Source: a bacterium (lineage in GTDB: Bacteria; Arandabacterota; Arandabacteria; Arandabacterales; Arandabacteraceae). From it: a DNA stretch of 64,000 nucleotides. Both the position numbers and the translations under genes were made by a program. The DNA is taken from assembly GCA_029933125.1 (NCBI GenBank), contig JAOZOU010000001.1, positions 62,001 through 126,000 on the forward strand. The letters are read 5' to 3'. Below the pieces are notes generated by a model, which worked only from the letters and a program-made list of their open reading frames with translations, was not told the DNA's origin and did not search any database. Below, piece after piece: positions 1 to 64,000 of this stretch (within the stretch, counting starts at the first letter, position 1; every line of letters begins with the position of its first letter).

Positions 1-9
1 TTTGGCAGC

Positions 10-1689
10 TCACTTCCTCCTTCCCTGTGCTTCCTTTTTCCAGTCAAGGACTTCAACAACTCTTATGCTCCCATCTCCAAACGGGCTGATGACCAGGCTT
101 ATCCTATCATCAGCATCCCAACCGACCTGATCAGCATAATTCCCAATTGAGAGGGTCAAGTCGTTCAGTCTCCAGGTTCCATCAACTTCTTTAAGCACAT
201 CTCCATGCAAAGATTCAAGCAGAAAAATCGGTCGTGGATTTTCCTCACCAAAAGGCTCAAGGCAAAGAAGTGATTTAAGATTTTCGATATTGAGATGACT
301 TGGATCAAGCCTATCGTCGATCACTATTTGCTTTCTTACCACAGACGGATCTATTCTGGGCTCGAGATAGTCAATGATCGCTTTCATAAAGTCATCGATT
401 TTGGATCTCTTGATTGAAAAACCAGCGGCTTGTTTGTGTCCCCCGTAACTGATGAAGAAATCCTTGTTAGCACCCAATGCATCCACAAGATCAACGCCCT
501 TGGGTCCTCTGGCCTCTCCGATGCCTTCGTCACCCTTCATAGAAATAATCACGACCGGTTTGTGGAGGCTGTCAGCAAGCCTTGCTGCACAGAACCCAAC
601 TGTCTTGGTAGGTAATCTTTCGACTTTGAGCACAATCACCTTGGAAGAATCAACATCGATCTTAGAAAGCTCCTTCTTAACAATCTCAAGAGCTTTGTAT
701 GCCCTTTCACGACGTGCCTCGGATTCCATGATAAGACTCGAAAGAATCTCCTCGGCATCTTCCTCTTCGGTGGACAGTAGAAGCTCGCAACCAAGATTGC
801 CCCCCTCATGCGATCTTGAGGCTCCGATAAGAGGAACTATTTTTGAGAGAATCTCTGTCATTGTTGAATCGTCATCAACCCAGATATGCGACCTGAGTGT
901 GACAAAGGGTATCCAGCGCCTCGAAAGAATCTCCTTTACACCATTTGCAACAATGATCCTGTTTTCGCCGAGCAGGGGAACACGATCAGCAAAACTGCCG
1001 AGTGCAGCCATTCCAAGCATACCATCAAGCGATGGTGGATTCGCAATCTTGCGATAGCGCTCACAGAAAGCTTGCATAAATCTATAGGCGACACCACAGC
1101 CTGCTAGATCCCGGAATCCGTATTTTGAATCGTGCCTCTTGGGATTGACAACTCCAACTGCATCTGGAAGTCTGGGAGGTGGCTCGTGATGATCTGTAAC
1201 TATTGTGTCTATTCCCATCGAGCGTGCATATTCAATCTCTTTCCAGCAGCTTACTCCGCAGTCAACAGTAACAATCAGCGAGACGCCGGCTTTTTTGAAA
1301 CGATCAACAAGGTTGCGCGAAAGGCCAATGCCTTCAGTGGGTGAGTCGGGAATATAGTAAGACACGTCAGCACCTATTTGCTTAAGCGATCCAAAGACTA
1401 TTGTCGTTGACGTTATGCCATCAACATCATCGTGTCCGACAATCATGATGTGATCGTAGTTTTCAGTTGCCCCAATAAGGCGCTCAATTGCAGGCCCCAC
1501 ATCAGGCAGAAGCATCGGATCACCCAAGTTTTCTAGCGAAGGGTTAAGAAATCTCCTGGCATCGTCCTCAGCAACAAAACCTCTCGCAGCCAGAACCCTC
1601 GCAGCCAAGCTTGATATATTCAAACCATATTCTAGCCTGCGTGCACAAGATTTATCTATGGGTGAGAACTTCCACTCAGCGTTTCCCAT
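10..1689 (-). CDS. recJ: Single-stranded-DNA-specific exonuclease RecJ
   Basis: A 559-residue DHH-superfamily protein. RecJ degrades single-stranded DNA 5' to 3' in recombination and mismatch repair, in the cytoplasm, using Mn/Mg. Motifs seen are the DxDG site (GHDDVDGITS, about residues 85-94), VDCG near 142, the DHH triplet (TDHHEPP, about 165-171) and the DHHA1 signature GGHKQAAGF near 410. A C-terminal OB-like region follows. The ATG at 1689 follows the ltaE stop by 2 bp, so the two are probably co-transcribed from the ltaE promoter. The stop lies 10 bp from the window edge, so the gene is complete. The length is typical. Confidence 0.95.
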   Translation of the reverse strand: MGNAEWKFSPIDKSCARRLEYGLNISSLAARVLAARGFVAEDDARRFLNPSLENLGDPMLLPDVGPAIERLIGATENYDHIMIVGHDDVDGITSTTIVFGSLKQIGADVSYYIPDSPTEGIGLSRNLVDRFKKAGVSLIVTVDCGVSCWKEIEYARSMGIDTIVTDHHEPPPRLPDAVGVVNPKRHDSKYGFRDLAGCGVAYRFMQAFCERYRKIANPPSLDGMLGMAALGSFADRVPLLGENRIIVANGVKEILSRRWIPFVTLRSHIWVDDDSTMTEILSKIVPLIGASRSHEGGNLGCELLLSTEEEDAEEILSSLIMESEARRERAYKALEIVKKELSKIDVDSSKVIVLKVERLPTKTVGFCAARLADSLHKPVVIISMKGDEGIGEARGPKGVDLVDALGANKDFFISYGGHKQAAGFSIKRSKIDDFMKAIIDYLEPRIDPSVVRKQIVIDDRLDPSHLNIENLKSLLCLEPFGEENPRPIFLLESLHGDVLKEVDGTWRLNDLTLSIGNYADQVGWDADDRISLVISPFGDGSIRVVEVLDWKKEAQGRRK

Positions 1690-1691
1690 AT

Positions 1692-2741
1692 TTATCCGAC
1701 TGCTTGCGAAAAAACTTCTCTGAAAACTGCCACCGCTCTTTCAATATCCTCGTCGTCAACGTCCAGGTGAGTCACAGCCCTCACCGTTGTCCGCCCGAAA
1801 GGTACCACAAGTACTCCATTGCGCTCAAGAAGTAATACCACATCATCAACCGTCAGTCCGCTGTCAGCAACGTCTATGACAACTATATTGGTCTCAATTT
1901 CCTCGGGTTCCAGTCGAATACCAGGCATATCGGAAAGAGCCTCTGCAAGTTTTCTAGCTCTGCGATGGTCCTCAGCGAGGCGCTCGATGTTGTGTTTGAG
2001 AGCATAGACTCCAGCAGCAGCTATTATGCCAACCTGGCGCATGCCACCTCCAAGCATCTTTCTGTAACGTCGTGCTAACCTTATGAAATCACAGCTGCCA
2101 ACAAGCATAGACCCAATCGGTGCACCCAGTCCCTTAGAAAGGCAAAACATAGTTGAGTCGCAAAGTGAGCAATATTCCTTAACGTCAACGCCTGAGGCAA
2201 CAGAGGCATTGAAGATCCTTGCCCCGTCAAGATGGATCTTAAGATCCCTCGCCTTGGCAAAATCCCTTATCTTGCGCATCGCCTCAATCGGAATAACTCT
2301 TCCACCCTTACGATTGTGGGTATTCTCAAGACAGATAAGCCTGGTGACAGGCTCGTGCACATCGTCAGGTCGATGAGCCTCTTCGAGCTGCTCAATAGCG
2401 AACCAACCCCTAGCAGTTTTCAAAGGTGAAAGCTGAACGCCTGAAAGTACAGCCGGCCCAGCTGTTTCGTAATTATAGATGTGCGAGTCGATATCAACAA
2501 CGGCTTCGTCTCCACGCTGGGTATGGGAAAGAATTGCAATCTCATTACCCATGGTTCCGCTGGCAACAAAAAGGGCAGCTTCCTGACCAGTTATCTCAGC
2601 AGCAAGCTCTTCAAGCTCTTTGACCGTCGGATCGTCCTCGAAGACATCATCACCGACAACTGCCTCAGCAATTGCCTTACGCATTTCGGGGGTCGGCCGT
2701 GTGACGGTATCGCTTCTAAGGTCAACAGGATCGTGCGCCAT
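1692..2741 (-). CDS. ltaE: Low-specificity L-threonine aldolase
   Basis: PLP-dependent fold-type I enzyme cleaving L-threonine or L-allo-threonine to glycine and acetaldehyde. The N-terminal signature DLRSDTVTRPT and the PLP-lysine motif FCLSKGLGAPIG are visible. I start it at the ATG at 2741, which begins MAHDPVDLRSDT and has an AAGGAAGGTGG Shine-Dalgarno. An in-frame start at 2783 lies inside the predicted promoter and is therefore unlikely. About 349 residues, normal for the family. It is followed 2 bp later by recJ. The pairing with recJ has no obvious functional logic. Confidence 0.93.
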   Translation of the reverse strand: MAHDPVDLRSDTVTRPTPEMRKAIAEAVVGDDVFEDDPTVKELEELAAEITGQEAALFVASGTMGNEIAILSHTQRGDEAVVDIDSHIYNYETAGPAVLSGVQLSPLKTARGWFAIEQLEEAHRPDDVHEPVTRLICLENTHNRKGGRVIPIEAMRKIRDFAKARDLKIHLDGARIFNASVASGVDVKEYCSLCDSTMFCLSKGLGAPIGSMLVGSCDFIRLARRYRKMLGGGMRQVGIIAAAGVYALKHNIERLAEDHRRARKLAEALSDMPGIRLEPEEIETNIVVIDVADSGLTVDDVVLLLERNGVLVVPFGRTTVRAVTHLDVDDEDIERAVAVFREVFSQAVG

Positions 2742-2768
2742 CAAACCACCTTCCTTTGTGATAGCCAA

Positions 2769-2797
2769 AGTATACAGAGGCAACTACCAGGTGTCAA
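2769..2797 (-). promoter_or_regulatory. Sigma-70-type promoter of ltaE-recJ
   Basis: On the minus strand TTGACA (2792-2797) is followed by a 17-nt spacer and TATACT (2769-2774). It lies between the selB stop and the ltaE ATG. The expected transcript start near 2762 leaves about 20 nt of leader to the ATG at 2741 and rules out the upstream start codon at 2783. Confidence 0.75.
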
Positions 2798-2818
2798 TTA
2801 GCAGCGCTATAGGAATGG

Positions 2819-4711
2819 CTATCTGACAAGTGTGCGGATGCCCTGTGCATCTCTTCGGGTCAGTCCTGAATGATCAAGATACTCAAGAAGGGGAACCGCG
2901 TACTTTCGGGTCGTTCCCAGGAGATTCTTAAGTTCGCTGGCTGTTGCTTTGCCATGCTCTTTGAGATATGAGGCCACGAGAGTCCTCGCATCAGCGATGG
3001 AATCGGCATGCATGAGAATGCCAGGCTGAAGACGTACAACCTGTCCATCCTCTATCAAGAGTCTTATTACTTTCTGGAAAGTGCTTTCTTGGATTCCTGT
3101 CTTGTGCCGAAGTTCTTTTTCACTCGGAGGTTGAAATCTTCCTCGCCTCAGGGAATCCACGATAGTCTGCTTCGCCAATTTCTCATCAGAGCTGAGCTCA
3201 ACATCCTTGGTTCCAATTCGCACGCTCCCCCTCCTCACATGAATCTCACCACGCTCCTCCATCATTGAGATCACCCAGTTCACAAGAGCCATATCTGTTC
3301 CACCAAGTCGCTCCCGAAGCTCCTCCTTTGGCATTCCCCACTTGAGCCTATCTTTGCTCTGCTGAGCTTTCAGTGTTTCCCTTATCTGGATCTCAACCTG
3401 CTCAACTTTCTTGCAGTGTACATAGAGCTCACTACTAACTTTGAAAACCTCACCCTCACTCCGGAGTTTGTTCAACAGGTCTTCGAGAACAGCGCTTCCG
3501 ACGTTGATCCTCGGAAGCAAATCAAAAAAAGTCATATGGCCACAGCAGGCAAGATGAGCAAGAATTGCATCCTTCACATTGCCTTTCGCAAGATGGCTAA
3601 GCAACATCTCATAGTTGTACACCTTCTTGCGCTTCACCGCCAAAGGATTGAGAACCCTTCCTCCACCAATTGTTCTCATCGGCGAATAAGAACGGATCAC
3701 GAAGCGATCCCTGTAGGCTGCTACAACTGGGTACTCAAGCCTGATCTGGCAAAATCCCTCTCCCCCAGGTGCAATACTTTGCTCGCCACTCAGGAAAACT
3801 CTCCCCATAACCTCGCTTGCGCCAAGATGGAATCTTATGCGGCTACCATTCCGCAAAGGACGTGGAGTAGAAGGCAGAAGATGAAACTCGGCATCGAGCC
3901 TTGTCGTTGCCTCGAAGTCGCCTGAAGATACAACACAGTGACCTCGCTCAATCTGATCCTTGCTCACCCCATGAAGACCAAGGGCTGTCCGCTGTCCAGC
4001 CAGAGCGCGATCAACCGGCTCACCATGCACCTCTATACTTCGGACCCTAACAGCGATGTCTCCTGGTAGAATCTTAAGATGCTCCTCAGTCGTGATAGTC
4101 CCCGACCAGAGAGTACCTGTTACGACTGTTCCTCTACCTTCGACAGTAAAAACCCTATCGATTGGAAGCCGAACTATCTGTCCCGTCCGCCTCTTTTCAA
4201 GCTTGCTAGCGACTTCGAAAAGCGCCTTTCTAACCTGCTCAACCCCCTCACCGGTCTTTGTAGAAACAGCAACAATGGGAGCATCCCTAAAAGGGGTGGG
4301 GTCGATAAGTTCTTCAACCTCTTTCCGAACAAGACCTATCATCTCATCATCCACAAGATCGGTCTTGGTCAGTGCGAAAACCCCGTGGCTAATGCCAAGC
4401 AGCGAAACGATTTCAAAATGCTCCCTCGTCTGGGGCATTATGCCTTCATCACAGGCGACGACAAAGAGCACAAGATCGATACCGCCTACTCCGGCGAGCA
4501 TGTTCTTGATGAAGCGCTCGTGACCTGGAACATCAACAATGCCAAGTCTTACCCCCCCAGGCAGGTCAAGATGGGCAAAGCCGAGGTCTATGGAAATCCC
4601 TCGAAGCTTTTCCTCGCGCAGGCGGTCGGTATCAATTCCTGTAAGAGCTTTGATTAGTGCAGTCTTGCCATGATCTATGTGCCCTGCAGTACCAAGTATG
4701 AGATTTCGCAT
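2819..4711 (-). CDS. selB: Selenocysteine-specific elongation factor SelB
   Basis: GTPase that delivers Sec-tRNA to recoded UGA codons with a SECIS hairpin. G-domain motifs are GHIDHGKT (residues 10-17), VDVPGHERF near 60 and TKTD in place of NKxD. EF-Tu-like beta-barrel domains follow. The C-terminal half, from about residue 370, consists of winged-helix repeats that bind the SECIS element in SelB. The length (630) is typical. It implies that the organism decodes selenocysteine, but no selA, selC, selD or obvious selenoprotein is in this window. It ends 16 bp before murA in a same-strand run, so it may be the last gene or an internal cistron of the rho-murA operon. Confidence 0.95.
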
Positions 4712-4726
4712 GTATCCTCACCCAAC

Positions 4727-5980
4727 CTACTCAGGCATTCTTTTAATGTCAGCACCGAGTTTACTCAGCTTCTCTTCAATTGCTTCATAGCCACGGTCAA
4801 TATGATAGACCCTCGAAATGTGAGTCTCGCCATCAGCGACAAGACCAGCAAGCACAAGTGCAGCACTCGCTCTTAGGTCAGTAGCCATAACCGGAGCACC
4901 ACTCAGATGTCTGACATAGCCAACATGAGCAGTGTTGCCCTCTATCTTGATGTTGGCACCAAGGCGCCTCAGCTCAGGAACATGGGTAAAGCGATCGGGG
5001 AATACAGTTTCGCTTATGACACATGTTCCCCTTGCAATTGTCATCAGAGCCATATATTGCGCCTGCATGTCAGTTGGGAAACCAGGATAGGGAGCGGTTA
5101 CGGCATCAACCGAATTGATTCGACGCTTTCCTTTTATGTAGATGGAATTGCGTGACTTCTCAACTATGACGCCGCCTTGCCTCAACTTCTGACTGATAGC
5201 CTCAACATGCTCAGGCATACAGCTCTCAAGCGTAATCTCACCGGCTGTTATGGCGCCTGCAATCATGAAGGTACCCGTTTCAATTCTGTCAGGTATCACC
5301 CTGACCTGAGCAGGATCTAGGCGACTCGTCCCTTCGATCTCTATGGTTTCGGTTCCGGCACCTCGTATTCTGCCACCCATCCGATTTATGAAATCCGCAA
5401 GAGCAACTATCTCAGGCTCCCTGGCTGCATTGACAATCACCGTCTTACCCTTAGCACGAGCCGCAGCCATCATGGTATTCGCAGTAGCCCCTACGCTAGG
5501 AAGCGAGAAGACAATTGTTTCACCTCTGAGGTTGGTGGCTCTGGCCACAATGTAACCGTGATCGATTCTAATCCTGGCACCAAGCTCCTGCATCGCACGA
5601 ATATGGAGATCAACAGGCCTCGGACCCCATGCGCAGCCTCCTGGAAGTGAAACCCTAGCCTTACCGAATGATCCCAGAAGCGGACCCAAGACATAGATTG
5701 ATGCCCGCATAGTTCGGACAAGCTCATAAGGAGCCTCAAATCGACTGACATTACTTGTATCAACATGCAGGGTGTGCCCCCGCAAGGTGACCTTTGCACC
5801 AAGTTGTTCAAGTACCTTCTTCATGGTTATGACATCAGCTAGAAGTGGAACATTCCTGATTACCGATTCGCCCTCTGCAAGAAGGCAGGCCGCCATCATC
5901 GGTAGCACAGCATTTTTCGCACCGCCTATTTTGATCTTTCCCTTGAGCCTCTTCCCACCTCTGACAACTATCTTGTCCAT
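4727..5980 (-). CDS. murA: UDP-N-acetylglucosamine 1-carboxyvinyltransferase MurA
   Basis: First committed step of peptidoglycan synthesis: enolpyruvyl transfer from PEP to UDP-GlcNAc. N-terminal KIKIGGAKNAVLP is the KN substrate motif. The loop GGCAWGPRPVDLHI holds the catalytic Cys, which is the target of fosfomycin; here it is Cys rather than Asp. 417 residues, normal. The ATG at 5980 directly abuts the prmC stop codon, with an AGAGG Shine-Dalgarno inside prmC, so translation is probably coupled. Confidence 0.97.
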   Translation of the reverse strand: MDKIVVRGGKRLKGKIKIGGAKNAVLPMMAACLLAEGESVIRNVPLLADVITMKKVLEQLGAKVTLRGHTLHVDTSNVSRFEAPYELVRTMRASIYVLGPLLGSFGKARVSLPGGCAWGPRPVDLHIRAMQELGARIRIDHGYIVARATNLRGETIVFSLPSVGATANTMMAAARAKGKTVIVNAAREPEIVALADFINRMGGRIRGAGTETIEIEGTSRLDPAQVRVIPDRIETGTFMIAGAITAGEITLESCMPEHVEAISQKLRQGGVIVEKSRNSIYIKGKRRINSVDAVTAPYPGFPTDMQAQYMALMTIARGTCVISETVFPDRFTHVPELRRLGANIKIEGNTAHVGYVRHLSGAPVMATDLRASAALVLAGLVADGETHISRVYHIDRGYEAIEEKLSKLGADIKRMPE

Positions 5981-6835
5981 CTATAGCCTCTTCCCCATTA
6001 GGACACGGTTTCTACCAGCAAGGTCCTTTATCACGCTTACCTCACCAAAGCCACCTTCTTCAAGCATCATCTTAACCTCTTGAGCCTGGTCGAAACCAAT
6101 CTCAAATGCAACCAGCCCCCCCCTCTTTAACACAGACGCAATCTGAGGAATGATCCTATCAAAGAACCTGAGCCCATCCCCTCCTCCGTCGATTGCAATC
6201 ACTGGATCGTAATCCCTCACCTCAGGCTCAAGCAACCTAATCTCGTCACTCCTGACGTAGGGTGGATTGCAAACACAAACGTCAAAGAATTCGCTTCCTG
6301 GTTTGAAAAACTCCAAAGCATCACCTATAACGAATGTGACAACATCTCCTACCCCATTGATTATAGCGTTTTCTCTTGCAAGTTTCACTGCAAGAGGCGA
6401 AATGTCGGTAGCCACAACTCGAGAAAGCCTTAGGAGATGGGCAAGGCTTATTGCAATAACCCCACTGCCAGTGCCAATATCAAGAATTACAGGCGAAGAT
6501 CTAAGAGGTTTGCAGGCTTCGACAATTGTTTCAACAAGGACCTCAGTTTCGGGTCTCGGGATGAATACTCCCTTTTCAATCTTGAATTCAATTCCCATGA
6601 ATTCACAAGTTCCCACTATCACCTGAAGAGGCACTCTTCTTGCGCGTCTGTCCACCATTCGCTCAATCTCCTCCACTTGACTCTTGCCTGGTTTCAGGTG
6701 GGGGTCAAGATAAAGCTCCCTCCGCGGAATCTTCAAAACATGGGAAATGATAAGTTCAGCATCGACCCGAGGTGAAGCTACGCCAGCCTCCCCGAGCTTC
6801 GTTTCACATCGTGTGATAAGTGAGGTGAGGTCCAC
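5981..6835 (-). CDS. prmC: Release factor glutamine methyltransferase PrmC
   Basis: SAM-dependent enzyme that methylates the Gln of the GGQ loop in RF1/RF2. The SAM-binding motif DIGTGSGVIAISLA and the catalytic motif CNPPYV are both present. It begins with GTG at 6835, 13 bp after prfA, its substrate, so enzyme and substrate are co-expressed. 284 residues, normal. Confidence 0.95.
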   Translation of the reverse strand: MDLTSLITRCETKLGEAGVASPRVDAELIISHVLKIPRRELYLDPHLKPGKSQVEEIERMVDRRARRVPLQVIVGTCEFMGIEFKIEKGVFIPRPETEVLVETIVEACKPLRSSPVILDIGTGSGVIAISLAHLLRLSRVVATDISPLAVKLARENAIINGVGDVVTFVIGDALEFFKPGSEFFDVCVCNPPYVRSDEIRLLEPEVRDYDPVIAIDGGGDGLRFFDRIIPQIASVLKRGGLVAFEIGFDQAQEVKMMLEEGGFGEVSVIKDLAGRNRVLMGKRL

Positions 6836-6848
6836 AGTGCGCGATTGA

Positions 6849-7919
6849 TTAGAGCCCAGCAGCCTTAAGTTTCATTTCGGTATCATGAGCTGCAAGTGAA
6901 TCTATTATTTCATCAAGATCGCCATCGAGTATGTTCTCCAGGTCATGAACAGTCAGGCCAATGCGGTGATCTGTTACACGAGCCTGAGGGAAGTTGTATG
7001 TCCTTATCTTCTCACTTCTATCGCCAGTGCCCACCTGCTGTCTTCTCTCCTTCGCCCGCTGAGATTCCTGTTCCAGCCTCGCCCTTTCGAGCAAACGTGA
7101 ACGCAGAACCTTGAGTGCCTTAGCCTTGTTCTTATGTTGCGACTTCTCATCCTGGCATTGTACAACAAGTCCGGTCGGCAGGTGTGTAATCCTTACAGCT
7201 GAATCGGTCGTATTTACGCTCTGACCCCCGGGACCTGAGGAACGGAAAACATCAATGCGAAGCTCTTCAGGTTTAATATCAACATCGACCTCATCGGCTT
7301 CGGGCAAGATTGCAACTGTCACAGCTGAGGTGTGAATTCTTCCAGAGGATTCCGTGACGGGTATTCTCTGAACACGGTGAACACCACTTTCATATTTGAG
7401 CCTGCTATATGCACCCTGCCCCTCAACAAGAAAAATGACTTCCTTGTAGCCACCAACCCCCGTCGGATTCGAACCAAGCACTTCAACCCTCCACCCCTTG
7501 CGCTCAGCATAACGCGAATACATCCTGAAGAGGTCGGCAGCAAAAAGCGATGCCTCCTCTCCCCCTGTACCTGCTCTTATTTCCACAATCGTATTCTTCT
7601 CATCACTTGGATCCTGAGGGATGAGCATTTCCTTTAGCTCGCGCTCAACGATTGCTTTCCGCTCTCGGAGTGTCTCGAGCTCACTCCTTGCCAAATCCAC
7701 CAGTTCCTGATCGCTTGATGACCTTACTATTTCCTCAGCATCACCTATTTCCTTATCAATCCGCTCAAACTCCTCAGCTTTCCTCACAAGGCGCTCAAGC
7801 CCACTTCTCTCCTTCGCATACTTAAGGAGGAGATTGCGATCCCGAACCACCTTCTCATCCGACAAGAGATTCTCGAGCTCCTTATATCGCTCACGGGCTT
7901 TCTTAACCGCTTCCCACAT
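6849..7919 (-). CDS. prfA: Peptide chain release factor 1
   Basis: Recognises UAA/UAG stop codons. The codon-recognition loop has [14 protein letters not shown], and the PxT form (PVT) identifies RF1 rather than RF2. The peptidyl-hydrolysis motif is [10 protein letters not shown]. No internal frameshift site of the RF2 type is present. 356 residues, full length. It is 2 bp from DUF1385 upstream and is followed by prmC, a widely conserved arrangement. Confidence 0.97.
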
Positions 7920-7921
7920 GC

Positions 7922-8821
7922 TTAAGCCCCAACCTCCGCCTTGAGAGCGTTTTTGAGAGCATCAATTGCAACCTCTAGCTGATCATCACTCGGCTCTCGC
8001 GTTGTGAACCGCTGCAGAGCAAGTCCTGGAGCCGATATGATCTTGACCAGCAATCCTTCCCGCCTTCTCCCTGCCAGCTTGATAACCTCATATGAGATGC
8101 CCGCAATGATAGGCACAGCTGAAAGCCTTAAAAATCTCTCAGCAATGTTATCCGGTCTCCCCATGAAGACAAAGACAAGGATGCTCACAACCATAACAAC
8201 AAGGAGAAAACTTGTACCACACCTTGCGTGCCTCGTGGTGTACTTCTTAACAGTCTCAAGTTCAAGTTCTTCCCCATTTTCATAAGCATGTATTGACTTG
8301 TGCTCAGCCCCATGGTACTCGAAGACCCGCCGCATGTCCTTCCACAGACTTAGCACCCCAAGATAGGCAAAGAAAAAAGCCAATCTGATGAGACCATCGA
8401 TGAGGTTAAAGGCGATTGATCCTCTTGCGCCAACCTTGCCAGCAATCACAAGAGGCAGATAGAAGAAAAGCAGGAGTCCCAGAACAAATGCGACCACAAC
8501 TGTGAGACCAGCCGAAAGTGAGAATTTCCAGCTTGCAGCCTCAGTTCCCTCAGAATCCTCTGAAGTGACAACCTCTGCAGAATAGGTAAGCGACTTTATT
8601 CCAAGGAAAAGCTGCTCAAAGAGATTGATTGCTCCCCGGACAATTGGCAATCTCAGGAGTCTTGATCTACTTGAGAGTGAAACATAGGATTCAACCCGGG
8701 AGACTATCTCACCAGTTGTCTTTCTAACAGATGTAGAAACCCATCTAGGCGACTTCATCATGACGCCTTCGATGACAGCCTGTCCACCTATCGTCACTCG
8801 CCTTGCTTCCATAACATACAA
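7922..8821 (-). CDS. DUF1385 membrane protein
   Basis: Uncharacterised membrane protein family commonly found between rpmE and prfA. The hallmark [11 protein letters not shown] sits at the N-terminus. Several hydrophobic segments follow (about residues 100-125, 137-158 and 205-245), and the motif [14 protein letters not shown] lies between them. The annotated start abuts the rpmE stop; the second Met (MEARRV) is an equally good start. Function is unknown; a metal-binding His-rich loop is suggested only by the conserved HGAEHK residues. Confidence 0.9.
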
Positions 8822-9046
8822 TTAGGATTCACTGTCTTCAGGCTTTTCCTTTAGACCATATTTCTTGCGAAAGCGCTCTACCCTACCAGCTGTATCCACT
8901 ATCTTCTGCTTCCCAGTAAAGTAGGGATGACAATTAGAACAGATCTCTACTCGGATCTCTGGAACCGTCGAACGCGTTTCAATAACATTGCCACATAGAC
9001 AGACGATCCTGCTCCTCACATACTTAGGATGAATCCCTTTCTTCAA
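8822..9046 (-). CDS. rpmE: 50S ribosomal protein L31
   Basis: 74-residue L31 of the zinc-binding (C+) type: CLCGN and CSNCH supply four candidate Zn ligands. N-terminus MKKGIHPKY is typical. Located immediately downstream of rho, a common bacterial order, with a short GC-rich hairpin between them. Confidence 0.97.
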
Positions 9047-9075
9047 GTTTTTCTACCTCCTCTTGCATAAACCAA

Positions 9076-9096
9076 GGGGCGGCTCTTCACCGCCCC
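9076..9096 (-). terminator. GC hairpin between rho and rpmE
   Basis: A 7-bp perfect stem GGGGCGG/CCGCCCC with a 7-nt loop. On the minus strand it is followed only by a modest T-containing tail (TTGGTTT). It is probably a partial terminator or attenuator, or an mRNA-processing hairpin, rather than a full stop. Confidence 0.5.
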
Positions 9097-9113
9097 GGTT
9101 GAAAACCCCGAAA

Positions 9114-10382
9114 CTATGTATTCATCGACTTCAAGAACTGCTTATTAGTCTTGGTCTTAGCTATCCTCTCCACCAGAAATTCCATTGCCTCAATCGGATT
9201 CTTGTCACTCAGGAACTTCCTCAGAATCCATACCTTATTAAGCTCTTCCTGAGTAAGAAGCAACTCCTCCTTGCGTGTTCCAGACTTGTTGAGATCTATC
9301 GCTGGGAAAATCCTGCGATCAGCAATCTTCCGATCAAGTACCAGCTCAAGATTACCCGTCCCTTTGAATTCCTCAAAGATGACGTCGTCCATTCGGCTAC
9401 CCGTCTCAATCAGGGCTGTTGCCAGGATTGTTAAGCTTCCTCCCTCTTCTATGTTTCTTGCAGCGCCGAAGAACCGCTTAGGCCACTGGAGTGCATTCGA
9501 ATCTATACCCCCTGACAGGATCTTACCACTATGAGGAATCACTGCATTGTTGGCTCTTGCAAGTCGTGTGATACTATCCAGCAGGATGACCACATCACGC
9601 TTATGCTCAACCAGCCTTTTGGCTTTTTCAATAACCATATTGGCAACCTGGATGTGGCGGGACGGTGGTTCATCGAATGTTGAGCTAATAACCTCACCTT
9701 TAACATTTCTTTCCATGTCGGTTACTTCCTCTGGGCGCTCGTCAATGAGAAGCACCATTAGTACGATGTCGGGATGATTGGTGGTTATGGCATTGGCAAT
9801 GCTTTGCAGAAGCATTGTCTTTCCAGCCCTTGGAGGAGAAACGATGAGTCCACGCTGCCCTTTGCCTACCGGGGTAAAAAGATTGGCAATTCTGCTTGAT
9901 ATGTCCTTAGGATTCCACTCGAGATTTATTCGCTCATTTGGATAAAGGGGTGTCAGATTGTCAAAAAGAATGCGTTCCTTAGCAACATCGGGATTTTCGA
10001 AATTAACTGCCTCGACCCTCAGGAGCGCAAAGTAGCGTTCATTTTCCTTGGGAGGCCGCACCTGACCGGAAACAGTGTCACCTGTTCGCAGATCGAACTT
10101 CTTTATCTGCGATGGTGATACATAGATGTCATCCGGTCCCGGCAGATAGCTGTAATCAGCAGACCTTAGGAAGCCATATCCATCGTCAAGTATCTCAAGA
10201 ACCCCCTGAGAGAATATAAGTCCGTTCCTTTCAGTTTGAGCCTCGAGAATCTTGAATATGAGCTCTTGCTTTCTTAGCCCGCTAACGCCCTGGATGTTGA
10301 GCTCCTTAGCTACTTCCAGGAGCTCGGAGATCGTTTTGGTCTTAAGTTCTGCAATGTTCATTTCTTCTACTTCCTGAGGCAT
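9114..10382 (-). CDS. rho: Transcription termination factor Rho
   Basis: Hexameric RNA helicase that terminates transcription. An N-terminal Rho_N SAP-like segment ([14 protein letters not shown]) is followed by the cold-shock RNA-binding domain ([22 protein letters not shown]). The ATPase domain has P-loop [10 protein letters not shown] and the Q-loop region. 422 residues, the compact form without a long insertion. An ATG at 10361 (MNIAELK) is an alternative start. It heads the rho-rpmE-DUF1385-prfA-prmC-murA run. Confidence 0.97.
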
Positions 10383-10589
10383 TTTTGCCCTAACCCCCCT
10401 CCATAGATTGGAAAGCGCCAGTTTAGCCTTAGCGCAGTGGTGAGTGTTTCATCCCAAGAACCTAGGTCTTCTCTACGTTTGATAACCGGTTTTCGTCGCT
10501 AATTTTCTCCAGCCAGACTGAGGCATTTTGGGTCGGATTTTCAATTAATGGAACAACACAACAGGAATGTGTGATCCAGACTCCATCAA
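10383..10589 (-). other. Long 5' leader of rho
   Basis: About 200 nt of untranslated leader between the predicted promoter and the rho start. Long leaders used for autoregulation are known upstream of rho in other bacteria. I see a weak GCGC..GCGC inverted repeat (about 10416-10436) but no convincing riboswitch or leader peptide. Confidence 0.4.
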
Positions 10590-10618
10590 ATCCTAAACAA
10601 CTGATTTTAATCTGTCAA
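10590..10618 (-). promoter_or_regulatory. Sigma-70-type promoter of the rho operon
   Basis: TTGACA (10613-10618, minus strand), 17-nt spacer, TAGGAT (10590-10595). The -35 is a perfect match and the -10 matches four of six positions. It sits just after the TPR gene stop. Confidence 0.65.
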
Positions 10619-10632
10619 GCCCTCAAGAAAAG

Positions 10633-11667
10633 TCACTTACCCGAGAGTTCTTTTGCCCTTTCAAACTCCTTTATCGCTTCTTCCTTCATACCTTTCTTGC
10701 CATAGGCTGCACCCAGCATCTCGTGAACTTCCGAAGTTTCCTCAATTGCGAGAACCCTCTTTAGAGTGGTGATTGCAGCATCATAGTCCTGCATTTTCAA
10801 ATAGGAAACCCCGAGATTGAAAAGAGCATCCTTGTATAGATCTGGATCTTTGTCTCTCGACAGCGCAGCTGCCATCTGGAAGGCCTGCCCTGCCTCCTTA
10901 TACTTCTTGAGTGTAAAGTAGCATGCGCCAATCTGGTATTGAAGTGCAGCATCATCACCCTTTATTTCGGCAGCCTTAAGGTACGACTCAAGCGCTTCTT
11001 GCCGGTCACCCATTTGAAAATACATGTCGCCCAAGGAGAAATGCCCATCGTAGTCATCAGGAGCAAGCTCGGCAACTTTAGCAAATGCTTTGGCTGCATT
11101 CTCGTAGTCACCATTCGCCTGGTAAGTAATTCCAAGATTGCGCCATGCTTCCACTGCTTCCACTGACGTTGAATCAACCTCAATCGCCTTCTTGAATGCT
11201 TCAAGGGACTTATCATGCTGTTTAAGCTTTGAATAAGCTACACCAAGATTTATGTAGCCCTTGGGATTTTCGGGATCAACCGCAACTGCCTTCTCAAAGA
11301 ATTCTGCCGCCTTCTGATAATCCATCATGGTATTGGCGCTAATGCCTTTGTTGTAATTAGTGACAAAGAAAGATCGCTGATTGTCACTTACGATTTTCTT
11401 TTTATTCTCAGGTGCCAGCTCCTTTGCCTTCTTAAAAGCATCGGCAGCTTCGGCGTATTTTTCCTGCTGAGCAAGCGCAAGGGCAAGTATCAGGTAGGCT
11501 TCCCAGTTTTGGGGCTCATCCTGAATAGCAAGCTTTGCAAAACTCTCAGCCTTGGCATAGTCCTTGTTCTTGTAGTAGTAGACTTTAGCACTTGTGAAAT
11601 TGGTAGAGCCAGCGCACCCAATCATGAAAATGAGCAAACCAAAAAGGCATATTTTCACCATCTTCAT
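10633..11667 (-). CDS. TPR-repeat lipoprotein
   Basis: 344 residues. The signal peptide ends in a lipobox (FMIGC, Cys near 18), so the protein is probably a periplasm-facing lipoprotein. The rest is consecutive TPR units (for example NPKGYINLGVAYSKLKQHDK), suggesting a protein-protein scaffold. A strong AAGGAGGA Shine-Dalgarno precedes the ATG. It is divergent from the hybrid kinase at 11938. No specific partner can be named. Confidence 0.88.
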   Translation of the reverse strand: MKMVKICLFGLLIFMIGCAGSTNFTSAKVYYYKNKDYAKAESFAKLAIQDEPQNWEAYLILALALAQQEKYAEAADAFKKAKELAPENKKKIVSDNQRSFFVTNYNKGISANTMMDYQKAAEFFEKAVAVDPENPKGYINLGVAYSKLKQHDKSLEAFKKAIEVDSTSVEAVEAWRNLGITYQANGDYENAAKAFAKVAELAPDDYDGHFSLGDMYFQMGDRQEALESYLKAAEIKGDDAALQYQIGACYFTLKKYKEAGQAFQMAAALSRDKDPDLYKDALFNLGVSYLKMQDYDAAITTLKRVLAIEETSEVHEMLGAAYGKKGMKEEAIKEFERAKELSGK

Positions 11668-11705
11668 CGCCTAGATTCCTCCTTTTTGCGAATCTACCGT
11701 CTAGC

Positions 11706-11735
11706 ACTATGCTACAGTCAACCCGACCTTGTCAA
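11706..11735 (-). promoter_or_regulatory. Probable promoter of the TPR lipoprotein gene
   Basis: TTGACA (11730-11735), 18-nt spacer, CATAGT (11706-11711) on the minus strand. The -35 is perfect; the -10 is weak. Confidence 0.5.
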
Positions 11736-11937
11736 GCTAAGATGGTCCATACTTCAACTCCTCAAACTCTAACCTCTTTACTCGCCACTGACAAGCGTTT
11801 TCACCTAAAGCATACGTTTTGCCTTTGAAAATCTTATGCCCCTATGAATGATCTAAATCCTGTCATGGGCCAAGCCGATAAAAATAAAAAGGGGCGCCTA
11901 TTATTTGCTGCTTTAGTTCTCATCATGAGGGGATGAT
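11736..11937. other. Divergent intergenic region
   Basis: Upstream of the plus-strand hybrid kinase. A possible TTGCCT/18/TATGAA promoter lies near 11819-11848. A GAGGGGA Shine-Dalgarno lies 6 nt before the ATG. No gene or RNA is evident. Confidence 0.4.
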
Positions 11938-14900
11938 ATGACATTTGGCACCAAATTCTTGAACGCTCGACAGCCATCAATTGCTGTCTCTGACAAGGTC
12001 CCGACCTCAACTGCTAAGAGCGAGCCCTCAGATGATGAAATAGGAGATCTTCTTAACGTTTGCGAACCTGGAATTCGGGAGGCAGCTACTCAGCCAGATG
12101 CTGGCTTGTTTCTCCTTCGCGATATGCTCTTTGCACACCTTTCTCCAGAGGTCGTCAGGCTTCTCGGCTATTCTTCTGAACGCCTCCTAGGAAGACTTGG
12201 GCCGCTCGAGATCGTATCCAACGAAGACTGGGAAAGACTCTCAGCATACCTTGAAGATAGTCTCAAGGACGATGCATCCACCGTAGCGGCAACTTTCAAG
12301 TTCACCCGGGGTGATGGCTCACCCATTGACTGTGATCTGCTCTGCCAGAAGTGCGAATATAGCGGTGAGCCTTGGCTGGTTGGTGTCATCAAGAGGCATT
12401 CTGATAAGCCAAAGCCCGTGACGTATCCTCAAGCGTTAAAGAGCATAAGTCAGATAATTGCAGGAGAAGATCCCTTCGATAGAAAGCTCGATTTGCTGTG
12501 CACCGAGATCGCACAACTTTTCCAATGCTTAACCCTTACAGTCTGGCAACCAAAGCAAAACAAACCCTGTGTCTTAAGGTGCACTTATGACTTCATTGAC
12601 GATGAGAAGTCACCGTGTCTCCATCTTCTAAGAAAAGTAAACCAGCAGAGACTGGAGAGGGACATCACGGCTTGCTTGCCCGCAGGCCACTTCTTCATTG
12701 GTGAGGCAGCGCAGGGAAAGCTTGTTGAAGTCGACCGTGGCGTGAGCTTCGTTTCAATCCCACTACCATTTGGAAACACTCCTGCTGGAGTCCTAGCCTT
12801 CACCAGACGAGAACCACTCACCGCCGAGAACAAGATTTGGCTTGAACTATGTGCCAACCACCTTGGTGCCTTTGTGCATTCGCACGAGACTGAGGAAGCT
12901 CTCCAACGGAGTCAGGAACTCTATTCAAAACTCTTTATCCATTCTAGGGACGCCATCTTCTTACACGACCTTCAGGGTCAAATAATAGATGCAAACCCTA
13001 GAGCGCTAAAAATGTTGGGCTACACCAAGGGGGAGCTTTTAGCCTTAAACGTAACCAACCTACATCCCACGGAAGCTCTGAGGGACTCAAGTCAGGCATT
13101 TGAAACCATCGCCAGAGAAGGCTCGGTAAGCTTCGAAATAACCTTCAAACGCAAAGAAGGGACAACCTTCCCGGCTGAGGTTTCCTCCAGTCTCTTTGAA
13201 ATCGATGGGAAACCCATCATCCAAGGCATTGTACGAGACATATCCGAACGTCACAAGGTTGAAACGGCTCTGAGACACGCTGAGCATGAAAAAGCCCTTA
13301 TCCTCGATAGCATATCCGAACTGGTTACATTCCAGGACGCTAGTCTCACCGTGAAGTGGGCAAACAAGTCAGCCGGGAAATCTGTCAATGCAGATCCAGC
13401 AGAGCTGGTTGGCAGAAAATGCTATGAGATCTGGCACCAGAGAGAGAAACCCTGTGAAGATTGTCCGGTTATAGCATCGCTTCGCGAAGGGGTGCCAAAA
13501 GAGGCAGAAATAAAGACACCCGATGGGAGGATATGGCTTATTAAAGGCAGTCCTGTGCGTGACGCCAAAGGCAAGATCATCGGAGTGGTTGAGATCACCC
13601 TCGAGATAACTGATCGCAAGAGGGAGGAAGAGGCACGGCAGCAGCGCGAAGCAGAGCTTAAGATTCAAAATCAAATTGCCTCTGCCTTTCTAACATCAGA
13701 CGATGATTCTGCCTATGCTCAAGTTTTGCAGGTTGTAATGGATGCAACTGAAAGTAGGCATGGCATCTTTGGTTACATAGATGAAGAAGGCCAATTCGTC
13801 TTCCCAGCCAAATCAAACATATTCGATGTGGCAAGAGATAATGATCAAGCAACAGCTGAAATAGAGCTCTGGCCCGCCGTCTGGAGGGAGGCACTGGCCT
13901 CAGGAAAAACTGTAATTATGAATCAAGGTGTAGACTCACCCCAGTGGCCTCTCGCTATCGATCGCTCGCTTTTTGTACCAATCGTTGACAACCAAAAGGC
14001 GATAGGTGTCCTCATCGTAGCCAACAAGGCAACCGACTACACTCCAGCCGATGTCACATTGCTTGAAGTCACAGCGAAAAGAATCGCACCGATTCTCAAG
14101 GCACGCTTAGCAAAGGCAAGGGAAGAAAGAAGGCGTCTCCAAGCTCAATGTGAGAAGGAGAAGATGCAGCAGAATCTACTTAAGGCTCAAAAGATGGAAG
14201 CCATCGGCAAGCTTGCAAGTGGAATAGCCCACGATTTTAACAATATTCTCGCAGCCATAGAGGGCTTCTGCGATCTCATTATGATGCGAGTTGAAGCCGA
14301 CTCAGCGATCTATCGTGACCTCCAGCAGATCAAGGCTGCGAGTACAAGAGGAAACAACCTTATCAAACAACTGCTGCTTTTCAGCCGCAGCCAGCAACTA
14401 CAGATGAGCCCATTCAACATAAATGAGATCGTTGAGGGAATTGCACAAATGGTGAGCCGCCTTCTCGGCGAGCATATCTCCCTGACCGTATGTCTCGATC
14501 CGGAGATATGGACAACGAGGGGTGACCAGAGTCAGATAGAGCAAATGATAATGAACCTCGTTGTAAATGCTCGCGATGCCATGCCCAGCGGTGGCAACAT
14601 AACCATAACGACTGAAAACGTTGTACTCGAGGATAAACTCTCTGACACAGCAATTCCTGGCAAATATGTTTGCCTCTCGGTTGCAGATGAAGGTGATGGC
14701 ATTGAGCCCGCATCGCTCGACCACATCTTCGATCCTTTCTACACAACCAAGGATAAGGGAAGAGGGACAGGTCTGGGCCTTTCAGTTGTTCATGGCATTG
14801 TGGAGCGTCACGGGGGCTGGATCGATGTTGAAACTCAATTGGGCAAGGGAACTAAATTCAAAGTATTCCTACCTGCACAGGGAAATCTTGATGGAATGTC

Positions 14901-15303
14901 GTCTTCGGACAAAGCCGATTTTGCTGACCTCCGCGGCAATGGGGAGGGCGTATTGGTCATCGAGGATGAAGAGCCTGTCCGTTCGTTGATAAAGCGGGCA
15001 CTAAGCGAGAATAATTATGTTGTCTACGAAGCCGCAAGTTCAGAAGAGGCTCTTAGGATGTTGGAGAAGCACGAAGACGAAATCCAACTTGTCATTAGTG
15101 ACGTTGTTCTCACCGACGCAAATGGAATCGATGTCGTTGAGAAGATGCTTTCGAAGAAATCTGACCTACGCATCCTCATGACGAGCGGATATGCCAATGG
15201 GAAGTCTCAACTTGAGAGGATTCGCAACCATGATTTCCGCTTCATTCCCAAGCCGTTTGAGCTGAAAGAGCTCTTTCGGTCGGTCAAGGCGGCTCTTGGA
15301 TGA
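11938..15303 (+). CDS. Hybrid sensor histidine kinase/response regulator
   Basis: 1121 residues with no clear membrane segment, so probably a cytoplasmic sensor. Order: N-terminal PAS (about 55-150), a GAF-like region (about 170-310), PAS (about 320-440), a second PAS (about 445-560) with a Cys-rich motif (KCYEIWHQREKPCEDC), GAF (about 580-710), HisKA with GIAHDFNNILA (His near 765), HATPase_c with DEGDGI and GTGLGLSVVHG boxes, and a C-terminal receiver with VISDVVL (phospho-Asp). The H-box IAHDFNN is typical of kinases with attached receivers. No output gene is adjacent. The PAS cysteines could bind a cofactor, but this is inference. Confidence 0.93.
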   Translation: MTFGTKFLNARQPSIAVSDKVPTSTAKSEPSDDEIGDLLNVCEPGIREAATQPDAGLFLLRDMLFAHLSPEVVRLLGYSSERLLGRLGPLEIVSNEDWERLSAYLEDSLKDDASTVAATFKFTRGDGSPIDCDLLCQKCEYSGEPWLVGVIKRHSDKPKPVTYPQALKSISQIIAGEDPFDRKLDLLCTEIAQLFQCLTLTVWQPKQNKPCVLRCTYDFIDDEKSPCLHLLRKVNQQRLERDITACLPAGHFFIGEAAQGKLVEVDRGVSFVSIPLPFGNTPAGVLAFTRREPLTAENKIWLELCANHLGAFVHSHETEEALQRSQELYSKLFIHSRDAIFLHDLQGQIIDANPRALKMLGYTKGELLALNVTNLHPTEALRDSSQAFETIAREGSVSFEITFKRKEGTTFPAEVSSSLFEIDGKPIIQGIVRDISERHKVETALRHAEHEKALILDSISELVTFQDASLTVKWANKSAGKSVNADPAELVGRKCYEIWHQREKPCEDCPVIASLREGVPKEAEIKTPDGRIWLIKGSPVRDAKGKIIGVVEITLEITDRKREEEARQQREAELKIQNQIASAFLTSDDDSAYAQVLQVVMDATESRHGIFGYIDEEGQFVFPAKSNIFDVARDNDQATAEIELWPAVWREALASGKTVIMNQGVDSPQWPLAIDRSLFVPIVDNQKAIGVLIVANKATDYTPADVTLLEVTAKRIAPILKARLAKAREERRRLQAQCEKEKMQQNLLKAQKMEAIGKLASGIAHDFNNILAAIEGFCDLIMMRVEADSAIYRDLQQIKAASTRGNNLIKQLLLFSRSQQLQMSPFNINEIVEGIAQMVSRLLGEHISLTVCLDPEIWTTRGDQSQIEQMIMNLVVNARDAMPSGGNITITTENVVLEDKLSDTAIPGKYVCLSVADEGDGIEPASLDHIFDPFYTTKDKGRGTGLGLSVVHGIVERHGGWIDVETQLGKGTKFKVFLPAQGNLDGMSSSDKADFADLRGNGEGVLVIEDEEPVRSLIKRALSENNYVVYEAASSEEALRMLEKHEDEIQLVISDVVLTDANGIDVVEKMLSKKSDLRILMTSGYANGKSQLERIRNHDFRFIPKPFELKELFRSVKAALG

Positions 15304-15398
15304 ATTCCGCATAACACCATACCTTTCCTACCCGCCCGGCTAAATTCTGCTTGATTCAGAAAAGCGAGCCAGCCCTTTCGAATCTATAACTTTAGCAC

Positions 15399-17615
15399 CT
15401 ACATTAAAACCTGAGGATCAACATCGACCACTATTTTCTCGTGTCCTCCGGATGGCATCTTCTCGAGGCACTTTCTAATGAAGCTCCCTGCTCGCTTGGT
15501 TGGAGCAACCTTGATAAGGATATGCCATCTGTAGACATTGCGTATCTTCGCAAGCGGGGCACGAGCTGGCCCAACTATTTCAAAATCCTGAGGATATCTG
15601 CTGGCAAGTCGCCTTGCAATCCCGGCGAAAGTATGTGCAGCATCTTTGGCTTCATTGTTGCGCCGCCCCAGGAAGATAACCCTTGCCAGGCGCCGGAAAG
15701 GTGGATAACTAAGGTCTTTCCTTAAAAGGATTTCATTCTCATAGAAGCCACGATAGTTGTGGCATGCAACATAGGCGAGCGAATGGTGATCAGGATTGAA
15801 GGTCTGGATAAGAACTCTACCCGGTACCTCGCCCCTGCCAGCTCGTCCAGCCACCTGAGTAAGAATCTGGAAAGTGCGCTCTGCAGATCTGAAATCAGGT
15901 AGGTTCATGGTCACATCAGCATTTACAACCACGACCAGTCCTACATGCTTAAAGTCGTGACCCTTTGCAACCATTTGGGTCCCGACAAGAAAACCAACAA
16001 GCCCACTTGTGAAATCTGAAAGCACTTCTTCAGCTCTTCCCCTACGCCTGGTAACATCCCTGTCAAAGCGTCTTGTTAGTACATGGGGAAAGTCCTTCGC
16101 AAGCCACTCTTCAATCCTCTGGGTACCACTACCAACATATGTTATCTTCGTGCCGTCACACTTCGGGCACGCGGGCCAGGCCGGCTCAACATAATCACAG
16201 TAGTGACATCGCAATTCCTTCGCTCTAAGATGATATGTAAGTGTGACATTACAGTTGCGGCAGCGCCCAACAAAACCGCACTCAGTACACTGGATGTAGT
16301 TTGAATAGCCTCTGCGATTTATGAAAAGCAGAACCTGCTCATTTTTCTCAACTGAATTAAGAATTTCTGTCTTTACTTGGGGGGTAACGAGAGAGGAGTC
16401 CTCACTGTTCTTAAGATCAATGATCTCCACACGAGGTAGTTCACCCCCAGAGATACGTTGCGACAACTCGCAGAGATGATACTTACCGACAGTAGCGTTG
16501 TAATACGATTCAAGGCTAGGGGTCGCACTCCCGAGAATGGCAACGCTGTTTGTCGTCCTGGCACGCATTATAGCAACCTCGCGAGCATTGTATCTTGGTG
16601 TCTCCTGCTGCTTATAAGAAGCATCATGTTCTTCGTCAACCACGACAACACCAAGATTATCGAGGGGAGCGAAGACAGCCGATCTTGCCCCAACAACAAC
16701 ATCAACCTCACCCCACCTAATTCTTCGCCAGGTTCGGTAGCGCTCCGCAGGCGTGATCTGACTGTGAAGCACAGCGCATCTTTCGCCAAAGTAGCCACGA
16801 ACCCTTTGCATGACCTGAGGAGTTAGCCCTATCTCAGGAACAAGATAAAGCGCTTTGCGTCCAAGATGAATTGCATGCTCAATGGCACGCAGATAAACCT
16901 CCGTCTTGCCACTACCCGTAACACCGTGGAGAAGGAAGACCTTGAATACATGCCCATCGATAGCCTCGCTGATGACCTCGTAGGCAAGGTGTTGCTCTCT
17001 GGTAAGATCATGCCTTTCAAGATGAATTTCCGAAGCACGAGGTTGACGAATTGCTTTTCCCTCCCTTCTTCCCCTCAGCAACATCTGGCGCTCAAGATAG
17101 CCCCTTGCGACGAGATCCTCAAGATGGGCCTTCAAGCCCTTAAGAGCTGTCTTGCGCCTCAGGGTCTCAGTGCTTCTTGCCTTTCCATCTTTGAGAGCCT
17201 CAAGCAAGGCAAATTTCTCCGGCTCTTCAGCCTTGAGAATTGCCATTGCCAGTCCACCTGGATCTCTTGCCAGCCTGTAAAGGTTCCTGAAACCAGGTTG
17301 AGGAGGCACCATGCACGCAACAACCTCTCCAAGGGGCTCAGCATAGTAACCTGAGATCCATTCAGCGAGCTTCATCAATTCACGGGTTAGAACAGGCTGA
17401 GGTTCAATGATCTCCCGAATCGGTCTTAAGCCAGACCTGGCCTTCTCCCCTGAACGTATCTTCCAGATGATACCAGTGAGGAGTTTGCTTTTGACAGGTA
17501 CAACTACTCGCTTTCCAACTGCTACTTCATCAAGCATAGCATTGGGGACTGAATAGGTAAGGGTGCCGTCAACGGGCAAGGGTACCGCAACATCGGCGAG
17601 CAAAGCGTCGGTCAA
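15399..17615 (-). CDS. priA: Primosomal protein N' (replication restart helicase PriA)
   Basis: Superfamily 2 helicase that reloads the replisome at stalled forks. The N-terminal 3'BD-like region is followed by Walker A HGVTGSGKTEVY, DEEH box VVDEEHDASYKQ, and eight zinc-site cysteines (CTECGFVGRCRNC then CHYC..CPKC). Helicase motif V/VI QVAGRAGRG is intact. TTG start at 17615 with an AAGGAG Shine-Dalgarno. 738 residues, normal. It converges on the hybrid kinase; no terminator is obvious in the 95-bp gap. Confidence 0.96.
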   Translation of the reverse strand: MTDALLADVAVPLPVDGTLTYSVPNAMLDEVAVGKRVVVPVKSKLLTGIIWKIRSGEKARSGLRPIREIIEPQPVLTRELMKLAEWISGYYAEPLGEVVACMVPPQPGFRNLYRLARDPGGLAMAILKAEEPEKFALLEALKDGKARSTETLRRKTALKGLKAHLEDLVARGYLERQMLLRGRREGKAIRQPRASEIHLERHDLTREQHLAYEVISEAIDGHVFKVFLLHGVTGSGKTEVYLRAIEHAIHLGRKALYLVPEIGLTPQVMQRVRGYFGERCAVLHSQITPAERYRTWRRIRWGEVDVVVGARSAVFAPLDNLGVVVVDEEHDASYKQQETPRYNAREVAIMRARTTNSVAILGSATPSLESYYNATVGKYHLCELSQRISGGELPRVEIIDLKNSEDSSLVTPQVKTEILNSVEKNEQVLLFINRRGYSNYIQCTECGFVGRCRNCNVTLTYHLRAKELRCHYCDYVEPAWPACPKCDGTKITYVGSGTQRIEEWLAKDFPHVLTRRFDRDVTRRRGRAEEVLSDFTSGLVGFLVGTQMVAKGHDFKHVGLVVVVNADVTMNLPDFRSAERTFQILTQVAGRAGRGEVPGRVLIQTFNPDHHSLAYVACHNYRGFYENEILLRKDLSYPPFRRLARVIFLGRRNNEAKDAAHTFAGIARRLASRYPQDFEIVGPARAPLAKIRNVYRWHILIKVAPTKRAGSFIRKCLEKMPSGGHEKIVVDVDPQVLM

Positions 17616-17647
17616 GTTGTTTCAACTCCTTGGTATCCTGACTACAT

Positions 17648-17676
17648 ATTATAGAGTCTGGATAGGGGAAGAGCAA
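17648..17676 (-). promoter_or_regulatory. Promoter of priA
   Basis: Perfect TATAAT -10 (17648-17653, minus strand) with TTGCTC at -35 (17671-17676), spacer 17 nt. The expected transcript start is near 17641, giving a leader of about 25 nt to the TTG start. Confidence 0.65.
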
Positions 17677-17694
17677 CCAATGGAGCTGGAGAAG

Positions 17695-18855
17695 CTAAGT
17701 CAAAGTGGAAAGGGCAAACTTTGACTTATCAGACTCATCTTGCCTGACGAGTGATGAGCTCATTGCAAGAAATTCTTTTGCTATCATGGGATCAAACTCG
17801 CGTCCTATGCCTTCCCGTATAAGCAGCGTTGCCTGTTCAAAGGAATACGCTTTACGATAGGGCCTATCAGAAGTGAGTGCATCAAAGAAATCAACGACCG
17901 AAACAATGCGAGCCAGGAAAGGAATCTCCTCATCACGCAAACCATCAGGATAACCAGTGCCATCGAAACGTTCATGATGGCTTCTAACAATACTTCTTGC
18001 ACTTTGGAGGAAGTCAACGCGAGCAATGATTCGCTCACCGATTATAGGGTGCTCCTTTATGACTTCGAATTCACTATCACTGAGCTTTCCAGGCTTGTTA
18101 AGAATTTTCCCACTTATCCCAATCTTGCCAATATCGTGGAGCGTTGCTCCATACTGAAGGGTGCGCATCTCGCTGCCTGAGACCCCAAAGCGTTCAGCAA
18201 GTGCTATTGCGAATTGGGTAACCCTTTTGGAATGACCCCGAGTGTAGGGATCTTTAACCTCGATTGCAGCAGCCAGAGCTTCAACTGTTGAAAAGTAGTT
18301 TTTCTCAAGCCGTTTCACGAGCTGGGAGTTCTCGACTGCTGCTGCTGTAACGCTTGCGACAATGGAGATAATTGCCAGAATATTGCCTGAAATTTGTCTG
18401 TTCTCCCTCAGGTACATTGTCACAAGCCCGATCTGCCTGGTTCCCGAAACGAGGGGAACTGCAACAAGGGCTCTGAAATTTTCACGCTTTACATATGTTG
18501 GAAAGGTATAGCCCGTTGCTGAAGCAATGTCATCTATCACAAGTGGATCGCCCTTGGTGAGAGCATTCTGAGCAAAACTTGAAGGTGTCAGGATTCTACT
18601 TCCGTAGATGATCTCCCTTTTGAAAACATTCCCTCGCCTCACAAGAAGAAGCTCCTCAGTGACACCAACAAGCTTGAGTGAGAGCCCGTCTATCCTTATC
18701 AATGAGCCAAGGGCTTCGGCTAAGTGCTCAAGCAGAGATCCGACATCGAGACTTGAAAGTATTCCGCGGGTGTCTCCAAGAAGATCAAGCAAATCGGGTG
18801 ACCCTTCACCCACACTGCCTCCGGCTCTGGCCTCAAGATGTGTGCATCCCTCCAT
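17695..18855 (-). CDS. GAF-HD-GYP domain protein (probable c-di-GMP phosphodiesterase)
   Basis: 386 residues. The GAF domain occupies roughly residues 25-170 and HD-GYP roughly 180-370. Catalytic motifs are complete: GHSKRV, LHDIGKIG, KEHP, SHHERFDGTGYP, VVDFFDAL. HD-GYP proteins hydrolyse c-di-GMP to pGpG or GMP. It is the last gene of a five-gene signalling operon, 9 bp after the CheY-like regulator. It has no receiver of its own, so the stand-alone receiver next door may control it; that is inference. Confidence 0.92.
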   Translation of the reverse strand: MEGCTHLEARAGGSVGEGSPDLLDLLGDTRGILSSLDVGSLLEHLAEALGSLIRIDGLSLKLVGVTEELLLVRRGNVFKREIIYGSRILTPSSFAQNALTKGDPLVIDDIASATGYTFPTYVKRENFRALVAVPLVSGTRQIGLVTMYLRENRQISGNILAIISIVASVTAAAVENSQLVKRLEKNYFSTVEALAAAIEVKDPYTRGHSKRVTQFAIALAERFGVSGSEMRTLQYGATLHDIGKIGISGKILNKPGKLSDSEFEVIKEHPIIGERIIARVDFLQSARSIVRSHHERFDGTGYPDGLRDEEIPFLARIVSVVDFFDALTSDRPYRKAYSFEQATLLIREGIGREFDPMIAKEFLAMSSSLVRQDESDKSKFALSTLT

Positions 18856-18864
18856 GGCAGGACC

Positions 18865-19236
18865 TTACCTTTTGAGCATCCCCTCGACCCTTTCGATGAG
18901 TCTGCCTGGGCTGAAGGGTTTGACAACATAGTCATCTGCACCCGCTTGACTTCCTAACTTTCTATCAGCTTCTCTACCCTTGGCAGTGAGAAGGATTATT
19001 GGTATGCCTTTTGTCTGAGGATCAGATTTGAGCCTTTTACAGGCCTCATAACCATCCATCTTGGGCAGCATTATGTCGAGAACGATTACGTCAGGTTTCT
19101 CGGCTTTGGCTTTGGCAATTGCTTCCTCACCATTGCCTGCTGTTATGACCTCATAGCCCTCAGCTCCAAAGCTGAAGTTGAGGATATGCTGGATGTATTC
19201 CTCATCATCAACAACGAGGACCTTTGCGCGCGCCAT
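18865..19236 (-). CDS. Single-domain response regulator (CheY-like receiver)
   Basis: 123 residues, receiver only. Acidic pair DDEE, phospho-acceptor Asp in IVLDIMLPKMDGYE, Thr in LLTAKG and Lys in VVKPFSPG are all present. The AGGAGG Shine-Dalgarno overlaps the stop codon of the upstream kinase, so the pair is translationally coupled. The likely phosphate source is the intact kinase just upstream. Confidence 0.95.
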   Translation of the reverse strand: MARAKVLVVDDEEYIQHILNFSFGAEGYEVITAGNGEEAIAKAKAEKPDVIVLDIMLPKMDGYEACKRLKSDPQTKGIPIILLTAKGREADRKLGSQAGADDYVVKPFSPGRLIERVEGMLKR

Positions 19237-19241
19237 TTGAT

Positions 19242-21809
19242 CTACCTCCTTACAAGTGAATTGACCACATGCTGCTCTTGGCGCATGCCGGCTTTAAGGA
19301 TATTGATGAATTTATCGACGACTTGGGGATCAAACTGACTACCACTACACCGCCTCAACTCCTCCACAGCCTCCTCCATACTCATCGCCCGCCTGTAAGG
19401 TCGCTCACTCACCATAGAACTATATGCATCAACCACCGCCAATACCCGCGCCCCCAACGGTATCTCCTCCCCCCTCAATCCACCCGGATAACCCCCACCA
19501 TCATACCGCTCATGATGATGCAATATTATCTCCTTCACCTGCTCCAAAAACTCTATCGGCCCAACTATGTCTACACCAGCCTCCGGATGCCGCTTCACAC
19601 TCTCATATTCCACCACCCCCAATCCCCCACGCTTCCGCAATATCTCCTCCCCCACTCGTACCATCCCAACATCATATATCTGCGATACATACTGCAGCAT
19701 CCGTACCTCTTCCTCCCCCAACCCCATCGCCCTACCCAATTCAACAACTAAACGACCAACCATCTCCGACTTCCTAGCATGAGCAAGCCGCCTCGATTCT
19801 ATGAGGCACTTGAGCGAGTTGGTGATCGCTGCAAACTCACTCTTGACACTTTCGTACTGTCTTACCTTTCCAAGGACACCCGATATCCGATCGGCAAGTA
19901 TCTGAAGAATATCCGCATCGTTTTTGGTGAAGGGGGTGAGAGTTATCCGATTGGTCACGTTGACCACTCCGATTACCCTATCTCCTTGTTTAAGAGGAAC
20001 ACTAACCAGGGATTTTGTCTCATACTGAGGCCTTCGGGAGGGTGCGAATCTTTCATCGGCTTCAATGTCATGTACGAGAACAGGCCTGCCAGTCTCAGCC
20101 ACCCAGCCAGCTATACCGTTTCCCACCTTTACACGAGCATTCCTAATGACTGCCTCATCGAGTCCCATCGCTGCACTCACATATAGCTCCCTATTTTCCT
20201 CGTTGAGAAGCATAAGAGAGGCAGTCTTGGCGCCCATTATTTCAGCAATCATGTCGACGATGAGTTCAGAGACACGCCTTTCGCATGTGGTTGGTTCATC
20301 TGGACCGGTTTCAGGCCTGGCAGGGGCAACAGCCTTGCGCTTGGGCAGACTGACGGTGAAACGTGTCCCTTTTCCACTTTCACTTTCAACCCATATCTTG
20401 CCGTCATGCCATTCGACTATGTTTCTCACAATAGCAAGCCCCAGCCCAGCGCCCCCGTACTTGCGAGTTGCAGAGGAGTCAACCTGGTAGAATTCGTCAA
20501 AGATGCGATCGATGCTCTCTGGTGGAATCCCGATGCCCGTATCTTCAACCGATATCTCGACAGTTGAGTCACGATCGGCGAGGGTAATCTCTACTCTTCC
20601 ACCTTCTGGAGTGAACTTGATTGCATTCCCTGCAAGATTGACGAGAAGTTGCTTTATCATACTGCCATCAACGAAAGCCTTGACATGATCGTCGGGGAGC
20701 GATGTCTCAATCGAAATGGATTTCTTCTTAGCTGTTGGTGTAAGAACTTGTTTTACATCCTCTATGATCTTGCAGAGATCCCTATCAGTCTTCTTGATAT
20801 CAACCTTGCCACTTTCAAGTTTCGAAAGATCGAGCATATCTTCAACGATCTTTGTCAATCGCTGAGCCTCTTCCTGGATTATCTTGAGAAACTCAATTCG
20901 TACCTGGCGTGGAGTCTCACCCCAGTCTCTGGCAAGGGTTTCAGCGTAAGCCATAATTGAGGTGAGGGGAGTCCGAAGCTCATGTGAAACTGCCGCAACA
21001 AAATTGGTCTTCATCTCATTAAGCTCCTTAAGACGCTTTGTCATCTCACGGAGCTGCGCAACGTTCTCCTCAAGGCGCGAATAGAGCCTTGCGTTCTCGA
21101 TTGCAGTTACTGCCTGATTCGCAAAAATCTCAAGAGTCTCAATCGTATCGAGGGTCGGTATCTTACGATCAACGGGATCGTCAACAGAGAGATAGCCAAC
21201 GAGCCGCTGATCTCGGGTCCAGAGGGGTACAAAAAGGCTATCCATGGGATGCCATTCGTCTTCGCCCCTCTCACCAAGGTCTGGGACATAGACCTCATCC
21301 TCACGATCATTCCAGAAACCCACTTTGTGGCTTATGAAATAGGACCGAGAAATGCGAAATTCATCCTTCATCCACGTTTTGAAAGTCTCAAGAGGTATGC
21401 GACGGGAGCTTAACTTCTCTATCGCCTCTTGGCTCAAACCAGCAAAAGCTCTTGCCACAAATGTGCCACTTTCCTCGTCAAGTATTCTGAGAAGTGCCAT
21501 GCGGAAACCAAGGCTCTCACTCACTGCACGAGCAATTTCGTTAAGCAGAGACTCGAGTTCAAGAGTGGCATTTATCCTGTTTGAGATCTCAAGGATTTTG
21601 GCTAGATTGTCACTTCTGTGGCGCTCCCTTTCTTCACTTTCACGAGCTCGCTTTGCCTGTAATTCAGCCCATTTGCTTGCCTTCGCCTGCCTGCGGAAGG
21701 CAACAATCGTAGAAATTCCAAGTAAAACGATAGCACTCAGGGCGCCAATAACAATCACTGCCGAACCAACCTTATCGGCATAGACAGCAGCCACAAGATC
21801 AGGTATCAC
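19242..21809 (-). CDS. GAF-histidine kinase-GAF-HD-GYP sensor protein with degenerate HD-GYP
   Basis: 855 residues. One N-terminal membrane segment (about 15-37), GAF (about 70-240), HisKA with an intact H-box VSHELRTPLT, HATPase_c with intact boxes (NLAGNAIKFT, EDTGIGIP, GGAGLGLAIV), a second GAF (about 520-660) and a C-terminal HD-GYP-like domain (about 670-845). In that domain HDxGK reads YDVGM and the upstream GHS histidine is missing, while KRHP, HHHERYDGGGYP and VVDAYSS remain. It may bind rather than cleave c-di-GMP. GTG start overlaps the upstream stop (GTGA). The HD-GYP part is encoded by a perfect repeat shared with the next gene. Confidence 0.92.
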   Translation of the reverse strand: MIPDLVAAVYADKVGSAVIVIGALSAIVLLGISTIVAFRRQAKASKWAELQAKRARESEERERHRSDNLAKILEISNRINATLELESLLNEIARAVSESLGFRMALLRILDEESGTFVARAFAGLSQEAIEKLSSRRIPLETFKTWMKDEFRISRSYFISHKVGFWNDREDEVYVPDLGERGEDEWHPMDSLFVPLWTRDQRLVGYLSVDDPVDRKIPTLDTIETLEIFANQAVTAIENARLYSRLEENVAQLREMTKRLKELNEMKTNFVAAVSHELRTPLTSIMAYAETLARDWGETPRQVRIEFLKIIQEEAQRLTKIVEDMLDLSKLESGKVDIKKTDRDLCKIIEDVKQVLTPTAKKKSISIETSLPDDHVKAFVDGSMIKQLLVNLAGNAIKFTPEGGRVEITLADRDSTVEISVEDTGIGIPPESIDRIFDEFYQVDSSATRKYGGAGLGLAIVRNIVEWHDGKIWVESESGKGTRFTVSLPKRKAVAPARPETGPDEPTTCERRVSELIVDMIAEIMGAKTASLMLLNEENRELYVSAAMGLDEAVIRNARVKVGNGIAGWVAETGRPVLVHDIEADERFAPSRRPQYETKSLVSVPLKQGDRVIGVVNVTNRITLTPFTKNDADILQILADRISGVLGKVRQYESVKSEFAAITNSLKCLIESRRLAHARKSEMVGRLVVELGRAMGLGEEEVRMLQYVSQIYDVGMVRVGEEILRKRGGLGVVEYESVKRHPEAGVDIVGPIEFLEQVKEIILHHHERYDGGGYPGGLRGEEIPLGARVLAVVDAYSSMVSERPYRRAMSMEEAVEELRRCSGSQFDPQVVDKFINILKAGMRQEQHVVNSLVRR
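19300..19755 (-). repeat. 456-bp perfect direct repeat, copy 1 (HD-GYP module)
   Basis: Identical base for base to 21849-22304 (offset 2549). I checked all lines of both copies. It encodes most of the HD-GYP-like domain of the 855-residue kinase. From about 19328 to 19755 codon use is alien to the flanks: only two C-ending codons, Ile always ATA, Leu almost always TTG, Gly mainly GGG. The 28 bp at the 3' (gene) end look native. Confidence 0.97.
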
Positions 21810-24637
21810 GTCTTTGCCCCCTTCGCTTGAGGAGCTTCCGCTTTGAGAATATTGATGAATTTATCGACGACTTGGGGATCAAACTGACTACCACTACACC
21901 GCCTCAACTCCTCCACAGCCTCCTCCATACTCATCGCCCGCCTGTAAGGTCGCTCACTCACCATAGAACTATATGCATCAACCACCGCCAATACCCGCGC
22001 CCCCAACGGTATCTCCTCCCCCCTCAATCCACCCGGATAACCCCCACCATCATACCGCTCATGATGATGCAATATTATCTCCTTCACCTGCTCCAAAAAC
22101 TCTATCGGCCCAACTATGTCTACACCAGCCTCCGGATGCCGCTTCACACTCTCATATTCCACCACCCCCAATCCCCCACGCTTCCGCAATATCTCCTCCC
22201 CCACTCGTACCATCCCAACATCATATATCTGCGATACATACTGCAGCATCCGTACCTCTTCCTCCCCCAACCCCATCGCCCTACCCAATTCAACAACTAA
22301 ACGAGTCTGTGCCTCATTCTTTGGTGAATGAGCCCTCGCCTCAAGAACTGCCTTCATTGCCACCATGGCACTCACAAATTGATCCCTCGCGCTCTCATAG
22401 CTTGTTGCATGCTCGAGCGCCACGCCTATGCGCTCTGCCAGCGCCATAAGCAGACAAACATCATTGTCCTCAAAGAAATCGTCGATCGCGTTCTTGTTCG
22501 AAACCGTAAGAACACCCAGCACCAACCCTTTAAGCCTTATGGGAACCGATATGCACGGTATTCTCTCAAAGGGCAGTAACTCATCTATACCTATTTCGGC
22601 AGCCTCACCTTCCGAATTGAGAACAATGGGAGAGCCCTTATCGTAAACCTTCCCGGTGAGTCCTTCCCCTTTTCTGATCTCAAGGTTCGATCCTTCGGGG
22701 AACTTGTAGTTTACGCTTGCGCCAAGCCGTAGATTGCCGCTTACCGAATCCTCAAGAAAGAGTAGACACCGTTCAACCTGCATCACCTTAGAGATCATGT
22801 CAGTTGTCAGCTCGAGCATGCGCTTGAGTTCAGGTCGTGCTGTCATAATCTCAAGCAAGAGATCTGAAGGACAAATCTTTCGCTGCTCTTTACCAAATAT
22901 GAGCACAAAAGCCCAGGAGGATGGATCATGGGTCTCGGCCCAGATGCGTCCGCCATGCCTGAAGACGATATTCTTGGCAACCTGGAGTGTGAGCCCGAGA
23001 GGACCTGTTTCGGCTGGCATGACGTCATCAGTAGCTATCGCATGGAATGCCGACTCCAAACCTACGCTTGAACCAGCTGGAGAGAAGGCAATGCGCGTTC
23101 TGTGGAAGTTCTCGTCCTCGCCAATTTCTATCTTTATCTGTGTTGCCCTTCTTGCAAGGCTGATTGCTGCTTCAAGAAGATTGCGATAGAGCAGGAAAAC
23201 CATATCCCTGTCGAGATAGGCTTGAGAAAGATCCTCTGGCGACTCAACGACAATCTCTGTCTCTTTATCGATACAGCATGGATCAAGAACTGCGCAGACA
23301 TCCCTCAATACCTCGGCAATGCTGACTTCCTCAACTCTTATGTCGCCTTCACCGAACTCCATGCGTGCCAGGTCTATCACGCCGCTTACTGTGCTCAGCA
23401 GCCTCCCGGCCTCCTCAACAACAGCACCGAGAAACTTCTTCTTGAGCTTAAAGGTGGTGTCGTCAAGGCGATTGAGCACCGTCTCAGAATAGGTCTTTAT
23501 CGCATCAAGAGGCACACGCATCTGACTTGTTACAGCTGAGATGAATTCAGCCTTGAGTCTATCAGCACCAACCAGTTCACGATGAGCTACCTCAAGCTCC
23601 TCAAGTTTGCGCTTGAGCTCTCTCCTCAGACGAGCCTGCTTTATCGCGGATGCTGCATGGTTTGCAAGAATAGTAAGCAGCATGAGATCGTGATCATCGA
23701 ATCGCTTTGGGCGTGTGTCACCAACATAGAGCACACCAAAGACTTCATCCTCTGCTATGAGGGGGACTGCCATTATTGATCTCAACTTACCAATTCGAAC
23801 AGCCGAGGATTCGCGTGATCTCGCATCATTGAGAGTGTCACTTATGACGAGGGGCTTACCCGTCGAAAGCACCCATTCGGTCATTCCACCCTTGCGTACA
23901 CGCCATCTCAATTTCCTTTTGAACTCACTGCTTATCCCCTTGGTCACACTTGCCAGAAGATCCTTCTCGATAAAAATTGCAACGCTAGCTGATTCTGAGC
24001 CAACGAGCCGCCTCGCATCCTCTGCAAGCATGTCCATGATCCCACCAGGCTCTGCCTCCTGTGCCGTGGCTCTACTTGCCTCATAGAGACGAAGGAGATT
24101 CTGACTGGTTGCGACATGCTCAGTCTCTATCTTCTCAAGCTCAGATCGCATTCTTGCTTCGACTGCACTTGACCGTCTAAGAAGAGATAAATAGTAAGCA
24201 CTTGTTGCCAGGATCGCACTGCTTGTGGCTACCATTATCCAGAATGTGAACCAGCCACTCTCGGAAACAGCAAAAACTCTCGAACCGAGATAGGCGCCAG
24301 CGAAAATAGCAACAAGCATGCTGCTGAGCTTGCTCAGGCTTGGCTTGGTAAGCGCTGTAACTGTCACAAGACCGAACCACAGGATTCCGGGGATGGAGCC
24401 GATTTGCCACCGACCCGCAGCGAAACTTATCAATGCTATCCCTATTATCCTTAAGCTATCAATGATGGGACTTTTGACGCTGCCGAACATGAATCTTTCG
24501 CCGAGGACAACAATTCCAATGGCAAGTGCTATCGCCACATCAAAGGGAGAGGAATGAACGAAGGCAGGGACACCTATGGATACTGCAGCAGCCAGAGGCA
24601 AGGCAAGTCGCAATGTGTCCACGTTGACCTTTGACAT
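21806..24637 (-). CDS. Membrane GAF-pseudokinase-GAF-HD-GYP protein
   Basis: About 943 residues from the ATG at 24637 (AAAGAG Shine-Dalgarno); a TTG at 24664 is an alternative. The N-terminus has several hydrophobic segments to about residue 155, then GAF (about 190-340). A HisKA-like helix follows in which the H-box reads VTSQMRVPLD, so Ser replaces the phospho-acceptor His. The ATPase region has lost the N-box Asn and the DxGxG box. A second GAF (about 620-760) and a degenerate HD-GYP identical to that of the next gene complete it. It is probably a pseudokinase acting as receptor or scaffold. It overlaps the next gene by 4 bp. Confidence 0.9.
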   Translation of the reverse strand: MSKVNVDTLRLALPLAAAVSIGVPAFVHSSPFDVAIALAIGIVVLGERFMFGSVKSPIIDSLRIIGIALISFAAGRWQIGSIPGILWFGLVTVTALTKPSLSKLSSMLVAIFAGAYLGSRVFAVSESGWFTFWIMVATSSAILATSAYYLSLLRRSSAVEARMRSELEKIETEHVATSQNLLRLYEASRATAQEAEPGGIMDMLAEDARRLVGSESASVAIFIEKDLLASVTKGISSEFKRKLRWRVRKGGMTEWVLSTGKPLVISDTLNDARSRESSAVRIGKLRSIMAVPLIAEDEVFGVLYVGDTRPKRFDDHDLMLLTILANHAASAIKQARLRRELKRKLEELEVAHRELVGADRLKAEFISAVTSQMRVPLDAIKTYSETVLNRLDDTTFKLKKKFLGAVVEEAGRLLSTVSGVIDLARMEFGEGDIRVEEVSIAEVLRDVCAVLDPCCIDKETEIVVESPEDLSQAYLDRDMVFLLYRNLLEAAISLARRATQIKIEIGEDENFHRTRIAFSPAGSSVGLESAFHAIATDDVMPAETGPLGLTLQVAKNIVFRHGGRIWAETHDPSSWAFVLIFGKEQRKICPSDLLLEIMTARPELKRMLELTTDMISKVMQVERCLLFLEDSVSGNLRLGASVNYKFPEGSNLEIRKGEGLTGKVYDKGSPIVLNSEGEAAEIGIDELLPFERIPCISVPIRLKGLVLGVLTVSNKNAIDDFFEDNDVCLLMALAERIGVALEHATSYESARDQFVSAMVAMKAVLEARAHSPKNEAQTRLVVELGRAMGLGEEEVRMLQYVSQIYDVGMVRVGEEILRKRGGLGVVEYESVKRHPEAGVDIVGPIEFLEQVKEIILHHHERYDGGGYPGGLRGEEIPLGARVLAVVDAYSSMVSERPYRRAMSMEEAVEELRRCSGSQFDPQVVDKFINILKAEAPQAKGAKT
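21849..22304 (-). repeat. 456-bp perfect direct repeat, copy 2 (HD-GYP module)
   Basis: Second copy of the 19300-19755 sequence, in frame at the C-terminus of the pseudokinase. Sequence identity stops sharply at both ends: mismatches begin at 21848 and 22305. The region just 5' in the gene (ACT CAG... codons) looks native, whereas copy 1 continues with G-rich codons for about 30 bp, hinting that copy 1 was the donor. Confidence 0.97.
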
Positions 24638-24650
24638 GGCATCTCTTTCA

Positions 24651-25634
24651 TCAATCGTTCTCAATCCTTCCGACGGGCATGGTTTGCCCGTTCCTCCTCC
24701 TTTCCCTGACTACGACACTTCCATCAAGAGTCTTGCCATAGCGCTTAAGCTCTGAGGCGATATCACTTATCTTGGCTACATGATCAATCTTGCCATGCTT
24801 ATCAGTGACAACCGCTATGGTTATGGTTAGCAAGGGGAATCTGTCGACAATTCCCTTACGATTGATGACCTCAACATAGCCGCGCTCAAGATCCTCCTTG
24901 TCGAAGAGGTGAACGATACGCTCATCAAAAAGACTTACAATCTTTCTAGCAATGGGCTCAGAATTCTCAGGCGTCGTGACCACGACGAAATCATCCCCTC
25001 CGATATGCCCAACAAAGTCCTCACTCCCGCCGACCTCCCTTACGGCTTCGACTATTACTTCGGCGGTTAGCTTGATGGCTTCATCACCACGTCTATATCC
25101 GTAGTAGTCATTGAAAGCTTTGAAATGATCAATATCGGCATACATGAAGGCAAACTCAGATCCATTCGATAGCCTTCTTTCGATCTGACGTTCGATTGCA
25201 ATATTACCTGGAAGCCCTGTTAGGGGATTAGCTTGACGCTGGAGTTGGCTCCACTGGAGTACATTCCTTACTCTGAGCAGCAGCTCGCTTATGGCAAAGG
25301 GTTTGGCTATATAGTCATTGGCTCCACCTTCGAAGCCCTGAAGCTTGTCCTCGAGATTGGTCTTGGCTGTTACCATTATTATCGGAATGTGACTTGTTTG
25401 ATAGTTGCCCTTGAGTCGCTTGCAAACCTCATAGCCATCCATCTTTGGCATCATAAGATCGAGGAGGATGAGATCGGGAGGCGCCTTTTCGACAGCCTCT
25501 AATGCCTTCATTCCGTCCTCAACTGTCTCGACTGTATAGCCGGCCTTCTCAAGCTGGAACTTGACTATCTTACGGATGTGTTCCTCGTCATCTACAACCA
25601 GAATCCTCTGATTCAGGGCGAGGGGTCCTGACAC
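24651..25634 (-). CDS. Response regulator with GGDEF domain (diguanylate cyclase-like)
   Basis: Receiver (about residues 10-125: VVDDEEH, LLDLMMPKMDGYEV, VTAKT, IAKPF) followed by GGDEF (about 140-300). The active-site loop is GGDDF rather than GGDEF or GGEEF; Asp at the fourth position is unusual but conservative. The RxxD inhibitory site is absent. DHFKAFND is present. It starts at GTG 25634 with a GGGGAGGT Shine-Dalgarno; the in-frame extension to 25718 adds residues with no family match. First gene of the signalling operon and the only c-di-GMP synthase candidate beside five HD-GYP genes. Confidence 0.9.
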   Translation of the reverse strand: MSGPLALNQRILVVDDEEHIRKIVKFQLEKAGYTVETVEDGMKALEAVEKAPPDLILLDLMMPKMDGYEVCKRLKGNYQTSHIPIIMVTAKTNLEDKLQGFEGGANDYIAKPFAISELLLRVRNVLQWSQLQRQANPLTGLPGNIAIERQIERRLSNGSEFAFMYADIDHFKAFNDYYGYRRGDEAIKLTAEVIVEAVREVGGSEDFVGHIGGDDFVVVTTPENSEPIARKIVSLFDERIVHLFDKEDLERGYVEVINRKGIVDRFPLLTITIAVVTDKHGKIDHVAKISDIASELKRYGKTLDGSVVVRERRRNGQTMPVGRIEND

Positions 25635-25837
25635 ACTTACCTCCCCGGATAATCTTTCAAGGCAGCACCGTCGCAATAAGCGTGCCAGAGAGGGTGAAGT
25701 CATACGCGGTAGTATCAAGTTTACTTGTTTGTTCTGAAGTGGTTACAGGACCAACGCCGAGCAGCTGCATCAAATCAAAACAATCGAGGTATAACAGGGA
25801 CTGCAAAATGCAACATTGCTTGCATCGTGCAACGATC
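25635..25837 (-). other. Intergenic region between tsaD and the c-di-GMP operon
   Basis: 203 bp. It contains repeated TGCA-centred motifs (TTGCA/TGCAA, about 25800-25827) that can form a small hairpin just after tsaD. No convincing -35/-10 pair or T-tract terminator was found. Confidence 0.35.
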
Positions 25838-26827
25838 TCAATAGGCGCGTGTTGAATAGGGAATGAGATCAGATGAAGGCTTCTCACCTGCCGCGAGCTT
25901 TAAATGTGCAGCCGCGGCTACGATTGCTGCATTGTCCGTACAAAGCTCCGGCGGAGGAAGAAGAACTTTGAGATGCGCTTTCTCAGCAGCATGCGAGAGC
26001 CGCTGCCTAAGCAACGTATTTGATGCGACTCCACCAACAGCAGATACGCTTCCTAAGTTCCTCTCTCTAGCAGCACTTATTGTCTTATCAACAAGAATCT
26101 CGAGAACAGCATCTTGAAAGCTTGCAGCAATGTCCGCAGCTTCCTGCTTTGACGGCTCCCTTCCGATCCCATCGATATAGTAACGAACAGCTGTTTTGAG
26201 TCCGCTGAATGAAAATTCATAGCCTTTGAGCTTGACGGGTCTGGGAAATTCGATGGCTTTGGGGTTGCCTCTCGAGGCAAGCTCCTCAATCAGTGGACCG
26301 CCTGGATACCCCAGTCCGAGCATTCGCGCCACTTTGTCAAATGCTTCACCAGCTGCATCATCTCGCGTACAACCTAGGAGCTCGAGGGAAGTCCCTTCAA
26401 CAAAGAAAAGGTGTGTGTGCCCGCCTGATGCAACAAGGCAGATGAAGGGTTCGTCAATCCGTCCATAGGTGAGAAAATTGGCAGCAATGTGAGATTCGAT
26501 ATGATCGACACCCATAACCGGCTTCTTCATAGCCAGTGCAAGTGCCTTCGCGAAGGCAACACCCACTATGAGTGACCCAATCAGGCCCGGACCAACGGTG
26601 ACCGCAATGAAATCGATAGCCTCAATTCCCACACCTGCTTCCTCAAGAGCTTTCCTTACAACGGGAACGATTGCCCTGATGTGGATTCGCGAGGCAACCT
26701 CAGGAACAACTCCACCAAAATCGCTGTGGATAAGCTGACTCTGGACGACATTGGAGATCAGCTTGCCGTCGTCAAGGACAGCAGCTCCGGTTTCATCACA
26801 TGATGATTCAATAGCGAGAATACGCAT
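25838..26827 (-). CDS. tsaD: tRNA N6-threonylcarbamoyladenosine synthesis protein TsaD
   Basis: Kae1/Gcp/YgjD family, transferring threonylcarbamoyl to A37 of ANN-decoding tRNAs. Signature ESSCDETGAAV at the N-terminus, metal-binding histidines in DHIESH, nucleotide-binding VASGGHTHL, and C-terminal CTDNAA. 329 residues, normal. It follows the YbbR gene by 15 bp. Confidence 0.96.
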   Translation of the reverse strand: MRILAIESSCDETGAAVLDDGKLISNVVQSQLIHSDFGGVVPEVASRIHIRAIVPVVRKALEEAGVGIEAIDFIAVTVGPGLIGSLIVGVAFAKALALAMKKPVMGVDHIESHIAANFLTYGRIDEPFICLVASGGHTHLFFVEGTSLELLGCTRDDAAGEAFDKVARMLGLGYPGGPLIEELASRGNPKAIEFPRPVKLKGYEFSFSGLKTAVRYYIDGIGREPSKQEAADIAASFQDAVLEILVDKTISAARERNLGSVSAVGGVASNTLLRQRLSHAAEKAHLKVLLPPPELCTDNAAIVAAAAHLKLAAGEKPSSDLIPYSTRAY

Positions 26828-26842
26828 TGCCTCTTGCCCACC

Positions 26843-27844
26843 TCACCGCTGAACGAAACCGATCTCCTGTGGAGACACCTCGATAACGTCCAGCTTGTAA
26901 GGTGCTTCAAGCTGTGCAGGCAACTCAAAAGATGGCTCTTCAGAAGTGTCTTTACCAGCAGGCCAAACCCTGAAATAAGCAACCCCATCCTTCACAACGG
27001 GACGGAAGATGAGCTGCCCCTTTGGCAACTTGCTTACATTAACTACAAGTTTGAGCTCCTGTAGATCGAGGGAATCAATCTGCGATTCAGCTCCCGAGAT
27101 AAAGATATCAAGGCTATCGGGGGTAAACTTGGCCTTGATATGCCTCCTAGCGACTGGCACGAGGGGGACTGATGGAATCCCAAGTTCCTTCCGAGGTTCT
27201 ATTCTGGCTAAAACTGTAACCTCGCGTGTGTCACTCGTTACGAAGGGGTACTTGGAGAAGTCAAGCTTCGCACCAATCTTACCCTTCTTTGCAAGTTGAC
27301 CCAAGTCAACGGGTTCTGTTGGGATAGCAGACAACGTATCCAGAACCTGCTTGGCTCCTGCAACCACAATCACCTTCGGTTGGGTTGATGGCTTTCCTAT
27401 CATTATCCTGTCCTCAGGAATCGAACCCTTAAAGACTGGTTTGGGAGGAAGCTTGACCGTAACAAGCTTATCAAGCTCAACCCTTATCGCCTTAGGCTCA
27501 ATCACCTCAAGTATCTTGATATCTTTATCAGCTGGTATTACAGCAGCCCCAGGCGAGACAACATTGGTTACGATACCCCTTCCAGCAGGGGTAAGATCAA
27601 CAAGCATATAGACATCGCCAAGTCGCCAGCGAAGAAACTTACCCTTGCCACGGATGCGAACCTTCACCTTTGTCGGTACTTCAGAAGCAAATGTCAGGTT
27701 AGACGCAATATTATACTTAAGGGGAATCTCAGCAACAATCTCAACCTCTCTTCTCTCAGCAACATTGATCCAGAGAAAGATTGCAAGAGCCAAAGCTGCA
27801 ACCTTTAGTCCCAGGTCATGACGTATGAAGGCGGGTAGTTTCAT
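26843..27844 (-). CDS. YbbR-domain membrane protein (CdaR-like)
   Basis: 333 residues. A single N-terminal membrane anchor (about 13-27, VAALALAIFLWINVA) is followed by repeated YbbR beta domains. In Firmicutes such proteins (CdaR) regulate the diadenylate cyclase CdaA, usually encoded next door. Here the neighbours are holB and tsaD, and no DisA_N domain gene is in the window. The partner is therefore unknown. Confidence 0.85.
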   Translation of the reverse strand: MKLPAFIRHDLGLKVAALALAIFLWINVAERREVEIVAEIPLKYNIASNLTFASEVPTKVKVRIRGKGKFLRWRLGDVYMLVDLTPAGRGIVTNVVSPGAAVIPADKDIKILEVIEPKAIRVELDKLVTVKLPPKPVFKGSIPEDRIMIGKPSTQPKVIVVAGAKQVLDTLSAIPTEPVDLGQLAKKGKIGAKLDFSKYPFVTSDTREVTVLARIEPRKELGIPSVPLVPVARRHIKAKFTPDSLDIFISGAESQIDSLDLQELKLVVNVSKLPKGQLIFRPVVKDGVAYFRVWPAGKDTSEEPSFELPAQLEAPYKLDVIEVSPQEIGFVQR

Positions 27845-27903
27845 ATCACCGGCATTCTTTCAAAGTGTGAAGCACTGGCACAGGATCGCTAGGAATATAA
27901 GCC

Positions 27904-29277
27904 TCAGGTTGCGTGCCTGTCAACAAGTCCCCCTCTTCCAAGTAGTATGGCAATTCTGAGCATCGTAGATTGGAGCAGAGTTGCCATATCAACATTCCTC
28001 CGCACAATATCATAACGAGTGCCTATAAATGAGAGAGCCTGATGCACTCGTGATTCCTCAACAAACTTTGCCTGCTCTGAGAGCCTTTGGACGAGTTGGG
28101 GTGAGAGACCTACCAAGCCCTTGCCCTTCTTGAGTCTCAAGATCTGCACAAGGTAGAAAACCGTAAGCTCCAGAATTTGCCCAACAGCCTCCTGCTGACG
28201 TTTGCGGTGTGTCCCAGCACCGTCGAGTATCTTTCTTGCATGGTCAAATATGGCAACTACCCTACCAGCGATGATGCTATCAAAGAGCGAACCAATGGCT
28301 TCCAGCTTGCTCCCTATATCGCCTGCAAGCAGATCAAGCAATTTTCTTGGTGAGCCCTCAGCAAGGGGAAGTAACAAGTTAGCCTCTGTGCTATCGCCAC
28401 CCACAATCTTTGAGAACTGCACCATCTCTCCCGCGGTTAGCCTCTTGAAGTCAATTACCTGGCAACGCGAAAGAATTGTCTCAAACAGAAGCTCTTTCTG
28501 CGAAGTTATGAGGATGAGGAGGGAGTCAGCAGGCGGCTCCTCAAGGGTTTTAAGAAGGCAATTTTGGGCCTCTGGTGTCATCTTATGAGCATCATCGATT
28601 ATGACCACCTTCCTCCCGCCTGAGATGGTACGCATGGAAAGGAACTTCTGAAGAGGGCGAACAAACTTCCACCCCTGCCTGCCTGTTACATAGGCTATTG
28701 GAATTGCACCTCTGTAAGGCATGACAGAGATGGGATACTCGTAAAGCATCCTGAGAAGCGAATGCTCAGAAGGTGAAATCTCTCCACTTTCAATCTGTCT
28801 TCTTAAGGCTTCACTAAACTGAAGTGGAGTATAGCACTCATTTGAAGGAACGCTTCCTCTACCGAAAATCAGATTGGTTGCTATGCGAAAGCCATCAATT
28901 GCGAGAGGCCTATCCACTGCAGGATAGGGAGCCTCAAGCAAAGCTCTTTCAATGAGTGAATCAACAGTTGCTCTGTAAGTCTGTTCATCTTTCACGCCGG
29001 AGTCAGCGAGAACGCCCATAAGCCTGTCTCTGCGGAACCACCTTGGCTCATTGGCATCCTCAAAGATGAGCAACTCAGGGTGGCTCAGAGTTTCCATCAT
29101 TTGGCACGATTCGCACAGCGAGTTCCCATCACATCTGCAGTTTATGAGTCGGCAGAATCTCAGGGCTGCAAGTTTTTTCCCAACACCCTCAGGGCCTGAG
29201 AAGAGATAAGCATGCCCAAGATTCCCAGATTGCACAATCCTCTCGATTAGGCTCGTCGCTCCCGAATTCCCTATCAT
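27904..29277 (-). CDS. holB: DNA polymerase III delta' subunit with large insertion
   Basis: Clamp-loader subunit. P-loop-like GPEGVGKKLAAL, four-Cys zinc module (CRLINCRCDGNSLCESC), sensor region VVIIDDAHKM and NCLLKTLEEPP are typical. Between the zinc module (HPELLIF) and the VRPLQKFLSM helix lies an extra segment of about 110 residues that family members normally lack, making it 457 residues instead of about 330. Start chosen at ATG 29277, which overlaps the holA stop (ATGA) and has a GGAG Shine-Dalgarno; ATG 29292 has none at proper spacing. Confidence 0.9.
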   Translation of the reverse strand: MIGNSGATSLIERIVQSGNLGHAYLFSGPEGVGKKLAALRFCRLINCRCDGNSLCESCQMMETLSHPELLIFEDANEPRWFRRDRLMGVLADSGVKDEQTYRATVDSLIERALLEAPYPAVDRPLAIDGFRIATNLIFGRGSVPSNECYTPLQFSEALRRQIESGEISPSEHSLLRMLYEYPISVMPYRGAIPIAYVTGRQGWKFVRPLQKFLSMRTISGGRKVVIIDDAHKMTPEAQNCLLKTLEEPPADSLLILITSQKELLFETILSRCQVIDFKRLTAGEMVQFSKIVGGDSTEANLLLPLAEGSPRKLLDLLAGDIGSKLEAIGSLFDSIIAGRVVAIFDHARKILDGAGTHRKRQQEAVGQILELTVFYLVQILRLKKGKGLVGLSPQLVQRLSEQAKFVEESRVHQALSFIGTRYDIVRRNVDMATLLQSTMLRIAILLGRGGLVDRHAT

Positions 29278-30338
29278 ACCTGCTCCTGGCATCCTCCAAC
29301 CGAGATCACGAAGTTCTCTATGAGTATTCGTGGATCTATTGTTGTAGTGACAAGCTCAAGGTTTATTTCAACAAGTGCATCAAGCAAGTCAACCAATTCG
29401 CCTAGGTCAAATCCGGCAGCCTCAACAAATCTGCGATAGATCGCATAGGGCTTTTGCCTGATGAGACTATCACGATGTGGTATTTTGCTTTCCTCGACCC
29501 AGTTTCGGAACTCAGGAAGCAAGGTGCGGACAAAACCGCTATAGTCAAGATTGCTCCCTATCTTCAAACCCCTGTCCCGTAAGAAAAGATGGACCTGCAA
29601 AAGTGCCTTTATCTCTCTTGCAAGTAGATAAACAATGCCGATAGGCGACTCTCCTGTCATAAAAAGGCCTGCAAGGGTTTCAAGGGCTCCCGCAACATCA
29701 TGCAGAGCAACTTTGCTGATGAGATCGAAGACATGCTCGCTCCTTGTTTTACCAGCAACAGCCTCGACGTCTGTCGCTTTCACCCTCTCGCGCTCGCCAA
29801 CGTATGTAACAATCTTCTCTATTTCGGAATTGATTGCTCTGGTATCATCTTCACCTTTGAGATCAAGAAGCAGTTCAGCAACATTGCGTGTCGCAACTTT
29901 TCCAAGCTCCCGGAAGCGATCTATGATCCATTCCACAAGTCCATCGTGGCCAAGCCGTGGAAGCTCATATATCTCAGCCTGCTTCTCGAGCAACTTGGCG
30001 ACCTTCAGTCGTCTATCTATCCTGTCAGGAACAAGTATCAAGAACTGTCCTTCAGGGATGTCACGATCTAAGAGATTCTCTATTACTGCGTTGAACCTGC
30101 TCTTGCCTCCAAGAACAAGATGCTTGAGAGTCACTATCCGCCTCTGGGCAAAAAGCGAAGGGGTCAAGACTTCTGCCAAAATGGTCTCAACACCAGCCTC
30201 ATTACAATCTAAGCTTTCGAGTGAGACGTCACCTCCCAGAGCATCTGAAATACGAGCCACCAGTCGGCTTAGAGCTTGCTCTACGAGAAAAGCGTCTTCA
30301 CCAAAAACCACAAACAGATTGACAAGACCAAAGCTCAC
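29274..30338 (-). CDS. holA: DNA polymerase III delta subunit
   Basis: Clamp-loader wrench subunit that opens the sliding clamp. 354 residues with the typical start (VNLFVVFGEDAFLVEQAL) and the C-terminal helical collar domain. GTG start directly after the stop of the preceding HD-GYP gene. Overlapping holB downstream makes a coupled delta/delta' pair. Confidence 0.9.
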   Translation of the reverse strand: MSFGLVNLFVVFGEDAFLVEQALSRLVARISDALGGDVSLESLDCNEAGVETILAEVLTPSLFAQRRIVTLKHLVLGGKSRFNAVIENLLDRDIPEGQFLILVPDRIDRRLKVAKLLEKQAEIYELPRLGHDGLVEWIIDRFRELGKVATRNVAELLLDLKGEDDTRAINSEIEKIVTYVGERERVKATDVEAVAGKTRSEHVFDLISKVALHDVAGALETLAGLFMTGESPIGIVYLLAREIKALLQVHLFLRDRGLKIGSNLDYSGFVRTLLPEFRNWVEESKIPHRDSLIRQKPYAIYRRFVEAAGFDLGELVDLLDALVEINLELVTTTIDPRILIENFVISVGGCQEQV

Positions 30339-31634
30339 TTACGCAGCCTCAGCAATTCGGGGAGCAGCGAATCGCTCAAGACCGTCATGCTCATAGAGCT
30401 CGACGAGTCCCTTGACAACTTGAGGATCAAAATGAGTCCCCTGTGCCTCCTTCATTTTTGATATGGCCTGATCGACACTCATGGCATCTCTATATGGTCG
30501 GGGTGTCGTCATTGCAACAAATGCATCTGCAACTTTAAGAATCGCCGCCTCCTTGGGAATCTCATCGCCTCTAAGACCTCGGGGATAGCCTCGTCCATCA
30601 GGTCTTTCATGGTGTGCCCGCACGATTTCACCCACGCGTTCAAGAGCTCTAACACTCGTAACAATCGACGCCCCAACTTCGGCATGACTCCTCACCCTTG
30701 CCCATTCCTCCTTTGTAAGGCTTGCATTCTTCGAAAGAATTCGCCTCCCAACCGCAAGATAACCAATATCATGCAGCAATGCAGCATACTCGAGAGCTTG
30801 CATGCGCCATCCACTCAATCCTATTTTCCTGCCGATCTCAACAGCAAGTGCTGCGACCCTCTCAGATTCGCCCTCAAGGAAATCAAGACTTGAATCGACT
30901 GCGGTGGCAAGTGCAGCAACTGTGCCACGTTGAGCATCCTGCAATATCACATTCGTGCGCGAAGTCCTGGCGTAATAGATGAGCCAGAGAAAGAGGATGA
31001 AAACAAGAGCAACGGGCAAGTGGACATAGACATACGCCAGAATCAAACCCACTAAGGGAGCAGCAAATGATTGGGGTAGCATCCAAAGATAGTTTGCTTT
31101 CCATGTTCTTAGAGCTGATTGACCGAGTCTAAAGCTATTCCACAAGGTAACAAGGCCCGTGTTCGCAAAGAAGTAACTAAGATGACAGCCAACGAGGGCA
31201 AGAACAATCCCCATCCCACCACCTATCAGCACATGGGGCTGAGCTATGCTTGTGCCTCCAAGACTACGATAGAGAAAGCCTGCTATGGCGAGAGACGCTA
31301 CCATTTGAGAAACGTTGAAAAGCGTTCGCCAGAATCCAAATCTCAAGAAAACTGTGACAAGGATGGCCATCTCGACTGCTGCAAGCCATGCGGCCACACT
31401 GCCACCATAGGTTATGATTATTGCAAAATTGACAACAGCTGTGCCTGTCACAGCGCCCCCACCCCTCAGGGCAACAAACGTGACGACACCTGCTGTCATT
31501 AAGAGGAAAAACCAGAGCACGATACCACCGGCTTCGCTCCTTAAGAGGTGGCTAAGATCGCTAAAGCTGGAGGCCAGAAAGACAGCAGCTGAAATAGCAA
31601 GAGCTGAGGAAAAAACATAAGTTTTCTTGTTCAT
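30339..31634 (-). CDS. Membrane HD-GYP protein
   Basis: 431 residues. About seven N-terminal membrane helices (about 5-225) form a MASE-like sensor, followed by HD-GYP (about 240-420). HD is intact (LLHDIGYLAV, with Tyr replacing the Lys of HDxGK), RSHAE, AHHERPDGRGYP and VADAFVAM are present, and the upstream GHS motif reads GES. Probably a c-di-GMP phosphodiesterase with modified metal ligation. It is adjacent to holA without spacing. Confidence 0.9.
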   Translation of the reverse strand: MNKKTYVFSSALAISAAVFLASSFSDLSHLLRSEAGGIVLWFFLLMTAGVVTFVALRGGGAVTGTAVVNFAIIITYGGSVAAWLAAVEMAILVTVFLRFGFWRTLFNVSQMVASLAIAGFLYRSLGGTSIAQPHVLIGGGMGIVLALVGCHLSYFFANTGLVTLWNSFRLGQSALRTWKANYLWMLPQSFAAPLVGLILAYVYVHLPVALVFILFLWLIYYARTSRTNVILQDAQRGTVAALATAVDSSLDFLEGESERVAALAVEIGRKIGLSGWRMQALEYAALLHDIGYLAVGRRILSKNASLTKEEWARVRSHAEVGASIVTSVRALERVGEIVRAHHERPDGRGYPRGLRGDEIPKEAAILKVADAFVAMTTPRPYRDAMSVDQAISKMKEAQGTHFDPQVVKGLVELYEHDGLERFAAPRIAEAA

Positions 31635-31937
31635 CGAAGTAGGTCTAAAACCTAAATGTCATTGTTCGTGAGGGCCAAGCACCTAACTTAACCCGCATCG
31701 TCATCATCCTATTGCATCCCAGAACCCAACCACACGGATGAGTTCGAGGATAACACCGAACAGCCATCCTAGTGCCATAACTTTATCACCCTCCATGGTT
31801 TTCAGGCGATCTCAGTCTTTTTTAGCTTCGCTCGCCTCGGGTGATATCGCTTCGCTTCACGGGCTGCCAGGTGCTTGACCCACCACTATTCAGTTTTGAG
31901 AGAGCCTAACACTGCGAGATCCAATTCGCAATAACTT
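31635..31937. other. 303-bp intergenic region between two HD-GYP genes
   Basis: No rRNA or tRNA, and no clear promoter. It holds a possible 24-30-codon hydrophobic peptide gene (31704-31778) and a repeated GAAGCGA/GCGAAGC-like motif near 31830-31865. Confidence 0.4.
31704..31778 (-). CDS. Possible small hydrophobic peptide
   Basis: A 24-codon frame from ATG 31778 (or 30 codons from ATG 31796) ending at TGA 31704. The product is hydrophobic and Trp-containing with an acidic and a basic residue in the middle (LGWLFGVILELIRVVGFW), like a single short membrane helix. GGAGGG lies 10 nt upstream of the ATG, which is a little far. No family is recognised and chance is a real alternative. Confidence 0.25.
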   Translation of the reverse strand: MALGWLFGVILELIRVVGFWDAIG

Positions 31938-33221
31938 TCACGAGCTATGAATTCCGAGCCAGCCCAATTTTCCATCATTGACCAGGCGAATGAGATACTC
32001 AACCACAACTGGATCAAATTCTGTGCCTGAGCCTCGTCGGAGCTCCTCTAAGACTACGTCTACGGTTTTACCCTTCCTGTAAGGACGGTCAGATATCATT
32101 GCATCAAAAGCATCAGCAACATTGAGAATCCGTGCACCAACTGGAATCTCATGCCCTCTGAGACCCTCAGGATAGCCCCTCCCGTCGGGCCGTTCATGAT
32201 GGTGCCTTACGATTTCAACTGACCTTCTCAGAAGTTCAACACGTGATACAACCTCAGCACTTATAGCAGGATGCATCCTAATCGCGTCACGCTCACGGGC
32301 ATCAAGAGGACCTGGCTTGGTTAGAATCTCAGCATCAACACTTAGCTTACCAATATCATGCAAAAGCGCTCCACCTTCGATCATTTCAACAGTAGATTCC
32401 GAAAATCCCATTTCTCTTGCAAGCATACGAGCCAATCGCGCTACTCTGCTTGAGTGATCGTAGGTATGTTTATCCCTCGCATCAACTGAAGATGCCAGAG
32501 CCTTGATAGCTTCCATCCTTGAGGTTCTTAGATCAAGACTCCTTCGCAGAGCATCACGCGTGAGCACAACGGGAAAGGCGAAAAGTATGAAACAAGATGA
32601 GGCAAGCTCGGTATTATAAGCAATTGCCATTATTGCACCGAGTAGGACTGTGAAGAGATGATGATGCAGATTCTTGCCAAAGTTGAGAAACCAGAATTCC
32701 CCAAAACCAAACTCTCTTCGGCTGCGCGCCAAGGTATCAACAGTGCTGACGATGATAAAGTATGCCAGAGCCGTGAGTAAGAGAGCAGGTACAGCTGCTG
32801 CCGACGTCATCCATCCTGTGGTTTGGGACTGAAGTGATCCAAAGAATAGGGATTCATGCTGACCAACAGGCTGAAATTGTCTCCACAACGAGATGGCAAC
32901 AAGACTACCAAGGGCATTGCGAGCTCCCACTGCGATAAAGCTGTGCCACCTCGCCCTGCAGGCAAGACATGCCGAAAGTCCCACAATCACCCCTAAATAG
33001 ACAACATTGAGATCCATCCTGAGCAAACATATCGATATGAGCAAGGCATCGAGAGGAAAGAGACGACCCCCCCAGGGGAGATTCAAAGTCAGCAAAGAAA
33101 GTAAAGCTGCAATAGCGACAAGGATGACAATATCACGAGACCCGAATCCCAGTCTCGAAAACAAGAGCCCCATTATGAGGCATGTACACACGAATGCTAC
33201 AATCCTTGAAACCCTCTTCAT
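31938..33221 (-). CDS. Membrane HD-GYP protein (probable c-di-GMP phosphodiesterase)
   Basis: 427 residues. Hydrophobic N-terminal half (about 1-220) with several helices, then HD-GYP (about 230-415) with all motifs intact: YDHSSRV, LLHDIGKLSV, MHPAIS, HHHERPDGRGYP, VADAFDAM. Start ATG overlaps the DUF523 stop by 4 bp with an AAGAGG Shine-Dalgarno. It resembles the 30339-31634 protein in architecture, suggesting an older tandem duplication with divergence. Confidence 0.92.
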   Translation of the reverse strand: MKRVSRIVAFVCTCLIMGLLFSRLGFGSRDIVILVAIAALLSLLTLNLPWGGRLFPLDALLISICLLRMDLNVVYLGVIVGLSACLACRARWHSFIAVGARNALGSLVAISLWRQFQPVGQHESLFFGSLQSQTTGWMTSAAAVPALLLTALAYFIIVSTVDTLARSRREFGFGEFWFLNFGKNLHHHLFTVLLGAIMAIAYNTELASSCFILFAFPVVLTRDALRRSLDLRTSRMEAIKALASSVDARDKHTYDHSSRVARLARMLAREMGFSESTVEMIEGGALLHDIGKLSVDAEILTKPGPLDARERDAIRMHPAISAEVVSRVELLRRSVEIVRHHHERPDGRGYPEGLRGHEIPVGARILNVADAFDAMISDRPYRKGKTVDVVLEELRRGSGTEFDPVVVEYLIRLVNDGKLGWLGIHSS

Positions 33222-33712
33222 GGCTGCCTCTTCTTGAGCCTTGTGAGATCATCTTCGCTCAGGATAGCAATACCTTTCCTCCTAAAAAGAGCTGCAGTCA
33301 CACCAAGCCCCCTTACCCTTCTTCCCCCTCTGCGTATGCGGTGGGTTCCGCATGAGGGGCTACCATCCTTGAGCAGGGCAATGCGTGCACCAGCCAGCTT
33401 AGCAATCTTATAAGCTTCCATAGCACCACGGATGAGGTTTTGAGACCTGTCGGCTCCACTAGAGTCTCTCACGCGGGCTTTGCCATCAAGAACATCTGCC
33501 CCCCCACCACCCTCAATCTCCATGGGCAGGCGCTCCGTCGGTAGCCCACCCAACTGCTCCGGACAAACTGCCAGAAAGCATCGCCCTTTAAGAAAATCTA
33601 TCACGGTCTCAACGATGTTGCTATCGAGAACCTTTCCATCATAGCGGCAACTTAGGCCAACGAGACACGCACTAACGATTATAGGTTGATTCTTAATGTC
33701 CTCGGTTATCAT
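33218..33712 (-). CDS. DUF523 protein (TudS-like)
   Basis: 164 residues. Conserved motifs SACLVGLSCRYDG, VCPEQLGGLPTER and KDGSPSCG define DUF523. Family members include the Fe-S-dependent thiouracil desulfidase TudS; the three conserved Cys could hold a cluster. Sits 2 bp after the radical SAM gene. Specific substrate unknown. Confidence 0.88.
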   Translation of the reverse strand: MITEDIKNQPIIVSACLVGLSCRYDGKVLDSNIVETVIDFLKGRCFLAVCPEQLGGLPTERLPMEIEGGGGADVLDGKARVRDSSGADRSQNLIRGAMEAYKIAKLAGARIALLKDGSPSCGTHRIRRGGRRVRGLGVTAALFRRKGIAILSEDDLTRLKKRQP

Positions 33713-33714
33713 TC

Positions 33715-34677
33715 TTAACAGTAAATCCTCTCAAGCCCTTCCTTTCGTGCATAATCCAGAGCTCGTTCGAATTCTTCAACCGAGATACGCCGTGCTATCT
33801 CAGGGAACCTGTCTGCCTCGTGACAGGGACGATATTGATCCATAACATTGACAAAAGTCGAAGGTGAGATCTCAGTTGCTATAAGCCTGAAAATCTCTCG
33901 GGAGTCATCAAGATGACTAGGCATTACAAGATGGCGCACGAGGAGCCCACGAAGAGCTATTCCATCCTTTATGACAAGATCACCAACCTGCCTGTGCATT
34001 TCCTTTAGAGCTGCCTTTGCAACCTGCGGATAGTCACTCGCATTGAGATACCTCTTGCTGCTGGCCTGGCTCATGAACTTGAAGTCCGGCATATAGATGT
34101 CCACAATCCCTTCGAGAAGCCTCAGAGTCTCAATGGCTTCATAACCGCCGCAATTATACACTACTGGGATCGATAGCCCCATAGAGGCAGCTATTTTGAG
34201 GGAACTTATTATCTGAGGCACGAAATGGGTTGGCGTAACAAGGTTGATGTTGTGACAACCACCAGCTTCAAGGGCTAGCATCATCTCAGCCAGTTCCGGT
34301 GCAGTGACCTCCCTCCCGCGATCAAAGTGACTTATGTCATAGTTCTGGCAAAAGCAGCACCTTAGATTGCATCCAGTAAAGAAAATTGTACCTGAGCCAT
34401 TGCGACCAACAAGCGGACGCTCCTCACCAAAGTGAGGTCCGTAGCTAGAGACCTTGGCAAGCCTGGGGCCTCGGCAGAATCCAAGCTCACCCTTCAAACG
34501 ATCCACACCGCAGTTGCGTGGACAGAGATTACAGGATCTGAGCCTCTCAAGGGCTCTCGTTTCAATCTCTTCGAAAGCAGATCCCGAAAGCAGTCTTCTA
34601 TAGGCCGGATAAGCCAAATCGCTTTGCATAGAACTGGCAAACCTTGAGACACCTTTGGCAGGTTCCCTAGTTAACAA
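33715..34677 (-). CDS. PflX-like radical SAM protein
   Basis: About 320 residues. The radical SAM cluster motif is CNLRCCFCQNY (CxxxCxxC). An N-terminal Cys motif CNLCPRNCGVDRLKGELGFC is diagnostic of the PflX-like branch (related to pyruvate formate-lyase activases, role unclear). TTG start at 34677 overlaps the M23 gene by 11 bp; ATG 34629 (MQSDLAYPAY) is an alternative. No glycyl radical enzyme is adjacent. Confidence 0.88.
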   Translation of the reverse strand: MLTREPAKGVSRFASSMQSDLAYPAYRRLLSGSAFEEIETRALERLRSCNLCPRNCGVDRLKGELGFCRGPRLAKVSSYGPHFGEERPLVGRNGSGTIFFTGCNLRCCFCQNYDISHFDRGREVTAPELAEMMLALEAGGCHNINLVTPTHFVPQIISSLKIAASMGLSIPVVYNCGGYEAIETLRLLEGIVDIYMPDFKFMSQASSKRYLNASDYPQVAKAALKEMHRQVGDLVIKDGIALRGLLVRHLVMPSHLDDSREIFRLIATEISPSTFVNVMDQYRPCHEADRFPEIARRISVEEFERALDYARKEGLERIYC

Positions 34678-35584
34678 CTCTATCCGAAGGCAGGATAAAC
34701 TTCAAGGGATTCCGTGGTACACCGTTGACGCGAACCTCATAGTGCAAATGAGGTGCTGTGGAGCGCCCTGAGCTTCCCACATAAGCAATGACATCACCCC
34801 TCTTGACCTTCTGCCCCCTTCTCACGAGGAGCTTGGCATTATGGGCATATCGCGTGATGATGCCATTGCCATGATCTATCTCGATTGTGTAGCCATATCC
34901 TCTCTCATAACCCGCTTTCCTCACAATGCCATCGGCAGTAGCATAGACTTTTGAACCCTTTCTAGCAGAGAAGTCAACTCCTTCGTGACGACTCATACGA
35001 CCGGTGAATGGGTCTCGCCTCCTGCCAAAGCCACTGCTAATGTAGCCCACATCAACAGGCCTGATAGATGGTAGGTGCCTAAGCTCCTCAGCCTTAGCCT
35101 TGAGCCGCTCCATTATCTGGCTGAAGCTCTCTTCCTGAAGTCTTATCTGACGAAGCAAGCGATCGATGTCCTGATCAAGCGATGCTACGGAGCCATCAAT
35201 GCCATTGCCTCCAGCAGCCAGCTCGATATCAGGTCCACCGATACCCACTTCCCAAACATCTGCATCGAGAGGTTCTAGGTCGGCGATGATACGAAGCTGC
35301 TCCTCAACCTGAAGCTGCTTAGCCATTGAGGCTTCAAGATTGCTCACCTTGGCTGAGAGTGAGGCAATCTCTACACGAAGCTCTTCGTTCTCAGCCTTGA
35401 GCTTCTCGAGGTGCTCGCTATCGATAACACGATTGAACGCCACAAAAGAGGCGCAGACTCCGAAAATCAGCAGGCATATACCGAGGATGCCAACGGCGAA
35501 TGCCTTACGCTTGTCTATGGTAAAGGTCCTTGGCTCTCGCTTCGATGAATGCATCACTATGAGAGTTATCTTGCCAGAAGCCAC
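34667..35584 (-). CDS. M23 family metallopeptidase (LytM/EnvC-like)
   Basis: 305 residues. Membrane anchor (about 29-50), coiled coil (about 55-165), then an M23 domain with zinc ligands in SRHEGVDF and HLHYEV. GFGRRRDPFTGRMSRH is the typical entry motif. It acts on peptidoglycan crosslinks outside the inner membrane or activates amidases. GTG start with a GGGGGTG Shine-Dalgarno. It is next to the sigma factor and HtrA-like protease genes. Confidence 0.93.
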   Translation of the reverse strand: MASGKITLIVMHSSKREPRTFTIDKRKAFAVGILGICLLIFGVCASFVAFNRVIDSEHLEKLKAENEELRVEIASLSAKVSNLEASMAKQLQVEEQLRIIADLEPLDADVWEVGIGGPDIELAAGGNGIDGSVASLDQDIDRLLRQIRLQEESFSQIMERLKAKAEELRHLPSIRPVDVGYISSGFGRRRDPFTGRMSRHEGVDFSARKGSKVYATADGIVRKAGYERGYGYTIEIDHGNGIITRYAHNAKLLVRRGQKVKRGDVIAYVGSSGRSTAPHLHYEVRVNGVPRNPLKFILPSDRVVN

Positions 35585-35652
35585 ACGTCACCCCCTGGAT
35601 CACACAGAAAGGCAACTTAAGACAAGCATCTGGCTTTGTCAAGTGAAAAGGC

Positions 35653-36483
35653 TTAGTTGAGATAAGCTTTGAGATAAGAGCTGCGCGAGGCATGCCGCAG
35701 CCGCTTGATAGCTTTCTCTTTGATCTGCCTCACACGCTCTCGAGTAAGTCCAAGAATGCGCCCGATCTCCTCAAGGGTAAGGGCTTCCTCCCGCCCAATT
35801 CCGTAATAGAGCGTAAGGATCTTCGCCTCTCTCGGTGTAAGTGTTTTGAGCGCTTCAGCAACATCCTCCTGCATCGATCGCTCGATGACCTCCTCGTCAG
35901 GAGAAGGCGCCTCAGTATCAGGAATGACCTCGCGGAGCGAGCTATCATCCTCATCCGAAGTTGGCGCATCAATCGATAGATGGGGAATGGAAACCTTGAG
36001 CGTATCATTGACTTCCTTCTCGCTAATGTCAAGATGCTCAGCGATCTCCCCTGGAGTGGGCTCGCGGCCAAGCTGATGCCCAAGTTCACCAGATGTCTTA
36101 CCGATTCGGCTGAGCGTACCAGCACGATTGAGTGGCAATCTTACAATTCGCGACTGCTCGGCGATTGCCTGGAGAATGCGCTGTCTGATCCACCAGATAG
36201 CGTAGGATATGAACTTGCAGCCTTTCTTCTCATCGAAGGTTTTGGCAGCCCTTACAAGTCCAGCATTGCCTTCACTGATGAGATCAGCAAGACTCAATCC
36301 CCTGTTGCGATACTGTCTTGCGACACTAACGACAAAGCGTAAGTTTGCCTTGACGAGCTTCTCGAGTGCCTTCTCATCACCCTTACGGATGCGCCGAGCA
36401 AGCTCGGCCTCCTCCTCAGCCTTGAGCAAGGGCTCATCACTGATTTCCTTCAGATACAGAGCCAACGATTTTTCTTCTTCCAT
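35653..36483 (-). CDS. Primary-type sigma factor (RpoD/SigA family)
   Basis: About 276 residues from ATG 36483, which has an AGAGG Shine-Dalgarno 5 nt away; the GTG at 36516 has none at proper spacing. Region 1.2 (LALYLKEISDEPLL), 2.1-2.4 (NLRFVVSVARQYRNRGL, FISYAIWWIRQRI), 3 and 4.2 (LTLEEIGRILGLTRERVRQI) are present. It lacks region 1.1 and the non-conserved insert, as in short primary sigma factors of the Bacteroidetes/Chlorobi type. Promoters of the TTGACA/TATAAT type in this window fit its predicted specificity. Confidence 0.93.
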   Translation of the reverse strand: MEEEKSLALYLKEISDEPLLKAEEEAELARRIRKGDEKALEKLVKANLRFVVSVARQYRNRGLSLADLISEGNAGLVRAAKTFDEKKGCKFISYAIWWIRQRILQAIAEQSRIVRLPLNRAGTLSRIGKTSGELGHQLGREPTPGEIAEHLDISEKEVNDTLKVSIPHLSIDAPTSDEDDSSLREVIPDTEAPSPDEEVIERSMQEDVAEALKTLTPREAKILTLYYGIGREEALTLEEIGRILGLTRERVRQIKEKAIKRLRHASRSSYLKAYLN

Positions 36484-36570
36484 GTAACCTCTCTCACTTC
36501 CTACCATCTTCCTCACCCCTCCATAAACCGAGACTCCCGACCGCTTATCCTCAACTTGATAACCACAGCC

Positions 36571-38028
36571 TCATTGTCTCGGTTTGATTGCAACATAACG
36601 ACTAATCTCATTCCTTCTTATCAAAAACAGCACAGGCTTAGCTTTCTCCTCAGCTTGCTTTACTGCCTTGTCATAATCATCAAGGGATTCTATCGCTTTT
36701 CCATCGACCTCTTCGATTAGATCACCTGGCCTTATGCCAGCTTCATAGGCAGGGCTTCCCACTTCAACATCAACCACGATAACACCTTTCTCAACGCCTT
36801 CCGGTGCCAGGGCCTTCCCGCGGCTACCATTGACGCTATCAACCTCAATGCCAAGCCACTTCTTAGCCTTGTGCCTTACCCCTGCCTGGGCGATCTCAGT
36901 TGGTCGCTCACCAAGTTTCACAGTTATCCGCTTCTTCTTGCCATCCCGCAGAATCTCAAGAGGAACCTTCTTACCGACTCCCGTTTCAGCCACCTTGAGC
37001 CTGAAGTGGTCGACATCTCCAACCTTCTCCCCATTGAACTTTACAATTATGTCACCCCGCTTAAGACCAGCCTCTTCAGCCGGCGAATCCTCAACAACCG
37101 AGCCTACAAGAATTCCACTCTTAGGTTCGACACCAAGGGCTTCAGCAAGATCACGATCGATCTCCTGGGGAAGAATGCCAAGGAATCCCCATGCTACCTT
37201 TCCATGTTCGATGATTTCATCAGCCACTCGTTTCACAAGATTTATGGGAATAGCGAAGCCAATTCCCTGACCCAAGGGATTGATAGCTGTATTCATTCCG
37301 ATCGCCTCGCCGCGGATGTTGACAAGTGGTCCACCGCTGTTTCCGAAGTTGATGGATGCATCTGTCTGGATAAAGTCCTGAAGGGCAGGTGTTCCACCGA
37401 CAATACTCAGAGCAGATCGCCCTTTTGCACTGACCACGCCAACTGTCATGGTACCCTCGAGTCGGCCAAACGGATTACCAATAGCAATTGCCCAATCACC
37501 AACACGGATGGCATCCGAATCCCCGAGCTTTACGACAGGTAGATCCTTATCGGCATCTATCTTAAGAATTGCTATGTCAGTATTGGGATCACTCCCAACA
37601 ACCTCTGCCTCATACTCAGTTTCATCAAGTAACCTTACAATTATCTCCTCAGCATCCCTTACAACATGGTGGTTGGTTGCAATATAGCCTCGTTTGTCAA
37701 AGATGAAACCAGAGGCATATCCCGGTATCTCGTAACGCTGCTTCGGCAGCTCGGGAATCAGATCACGGAATATACGTCCAAATGGCTCATCAAACTCAAT
37801 CATTGGACCAGTCTCGACCTTTTTCTTCGTATCAATACTTACGACTGCTGGCATAACCTTCTCGGCAACAGCAACAAAGGGGCTTGATAGGTCCTGATTC
37901 GTAACTGCACTCTCACCCGAATCGGCTGTTGCACTTGATTCTTGAGCTCTTGACCCAGTCCCTTGACAGCCCAGTACAACACTAAGAACACAAACCACTA
38001 TCAGGATCTTCTCGAGTCTCATCCGCAC
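36571..38028 (-). CDS. HtrA/Deg serine protease
   Basis: About 485 residues. An N-terminal signal with a Cys (VVLGCQG) suggests a lipoprotein; the mature part is envelope-facing. The catalytic triad is visible: His in ATNHHVV, Asp in NTDIAIL, Ser in GNSGGPL. Two PDZ domains follow (about 290-375 and 395-485). The start is put at GTG 38028, which has GGTGG at 7-nt spacing; GTG 38061 and ATG 38022 are alternatives. It degrades misfolded envelope proteins. Confidence 0.93.
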   Translation of the reverse strand: MRMRLEKILIVVCVLSVVLGCQGTGSRAQESSATADSGESAVTNQDLSSPFVAVAEKVMPAVVSIDTKKKVETGPMIEFDEPFGRIFRDLIPELPKQRYEIPGYASGFIFDKRGYIATNHHVVRDAEEIIVRLLDETEYEAEVVGSDPNTDIAILKIDADKDLPVVKLGDSDAIRVGDWAIAIGNPFGRLEGTMTVGVVSAKGRSALSIVGGTPALQDFIQTDASINFGNSGGPLVNIRGEAIGMNTAINPLGQGIGFAIPINLVKRVADEIIEHGKVAWGFLGILPQEIDRDLAEALGVEPKSGILVGSVVEDSPAEEAGLKRGDIIVKFNGEKVGDVDHFRLKVAETGVGKKVPLEILRDGKKKRITVKLGERPTEIAQAGVRHKAKKWLGIEVDSVNGSRGKALAPEGVEKGVIVVDVEVGSPAYEAGIRPGDLIEEVDGKAIESLDDYDKAVKQAEEKAKPVLFLIRRNEISRYVAIKPRQ

Positions 38029-38078
38029 TACTTTTCCACCCCCCTTTGTGTTCAGATTCACTCCTCCTAGGCCAAGAG

Positions 38079-38107
38079 ATTATACAGTAGCCTGGCAAAA
38101 AAGTTCC
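38079..38107 (-). promoter_or_regulatory. Proximal promoter of the HtrA-like gene
   Basis: Perfect TATAAT (38079-38084, minus) preceded after 16 nt by GGAACTT (38101-38107). GGAACTT is the -35 of RpoE-type envelope-stress promoters, while the -10 is of the housekeeping type. The hybrid match may be chance, though the gene is a classic envelope-stress target. Confidence 0.4.
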
Positions 38108-38184
38108 GTAAGACGGCGTTGGTCAGCTAAGAAAAGTAGCGACCACCAGGAGGGGACACCCCCCATCCTCACAAGCCAGCCTCA

Positions 38185-38214
38185 ATTTTACCCATTGTGT
38201 GCTCCAGGTGTCAA
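38185..38214 (-). promoter_or_regulatory. Distal promoter of the HtrA-like gene
   Basis: TTGACA (38209-38214), 18-nt spacer, TAAAAT (38185-38190) on the minus strand. It is back to back with the lpxH promoter, only 8 bp away. Confidence 0.55.
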
Positions 38215-38222
38215 TACTTTTC

Positions 38223-38251
38223 TTGCCTTGACTCCCTATATCTGCTATATT
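38223..38251 (+). promoter_or_regulatory. Promoter of lpxH
   Basis: TTGCCT (38223-38228), 17-nt spacer, TATATT (38246-38251). The leader to the TTG start is about 35 nt. Confidence 0.55.
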
Positions 38252-38292
38252 CACTCCACGTATTGTGACGCCACAACCTGCTGGAGGTTGCT

Positions 38293-39090
38293 TTGGAAAC
38301 TGAGACTTGTGGCAGAACCTACTTCGTCTCCGATCTCCACCTAGGTGCCTATCCTGAGGTCGAACGCACGTCCGTTCCCTTGCTGATGAGATTTCTGGAT
38401 AAGGTTGAACGCGAGAAGGCTCAACTCTACATAGTTGGTGACCTGCTTGACTTCTGGTTTGAATACAGAACAGTTGTGCCTCGATATCCCTTTAAGCTGC
38501 TAGCGAGGCTGAGGAGGATGGTTGAGAGGGGGTGCCGCGTTTTCTATATTGCAGGAAATCACGATTACTGGATGGGAGGCTTCCTCAAGGAAGATGTTGG
38601 ATTAGCTATTGAAACCGAGTTTCTTGATACCTACCTCGAAGGCAAGCGCTTCTTCATCTCCCATGGCGATGGTATTGCCACGACCGGTGAACTCGGCTAC
38701 CGTCTCCTCAAAGGGATATTGCACAGCAAGCTGGTATCCACATGCTTTCGTCTGCTCCATCCTGATATCGGTATGGTTCTTGCGGACCTCATATCGAGGA
38801 TGAGCAGGCGCCGAAGCTCCAAGAACAACAATCAACCCAACCTTCAAGCCTTTGTAAGATCCAAGGCAAGTGAGGGCTTTGACTATGTTGTTCTTGGACA
38901 TCTGCATCGCCCGAAGCTATTTCAGGTTGCACAAACTACATGTCTCGTGATTGGGGATTGGATTGACAACTATTCCTACGGCGTCTTTGAAAACGGTAAT
39001 CTCAGACTTGAGCGCTGGAGACAATCTGAGGACAGGCAGTCACCACCTACTTACTCTCAGCAGGCAACGGGAAGATGGGAGCTGTCTTGA
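38293..39090 (+). CDS. lpxH: UDP-2,3-diacylglucosamine hydrolase-like phosphoesterase
   Basis: 265-residue calcineurin-like metallophosphoesterase. Motifs: SDLHLG, GDLLDFWFEY, GNHDYW, ISHGDG and GHLHRP, matching the LpxH pattern. It would cleave UDP-2,3-diacyl-GlcN to lipid X in lipid A synthesis, at the inner face of the inner membrane. TTG start with GGAGG 5 nt upstream. Its 3' end overlaps the convergent PorV-like gene by 44 bp. Other LpxH-like phosphoesterases exist, so function is probable rather than certain. Confidence 0.85.
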   Translation: METETCGRTYFVSDLHLGAYPEVERTSVPLLMRFLDKVEREKAQLYIVGDLLDFWFEYRTVVPRYPFKLLARLRRMVERGCRVFYIAGNHDYWMGGFLKEDVGLAIETEFLDTYLEGKRFFISHGDGIATTGELGYRLLKGILHSKLVSTCFRLLHPDIGMVLADLISRMSRRRSSKNNNQPNLQAFVRSKASEGFDYVVLGHLHRPKLFQVAQTTCLVIGDWIDNYSYGVFENGNLRLERWRQSEDRQSPPTYSQQATGRWELS

Positions 39091-40006
39091 AACTCACGGC
39101 AAGCCGGTGGGTTCTCCCGAGGTCGCTACCGAGATCCATATAGGCATAATCGAAGGATACGCTCGCTAAACTCACGCCCAAACCAAAGGTCTGCTCTTTC
39201 TCATAAGCTCCACGATAACCGAAGCGCAGAGCTACGATCCTGGCAACGCCTATCTCGCAACCAGCCAAGAGACCATCCTCTCCCGCCCTAGTGCTCTGAT
39301 AGTCAAGTGCGAGCCGAAGGCTCACATACGGAGGTAAAAGCGAAGGCTCATAGGAAATGCCTGCCTGCACGGCCGAAGGGAGGTCAAATTCTTCGCCATG
39401 GTAGCCAACGCGTGTTCCAAGATTCCTAGCAAGCAATCCAAGCCCAAAATCGCCCCAGAGGAAACCCTGTGGTGCCTTGTAGGACAAGCCAATGTCAGCA
39501 GCAAACCCGGATGCTGCATCCCAGTCAATCTTCTCATATAGAACCTTGCCGGTCACACCGGCAGCAAAGCCACCTGCCAGCCTCCTCGCATAGGTTGCTG
39601 CAACAGCAATATCAAAAAAGCGGAAACTGCCCTCGTAAGTGTCCTCGGCATCATACTTCTCAAGGGGTTCAGTATGAAGTCCAACCACACTGAAGCCCAG
39701 GCCGTGCTTGTCAGAAGATGTGTTAACACTAAGTGCCTCGAGTGAGATGTCGCTAAACCATGAAGTGTGGGAGAAGGTTATGAGACTTCCATCCACATTG
39801 ATCAAATTGGCCGGGTTTACCTGTGCCCAGGTTGCATCAGTCAAACCCACCCCAGCCTGACCGATGGCTGCAATCCTTGGGACGGTTGAGATTTCAATAA
39901 AACGCATGCATGTCGGAGAAGCCTGAAGTGCAGAGGGAAAAACAAGCAAAAGCGAAGCACCTAAAGCCAAAACGATTATGAGCGTGATCTTAAATCTTAG
40001 CAACAC
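39047..40006 (-). CDS. PorV/PorQ-like outer-membrane protein
   Basis: 319 residues with a signal peptide (about 1-29) and beta-strand-rich body. The N-terminal motif GQAGVGLTDATWAQVNPANL is characteristic of the PorV/PorQ family; in Bacteroidetes PorV works with type IX secretion. No other T9SS gene is in the window. GTG start. The last 44 bp overlap lpxH tail to tail. Confidence 0.8.
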   Translation of the reverse strand: MLLRFKITLIIVLALGASLLLVFPSALQASPTCMRFIEISTVPRIAAIGQAGVGLTDATWAQVNPANLINVDGSLITFSHTSWFSDISLEALSVNTSSDKHGLGFSVVGLHTEPLEKYDAEDTYEGSFRFFDIAVAATYARRLAGGFAAGVTGKVLYEKIDWDAASGFAADIGLSYKAPQGFLWGDFGLGLLARNLGTRVGYHGEEFDLPSAVQAGISYEPSLLPPYVSLRLALDYQSTRAGEDGLLAGCEIGVARIVALRFGYRGAYEKEQTFGLGVSLASVSFDYAYMDLGSDLGRTHRLAVSFKTAPIFPLPAESK

Positions 40007-40027
40007 TACCCCTTCCTTTCCCTCACT

Positions 40028-40057
40028 ATGCTAATGTGGAGCATCTGCACTTGTCAA
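40028..40057 (-). promoter_or_regulatory. Promoter of the PorV-like gene
   Basis: TTGACA (40052-40057), 18-nt spacer, TAGCAT (40028-40033) on the minus strand. The -35 overlaps the stop codon of the AlaX-like gene. Confidence 0.55.
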
Positions 40058-41262
40058 GCTTTGGCAATAATCTTGTGAAGGTTCTCCCTAGCTCTTTCAA
40101 GCGCTTGCTGCACCGCCCCTACCTTGCGCCCCCCACCCTGGCAAACTTCTGGCTTGCCACCACCTCTGCCATCGATAACCTCGCAGGCTACACGCATAAG
40201 GGGCCGCATGTCGATCTCGAGATCCTCAGAGCGTGAGAAGACTAGATGTAATCTGTCCCTACCGCCTGCAAGCATAGCAACACGTCCAGGTTTCTTTGTA
40301 AGCTCGAGTGCAATTGTTCTTACAGCACCTGGACCCTTTTCAGGGAAATATCTCACAATAACTTCAGCACCACCTATCCTTTCTGCGTCATCTTCGAGCT
40401 GGTGAGCCTCATAGCGCACCAGCTGTGCCTGCAATTTCTCCACCGTCCTCGCCAACTCCTTGCGTTCGCCAATCATGCTCCGAATCTTTGCTGGTATGCT
40501 AGTGTCCTTGGTCGTCATCTCCTGAGCAAGCTCCACGATGAAACGGCTCTTCCAGAAATAGTCCAACTCTGCAAGTCTGCCACATATGAACTCGACCCTG
40601 GATGTATGACGCACCTTCTCCCAGCGTAGAACTTTTATTAGCCCAACTTCACCTGTCCTCCTGCAATGGGTCCCTCCACAGGGGGATTTGTCAAAATCCT
40701 CAACTTCAACAATTCGCAATACATCTCGATCGACCGGCTTCTTCACTCTGAGACCCTGGGCTTCACCTGACGCCACCTCGTAGATCCTCACGCTGCGGTT
40801 CTCATAGACAATTTTGTTTGCGAGGCGCTCAACCTCTTCGACCTCGCTCCATGTGAGGTTAAGCTTATCTATATCTATCGTGGAGTGCTCAGTGCCAAGA
40901 CTCGAAGAAACTGTCTTTGCCCCAAGTCTTCGAAGGAAAGCCTGGGAAAGAACATGCTGACCAGTATGCTGCTGCATATTGATGAACCTACGCTCCCAGG
41001 CTATCCTGCCCTCGATTTCGTCACCTATCTTGAAGGTAGGCTCCTTGGCGAGAATGTGCAGGATCTCATCTTCGCCTTCGATCACATCAACAACTTCTTC
41101 TCCACCCAGCTCACCCCTGTCTGAAGGCTGCCCACCAGACTCAGGGTAGAAGAGCGTCGCATCGAGAACTACGGCAATGCCTTTTTGGTATTGCGAGATG
41201 TCAACAACTTTCGCTCTAAAAGCTGTCTGGTAGCTATCGAGCTGGTAAAGGCGCTTTGGCAA
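40054..41262 (-). CDS. AlaX-type alanyl-tRNA editing protein with DHHA1 domain
   Basis: 402 residues. Stand-alone homologue of the AlaRS editing domain that hydrolyses mischarged Ser-tRNA(Ala). Zinc ligands HTGQH and CGGTHC are intact. A C-terminal DHHA1-like domain (GRGGGKPEVCQGGG) follows a coiled coil. TTG start, weak Shine-Dalgarno, 2 bp after the DUF4340 stop, so it belongs to the ABC operon transcript, with no evident functional link. Confidence 0.92.
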   Translation of the reverse strand: MPKRLYQLDSYQTAFRAKVVDISQYQKGIAVVLDATLFYPESGGQPSDRGELGGEEVVDVIEGEDEILHILAKEPTFKIGDEIEGRIAWERRFINMQQHTGQHVLSQAFLRRLGAKTVSSSLGTEHSTIDIDKLNLTWSEVEEVERLANKIVYENRSVRIYEVASGEAQGLRVKKPVDRDVLRIVEVEDFDKSPCGGTHCRRTGEVGLIKVLRWEKVRHTSRVEFICGRLAELDYFWKSRFIVELAQEMTTKDTSIPAKIRSMIGERKELARTVEKLQAQLVRYEAHQLEDDAERIGGAEVIVRYFPEKGPGAVRTIALELTKKPGRVAMLAGGRDRLHLVFSRSEDLEIDMRPLMRVACEVIDGRGGGKPEVCQGGGRKVGAVQQALERARENLHKIIAKA

Positions 41263-41264
41263 GA

Positions 41265-42206
41265 TCAGCTGCCTTTCTTCTGCTCCTCTTCCTCTTTGGC
41301 ACGCAATTCCTTGAGCTTAGGCATTATAGCATTCACTTTATAACTCGCAACCAGATAGACAATGTCGCCAGGGTCACTCTTGGTGTAGATGCGTTTGCGA
41401 TCGGTGATATTACCAAAGATGAGTTTCCCCTCGCTACCATCGCTAAGCTCAAACCAAACCGATGAGTCGGGCTGGGAAAGTCCAGAACCCTCAACTGGCG
41501 ACCTGCCAGCTATTTCATCACCCTTAAGGTATGCCAGGGTGCGGAGCAATCTCGAAATACGGTGAGAATCGCAGGCAAGGCTTTCCGGCTCACTTATGTA
41601 CCATGAACCAGAGGCATCCCTTTGAAGTGTTACCTGCTCCGAGGGTCGATTGATATGCACTTTCTTGATGTCATTGGGCTGAAGATCACATATGGAAAGA
41701 TCTTGCCATGTTCGTTTGCCTCTCTCAAAAACAGGAGGCAGATAACTGGGTGAAAGAATAACCTCATCCGTCAAGAGATTCCTCACATAGGTGCTCTGAT
41801 AATCAGGCCCTACCTTCCCTACAACAAAGGCAACCAGAGTATCTCCACTGCTGTCCTCGATCACGACAGCAGTACCAGTTGAATCAACCTGGTAAACTGC
41901 GTGCTTCTCAGGATTCTTTGAGACAACATCCTTACGCGAGAACTTCGCGATCTCCTCGAAAATTCTGTCAACGGCACCATGCTCAGCTGGAAAAGAATCT
42001 TCGCTAGCAACTATCCAGATCTCACCCTGCTTAGCGAGGACGATTTTCTTTTCCTTCCCGTCGATGATTATCTTTGCTGCCTTTTCTCGGCTAAATCCTG
42101 GAAAGAGTGGTCTTTCCTTCTGATTTCGATTGGAGACAAATTGGAGAATCAAGAAAACCACAACAACTACAACGAGAGTTACAACAAGGCTGGATTTTAC
42201 TTTCAC
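41265..42206 (-). CDS. DUF4340 membrane-anchored protein
   Basis: 313 residues. N-terminal membrane helix (about 7-25) with the rest extracytoplasmic, showing repeated DUF4340 features. In many bacteria DUF4340 genes directly follow GldG-like genes, as here. Probably an accessory subunit of the ABC complex; molecular role unknown. Confidence 0.88.
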   Translation of the reverse strand: MKVKSSLVVTLVVVVVVFLILQFVSNRNQKERPLFPGFSREKAAKIIIDGKEKKIVLAKQGEIWIVASEDSFPAEHGAVDRIFEEIAKFSRKDVVSKNPEKHAVYQVDSTGTAVVIEDSSGDTLVAFVVGKVGPDYQSTYVRNLLTDEVILSPSYLPPVFERGKRTWQDLSICDLQPNDIKKVHINRPSEQVTLQRDASGSWYISEPESLACDSHRISRLLRTLAYLKGDEIAGRSPVEGSGLSQPDSSVWFELSDGSEGKLIFGNITDRKRIYTKSDPGDIVYLVASYKVNAIMPKLKELRAKEEEEQKKGS

Positions 42207-42217
42207 TCTTGCATCAC

Positions 42218-43801
42218 CTATCCTTCTAGAAAAGTTAGGCGGTCCTTTCTCCTACGCGATCGCACTTGAAGCCTGACCAGACCCCACACAATAAAGGCAA
42301 TTGGTACACCAAAAGTGGAGCCAAATCTTATGGCAACCTTGCTGCTTTCACCTATCTCCTTAAGAGGACGCGAGGTGATGGCTCGTGACCTGATTCCTAT
42401 GAGACGGTCACCAAGAGTGAGCCAGTCAACCGAATTGAGGAAGAAAGTTCGATTCTCGGGGAATTGTCTCAGGAAACCATCCTCAACAAAGCGTGAATTT
42501 CCAATGACTATCATCTCAGTCTCCGGGCTGGAATCTATCTTTGTGCCCTCCCAGGCCACACCACCTTCAGGCTCGGGTACATCACGATCAGCAAAGTAGC
42601 TCTTGAATTTACCCTTAAGCAGAACAGCGAGGCTTCTCGAGGCTACTTCACTCTTAGGTGTAAAATCGCGCTGGGGGTTGAGATCCAAACCGCGCTCATC
42701 TGACCAAGATTGAGGTGAGCTCTTAACCAGTACAATCGACTCGGGCTTGCCCTCTTCACGGTCGATGAGCTGGATGCTGCTTGCCCACGGCATTACAACC
42801 CGCTCAAGCTGATTGGTAATTGGCGATTCCTGGGAAAAACCTTCCTTTCTTATCGAAGGCCAAAGGGGATATGGGAGGGTGTATGTGAAAAAGCCAGCTG
42901 TGAAGGTTGCACTAGCAGCGCTTCGGTCGATTACAAGATCAGGCTTGATTATCACACCATAGGCGGAAAGAAGTGAATCGAGAACACCTTTAGCGTGAAC
43001 TGCATAGAGCGAACCCTCGGGTATCTCAACCCGGTTAACCATGAAGAGAGCTCGCCCACCCCTCATAATGAACTGATCAATGGCAAAGAGATCCCAATCG
43101 GAGAGTTCCCTGGGGCTTGCGACAATCAGCGTATTGACATCATCCGGTACGAGCTTCCCCTTTGAGGTATTCACTCGCTTGACCTCGTACTGCTTCTCGA
43201 GGGAGCGTCTTATAACTTCATATTCCTTATCGATGTCAGGTTCATCATGACCTGTCAGGAAACCAACTATTCGACGTTCGCCCGAGGCAACTTTCACGAT
43301 AGCCGATGTAAGATCATATTCCAGGTTATTGGCATTCTGAACGACTGGAATAACCTCACTTCTATCTTCGAAGAGGACAGCAATTCCGAGGTAAGCATTC
43401 ATTACCTCTGCCTTGTCCTTCTCGACGATATTGAGTTGAACCGGTGGGATACCTAAGGAGTGAACACGTCTCTGAAGTTCAGGATCATCAGTTGGATCCT
43501 CAAAGTCGATGACGAGATTGTGACCCGCATAGGCTCGATATTCATCGAGAATGTCCCTTACCTGACGGGTAAGGGTTGTAAGATAGGGGGGCAGTTTTTT
43601 CGAGAAATAGACCTTTATGTTGATCACATCATCGAGGTCACGCAGCACTTCCTTCGTCGATTGGGAGATGCTGTAAAGCCTGTTCTGAGTTAGATCTGCT
43701 CTTGCAAAGTAGTTGAGTGAGATGAGATTTACAATTGCGAGGATGGCAACAACTATGATTACCTCCACAAGAACATTTCCACGGTACGTTTTGCCTCCCA
43801 T
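42218..43801 (-). CDS. GldG-like ABC auxiliary protein
   Basis: 527 residues. N-terminal membrane helix (about 9-28), a large extracytoplasmic domain of the ABC_transp_aux/GldG type (YSISQSTKEVLRDL; FDP-rich region), and a C-terminal membrane helix (about 490-513). In gliding Bacteroidetes GldA, GldF and GldG form an ABC complex; homologues are widespread in non-gliders. Between the permease and DUF4340. Confidence 0.9.
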   Translation of the reverse strand: MGGKTYRGNVLVEVIIVVAILAIVNLISLNYFARADLTQNRLYSISQSTKEVLRDLDDVINIKVYFSKKLPPYLTTLTRQVRDILDEYRAYAGHNLVIDFEDPTDDPELQRRVHSLGIPPVQLNIVEKDKAEVMNAYLGIAVLFEDRSEVIPVVQNANNLEYDLTSAIVKVASGERRIVGFLTGHDEPDIDKEYEVIRRSLEKQYEVKRVNTSKGKLVPDDVNTLIVASPRELSDWDLFAIDQFIMRGGRALFMVNRVEIPEGSLYAVHAKGVLDSLLSAYGVIIKPDLVIDRSAASATFTAGFFTYTLPYPLWPSIRKEGFSQESPITNQLERVVMPWASSIQLIDREEGKPESIVLVKSSPQSWSDERGLDLNPQRDFTPKSEVASRSLAVLLKGKFKSYFADRDVPEPEGGVAWEGTKIDSSPETEMIVIGNSRFVEDGFLRQFPENRTFFLNSVDWLTLGDRLIGIRSRAITSRPLKEIGESSKVAIRFGSTFGVPIAFIVWGLVRLQVRSRRRKDRLTFLEG

Positions 43802-43810
43802 CGTTCGCTC

Positions 43811-44521
43811 CTACCTTTTCAATTGAATCGACTTCACATTGAGGTAAAGAAAGAAGCCAACAACCGAAAGGTAATAGATGATATCACGTGTATCTATGAC
43901 TCCTCGACTTATGCTATCATAGTGCGCACCGAGACCAAGGAAACTAAAAACGGGAGCGATCCAATTCGGAACACCCATGAGAACGAAATCATCGCCAAGA
44001 ATAAAGAAGACGAAGATTGCAACCACCGAGACAATGAAGGCAACTATCTGGTTCTCAGTCAGACTGGATATGAAGAGTCCGATAGAAAGAAAGGCAGCTC
44101 CGATGAGTATTGCTCCCACGTAACCACCAAAAATCTCACCGGGGTCAGGATTACCCAACGCAGCAACCACAATTGCAAGAACAAGCGAGAGACCGATACT
44201 CACCAGCAGGAATGCGAAGCTTGCAAGAAACTTTCCCATCACTGCTTCTGTATCAGTGACCGGGAATGTCATGAGGAGCTCCATTGTCCCGACCTTTTTC
44301 TCCTCCGCCCAAAGCCTCATGGTTATTGCTGGAACAAAAAATAGAAAGAGCCACGGCAGAAGTCCGAAAAAGGATCTCATCGAAGCTTCCCCAACTAGGA
44401 AGAATCCTTTGAAGAATAGCCATCCTGCAAGTCCAAGGAAAACTGTCATATAGATGTAAGCAATCGGACTGTTGAAGTAGCTTGCAAACTCCCGCTTGAA
44501 AACTGCGAGTGTTCTGCTCAT
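43811..44521 (-). CDS. ABC-2 type permease (GldF-like)
   Basis: 236 residues with six predicted membrane helices. The N-terminus (LAVFKREFASYFNSPIAYI) is typical of ABC-2 permeases associated with GldG. The ATG overlaps the ATPase stop codon by 4 bp. The substrate is unknown. Confidence 0.92.
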   Translation of the reverse strand: MSRTLAVFKREFASYFNSPIAYIYMTVFLGLAGWLFFKGFFLVGEASMRSFFGLLPWLFLFFVPAITMRLWAEEKKVGTMELLMTFPVTDTEAVMGKFLASFAFLLVSIGLSLVLAIVVAALGNPDPGEIFGGYVGAILIGAAFLSIGLFISSLTENQIVAFIVSVVAIFVFFILGDDFVLMGVPNWIAPVFSFLGLGAHYDSISRGVIDTRDIIYYLSVVGFFLYLNVKSIQLKR

Positions 44522-45462
44522 TCCGACTTCTCCTTGGTCGTCAACTTAAGGAAGATATCCTCAAGGCTAAGCGTCTCCCTGTGAAGCTCATTTATCATCC
44601 AGCCGTTTTCCACAGCTGCCTTGAAGATCTGCTCTCCGACGCTTCCGCCATCTTTGGACTTAAGTAGATAACGTGTATAGCCCTCCTCGAGGTCAGCAAG
44701 TTTCTTAACTTCCCTAACCGCTGCAATGCGCCGAAGCTTCTCTTCCACTTGAGCGTCCTGCGTTTTGATCGCAACGTAGAAGGAATCCTCTCCACCCGCC
44801 ACTGAGTGGAGCTCCTCAGGTGTACCGCTTGCGGCGATTTCGCCTTCATTGATGATGAGGACACGTGAGCATGTTGCCTCAACTTCGGGCAGTATGTGTG
44901 TGCTCAGGATAACTGTCCGCTCCTTGCCTATCTCCTTGATGAGCTCACGTATTTCGATGATTTGTGAAGGATCAAGTCCGGTCGTTGGCTCATCCAGAAT
45001 GAGAATCTCAGGATCGTGGATGAGTGTCTGTGCAAGACCAACCCTCTGCTTAAAACCCTTGGATAGCTGTCCGACGGTGCGTCCAGCGACAGAGCCAAGT
45101 CCACATATCTCAACCATGCGCTTTATTCTCCTTAACTTCTCGTTCGAAGGAATACCCCGGATGTCTGCAACGAATTCAAGATAGGAGACAACGTCCATGT
45201 CTAGATAGAGGGGTGCATTCTCAGGCAAGTATCCAACTCGCTTGCGCACCTCGAGTGAGTCGTCAACAATGTCGTAGCCAGCAACCGTAGCAGTGCCTGA
45301 ATCTGGCATGAGATAGCAAGTGAGCATACGCATTGTGGTTGTCTTGCCAGCTCCGTTTGGACCAAGGAAACCAAGGACCTCACCCCGGTTGACTTCGAAG
45401 GAAATGTTGTTAACAGCGACTGTCCGACCGAAGGTCTTGGTAAGATTCTTGACTGAAATCAT
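44518..45462 (-). CDS. ABC transporter ATP-binding protein (GldA-like)
   Basis: About 314 residues. Walker A GPNGAGKTTTMR, signature LSKGFKQRVGLA, Walker B LILDEPTTGLD and the switch His (STHILPE) are intact. The start is at ATG 45462 with GGAG; the in-frame TTG 45480 is less likely. It is first in the operon ATPase-permease-GldG-DUF4340-AlaX, driven by the promoter at 45569-45597. Confidence 0.95.
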   Translation of the reverse strand: MISVKNLTKTFGRTVAVNNISFEVNRGEVLGFLGPNGAGKTTTMRMLTCYLMPDSGTATVAGYDIVDDSLEVRKRVGYLPENAPLYLDMDVVSYLEFVADIRGIPSNEKLRRIKRMVEICGLGSVAGRTVGQLSKGFKQRVGLAQTLIHDPEILILDEPTTGLDPSQIIEIRELIKEIGKERTVILSTHILPEVEATCSRVLIINEGEIAASGTPEELHSVAGGEDSFYVAIKTQDAQVEEKLRRIAAVREVKKLADLEEGYTRYLLKSKDGGSVGEQIFKAAVENGWMINELHRETLSLEDIFLKLTTKEKSE

Positions 45463-45568
45463 AGTCTCAACTCCAGTCAATTATCCAGGTGTTTGGAACG
45501 AAGAAACACCCGCCGGTGTCTCCAGAAGTGCATAAACAGCCAGAACTCGAAAAAGTTCCGGATAAGAA

Positions 45569-45597
45569 ATTTAAGAATGATGACAGGTCTATGTCAA
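45569..45597 (-). promoter_or_regulatory. Promoter of the Gld-type ABC operon
   Basis: TTGACA (45592-45597), 17-nt spacer, TTAAAT (45569-45574) on the minus strand, giving a leader of about 100 nt. Confidence 0.6.
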
Positions 45598-45611
45598 GCA
45601 AAAGCAAGAGA

Positions 45612-45632
45612 CGGAGGAGGTTACCTCCCCCG
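45612..45632 (-). terminator. Hairpin with short T-containing tail
   Basis: Nine-pair stem (CGGAGGAGG/CCTCCCCCG on plus, one wobble) with a 3-nt loop. On the minus strand it is followed by TCTCTTGCTTTTGC. It lies just upstream of the ABC promoter and would end a transcript coming from the 45.6-46.1 kb region or from the sigma-54-type regulator gene. Confidence 0.5.
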
Positions 45633-46061
45633 CCTCCGAAGCGTCCCCGCTGTGTCCCGGGCAGCATCGTCTGTGCTCTATGCTGACCCTGGACCGTGCC
45701 GGACTCCCGATATCGTAAGCCTGTTCCTCCTCAATGCGAGCCCCTGGTGGGGGATTGGCTACCCCCACCAGTGTAAGAGCGTGACGGCAATGCTCCAGCC
45801 ACGAATGAGGTTCATTGACCTAGTCCAGCACGATTCGTGCCAAAGATCAGGATGAATACTACCTTATCCTGGGGTAGCGCTTTGGGGATAGGCAGGTTGA
45901 TATGTGCATGTTATCTGCCAAAAACCCAAATGATTATATGATGGAGATGGACATCTTGGCATGCCACTATCGCCGCTATAGGCATGATGAAATCGAGGAA
46001 GGTGAAGCAAGATCACCCTGCCATGTGCAAGAACCTTCACACTGGTGCAGCATCTCACACA
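45633..46061. other. Hairpin-rich noncoding region (candidate structured RNA)
   Basis: 429 bp without a credible gene. It contains a perfect 10-bp stem with 8-nt loop (45744-45771, CTGGTGGGGG/CCCCCACCAG), GGG-CAGCAT/ATGCTG-CCC (45659-45689), GCACGA/TCGTGC (45828-45840), CAGGAT/ATCCTG (45848-45871) and CATGCC/GGCATG (45960-45986). A minus-strand TATAAT (45933-45938) without a good -35 could start a transcript of about 315 nt ending at the 45612 hairpin. It matches no tmRNA, RNase P, SRP, 6S or riboswitch hallmark that I can recognise. Confidence 0.4.
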
Positions 46062-47432
46062 CTAATCTCGCAGGCTGTGGGCTTTCATTTTGGCAAGGAG
46101 GCTCCGATAGCTTATCTGGAGGTAGCGAGCTGTCTGCCGTCGATTGCCATTGAAGCGGTGCAACGCCTCAGCTATAAATTCTCGCTCCGCCTCTCGAAGG
46201 CGCGCTCGAAGCGAGCGAGATGACTTGGAATTCCCATCTGGATAAACCTGTCGATGTCGTCTCGAGAGCACCACGTCTGAGAGGATAGCATCCTCGCTGC
46301 CGGTCATAATAACCCTTCGCATCATCTGGCGAAGTTCCCTAACATTGCCTGGCCAGTCATAGGTACGGAGTAGCTGGAGCGAGTCCTCCGAGAGGTTGAC
46401 CACAGGTCTATTGAAGCGCTTTGCCCAAACGTTGATAAAATGCTGGGCAAGCTCGATAACATCGTCACCACGCTCACGTAAGGGAGGCAACTCAATCCAC
46501 TCCTCCCTTAACCTAAAGAGCAGATCTTCCCGTAGCTTTCCACTGGCAAGAGCTTTAGCTATGTCCACATTCGTTGCACCGATGAAACGTGCCTGGGTTG
46601 TAAGCACTCTCCCCTCACCCCCAACCCGTCTGTATGTAGATGTCTCGATTACAAGCAGAAGTGAGGCTTGTATTGAGGGAGGAATTTCAGCAAACTCGTT
46701 AAGGAAAACTGTTCCCCTGCCCGCTGCCTCGATTCTACCGTACCGCCTCTTGTAGGCACCTGTAAAGGAGCCACGCTCATGCCCGAAAAGTTCCGATTGA
46801 AAAAGCGTTGGAGGAATCCCTGGACAGAAGAGATGCTCAAAGGGTTCATTTCGCCTATTGGACTCGTAGTGAATTACGCCAGCTACAAGATCCTTACCTA
46901 CACCTGGTTCACCGGTCAGAAGCACTGCTGAATCGCTGGCAGCACATTCGAGGATGCGCTTCTTAACCTGCTTCATGGGCTCGCTACTACCAATCACCTG
47001 ATCAATCCCAACTTCTCCAAGCCGCTTCTCTGCCCGGAGCGAAACAAGCTCAGCTTCCATCTCCTTGTGACGAAGCTCCTTCTCTATGACTATGAGGATC
47101 TTCTCAGGATCAAGCCCCTTCTCAGCAAAACTGTCAGCACCCATTTTCATTGCCGAAACGACAGTTTCAGTATCCCCAAAAGCTGAAAGCATCACTACAC
47201 AAACATTGTTGTCCCTTTCCCTTATGGCTCTAAGTATTTGAAGACCATCTGTGCCGGGCATCTTAACATCAAGCAGTACAACATCTGGACTTTCGGCTAC
47301 AAAAGTGGGCAAGGCTTCATCGGGACTGCTACAGCTAACAATCTCATAACCTCTCTCCCTGAGGAGATCACAACATGACCAGAGGCTCTCAAGCTTATCA
47401 TCCACTACAAGCACTTTCCTTTTCGCAGCCAT
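46062..47432 (-). CDS. NtrC-family response regulator with altered AAA+ motifs
   Basis: 456 residues: receiver (about 5-120), sigma-54 activator AAA+ domain (about 145-375), Fis-type HTH at the C-terminus (RQTARYLQISYRSLLAKM). The receiver Asp (LLDVKMPG) is present, but the conserved Lys-Pro reads EKG. Walker A is GEPGVGKD. The GAFTGA loop reads GSFTGA. In Walker B the catalytic Asp is Asn (VFLNEFAEI; AAC at 46698-46700), which should weaken ATP hydrolysis. Gene follows the giant kinase by 18 bp, so it is the probable partner. It may act as an inactive or non-classical activator. Confidence 0.9.
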   Translation of the reverse strand: MAAKRKVLVVDDKLESLWSCCDLLRERGYEIVSCSSPDEALPTFVAESPDVVLLDVKMPGTDGLQILRAIRERDNNVCVVMLSAFGDTETVVSAMKMGADSFAEKGLDPEKILIVIEKELRHKEMEAELVSLRAEKRLGEVGIDQVIGSSEPMKQVKKRILECAASDSAVLLTGEPGVGKDLVAGVIHYESNRRNEPFEHLFCPGIPPTLFQSELFGHERGSFTGAYKRRYGRIEAAGRGTVFLNEFAEIPPSIQASLLLVIETSTYRRVGGEGRVLTTQARFIGATNVDIAKALASGKLREDLLFRLREEWIELPPLRERGDDVIELAQHFINVWAKRFNRPVVNLSEDSLQLLRTYDWPGNVRELRQMMRRVIMTGSEDAILSDVVLSRRHRQVYPDGNSKSSRSLRARLREAEREFIAEALHRFNGNRRQTARYLQISYRSLLAKMKAHSLRD

Positions 47433-47450
47433 CGCAAACCACCCCTTGGT

Positions 47451-50400
47451 CTAGCCCATCACGATAGGTATCCAAACAGCAAAAGATGTGGTGCCGTCAC
47501 GTTCCTCTTCACATGTCAGATCTCCACCGAAAAGTCTCATACGTTTCCTTGCTGAGAAGAGCCCCAGCCCACTGCCCCCAGTCGTGCTGAAGAAAGCATC
47601 GAATATCTTGGAACGCATCTCCTTAGGCACACCGGGGCCTGAGTCCTTGACGAGAAGTTTGACAAAATCTGTCCCAAATCTTCGGTCACACCTGAGCTCG
47701 ATATGGATAGAACCCTCTTCACCTACAGCCACAAGGGAATTGGCAAGAAGATTCATCAGCACCTTCTTAAGATCTCTGCGATTGATAGAAACCGGTGGTA
47801 AATCATCCCTCGAACTGCAAGCCATCTCTATGCGTCTTCTCTTGGCATCGGGCACGATAACATCGAGGCATTCGGTGACAACATCTTTTGCATCAACTAT
47901 CTCAGGCTTATGCCGTGTTGGATTAGCAATCTCAACGAGCTCGTCAACTAGATGCCTGAGCGTCTCGACCTCCTCGAAGGTGTCCTTAAGCAACTTCTGA
48001 GGTGGTTGCCCGTCCTTGTGTGCAGACAGCCTTGCCAGAACATCCTTGATTCGCACGACTGGATATTTGAGGTCATGAGCTACCTCACCGAGCGTCTCAC
48101 TGGCAACCTCAAGCTCGCGCATCTTCCAGGCAGCCAATGAAGATCCCTGAATTGCTCCGGCAGCGCCAGCGGCAAGGCAGGTAAAGCAGATTTCATCAGC
48201 AGAAACGACCTTTGACTGAGGCAGCTCCACCACCAAAGCACTCCATCCACTGCCGTTTATAGCAAAAGGAACAGCCATGAACCATGTCCCCATTCGCTTT
48301 TCAAAATCGAGATCGCCAAGCGTAGCGGCAGCCCTTTCACTAACGAGATCCAGGAAACGCCGATCTCTAAAACGGCACGTAGAGACTCTTCGCTCCCTCT
48401 TTGTCCATCTCCTTTCACAGAAACCATTGGCAAGAGCTCTTGAAAGAAAATCTCTCAAAGCATCTGCATGGACACCATGGGTTCGCAAGACTGGATAACA
48501 CCTCTCCGGGTTCGAGCCATCAATAGGCCTTATCCACAGACCTCGACCACTTGAGAAAACCACAAAGCATCTCTCCGCACCGAGATAGGTACTGACCTCA
48601 TCGGCAACGATTGCGGTCGCACTTGATCTTGATGGTGCCTGAGCAATTCGGAGTGCCAGCCTCCCAAACGCCTCCCACTGTCTCCGCTCGACTCGTATTT
48701 CACCGACATACCGACCCAAGGGAATCGATACCTCAAGCTGGGCAACGAGAAGCTCACAAAGGCTGCAATCGAGGGAATCAAAAGACCCTGACTTTCTCCA
48801 TACTGTTAGGAGTCCCCCACTTGCTCCAAGGTGAATCTGAGCAAGAAGCATGTTCGGGCGAATCTGCCTTAGCTTCTTCTCTATCCCCCCACCAATTCCC
48901 AACCCGGCAACGGTGCTTTCAAAGACGTCACTAGGTATTTGACCAGAAGGAGGTGGCGTCCCGCGATAGACATATGAGCTATTCTCCAAGCCACCATCGG
49001 GATCTGTAACGAGGAGGCTCACGAAATCTGCTACAAGAATACGCTTAGCTTCCTCAACAAAGTAGTTGGTAAGGGCTTCCATACCTCTCAGTGATCTAAA
49101 GGCTATGCCGGATTGAGCAACTAGCGCCAGCCTTGAGAGGGCTTCTTGCAATTGCTCATTCAGCCCTGAGAGCTCTTTTGTCCGCTTATTAAGCATGGTC
49201 TCGATCTGTCGGACATAACCTCGCCGCTCATCCTTCGGAACATCATCTGCTTTGTGAAATCTTACGATCTGAATGAGTGATGAAACCTGGCTGTCTGAGA
49301 CAATTGGTAGATAGGTGATATCTATGTGCCGAATCGAATGTCTTATCTTGCTTGAGAGATAAAGTGGGCCAGTTCTCACTGGCTTCGCTCTTGCAATGGC
49401 CTCAGCTCTATAGGCTACCAAGATCTCAGGCTCTTCAACAGCCGCAGCGAAAATTTCGTCTTCACGCTTGCCAATCACTTCATGTTTTGTCTTGGCCACA
49501 GCTCTGAGTAGAACATCGTTTACCTCGAGAATCCTCCCGCTTCCATCAATGACAGAAACACCCTCATCAATTGCATTTGTTATTAGCCTCAGGCGTTCAC
49601 GCTCGCATTCCAGCTGCTTTTTCGCACGCACTATGTCTGTAAGACTTTCAATGACTATGAGACATGCCTTTCGCCCGTCAAGCACAATCGGATAGAGCTT
49701 CAAGGTTATGTAGACGGGCTCATCACTTGTTGGCAGTGGGTAGGCAACTGTGGGAACAGTGATTGTCTCATCATCCCCTATGACCCTCTCAAACATAGAC
49801 ATGAGATCCGATGCAACACTGAGTTTAGTCCACTCATCAAGCTTCTTGCCAACAAGGCGGTCAGCCTGGAGTCCGAAACGTCTAAGTATCGACTCGCTCA
49901 CCCTGACTATGGTGCCGTCCTCTCCAACAACAACATATCCCACATCGAGGTCAGCCATGGCTTTGGCTAGTATTTCACGCTCTTCAGCAAGGCTGCGTGT
50001 GGTCGAAGCAAGAAGCCTCTTGACCTCGAAGAATTCAGTGAGATCGTGAATCTGGAGGGCCACATAGGCACCGATATCTCCGATAATACTCAATGGATGG
50101 GCAGTAACCCTGAAATCACGCCTTCCCTTGTGGGTAGTAGCAGAAACTTGTGCCGTGGCAAACTCAGCACCCCGAGCTAGCTCCCTGTAGAGATGCCTAA
50201 CTCGGGAAACATCGTCCCAAGCGATGTCCCTTAGGAGATTCACGCCTGATGGGTTCGCTTGCCCCACAACATCACGCCCAGGCTCGTTCATTGTTATGAC
50301 ATTGCCGTCAAAATGAGTTAGGAAAGTTGGTAAGCCTTTCTCAAAGGCCACCTTGGCAAGAAGATCGAGTACCTTGGCATCCACCTGGTGCTCTGCCCTG

Positions 50401-51176
50401 GGCAGCAGTGAGAGTAGCGCCACACATCCCCGAACTCCACTCTTACCACCACATAGAGGCCATCCCCTCACCGAGGCAAATGTTATTCCCCTACGTGTGG
50501 TTGGAAGGGCGTATGCCTCAAGATCGATGCTCCTGCCCATACGCAGGGCGAATTCAGCTTGACGTTCAAGCACGCTGGCTTGCTCCGATTTGATTCGCTC
50601 CGAAAGCTTTATGCCAATAACCTCCTCCTCCCCCAGATTAAAGGCCTTGAGGAATTCACCGTTGCAACCTAATCCTCTCAGCTTCTCATCCAGCACATAA
50701 GCGCAGATGCCAAAGCTTTCGAGCAAGTCTCTGAGTATCCTTGAAGCAACTGGATCACGCGGAGTCTGTCTGAAAAAGACTGCAACGCAGACTCGCCTGC
50801 CTGTAATCAGACCTGGAAAGAAACCCACTGAGCCATTGTTGGGACCCGACCCCTCCATACGCAACTGCATAACGAAGGCGTAAGTAGCTAGCTTGAGGCA
50901 AGAGGCTATTATCGGTTTGATTGTTTGGAGGTGCTTTGGTAAACTGATGGATTGAACTTTCTGAGGTCCGCCGCGCACCCTCGCAAGAAACTCCTCACCC
51001 GACGTGTTTGCAAATAGGATGCGGGCAGGGCTCTTGAAAACAAGGACGGGAACGGCAAGATCGTCAATTACATGCTTTACAAAGCTATAATTGGCAGTTT
51101 TGGGAAATCGAAAAAACGTGTCTAAAACGTTCTTGCTTTGATGTTCGAGCGCTTGTCTATGCAATTTGGTGCACAT
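47451..51176 (-). CDS. Large multi-PAS/GAF sensor histidine kinase
   Basis: About 1241 residues with no membrane helix, so probably cytoplasmic. At least four PAS-like modules (about 40-110, 165-270, 280-400, 420-530 and 545-670) precede a coiled coil, two GAF-like regions (about 710-850 and 870-1010) and HisKA/HATPase_c. The H-box is VAHDLKYPVV, N-box NLLANSLVAV, G1 DSGPGVP, G2 GGSGLGLFSA, all intact. An ATG at 51197 overlaps the -10 element of its promoter, so the ATG at 51176 (MCTKLHRQ) is preferred although it has no clear Shine-Dalgarno. It pairs with the downstream regulator. Confidence 0.9.
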   Translation of the reverse strand: MCTKLHRQALEHQSKNVLDTFFRFPKTANYSFVKHVIDDLAVPVLVFKSPARILFANTSGEEFLARVRGGPQKVQSISLPKHLQTIKPIIASCLKLATYAFVMQLRMEGSGPNNGSVGFFPGLITGRRVCVAVFFRQTPRDPVASRILRDLLESFGICAYVLDEKLRGLGCNGEFLKAFNLGEEEVIGIKLSERIKSEQASVLERQAEFALRMGRSIDLEAYALPTTRRGITFASVRGWPLCGGKSGVRGCVALLSLLPRAEHQVDAKVLDLLAKVAFEKGLPTFLTHFDGNVITMNEPGRDVVGQANPSGVNLLRDIAWDDVSRVRHLYRELARGAEFATAQVSATTHKGRRDFRVTAHPLSIIGDIGAYVALQIHDLTEFFEVKRLLASTTRSLAEEREILAKAMADLDVGYVVVGEDGTIVRVSESILRRFGLQADRLVGKKLDEWTKLSVASDLMSMFERVIGDDETITVPTVAYPLPTSDEPVYITLKLYPIVLDGRKACLIVIESLTDIVRAKKQLECERERLRLITNAIDEGVSVIDGSGRILEVNDVLLRAVAKTKHEVIGKREDEIFAAAVEEPEILVAYRAEAIARAKPVRTGPLYLSSKIRHSIRHIDITYLPIVSDSQVSSLIQIVRFHKADDVPKDERRGYVRQIETMLNKRTKELSGLNEQLQEALSRLALVAQSGIAFRSLRGMEALTNYFVEEAKRILVADFVSLLVTDPDGGLENSSYVYRGTPPPSGQIPSDVFESTVAGLGIGGGIEKKLRQIRPNMLLAQIHLGASGGLLTVWRKSGSFDSLDCSLCELLVAQLEVSIPLGRYVGEIRVERRQWEAFGRLALRIAQAPSRSSATAIVADEVSTYLGAERCFVVFSSGRGLWIRPIDGSNPERCYPVLRTHGVHADALRDFLSRALANGFCERRWTKRERRVSTCRFRDRRFLDLVSERAAATLGDLDFEKRMGTWFMAVPFAINGSGWSALVVELPQSKVVSADEICFTCLAAGAAGAIQGSSLAAWKMRELEVASETLGEVAHDLKYPVVRIKDVLARLSAHKDGQPPQKLLKDTFEEVETLRHLVDELVEIANPTRHKPEIVDAKDVVTECLDVIVPDAKRRRIEMACSSRDDLPPVSINRRDLKKVLMNLLANSLVAVGEEGSIHIELRCDRRFGTDFVKLLVKDSGPGVPKEMRSKIFDAFFSTTGGSGLGLFSARKRMRLFGGDLTCEEERDGTTSFAVWIPIVMG

Positions 51177-51195
51177 CCGTTTGTCTGATATACCC

Positions 51196-51225
51196 ATTTT
51201 ATCAGCAATTCCAGACCTATGTCAA
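51196..51225 (-). promoter_or_regulatory. Promoter of the giant kinase-regulator operon
   Basis: TTGACA (51220-51225), 18-nt spacer, TAAAAT (51196-51201) on the minus strand. The last base of the -10 is part of the upstream ATG codon at 51197, so that codon cannot be transcribed as a start from this promoter. Confidence 0.7.
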
Positions 51226-51300
51226 GCATTCTCTGCACACATGTATCGTTTTGCACCCTCAGGTGCAACATTATTTACAACCGCTGAGCCAAACCCGAAA

Positions 51301-51358
51301 TAAAAAAAATACACCGACTCGTGAGCTACTGCCCCTGTTCAGTAACCCCGAGCCGGTG
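51301..51358 (-). terminator. Rho-independent terminator after the DUF4384 gene
   Basis: On the minus strand a 10-pair stem (CACCGGCTCG/CGAGTCGGTG, one G-U) at 51312-51358, with an inner TACTG/CAGTA stem, is followed by ATTTTTTTTATTT. It ends the DUF3108-FN3-DUF4384 operon and insulates the kinase promoter. Confidence 0.85.
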
Positions 51359-51363
51359 CTTGC

Positions 51364-51383
51364 GACGGGTGACAGGACCCGTC
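51364..51383 (-). terminator. Accessory hairpin upstream of the terminator
   Basis: GACGGGT/ACCCGTC, 7-bp stem with a 6-nt loop, 34 bp after the DUF4384 stop. It has no T-tract of its own and may protect or assist the main terminator. Confidence 0.4.
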
Positions 51384-51417
51384 AGGATGAAGCAGCGCCA
51401 ATCCCCTTGCTAAGATC

Positions 51418-52650
51418 TTACCTCGATAACCGCCTCCTTTTGCTCTTGGGTGACCTTGAATGTGATTTCCCTTTTACCTTAGCCCGCACGGAGGGCATTG
51501 CCTTGACCTTAGTTGCACCTCGTGATACCAGCCTCTTTATCACCGCCAGAGGTGTGCGTGAATGCTTCTTTGATCTAAGATTGAAGGCTTTCTCGCGTTT
51601 AGCATCTGGCGACCTTCGTGGTACTTTTTTGTCTCCTTGAAGGTCCCTATGGACGATACGCCTGGTTCGAGCTTTGCTTACATCCGTCGCTCTTTTCTTG
51701 CCCCTGGGTTCACTTCGTGAATAAAGATTTCGAACACTCTGTTTCTTTTTAACACCGCTTGACCTCGTGAGGTTCCCGCTATCTCTTGCCCTAATTTCCC
51801 TGGCCGTGACAACCCGCGGAGACGGATCCATGCGTGATTTCCACTTGTAGATGCTCGGATAACCGCGACATGGCTTCCGGGCATAGCAAACGTAGCGAGG
51901 TCCACAGTAAACTCGCTTTGGTGAGCACCACCACCACCACGACCATGGATGAAAGCATGGATCACAATCAATGAAAGTTACTGTGAATCCGACGCAGACG
52001 CTAGTATATGGCCTTATGTGAGGATTGAAACCATGGCAATCGTAACAAACATACCTCGGATAAGGTACTCTGGCATCGACATAGAAATAGGTGAAATCTG
52101 CCCAAACTAGACCTTCTTCGATAAGATCAGGACAGATGAACTCATCTATGGTCTCCATGGCAATATATGGATCTCCATAGACTCTTGATGGCAAAGCACA
52201 GCCCCAGTAGTCGTTGAAGTTGCCCCAGCTGACCTCATAGCCATATGTCTCATACCCCCGACATCCATTCCAGTAGAGGCGTCTGAAGGGCTCGTATGAA
52301 GCAATCACATGGATATAAGCAATACCTGAAGGCCCAGACACATAGAACCTTGCGTGAGCCCCCCGGCCAATGCGATAAATATGTCCGGCTCTGACAAATC
52401 CATCACCGTAGCAATCCTGTGGGAAGAGTAGTCTGAGGTAGCCATCGGTATCAATCTCATACACAATTATGTAGCAATCCTGCGCAGGGCGGATACAGAT
52501 TTCAGCCAATTCGCCTGCATGGTAGATTGCCCCGTCGCCCCTATCACTCCAGATTTCAACATAAGGTGACTCACCCACAACATAGGCTTTGGCCTGACTT
52601 CCACTGAGCATTGCTGCACTGACTAACGCGATAACCAACATCTTCTTCAT
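51418..52650 (-). CDS. Exported DUF4384 protein with long basic tail
   Basis: About 410 residues from ATG 52650 (Shine-Dalgarno AAGGGGG; GTG 52659 is worse). Signal peptide (to AKA-Y, about 22), DUF4384 domain (about 25-120: VEIWSDRG, GELAEICIRPAQDCYIIVYEI), a Cys/Trp/Tyr-rich middle (about 120-275), and from about residue 280 a low-complexity tail of some 130 residues packed with Lys, Arg and Ser. The tail could bind lipid A, teichoic-like or nucleic-acid polyanions. Function unknown. Confidence 0.85.
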   Translation of the reverse strand: MKKMLVIALVSAAMLSGSQAKAYVVGESPYVEIWSDRGDGAIYHAGELAEICIRPAQDCYIIVYEIDTDGYLRLLFPQDCYGDGFVRAGHIYRIGRGAHARFYVSGPSGIAYIHVIASYEPFRRLYWNGCRGYETYGYEVSWGNFNDYWGCALPSRVYGDPYIAMETIDEFICPDLIEEGLVWADFTYFYVDARVPYPRYVCYDCHGFNPHIRPYTSVCVGFTVTFIDCDPCFHPWSWWWWCSPKRVYCGPRYVCYARKPCRGYPSIYKWKSRMDPSPRVVTAREIRARDSGNLTRSSGVKKKQSVRNLYSRSEPRGKKRATDVSKARTRRIVHRDLQGDKKVPRRSPDAKREKAFNLRSKKHSRTPLAVIKRLVSRGATKVKAMPSVRAKVKGKSHSRSPKSKRRRLSR

Positions 52651-52668
52651 CCCAATCACCCCCTTGAG

Positions 52669-53469
52669 CTAGCCTCGTCTGCGAGGTGCCAGCTCGGTTG
52701 ACCAGCGCTTGATTTGAAGCGCCCAGTAAACAGCTATCCAGTCAGGTCCAACTGTCTCGACCCTGACCTTTCCGTAATAGCCGTCGCCTGTTCTCAGAAT
52801 GTATGTATGCCCGAGTATCACTTCGACGCCGTTGGGTGCGACTGACCATCCGCTTACAGGCGCTTCATCCACCTCATCGGGATGTTCAGTGTAGCCGTAG
52901 TCCTGGATTTGATTTGCACCGATCGGAACAATGCGTTTTATCCCTTCATCATCAACACTGAGATAGTAGTCCGCAAATGGATCATCGTAAGCAACTATTG
53001 TTATACCCTCATCTGGAAAAAGGGTGATGGCCGCCTGACTCTCGTCATATTCACTCGTAAACCAGTAAAGATCCCAACCCTCAGGCCGCGGCGTATCATC
53101 TACTGTCTCGTAGCTGAGCTCACTCTCGTTGCCACTGTAATCGAAAGCATCAACGGCATAGAAATATGTGAGCCCATTCACCACATCCTCATCGTAGAAC
53201 ACGGTTTCTTCATCGCCATCTACAGTCCCAATCCTGCGATAACGTCCTTCATCATGGCGTGAGCGATATACTCCATAGCCCGCAAGATCTTCCTCATAAA
53301 CGGGATTCCAGTAGACAACGACGTAGCCATCACCGGTTATCGAACCAACACCAGTTGGTACAGCAGGCGGCTGATTATCATAGCACGATTCATAACATGT
53401 CTCGCATGTTTCGCATCCAAGGATGAAGGCGATGACTGCAAGTGCCACAGCAAGATAGAGGTTTCTCAT
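52669..53469 (-). CDS. Fibronectin type III lipoprotein
   Basis: 266 residues. Lipobox FILGCET (Cys near 19) followed by more Cys (CETCYESC), then a single FN3 domain (about 35-125: PAVPTGVGSITGDGYVVVYWNP) and a C-terminal beta-rich domain (about 130-266). Start ATG overlaps the DUF3108 stop; GGAGG 5 nt upstream. Probably outer-membrane or surface displayed. Role unknown. Confidence 0.85.
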   Translation of the reverse strand: MRNLYLAVALAVIAFILGCETCETCYESCYDNQPPAVPTGVGSITGDGYVVVYWNPVYEEDLAGYGVYRSRHDEGRYRRIGTVDGDEETVFYDEDVVNGLTYFYAVDAFDYSGNESELSYETVDDTPRPEGWDLYWFTSEYDESQAAITLFPDEGITIVAYDDPFADYYLSVDDEGIKRIVPIGANQIQDYGYTEHPDEVDEAPVSGWSVAPNGVEVILGHTYILRTGDGYYGKVRVETVGPDWIAVYWALQIKRWSTELAPRRRG

Positions 53470-54185
53470 AGGGCACCTCCTTTGTGGCTATCAATGAGAT
53501 AGGCAACAAAGTTACCAATGGCTATTTTGCTTCTAAGCAGGACCGGGAGTCTCAGGTGGTCGGCAGTGAGCCAGATAAGGATTTTGCCCTCTTTGATAAA
53601 TGGTCCTTCCTTGATCTCAGGCTCAATAACATAGCAGTCGTATGTCTTGTTGCCAAATTCAACAGTTTCCCTTCGCAGAACTTTGACGACAGCATCATAG
53701 GATGAACCGCCCTCGATAACCCTTACAGGAATCTCCTTTCCGACCTCAAGATGCTCACCTCGTATGTAGTATAGTGCTGAGAGAATGTCGAAAGTGCCAG
53801 GGACAACAGTCTTGGAGGTGCTATCAGTCTCCTCAGTGTACCTTATGATCTCATGCCTGCGATGCTTGCCCTCCTTGAGAGTCTTCTCAAAGTGAAGCGG
53901 GAGCAGTCTCGATGCATCGAATTCGCTCACTATGCGGTCATCAACCTCATAGAAGAGGGATATGAATTCATTCGACTGCGCTCGTGAAGTTATGCGAAAG
54001 ATTGCTTCACTTGTATCATGTGCCTGCTCTACCCTTAGCGATGCGAAGCCTGCAGGTATGCCCGCATAGTAAATCTTGTACTTTAGAATTTCACCATCGA
54101 GGAGTAAGGGCTGTGCTGAGGAATTAGCCACAACCGCAAAGCTTATTGCAATCACCAAAGTAGCAAAAGCAAGATTCTCAAGCAT
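53466..54185 (-). CDS. Exported DUF3108 protein
   Basis: 239 residues. Signal peptide (to about 24, NSSAQ) and a DUF3108 domain with GEILKYKIYYAGIPAG and a C-terminal IWLTADHLRLPVLL motif. A periplasmic beta-strand protein of unknown function. GGAGG Shine-Dalgarno. First gene of the three-gene exported-protein operon. Confidence 0.88.
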   Translation of the reverse strand: MLENLAFATLVIAISFAVVANSSAQPLLLDGEILKYKIYYAGIPAGFASLRVEQAHDTSEAIFRITSRAQSNEFISLFYEVDDRIVSEFDASRLLPLHFEKTLKEGKHRRHEIIRYTEETDSTSKTVVPGTFDILSALYYIRGEHLEVGKEIPVRVIEGGSSYDAVVKVLRRETVEFGNKTYDCYVIEPEIKEGPFIKEGKILIWLTADHLRLPVLLRSKIAIGNFVAYLIDSHKGGAL

Positions 54186-54497
54186 CTCATCCTCCAGCGT
54201 TTCCCTCAGCCTCCATCATTTCCACATGATCATTATGCATAGCGTGTGCCAGCATTCCCATATCAGCCGAAATCGCTTCAGAGGAGTCCCATCTTCGCCT
54301 AACTCCTTGCAAAAACACAAAATAATCTTATTCAGATTGGTGGAGCTCTAAGTTGAGAACCTACCTCTACCATGCCCCAATTCCCCTGAGTGTGTCTTCT
54401 GGACACACACATGTCTCCCATGGGAACGCATGGTGTGTCCCATCCCCTGGAGATGCCCAATATAATCCTCGAAGAGATGTTTAGATGGAGGAGATTT
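54186..54497. other. 312-bp intergenic region with palindromes
   Basis: Contains GTGTGTC-TTCTG-GACACAC (54390-54408), the 10-bp palindrome TCCCATGGGA (54416-54425) and a further GTGTGTCC near 54433. No T-tract or convincing promoter was found. It should hold the promoter of the DUF3108 operon and the rlmI 3' end. Confidence 0.4.
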
Positions 54498-55673
54498 TTA
54501 GATGAGCCTCAGAAGAAGGCATTTGAGGTAGGTTGTCTCTGGCATGGCAAGAAGCGCAGGATGGTCATGGGGTTGACCACCACGTGCGATAACTGCTATC
54601 TGCCGCCTTACAAGGGAGGCAGCTTGCTGGAGTATCTCGTCAAAAAGAGATTGGGTGACGTGATGGGAGCAAGAGCAAGTAAGTAAGATTCCCCCAGGGT
54701 TAAGCAGCGCCATTGCAAGGCGATTAAGATGTATGTAGCCACGTAGCGCTCCTCTCAGCGATCTTCGTCTTGCAGCCAATGACGGGGGATCAAGGATAAT
54801 CACGTCAAACTTCTCCTCTCGGCGAGCAATTGCAGGCAGCTCGTCGAAAACATCACCAACCTCAAAATTTATCCTCACGTCATTCCTTCTGGCATTCCGA
54901 GTGGCGAGCTCAATTGCACCCCGGGAAATGTCGATCCCGTGAACTTCGCCTGCACCTGCTCTGGCACACATGATTGACCATGTACCCGTGTAGCAGAAAC
55001 AGTCGAGAACCTTCTTGTTCCTAACAAAGGGCAGAATCATGTGACGATTGTCGCGCTGATCGATATAATAACCTGTCTTATTTCCTTTAAGGACATCTAC
55101 CTCCACCTTAATAGAACTCTCTTCTATGATCACGTTTTCATCAATCCTACCGAAGACAATGCTTGTAAATGTATCAAGCCCCTCTGTTATTCGCCCTTTG
55201 GAATCATTGCGCAGGACAATCGCCCTTGGTTCGAGAAGGCGCTTGAGAATATCAACAATTGCTTCCCACCGCCTATCCCAGGCGGCTATCTGTAGTTGAA
55301 CAACCACAACATCCTTATAGATATCGACTATCAGCCCTGGAAGTAAGTCCCCTTCGGCATTTACGAGCCGCCTGGCATCACATCCAAGATGCGACCGCCG
55401 ACCTATCGCTTGAATAAGCCTTTCTTCAAGAAGCTTGGGTGTGAACTCGGACTTTGCTCCCCTGGTAAGCAGTCGGACACATATAACTGTAGCTGGATTT
55501 GCAGCTCCAACGCCAAGCTTACGACCATGTTCATCAATCACCCAGACAAGATCGCCAGGCTCAATACCTTCCTCAAATGAGGCTATCTCGCTTTTGAATA
55601 TCCAGAGGTGACCTGAGCGGATACGCCTGGCTTCACCCTTATGCAGGCGGACCGCACCGCTAACTTTGAACAT
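54498..55673 (-). CDS. rlmI: Class I SAM-dependent rRNA methyltransferase (RlmI-like)
   Basis: About 391 residues. N-terminal PUA-like domain (RRIRSGHLWIFKSEI), EEHUB-like middle and C-terminal Rossmann methyltransferase with VLDCFCYTGTWS and catalytic motif ILDPPSLA. RlmI makes m5C1962 in 23S rRNA; family paralogues such as RlmK-like proteins exist, so the exact target is probable. The start at ATG 55673 (GAGG Shine-Dalgarno) overlaps ntrC by 14 bp. Confidence 0.88.
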   Translation of the reverse strand: MFKVSGAVRLHKGEARRIRSGHLWIFKSEIASFEEGIEPGDLVWVIDEHGRKLGVGAANPATVICVRLLTRGAKSEFTPKLLEERLIQAIGRRSHLGCDARRLVNAEGDLLPGLIVDIYKDVVVVQLQIAAWDRRWEAIVDILKRLLEPRAIVLRNDSKGRITEGLDTFTSIVFGRIDENVIIEESSIKVEVDVLKGNKTGYYIDQRDNRHMILPFVRNKKVLDCFCYTGTWSIMCARAGAGEVHGIDISRGAIELATRNARRNDVRINFEVGDVFDELPAIARREEKFDVIILDPPSLAARRRSLRGALRGYIHLNRLAMALLNPGGILLTCSCSHHVTQSLFDEILQQAASLVRRQIAVIARGGQPHDHPALLAMPETTYLKCLLLRLI

Positions 55674-57045
55674 CTTCGGGGCCTCGGCGTGGCACATCAA
55701 TGCCGAGTTTCTGGATCTTCTTGTAAAGATTGCTACGCTGCATGCCGAGCTTACGAGCAGTCAAGGCTATATTCCATTGATATTGACGCAATTTGGATTC
55801 AAAGAAGCGTCTCTCAGTTGCCAGTCTGAACTCCTCATAGGTTTCAAAATCCGTATCAACAGGCTTAGATGTGAGAATCCCAGCGAGTTGGGGAAGATCG
55901 TTCTCAGTAAGCACATCACCTGACGAGGTGATTACCATTCTTTCAACAATGTTTCTCAATTCCCGAACATTCCCTGGCCACGAATATTCGATGAGTCGCT
56001 TAAGAAGTCCCTTATGAATTGTCTTGGGTTTGACATTGTACATGACACAATAGAGCTTGACAAAATATTCAGCCAAAACAGGGATGTCTTGCTTTCGATC
56101 CCTCAGAGGCGGAATGTGGAGAGGAACAACATTGAGCCTGTAGTAAAGATCCTCCCTGAACTTGCCCTCCTCAATGAGCTTTGTTAAGTCGCGATGGGTC
56201 GCAGCTATGATTCTCACATCAACCGAGATTGTCTGCGTACCGCCAACGCGCTCGAACTCGCCCTCCTCAATTACACGCAAAACCTTTGCCTGTACCGTTG
56301 GACTCATGTCCCCTATCTCGTCGAGAAAAATAGTGCCACCGTCTGCAAGCTCGAACTTACCAAGTTTGCGCGTAGTCGCGCCCGTAAAAGCCCCTTTCTC
56401 ATGTCCCAGAAGCTCACTTTCAATAAGATCATCAGGAATCGCAGCACAGCTGACTTCAACAAACCTTGCCCTTGCTCTATCTGAAGCCTTGTGAATGGCT
56501 CTTGCGATTACCCCTTTCCCAACCCCAGTTTCACCTGTTATGAGAACCCTCGCATGAGTTGGTCCGATTTGCTCGACAGTCTTGAGAATCTCCTTTATTG
56601 CAGGGCTCTCACCTATTATGCGGTAAGGCTTGGTAAGAGTCTCCTCAAGTGAGCATTTCTCATCAAGGAGCTTACGCTTATCCACGGCATTCCTGACCTT
56701 AAAGAGAATGATGCTGCGATCGAGTGGCTTCTCAAGAAAGTCAAGTGCTCCAAGCTTCGTAGCCTCAACCGCTGTGGCAATTGTGGCATGACCCGAAATC
56801 ATGATTACCTGTAACCACGGGTCTACAGCCATCATCTTGCGGAGGACCTCAATGCCATCCATCCCCGGCATCTTTATGTCGAGCAGGACAGCATGAATAG
56901 ATTCTTCTTTCACAATCTTGAGTGCATCCGCACCGGTGGCAGCCTCGAGGACAGTGTAGCCCTCGTATTCGAGTATGGTGCGCAAGGATTTCCTGATATT
57001 GCGATCATCGTCAACGACGAGCACACTACCCTGAGATTTGCTCAA
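55660..57045 (-). CDS. NtrC-family sigma-54-dependent response regulator
   Basis: 461 residues. Receiver (VVDDDRNIRKSL, LLDIKMPGMDG, MISGHA, EKPLDRS), AAA+ with Walker A GETGVGKG, intact GAFTGA loop, Walker B IFLDEIGDM, and a C-terminal Fis HTH (TARKLGMQRSNLYKKI). TTG start with GAGGAGGT. No kinase is adjacent, so its partner lies elsewhere. Unlike the regulator at 46062, all catalytic motifs are intact. Confidence 0.93.
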   Translation of the reverse strand: MSKSQGSVLVVDDDRNIRKSLRTILEYEGYTVLEAATGADALKIVKEESIHAVLLDIKMPGMDGIEVLRKMMAVDPWLQVIMISGHATIATAVEATKLGALDFLEKPLDRSIILFKVRNAVDKRKLLDEKCSLEETLTKPYRIIGESPAIKEILKTVEQIGPTHARVLITGETGVGKGVIARAIHKASDRARARFVEVSCAAIPDDLIESELLGHEKGAFTGATTRKLGKFELADGGTIFLDEIGDMSPTVQAKVLRVIEEGEFERVGGTQTISVDVRIIAATHRDLTKLIEEGKFREDLYYRLNVVPLHIPPLRDRKQDIPVLAEYFVKLYCVMYNVKPKTIHKGLLKRLIEYSWPGNVRELRNIVERMVITSSGDVLTENDLPQLAGILTSKPVDTDFETYEEFRLATERRFFESKLRQYQWNIALTARKLGMQRSNLYKKIQKLGIDVPRRGPEDVQS

Positions 57046-57161
57046 TCTCAGACCTCCTCAATAGTCTTGAGCCTGGCATCGCCAATGGATGACGCTCAGC
57101 CAAGTTTTCACGCTATTCCTACGGATTTAACCACACCTTGAAAGTCAAGGGCAATACCTTT

Positions 57162-57590
57162 TCAGAGAAGGAAATCGTCCATGACGTCCTGCCTTCTTTC
57201 GAACTCAAATTGCTCCTCGGCGGGTGGCTCAGCCGAAGGCTCGACCTTGCTGGCTCTTCGAGGGTGTCTGGACTTCGCCTTGGTAGAAGCGCCTTGAGAG
57301 TCAGCCCGGCGAGGGCTTCCCAAACCACTCTTGCAAACAAGTGACTCAAGATAACTGATAGCCTCGGTGATGACATCAGGTGAAATCGCATATTCAACTT
57401 CCTTGCCTTTGCGCCTACCTCTTATGAGAGAAGCATCGCGCAGCACCTTTAGATGCCTGGAGACCGCAGGCTGAAGACAGCCAAGGCGCTTGACCATAGA
57501 AGAGACGTTCATCGGTCCGTCTGATAGCAACCTGAGTATCTTGAGCCTCGTCGTATCAGCCAGAGCTTGAAAGAGTTGGGGTCCAACCAT
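57162..57590 (-). CDS. ArsR-family transcriptional regulator
   Basis: 142 residues. Winged helix (about 5-90, QLFQALADTTRLKILRLL and CLQPAVSRHLKVLRDASLIRGRRKGKEV). A single Cys in this region means the classical CxC metal site is missing, so it senses something else. A low-complexity, charged tail of about 45 residues follows. Divergent from the MttB-family gene, which it may repress together with itself. Confidence 0.9.
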   Translation of the reverse strand: MVGPQLFQALADTTRLKILRLLSDGPMNVSSMVKRLGCLQPAVSRHLKVLRDASLIRGRRKGKEVEYAISPDVITEAISYLESLVCKSGLGSPRRADSQGASTKAKSRHPRRASKVEPSAEPPAEEQFEFERRQDVMDDFLL

Positions 57591-57603
57591 AGCAACCTCC
57601 TAG

Positions 57604-57647
57604 TTAAGCATTCACCTATCCGAATACTTTTATACGACTTTGCTTAA
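57604..57647. promoter_or_regulatory. Candidate ArsR operator
   Basis: Inverted repeat TTAAGCA (57604-57610) / TGCTTAA (57641-57647) spaced by 30 bp and flanking the -10 of the arsR promoter. Spacing is three turns, so two dimers could bind one face. Not tested; ArsR sites are usually closer together. Confidence 0.4.
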
Positions 57648-57657
57648 GCGATGTCAA
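57629..57657 (-). promoter_or_regulatory. Promoter of the ArsR-family gene
   Basis: TTGACA (57652-57657), 17-nt spacer, TATAAA (57629-57634): near consensus, so strong unless repressed. Confidence 0.75.
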
Positions 57658-57734
57658 TTCCTCAGAGTTACATGCTAAGGTGAAGCAGCCGAGAAGTGAA
57701 GCTGTCAGGTTCTCCCAAGACTCCTCTCGAAACC

Positions 57735-57763
57735 TTGACATCAATCGCTGGGTCAAGTATGAA
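57735..57763 (+). promoter_or_regulatory. Promoter of the MttB-family gene
   Basis: TTGACA (57735-57740), 17-nt spacer, TATGAA (57758-57763). The transcript would begin near 57770, excluding upstream in-frame starts at 57696 and 57759. Confidence 0.6.
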
Positions 57764-57803
57764 AGAGAGAAAGAAGGTTAAGGAACTGAAAGGTAGGTGG
57801 ACA

Positions 57804-59273
57804 ATGAAAAGCCAGAGGCCAAAGCTGAATATTCTTGAAGAGACTACGCTTGAGGAGATAGTCGGCGAAGCCTTAGTCATCCTTGAGCAAGTAGGCATAG
57901 TGATCGAGGATGAGGAGACAATTGACATCCTGAGGCAGATGGGAGCAGAGGTGGGCGAAGGGAATCGTGTGAAATTTAGGCAGAAGATCGTTAGAGATGC
58001 CATAGAGTCCGCACCCAAAGAGCTTACACTCTTTGATCTTGATGGCAAACCCGCATTTGAGTTCGGTGACGGGCAAGTACATTTCAATCCCGGATCTGCA
58101 GCTCTATTTCTCCTCGATGCCTCGACGTCTGAGATGCGTCTTCCCAAGATTGAAGATGTCGTGCGCTTCTCAAAGATTTGCCAAGCTCTTGAGAACATAG
58201 AGGCAACAAGCACAGGCTTGATACCCTCAGATGTCCCCAAGGAAGTCAGCGATAGCCTTCGTCTCTATATTTCCTGTCTTTTCTCAACCAAACCCGTCGT
58301 TACCGGCACTTTCTCCGAGGCAGGCTTTGATGTCATGCGAGACCTTCTCCTGGCAAGAACAGGACAGGAGTCGCTCCGTTCAAAGCCGTGTGCGATCTTT
58401 GATGTTTGTCCATCTTCGCCTCTCAGATGGTCGAAACTGGGTTGCCACGACTTGCGTCAATGTGCACAAAATGCTATTCCAGCTCAGCTCATCGCCATGC
58501 CACTTCCTGGAGCTCTGGCTCCAATGAGCCTGCTTGCCACTGTCGTTCAACATACGGTTGAAACCCTGAGCGGAATTACTATCCATCAGGCATGGACACC
58601 TGGCTCGCCCATAATCTACGGAGGGTCACCTGCCCTCTTTGACATGCGTCACTCGACCTCCCCCATGGGGGCAATTGAAACCCTACTCATTGATGTGGCA
58701 TATGCCGAAGTAGGGAAGCACCTCGGCTTGCCGACACAAGCCTATCTCGGGATGAGTGATGCTAAGGCTCTCGATGCTCAGGCTGGAATTGAATCAGCCA
58801 TGACACTCGTTATGGCAGCAGCGGCTAAGATCGACTTCGTCTCCGGCCCAGGCATGCTTAATTTTGAAAGCTGTCAATCTCTTGAAAAGCTTGTTCTCGA
58901 CAATGAGATCTGCGGCATGGCAAGGCGCTTCAAGGCAGGACTTGAGCCCAGAGGAAAAACTTTCGGAATCGATGCCATCAAGCAAGGGCTTGATGAGGGC
59001 AATTTCCTGACGACCGAGCAAACCCTCAAGCTTTACAAGGAGGAAGCCTACTATCCCTCAGCAATAATCGATCGCAGGGCTCTTAAAACTGAAGGCAAGG
59101 TGAATGACAGGCGTCTTATCGAAGAAGCAGCAAAACTTGTCGAGAAAAGGCTCTCGGAATATGTACGGCCCGAGATAAGCCCATCAGCGCTAAAAGAGAT
59201 GAAGTCAGTTATGGAGAAGGCACTCAAACCCTTCGGCATAGAGGAAGTAGCCTCTAAGTGTCTTGATTTCTGA
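57804..59273 (+). CDS. MttB-superfamily methyltransferase (non-pyrrolysine type)
   Basis: 489 residues from ATG 57804 with Shine-Dalgarno AGGTAGGTGG. Similar to the trimethylamine methyltransferase family, with the core HFNPGSAALFL and EICGMARRF. The frame has no internal TAG, so it lacks pyrrolysine. Non-Pyl members demethylate quaternary amines such as glycine betaine, proline betaine or carnitine and pass the methyl group to a corrinoid protein. No corrinoid protein or activase is in the window, so the substrate is unknown. Next to an ArsR repressor and 5 bp before rlmN. Confidence 0.85.
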   Translation: MKSQRPKLNILEETTLEEIVGEALVILEQVGIVIEDEETIDILRQMGAEVGEGNRVKFRQKIVRDAIESAPKELTLFDLDGKPAFEFGDGQVHFNPGSAALFLLDASTSEMRLPKIEDVVRFSKICQALENIEATSTGLIPSDVPKEVSDSLRLYISCLFSTKPVVTGTFSEAGFDVMRDLLLARTGQESLRSKPCAIFDVCPSSPLRWSKLGCHDLRQCAQNAIPAQLIAMPLPGALAPMSLLATVVQHTVETLSGITIHQAWTPGSPIIYGGSPALFDMRHSTSPMGAIETLLIDVAYAEVGKHLGLPTQAYLGMSDAKALDAQAGIESAMTLVMAAAAKIDFVSGPGMLNFESCQSLEKLVLDNEICGMARRFKAGLEPRGKTFGIDAIKQGLDEGNFLTTEQTLKLYKEEAYYPSAIIDRRALKTEGKVNDRRLIEEAAKLVEKRLSEYVRPEISPSALKEMKSVMEKALKPFGIEEVASKCLDF

Positions 59274-59278
59274 GGATT

Positions 59279-60349
59279 ATGATTGCCATAAACGACCTTG
59301 ATCGTGAAGAAATAACTCGAACTCTTTCCGAACTTGGCGAGCCAAGATACCGTGCAGTCCAGATCTGCGACTGGCTCTATCGAAGAAGGGCTACGTCTTT
59401 TGAAGACATGACCAATCTTCCGCTCGACCTCAGAAGGCACCTCAGCAAGAAGTTTGCAATAAAGCGTGTGAGACTGATCGATGAGATTGTCTCCCCAGAA
59501 GATGGAGCAACAAAGTATCTCCTCCAACTCCACGACAGTCTTCACATCGAAAGTGTTTTGCTGCCTCACCCGAGAGGCGCAACCCTCTGCATATCCTCTC
59601 AGGTAGGATGTGCCTTCGGTTGCAGATTCTGCGCAACTGCAACAATGGGCTTTATCCGCAACCTTTCCCCAGGAGAGATAGTTGATCAGGTAAATTTTGC
59701 AATAGACTATCTTTCCCACGAGACGCCAAAAGAGCGCAGGCAGGTCCTCAAACGCCCATTTTCAAATGTTGTCTTCATGGGGATGGGTGAACCCCTTGCC
59801 AATTTCGAAAATGTTGTCAAAGCCATAAGGATAATCATCGAAGAGGTGGGAATTGGATCCCGCCATATCACTATCTCTACCTGCGCCATACCTGAGAAGA
59901 TTGTGAAGCTAGCTGAGCTGCCTTATGAGATAAAACTTGCCATCTCGCTTAACAATCCACGGGATGAGAAGCGTAAAGAAATCATGCCAGTCGCTGGTAA
60001 GTTCGCACTCAAGGAAGTAATGGCTGCCGCTCGCTACTACTATTCTAAGAAAAAGCGTTTCCTGACCTTTGAATACGTTCTCATAGAGGGAATAAATGAT
60101 AGTCCTCGGGATGCTCAAGAGGTCGCTAGACTCCTCGAGGGCCTGCCTTCAAAAATCAATCTCATAGCCCTAAATCCCTTCCCTGACTGTCCCTACAGGC
60201 GACCCAAAGCGAGCACTATCACGAGATTTGCCTCCCTGCTTGAAGCAAAAGGCAGAAACGTTACCGTGAGAAAGAGTCTGGGAAGTGATATACTTGCTGG
60301 GTGTGGTCAGCTCGGTACACTTGCCAATAAGCTTAGGCATAAGAGTTAG
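59279..60349 (+). CDS. rlmN: 23S rRNA (adenine2503-C2)-methyltransferase RlmN
   Basis: 356 residues. Radical SAM motif CAFGCRFCAT, and the second catalytic Cys in DILAGCGQL near the C-terminus. Methylates A2503 of 23S rRNA and A37 of some tRNAs. It begins 5 bp after the MttB-family stop, so it shares that transcript. Length is normal. Confidence 0.96.
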   Translation: MIAINDLDREEITRTLSELGEPRYRAVQICDWLYRRRATSFEDMTNLPLDLRRHLSKKFAIKRVRLIDEIVSPEDGATKYLLQLHDSLHIESVLLPHPRGATLCISSQVGCAFGCRFCATATMGFIRNLSPGEIVDQVNFAIDYLSHETPKERRQVLKRPFSNVVFMGMGEPLANFENVVKAIRIIIEEVGIGSRHITISTCAIPEKIVKLAELPYEIKLAISLNNPRDEKRKEIMPVAGKFALKEVMAAARYYYSKKKRFLTFEYVLIEGINDSPRDAQEVARLLEGLPSKINLIALNPFPDCPYRRPKASTITRFASLLEAKGRNVTVRKSLGSDILAGCGQLGTLANKLRHKS

Positions 60350-60361
60350 GAGGAATCTAAG

Positions 60362-61957
60362 ATTCGCATTCGTGGCTTCGAAGCTCGTCTTCTCGTCGTC
60401 TTCCTTCTCCTTTCAATCACGCCATCTATCGCCATTGCCTTTCTAAGTATGAAACTTCTCCTTTCGCCTGTTGAGAAGATCAGCAGCCCATCCCTTCGGG
60501 CATCTTTTGAAAATTCAATGGAAATTGCACGCCACCTCGCCGATCGTCTCAACAGGGATGCGATACGAGCCACGAAACATCTGGGGAATAGATTTAGTCA
60601 GGCAAGCAGAGCGAGCGACAGCGTCTCAGACGGCAAATACCTTGAGAAGATTGCACGAGATGAAGGTGTGGATTTCCTTTGTCTCTACGAAAGGGCAGGC
60701 CAGATCTGGCATCTCACCTCTTCCTTCCCGTACCAGTTTGACCGCATTGACTCAACAATAGAGATAGAAGTCAACGAATTTCCTGCAGTACTTGACCTAT
60801 CAGATCGTGATCTCGTTGCCTCCTGCCTCCCGCTCTCACGTGACACTTTGCTTGTTGCAGGGCTTGCACTGGAGCCGGGTCTTACAGCCCGTATGCGCAA
60901 GACGGGCAAGGATCTCAGCCTCTACAGTTCTGCTGGAGAGTGGGTGACTACGATGAGACTCTACATCATGATTCTACTTTCAATGATCGTTGTGGCGGCT
61001 GCTGTATCGGCTACCTTGCTTTCACGAGCCCTGGCGCGCCGCATAAGCTTTCCAATAAAGGAACTTGCAAATGCAACGCAACACTTAGCATCTGGTGACT
61101 TAAATTACAGGGTCAGAGTTCAGGCAAGGGATGAAATTGGACTTCTCATCGAATCCTTCAACAAAATGGCTCAAGAGCTTAAAGCCAACCGTGATCATAT
61201 CATAGCAATGACGAGAAGGCAGGCACAGATGGATCGCGATTTTGATATTGCAAGGGAGGTTCAAAGCAATCTTTTTCCCAAGATCTTACCTCATAAGCAA
61301 TCGTGGCAATTTGCGGCAACCTGTCTGCCAGCAAAAGCCGTCGGAGGGGACTATTACGACATCTTTGAGGTTGAACCCGGTAAGGTTCTCATCGCTCACG
61401 GTGATGTTTCAGGAAAGGGACTGGGCGCATCGCTTGTAATGGCGAGTATCCATGCAGTGATAAGGAGTCTCGCAGCAACGAGCTCCAAAAGCCCAGCAAT
61501 GATTGCAAACGAGATAAATCGTTATCTCATCGAGGCAAGCGGTGACGAGACCTTCGTCACGCTGTTTGTTGGTTTGATCGATTGTAACCAGGGCATGTTG
61601 ACCTATATCAATTGTGGCCATCCACCTGCCATCTTACAGAGGAAGCATGGAAAAATCGAAAGACTCGCTGCTGAGGGAACAGTGCTCGGTGTTCTTCCCG
61701 ACTACGACGTTCCCGAATCCACCTGCTCCCTCGATAGGGGAGATGGGCTTCTCATAGTTAGCGATGGCATCACTGAGGCTCTTAATCTAGAAGATGAGAT
61801 GTTTGAAGATGAGAGACTTCTTGATACTATAAGAGAAAAAGGGCAGGCATCAGCTCAGGAGATGATAGAGGCAATCCTCAAAGCTGTTGAACGCTTTACT
61901 GCAGGTCGCGAGCAGGCAGATGATATATCCATAATTGCGATCAGACACAAGATGTGA
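60362..61957 (+). CDS. Membrane sensor with RsbU/SpoIIE-type PP2C phosphatase, probable AUU start
   Basis: About 531 residues from ATT 60362. The Shine-Dalgarno AGGAGGA (60348-60354) is 7 nt upstream. The frame to the first ATG (60449) has no ATG, GTG or TTG but encodes a typical membrane segment (RLLVVFLLLSITPSIAIAFL), aligned with the N-terminus of the next gene. Order: membrane helix, periplasmic sensor (about 35-190), second helix, HAMP (about 215-265), PP2C (about 285-525) with VGGDYYD, HGDVSGKG and SDGITE. A gene starting at 60449 would lose its first membrane helix and has no Shine-Dalgarno. It should dephosphorylate an anti-sigma factor antagonist, though none is nearby. Confidence 0.85.
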   Translation: MRIRGFEARLLVVFLLLSITPSIAIAFLSMKLLLSPVEKISSPSLRASFENSMEIARHLADRLNRDAIRATKHLGNRFSQASRASDSVSDGKYLEKIARDEGVDFLCLYERAGQIWHLTSSFPYQFDRIDSTIEIEVNEFPAVLDLSDRDLVASCLPLSRDTLLVAGLALEPGLTARMRKTGKDLSLYSSAGEWVTTMRLYIMILLSMIVVAAAVSATLLSRALARRISFPIKELANATQHLASGDLNYRVRVQARDEIGLLIESFNKMAQELKANRDHIIAMTRRQAQMDRDFDIAREVQSNLFPKILPHKQSWQFAATCLPAKAVGGDYYDIFEVEPGKVLIAHGDVSGKGLGASLVMASIHAVIRSLAATSSKSPAMIANEINRYLIEASGDETFVTLFVGLIDCNQGMLTYINCGHPPAILQRKHGKIERLAAEGTVLGVLPDYDVPESTCSLDRGDGLLIVSDGITEALNLEDEMFEDERLLDTIREKGQASAQEMIEAILKAVERFTAGREQADDISIIAIRHKM

Positions 61958-62027
61958 GCCAGGAAGCCTGCTTTGCAGATGATCTCGCTCACAACCAGCA
62001 CGACTTTGGAAAAGCGATGAGTTCGTG

Positions 62028-63572
62028 ATGAAGAAACGGGGAAGGTTTGAGCGACGTTTGCTAGCTGTCATGCTTATCCTTTCAACTGCTCCAATCGTAT
62101 TCATGGCTCTTTTTGGGGCTGGCTATGTGGCTCACTCCCTTGAGCGTGTTGGTAGTCCTGTGCTTAAGCAATCTGCGCGTACATCCTTAGAGCTAGCACG
62201 AGCCCTTAAGCATCATCTTGAAGCCAGTTCAGCTGCTGCAACATCCCATCTCGGTGAAAGCTATCGCCTTGAAGGACATCTCTCCCATAAGAGCCTCGAA
62301 GCTATGATGAAGCAAGTTTGCAAGAGGCATGCGATGGACTTCGCAGCGCTCTACGTTCGCAGTGATTCGGTTTGGGCACTCGCACTTTTCCATCCAGAGC
62401 ATTGCGACCGCCTTGACGCTGTTCTGCCTGAGAGCACTCTTACTCCAGAGAGTAAGGCAACCAGGTATGATTTCTCAGATCCTGATGTTGTTGCTTCCGC
62501 AATTGCCGTGAGCACAGATTCAATCCTTGTCACCGGTTTCATGCTTAAGCCAGGAACAGTTGAGATGATGCGTCGTACAGGAGAGGACCTCAGTCGCTAC
62601 AGCTCACTTCCCCTCTATGTGCGTTCTCAAGGTCTCTTCCTTTCTGTCGTAATAACCCTCATAGTGGTGGCAATGGTGACGACCTCATTCTTGCTTTCCA
62701 GAATCATATCCCGCCGAATAAGTCAGCCAATCGAGGAGCTCGCCTCAGCTACGGAGCGCGTGGCAAAGGGTGAACTTGACTTCAAGGTGGACGTTGATGC
62801 AAAAGACGAAATCGCTAGCCTTGTCGAGGCGTTCAACAGGATGACTGCCGATCTCAAGCGCTACAAGGAGGATCTTGTAAAAGCTGAAAGATTAGCAGCA
62901 TGGCGAGATGTTGCCAGAAGAGTTGCTCACGAGATAAAGAATCCTCTAACACCTCTTCAGACAACAATCTACCGACTGAGGGAGCGCTTCCGGAAAAGCC
63001 AAAATACTGAAGTCATAGCCATGCTCGATACCATGGCACGCAAAGTTGAAGATCTAATTGCTATGGCTAATCGCTTCAGTGAATTTGCCAAAATGCCAGA
63101 ACCCAATCCCAAGCCAATCGATCTTAATGAGCTGGTCTTGAATGTCATTACCCTATTTGAATCCTCGGTTGAAAGGATATCCATCAAGAAGCACCTTGAA
63201 GAGAATCTACCTCAAATACACGCTGATCCAACTCAGGTGCGGCGCCTTGTTGAAAACCTTGTCAAGAATGCAATTGAAGCCATGCCCAAAGGTGGTACCC
63301 TAAGCGTTAGAACATTCCGCCTGGCAGATAGAATTGGACCCTTCATTCGGCTTGAGATCTCGGATACCGGTCAAGGAATTCCCGAGGAGATGAAGCAAAA
63401 AATCTTTGATCCCTATTTCACAACAAAGCCAACTGGTAGTGGACTTGGCCTGGCTCTTGTACATAGAATAGTCAAAGATCACGGGGGCAAGATCGATTTC
63501 GAAACAAGTCCTTCGGGAACAACCTTTAGAATTGATTTGCCAGTTGCAAAACCCGCGGAGGAGAAGGCTTGA
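62028..63572 (+). CDS. NtrY-like membrane histidine kinase
   Basis: About 514 residues (GTG 62025 is an alternative). Membrane helix (about 10-32), periplasmic sensor, second helix (about 205-227), HAMP (SRRISQPIEELASATERV), then HisKA with VAHEIKNPLTPLQ and HATPase_c (NLVKNAIEAM, DTGQGIP, GSGLGLALVH). The sensor half is clearly homologous to the phosphatase just upstream (TGFMLKPGTVEMMRRTGEDL against AGLALEPGLTARMRKTGKDL). It is followed with a 4-bp overlap by its regulator. Confidence 0.93.
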   Translation: MKKRGRFERRLLAVMLILSTAPIVFMALFGAGYVAHSLERVGSPVLKQSARTSLELARALKHHLEASSAAATSHLGESYRLEGHLSHKSLEAMMKQVCKRHAMDFAALYVRSDSVWALALFHPEHCDRLDAVLPESTLTPESKATRYDFSDPDVVASAIAVSTDSILVTGFMLKPGTVEMMRRTGEDLSRYSSLPLYVRSQGLFLSVVITLIVVAMVTTSFLLSRIISRRISQPIEELASATERVAKGELDFKVDVDAKDEIASLVEAFNRMTADLKRYKEDLVKAERLAAWRDVARRVAHEIKNPLTPLQTTIYRLRERFRKSQNTEVIAMLDTMARKVEDLIAMANRFSEFAKMPEPNPKPIDLNELVLNVITLFESSVERISIKKHLEENLPQIHADPTQVRRLVENLVKNAIEAMPKGGTLSVRTFRLADRIGPFIRLEISDTGQGIPEEMKQKIFDPYFTTKPTGSGLGLALVHRIVKDHGGKIDFETSPSGTTFRIDLPVAKPAEEKA

Positions 63573-64000
63573 GAAGACAACGCATTCTTGTTGTTGATGA
63601 TGATCGTGACATTCTTGTTAGTCTGGCTGGATTGTTCAAGGACAAAGGTTATGAAACCCTGACGGCTTCGAGTGCTGAAGATGCTCTTGGAATCGTAGAT
63701 ACCCACGATGTATCGCTTGTCCTTCTCGATGTCGTCATGGAGGGCATGGATGGGATTGAGGCTTTACGCCGCATTAAGGCGATCAAGCCTGATCTGCCCG
63801 TTATCATGATCTCAGGAGCTGCGACCATTGATACTGCGGTCACAGCAATTAAGCTGGGGGCGGTGGATTTTGTTGAGAAGCCTTTCGCCCCAGTTGACCG
63901 CCTTCTCATAACCGTTGAAAACGCTCTTAAGATGAATGAGCTCCAGCGCAAGAACGTCGAACTCTTGGGAGAGCTCCAGAAGCGCAGAAGGATGATCGGC
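63569..64000 (+). CDS. Response regulator, NtrC-like receiver (partial, runs off window)
   Basis: TTG at 63569 overlaps the kinase stop codon (TTGA), with GGAGGAGAAGG just upstream. The 144 visible codons encode a complete receiver: VVDDDRDILVSL, LLDVVMEGMDG (phospho-Asp), MISGAATIDTAV and EKPF, then the start of a linker helix. The ISGAAT/DTAVTAIKLGAVDFVEKPF pattern is typical of NtrC/NtrX regulators, so an AAA+ domain probably follows beyond 64000. Confidence 0.88.
   Translation, partial: MRRQRILVVDDDRDILVSLAGLFKDKGYETLTASSAEDALGIVDTHDVSLVLLDVVMEGMDGIEALRRIKAIKPDLPVIMISGAATIDTAVTAIKLGAVDFVEKPFAPVDRLLITVENALKMNELQRKNVELLGELQKRRRMIG

Follow-up and report, generated by a model that had tools for sequence, protein, structure and literature searches.

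The window, that is, the whole stretch of 64,000 nucleotides that was analysed, carries two neighbouring, co-directional sensor genes, here called A and B, which end in the same HD-GYP module; the 3' end of A and the 5' end of B overlap by 4 bp. The features of the locus are as follows.

17695..18855, minus strand: separate GAF-HD-GYP protein with canonical HDIGK and normal composition, outside the repeat
18865..19236, minus strand: single-domain response regulator directly 3' of gene B; a response regulator follows B in the relative G003 too
19242..21809, minus strand: gene B, 855 aa, sensor kinase with the order GAF - HisKA (His present) - HATPase_c - GAF - HD-GYP
19300..19755, minus strand: HD-GYP block, gene B copy, 100% identical to the A copy (19291-19755 at 99.6%)
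19325..19745, minus strand: skewed core of the B copy, G 44%, C 10%, C3 ~2%, G3 56%, with edges just inside the repeat
20808..21014, minus strand: HisKA of gene B, SHELRTP intact
21806..24664, minus strand: gene A, 952 aa, membrane segment - GAF - degenerate HisKA - GAF - HD-GYP
21849..22304, minus strand: HD-GYP block, gene A copy, 100% identical to the B copy (21840-22304 at 99.6%)
21874..22294, minus strand: skewed core of the A copy, same composition
23354..23554, minus strand: degenerate HisKA of gene A, TSQMRVP
24651..25718, minus strand: response regulator-GGDEF gene directly 5' of A, kept in relatives

Pfam searches matched HD_5 (HD-GYP) in both proteins and HATPase_c in B alone, with none detectable in A. 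The SHELRTP of B is replaced by TSQMRVP in A, showing that the phospho-acceptor histidine has been lost there (His to Gln), and with neither this residue nor a HATPase_c domain the product of gene A is predicted not to be an active histidine kinase. The A-B pair is also found in two same-family relatives from two further genera, G003 (JALGWN010000013.1) and G004 (JALGZP010000023.1), both of which possess full-length orthologues of B that are 68% identical. The gene order TsaD, RR-GGDEF, A, B, RR, GAF-HD-GYP, PriA is the same in G003, and the order in G004 and in the same-order relative G006 (JALGWA010000038.1) agrees for the portions lying within their contigs. A second tandem HD-GYP pair occurs elsewhere in the window (30339-31634 and 31938-33221, with HDIGY in one gene and HDIGK in the other); this pair is diverged and not strongly skewed in composition, and it bears no sign of conversion.

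The module common to A and B matches the HD-GYP phosphodiesterase PmGH (PDB 4MCW) by sequence with an E value of 4e-27 and is thus the same domain, with the HHExxDGxGYP motif intact (HHERYDGGGYP; residues HHHERYDGGGYP). It differs from PmGH in the HD dyad, which reads IYDVGM in both copies, i.e., the dyad histidine is Tyr (leaving Y-D) and the following Lys is Met, making catalysis doubtful. Judged by these motifs, the module lacks the His-Asp dyad expected of a catalytic HD-GYP phosphodiesterase while retaining the HHExxDGxGYP signature. The synonymous and nonsynonymous differences in G003 and G004 (23/22 and 42/21, respectively) indicate purifying selection.

The preliminary description of this DNA had claimed a 456-bp identity between the two sensor genes, and direct comparison of both stretches bore this out: 19300-19755 and 21849-22304, both on the minus strand, are the same at every base. 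A near-perfect match extends over 465 bp (19291-19755 and 21840-22304, 99.57%, two mismatches), beyond which similarity drops abruptly to ~40-50%. Chance is excluded as the source of this identity. The strong divergence described for the remainder of the two proteins, together with the loss of the kinase histidine in one gene, likewise holds (GAF parts of A and B 41-43% identical; TSQMRVP in A). Besides the HD-GYP block, the 64-kb window contains no direct repeat of at least 30 bp, and a third copy of the block was not found in the genome, a 3.2-Mb metagenome-assembled genome (MAG). It had also been proposed that deletion between the repeats would fuse the pseudokinase to the shared tail. This does not follow, because A already ends in the same HD-GYP tail and no new fusion would arise; from the sequence, such a deletion would instead strip away the sensor-kinase part of B and leave A ending in the last ~16 residues of B. 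A product of such a deletion was not observed.

Comparison with sister genomes, which had been suggested as a check, revealed that the block and its flanks follow different lines of descent. The A and B blocks of one genome share 99.4% of nucleotides in the present genome, 87.5% in G003 and 83.4% in G004, whereas blocks from different genomes among these three are 68-73% identical, whichever combination of A and B is compared. Copies within a genome are thus closer to each other than to their orthologues. Just upstream, the GAF region behaves in the opposite way, with A and B 41-43% identical to each other, A to A 63-65% and B to B 65-70%. In the block tree the copies pair by genome, and approximately unbiased (AU) tests, in which the present A and B pair was left free since these copies are identical, rejected a single clade of A block copies (p 1.5e-4 for amino acids, 2e-40 for nucleotides) as well as a single clade of B block copies (p 3e-5 and 2e-5, respectively). 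In the GAF tree, A and B fall into separate lineages (support 100/99), and the A-specific junction and the gene order are common to all three genomes. Paralogues that are closer than orthologues, silent sites included, and flanks that follow gene descent are the marks of concerted evolution, and at the level of sequence they show recurrent gene conversion of one domain in three genera. The recent copying event that had been claimed can therefore be specified as gene conversion, but not as a single event, since it is recurrent.

The A genes of G006 and of the same-class relative G007 (Eisenbacteria, JAGLYR010000016.1) stop before the HD-GYP module and have no tail. In the simplest history, the module would have passed from B to A in the common ancestor of the family. 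The alternative that the tail of A is an ancestral module held in common with the A genes of Eisenbacteria was rejected by an AU test (p 2.6e-5), the A tails of the two groups not clustering together. Two Eisenbacteria loci (L088 and L089) have tandem A and B genes with an HD-GYP domain in both, in which orthologues are 67-70% identical versus 58-60% for neighbours, and these pairs show no sign of conversion. Adjacency and a shared domain alone are thus insufficient for conversion.

The block also has a G-rich, C-poor strand composition, which adds to what the preliminary description had read from the sequence. Within the block, third codon positions have base frequencies of G 0.56, T 0.27, A 0.14 and C 0.02, compared with 0.25/0.30/0.20/0.24 (G/T/A/C) in the rest of A and B; C3 is ~1-2% versus 24% and G3 56-57% versus 24-26% (Fisher p ~1e-12). 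The coding strand of the block has a GC skew of 0.65 and 37 G-runs/kb, with 0 G-runs on the opposite strand, while the skew is ~0.1 in the portions of A and B lying upstream. Leucine is encoded by TTG in 10 of 11 cases in the block versus 2 of 64 across the rest of B. The blocks of G003 and G004 are skewed in the same direction but more weakly (0.28-0.33 vs 0.09-0.13), with C3 depleted in their B copies (p 5e-4 in G003 and 5e-3 in G004, Fisher), and no significant keto bias was found in the single-copy B genes of G006 and G007 or in the Eisenbacteria pairs. Across the tree the skew thus accompanies conversion, and it peaks in the most nearly identical copies. Among polarised changes in the block, C>T dominates (12 vs 2 G>A). 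Each copy has one weak G-quadruplex motif and no more, and no Chi-like motif GCTGGTGG was found. Open frames run antisense across the block on the plus strand (19269-19751 and 21973-22449); few C on the coding strand mean few antisense stops and hence long antisense frames, and no gene is inferred from them.

The wider genome was sampled over 1.27 Mb (39% of its length), in which 2,203 non-overlapping coding windows of 130 codons were ranked by G3 minus C3. The top 7 of the 2,203 all lie within two repeats, the HD-GYP block and a direct repeat of 1,630 bp on contig C120 (67268-68897 = 74290-75919, 100% identical), which are also the sole long (>400 bp) near-identical coding repeats in the sample. 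The latter repeat is carried by two neighbouring Peptidase_C25 genes that are otherwise diverged and have T9SS-type tails. Its coding-strand GC skew of 0.88 is limited to the repeat, where there are 1-6 C per 100 bases; normal values resume at the repeat edges or slightly inside them. Across both skewed tracts G-runs amount to 37-48/kb on the coding strand and 0 on the other. The encoded protein is altered accordingly, with Ala, Pro, Thr and Gln down to 0-1% and Gly (24%) and Val (19%) raised. In the sister species G001, the C25 tract has a skew of 0.89 and yet is 76% identical to the present tract. A second C25 copy in G001, on another broken contig, agrees with the first at 113/113 positions and with the present tract at 97/113, where 113/113 reflects shared read k-mers rather than full-length identity, since contigs breaking at a repeat overlap by construction.

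Not all repeats are skewed: none of the older repeats (73-83% identity) is, repeats taken together are indistinguishable from the remaining windows (p = 0.25), and the property is limited to long near-identical ones. Codon composition was also computed for other HD-GYP genes of the genome, none of which is skewed, and no octamer is strongly common to the HD-GYP and C25 blocks beyond what composition explains. The AA dinucleotide is depleted in the skewed tracts of the window and the C25 locus (observed/expected 0.2-0.4). Next in the skew ranking are RCC1-repeat or sorting-tail fragments with G-rich, C-poor coding strands (L063:1-395, L161:1-675 and L067:15538-15987), dispersed copies that are 88% similar, two of them at contig starts. 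A 120-bp tandem repeat with a G-rich minus strand lies at the start of contig C176 (L171:1-287). The association of skew with conversion comprises two strongly skewed loci in 39% of the genome, together with the weaker RCC1 repeats.

These observations are very probably explained by recurrent conversion of the A and B tails combined with a strand-specific pressure on the converted tract that removes C and enriches G, and that is attributed to recombination. Several other explanations were weighed against this. A perfect repeat in a MAG could arise as an assembly artefact in which one consensus stands for two similar copies, and contigs of relatives do break inside the block (e.g., C318 of G001). 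However, each copy is flanked by unique sequence on a 612-kb contig, no N occurs in the window, and the 1,630-bp repeat on C120 is likewise resolved. Moreover, the copies in G003 and G004 are distinct and yet most like each other within each genome, and assembly would not generate the composition. An artefact is therefore very unlikely, although the 100% identity in the present genome could partly reflect assembly collapse. Repeated independent tandem duplication, with one block lost and the other re-duplicated in each lineage, would equally make the copies most alike within a genome, but the present genome, G003 and G004 agree in gene order and in the A-specific junction. Since the GAF and kinase parts of A are old and orthologous, re-duplication of whole genes is excluded and domain-sized replacement fits, leaving re-duplication highly improbable. 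The unusual codon use of the block, with leucine as TTG in most cases, might instead suggest import from a donor of odd base composition, followed by copying into both genes. In protein sequence, the block nevertheless most closely resembles its orthologues in G003 and G004, at the 75-76% amino acid identity that the gene would be expected to show, and the same direction of skew is found in these relatives and recurs in an unrelated gene and in a sister species. A phage origin was ruled out by blastn against 50,697 phage records, which returned no match, and import as a whole has a similarly slight probability to re-duplication.

Copying by reverse transcriptase, either DGR-like or as cDNA-mediated conversion, could produce both identity and strand bias, as strand-asymmetric change and local copying are typical of such systems. 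This is the most remote of the explanations considered, because RVT_1 is absent from the present genome (97% complete) and from G001, and the mutated base here is not A. A diversity-generating retroelement in particular was rejected, there being no RVT_1 in the genome and the copies being identical. Reverse transcriptases are encoded in two relatives (G003:C148:2319-2939 and G004:C93:1578-2258). Selection for recombination itself, with the skew maintained because G-runs promote it rather than as a by-product, is unlikely but deserves more weight, given that the density of G-runs on the coding strand (37-55/kb, with none on the other) equals or exceeds the 27/kb of the vls cassettes of Borrelia. 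Against it, no gain from switching is evident, as the copies are identical and encode conserved signalling parts, and the wholesale alteration of the C25 protein looks like drive rather than fine-tuning.

The preferred explanation, recurrent conversion with a strand-specific pressure, suggests the following course. A and B are old, diverged tandem paralogues with one C-terminal HD-GYP module in common, which homologous recombination has repeatedly copied between them. A conversion tract ends where homology ends, and thus the sensor and kinase parts diverge while the tail stays matched. Because a second repeat whose copies are kept identical is subject to the same pressure, the skew is attributed to recombination itself; the comparisons show that composition and recombination go together, and from this we infer that one causes the other. 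In the mechanism considered most likely, the G-rich coding strand would be exposed as single-stranded DNA in an R-loop, a replication gap or a G-run structure, and the exposed strand could favour loading of RecA and invasion of the neighbouring copy. DNA rich in TGG/TG supports the most stable RecA filaments (PMC3763553). If the G-rich allele that invades usually prevails, conversion and G-enrichment would reinforce each other, an idea put forward in part for the vls locus of Borrelia. Deamination in exposed DNA may contribute to C>T, but the net gain of G requires pyrimidine-to-G change as well, which rules out simple deamination as the sole cause. A defect in mismatch or uracil repair was also ruled out, since MutS1/MutS2 and UDG are present in the genome. 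For the proteins, the probable consequence is that the HD-GYP tails of the pseudokinase and the kinase remain alike; these tails may act as a common module for dimerisation or c-di-GMP sensing.

A broader and more doubtful proposal is that ectopic recombination between neighbouring paralogues acts as a strand-specific drive in this lineage, such that any repeatedly converted tract might be driven towards a coding strand of G and T nearly devoid of C, at the expense of normal codon use and of protein sequence where constraint is weak; the composition of vls would then be a general by-product rather than a special adaptation to immune evasion. For Borrelia it has been asked since 2013 whether extreme GC skew at recombining loci causes conversion, is an adaptation or arises as its by-product, and the comparison made here bears on this question, as two loci, several genera, and both converting and non-converting tandem pairs form a natural comparison. 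A practical consequence is that outliers in codon bias can mark conversion tracts instead of horizontal transfer.

Conversion between paralogues is already known in bacteria. Concerted evolution of prokaryotic paralogues by gene conversion is described as rare (PMC6053082), with long-lasting cases such as tuf, mtrA and others (PMC6053082, PMC5485169), and in the portion of PMC6053082 consulted HD-GYP or kinase genes were not found. The tuf and mtrA genes resemble A and B in their recurrent conversion and in having paralogues closer than orthologues, silent sites included, and mtrA also in being a tandem pair with domain shuffling; A and B differ from them in being homogenised in one domain of strongly diverged proteins and in their extreme strand composition. 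A domain-limited case in signalling genes with the strand signature of vls was not found described in the literature searched. The closest parallel for that composition is the vls gene-conversion locus of Borrelia, the Lyme disease bacterium, a surface-protein locus whose cassettes show a coding-strand GC skew of ~0.52 with 27 G-runs/kb confined to one strand, features that have been ascribed to selection for antigenic switching (PMC11499132, PMC3585125). Like vlsE and its silent cassettes, the tracts described here are converting repeats with a G-rich coding strand, codons foreign to the genome and almost no G-runs on the opposite strand, and their high skew (0.65 and 0.88, above the ~0.5 of vls) is confined to the recombining parts. 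In contrast to vls, there is no expression site with silent cassettes but exactly two identical copies, co-directional and both within full open genes on a long chromosomal-type contig; the genes encode signalling kinases and secreted peptidases, and the outcome is homogenisation rather than variation. The A/B locus is thus like vls in composition and is not a vls system.
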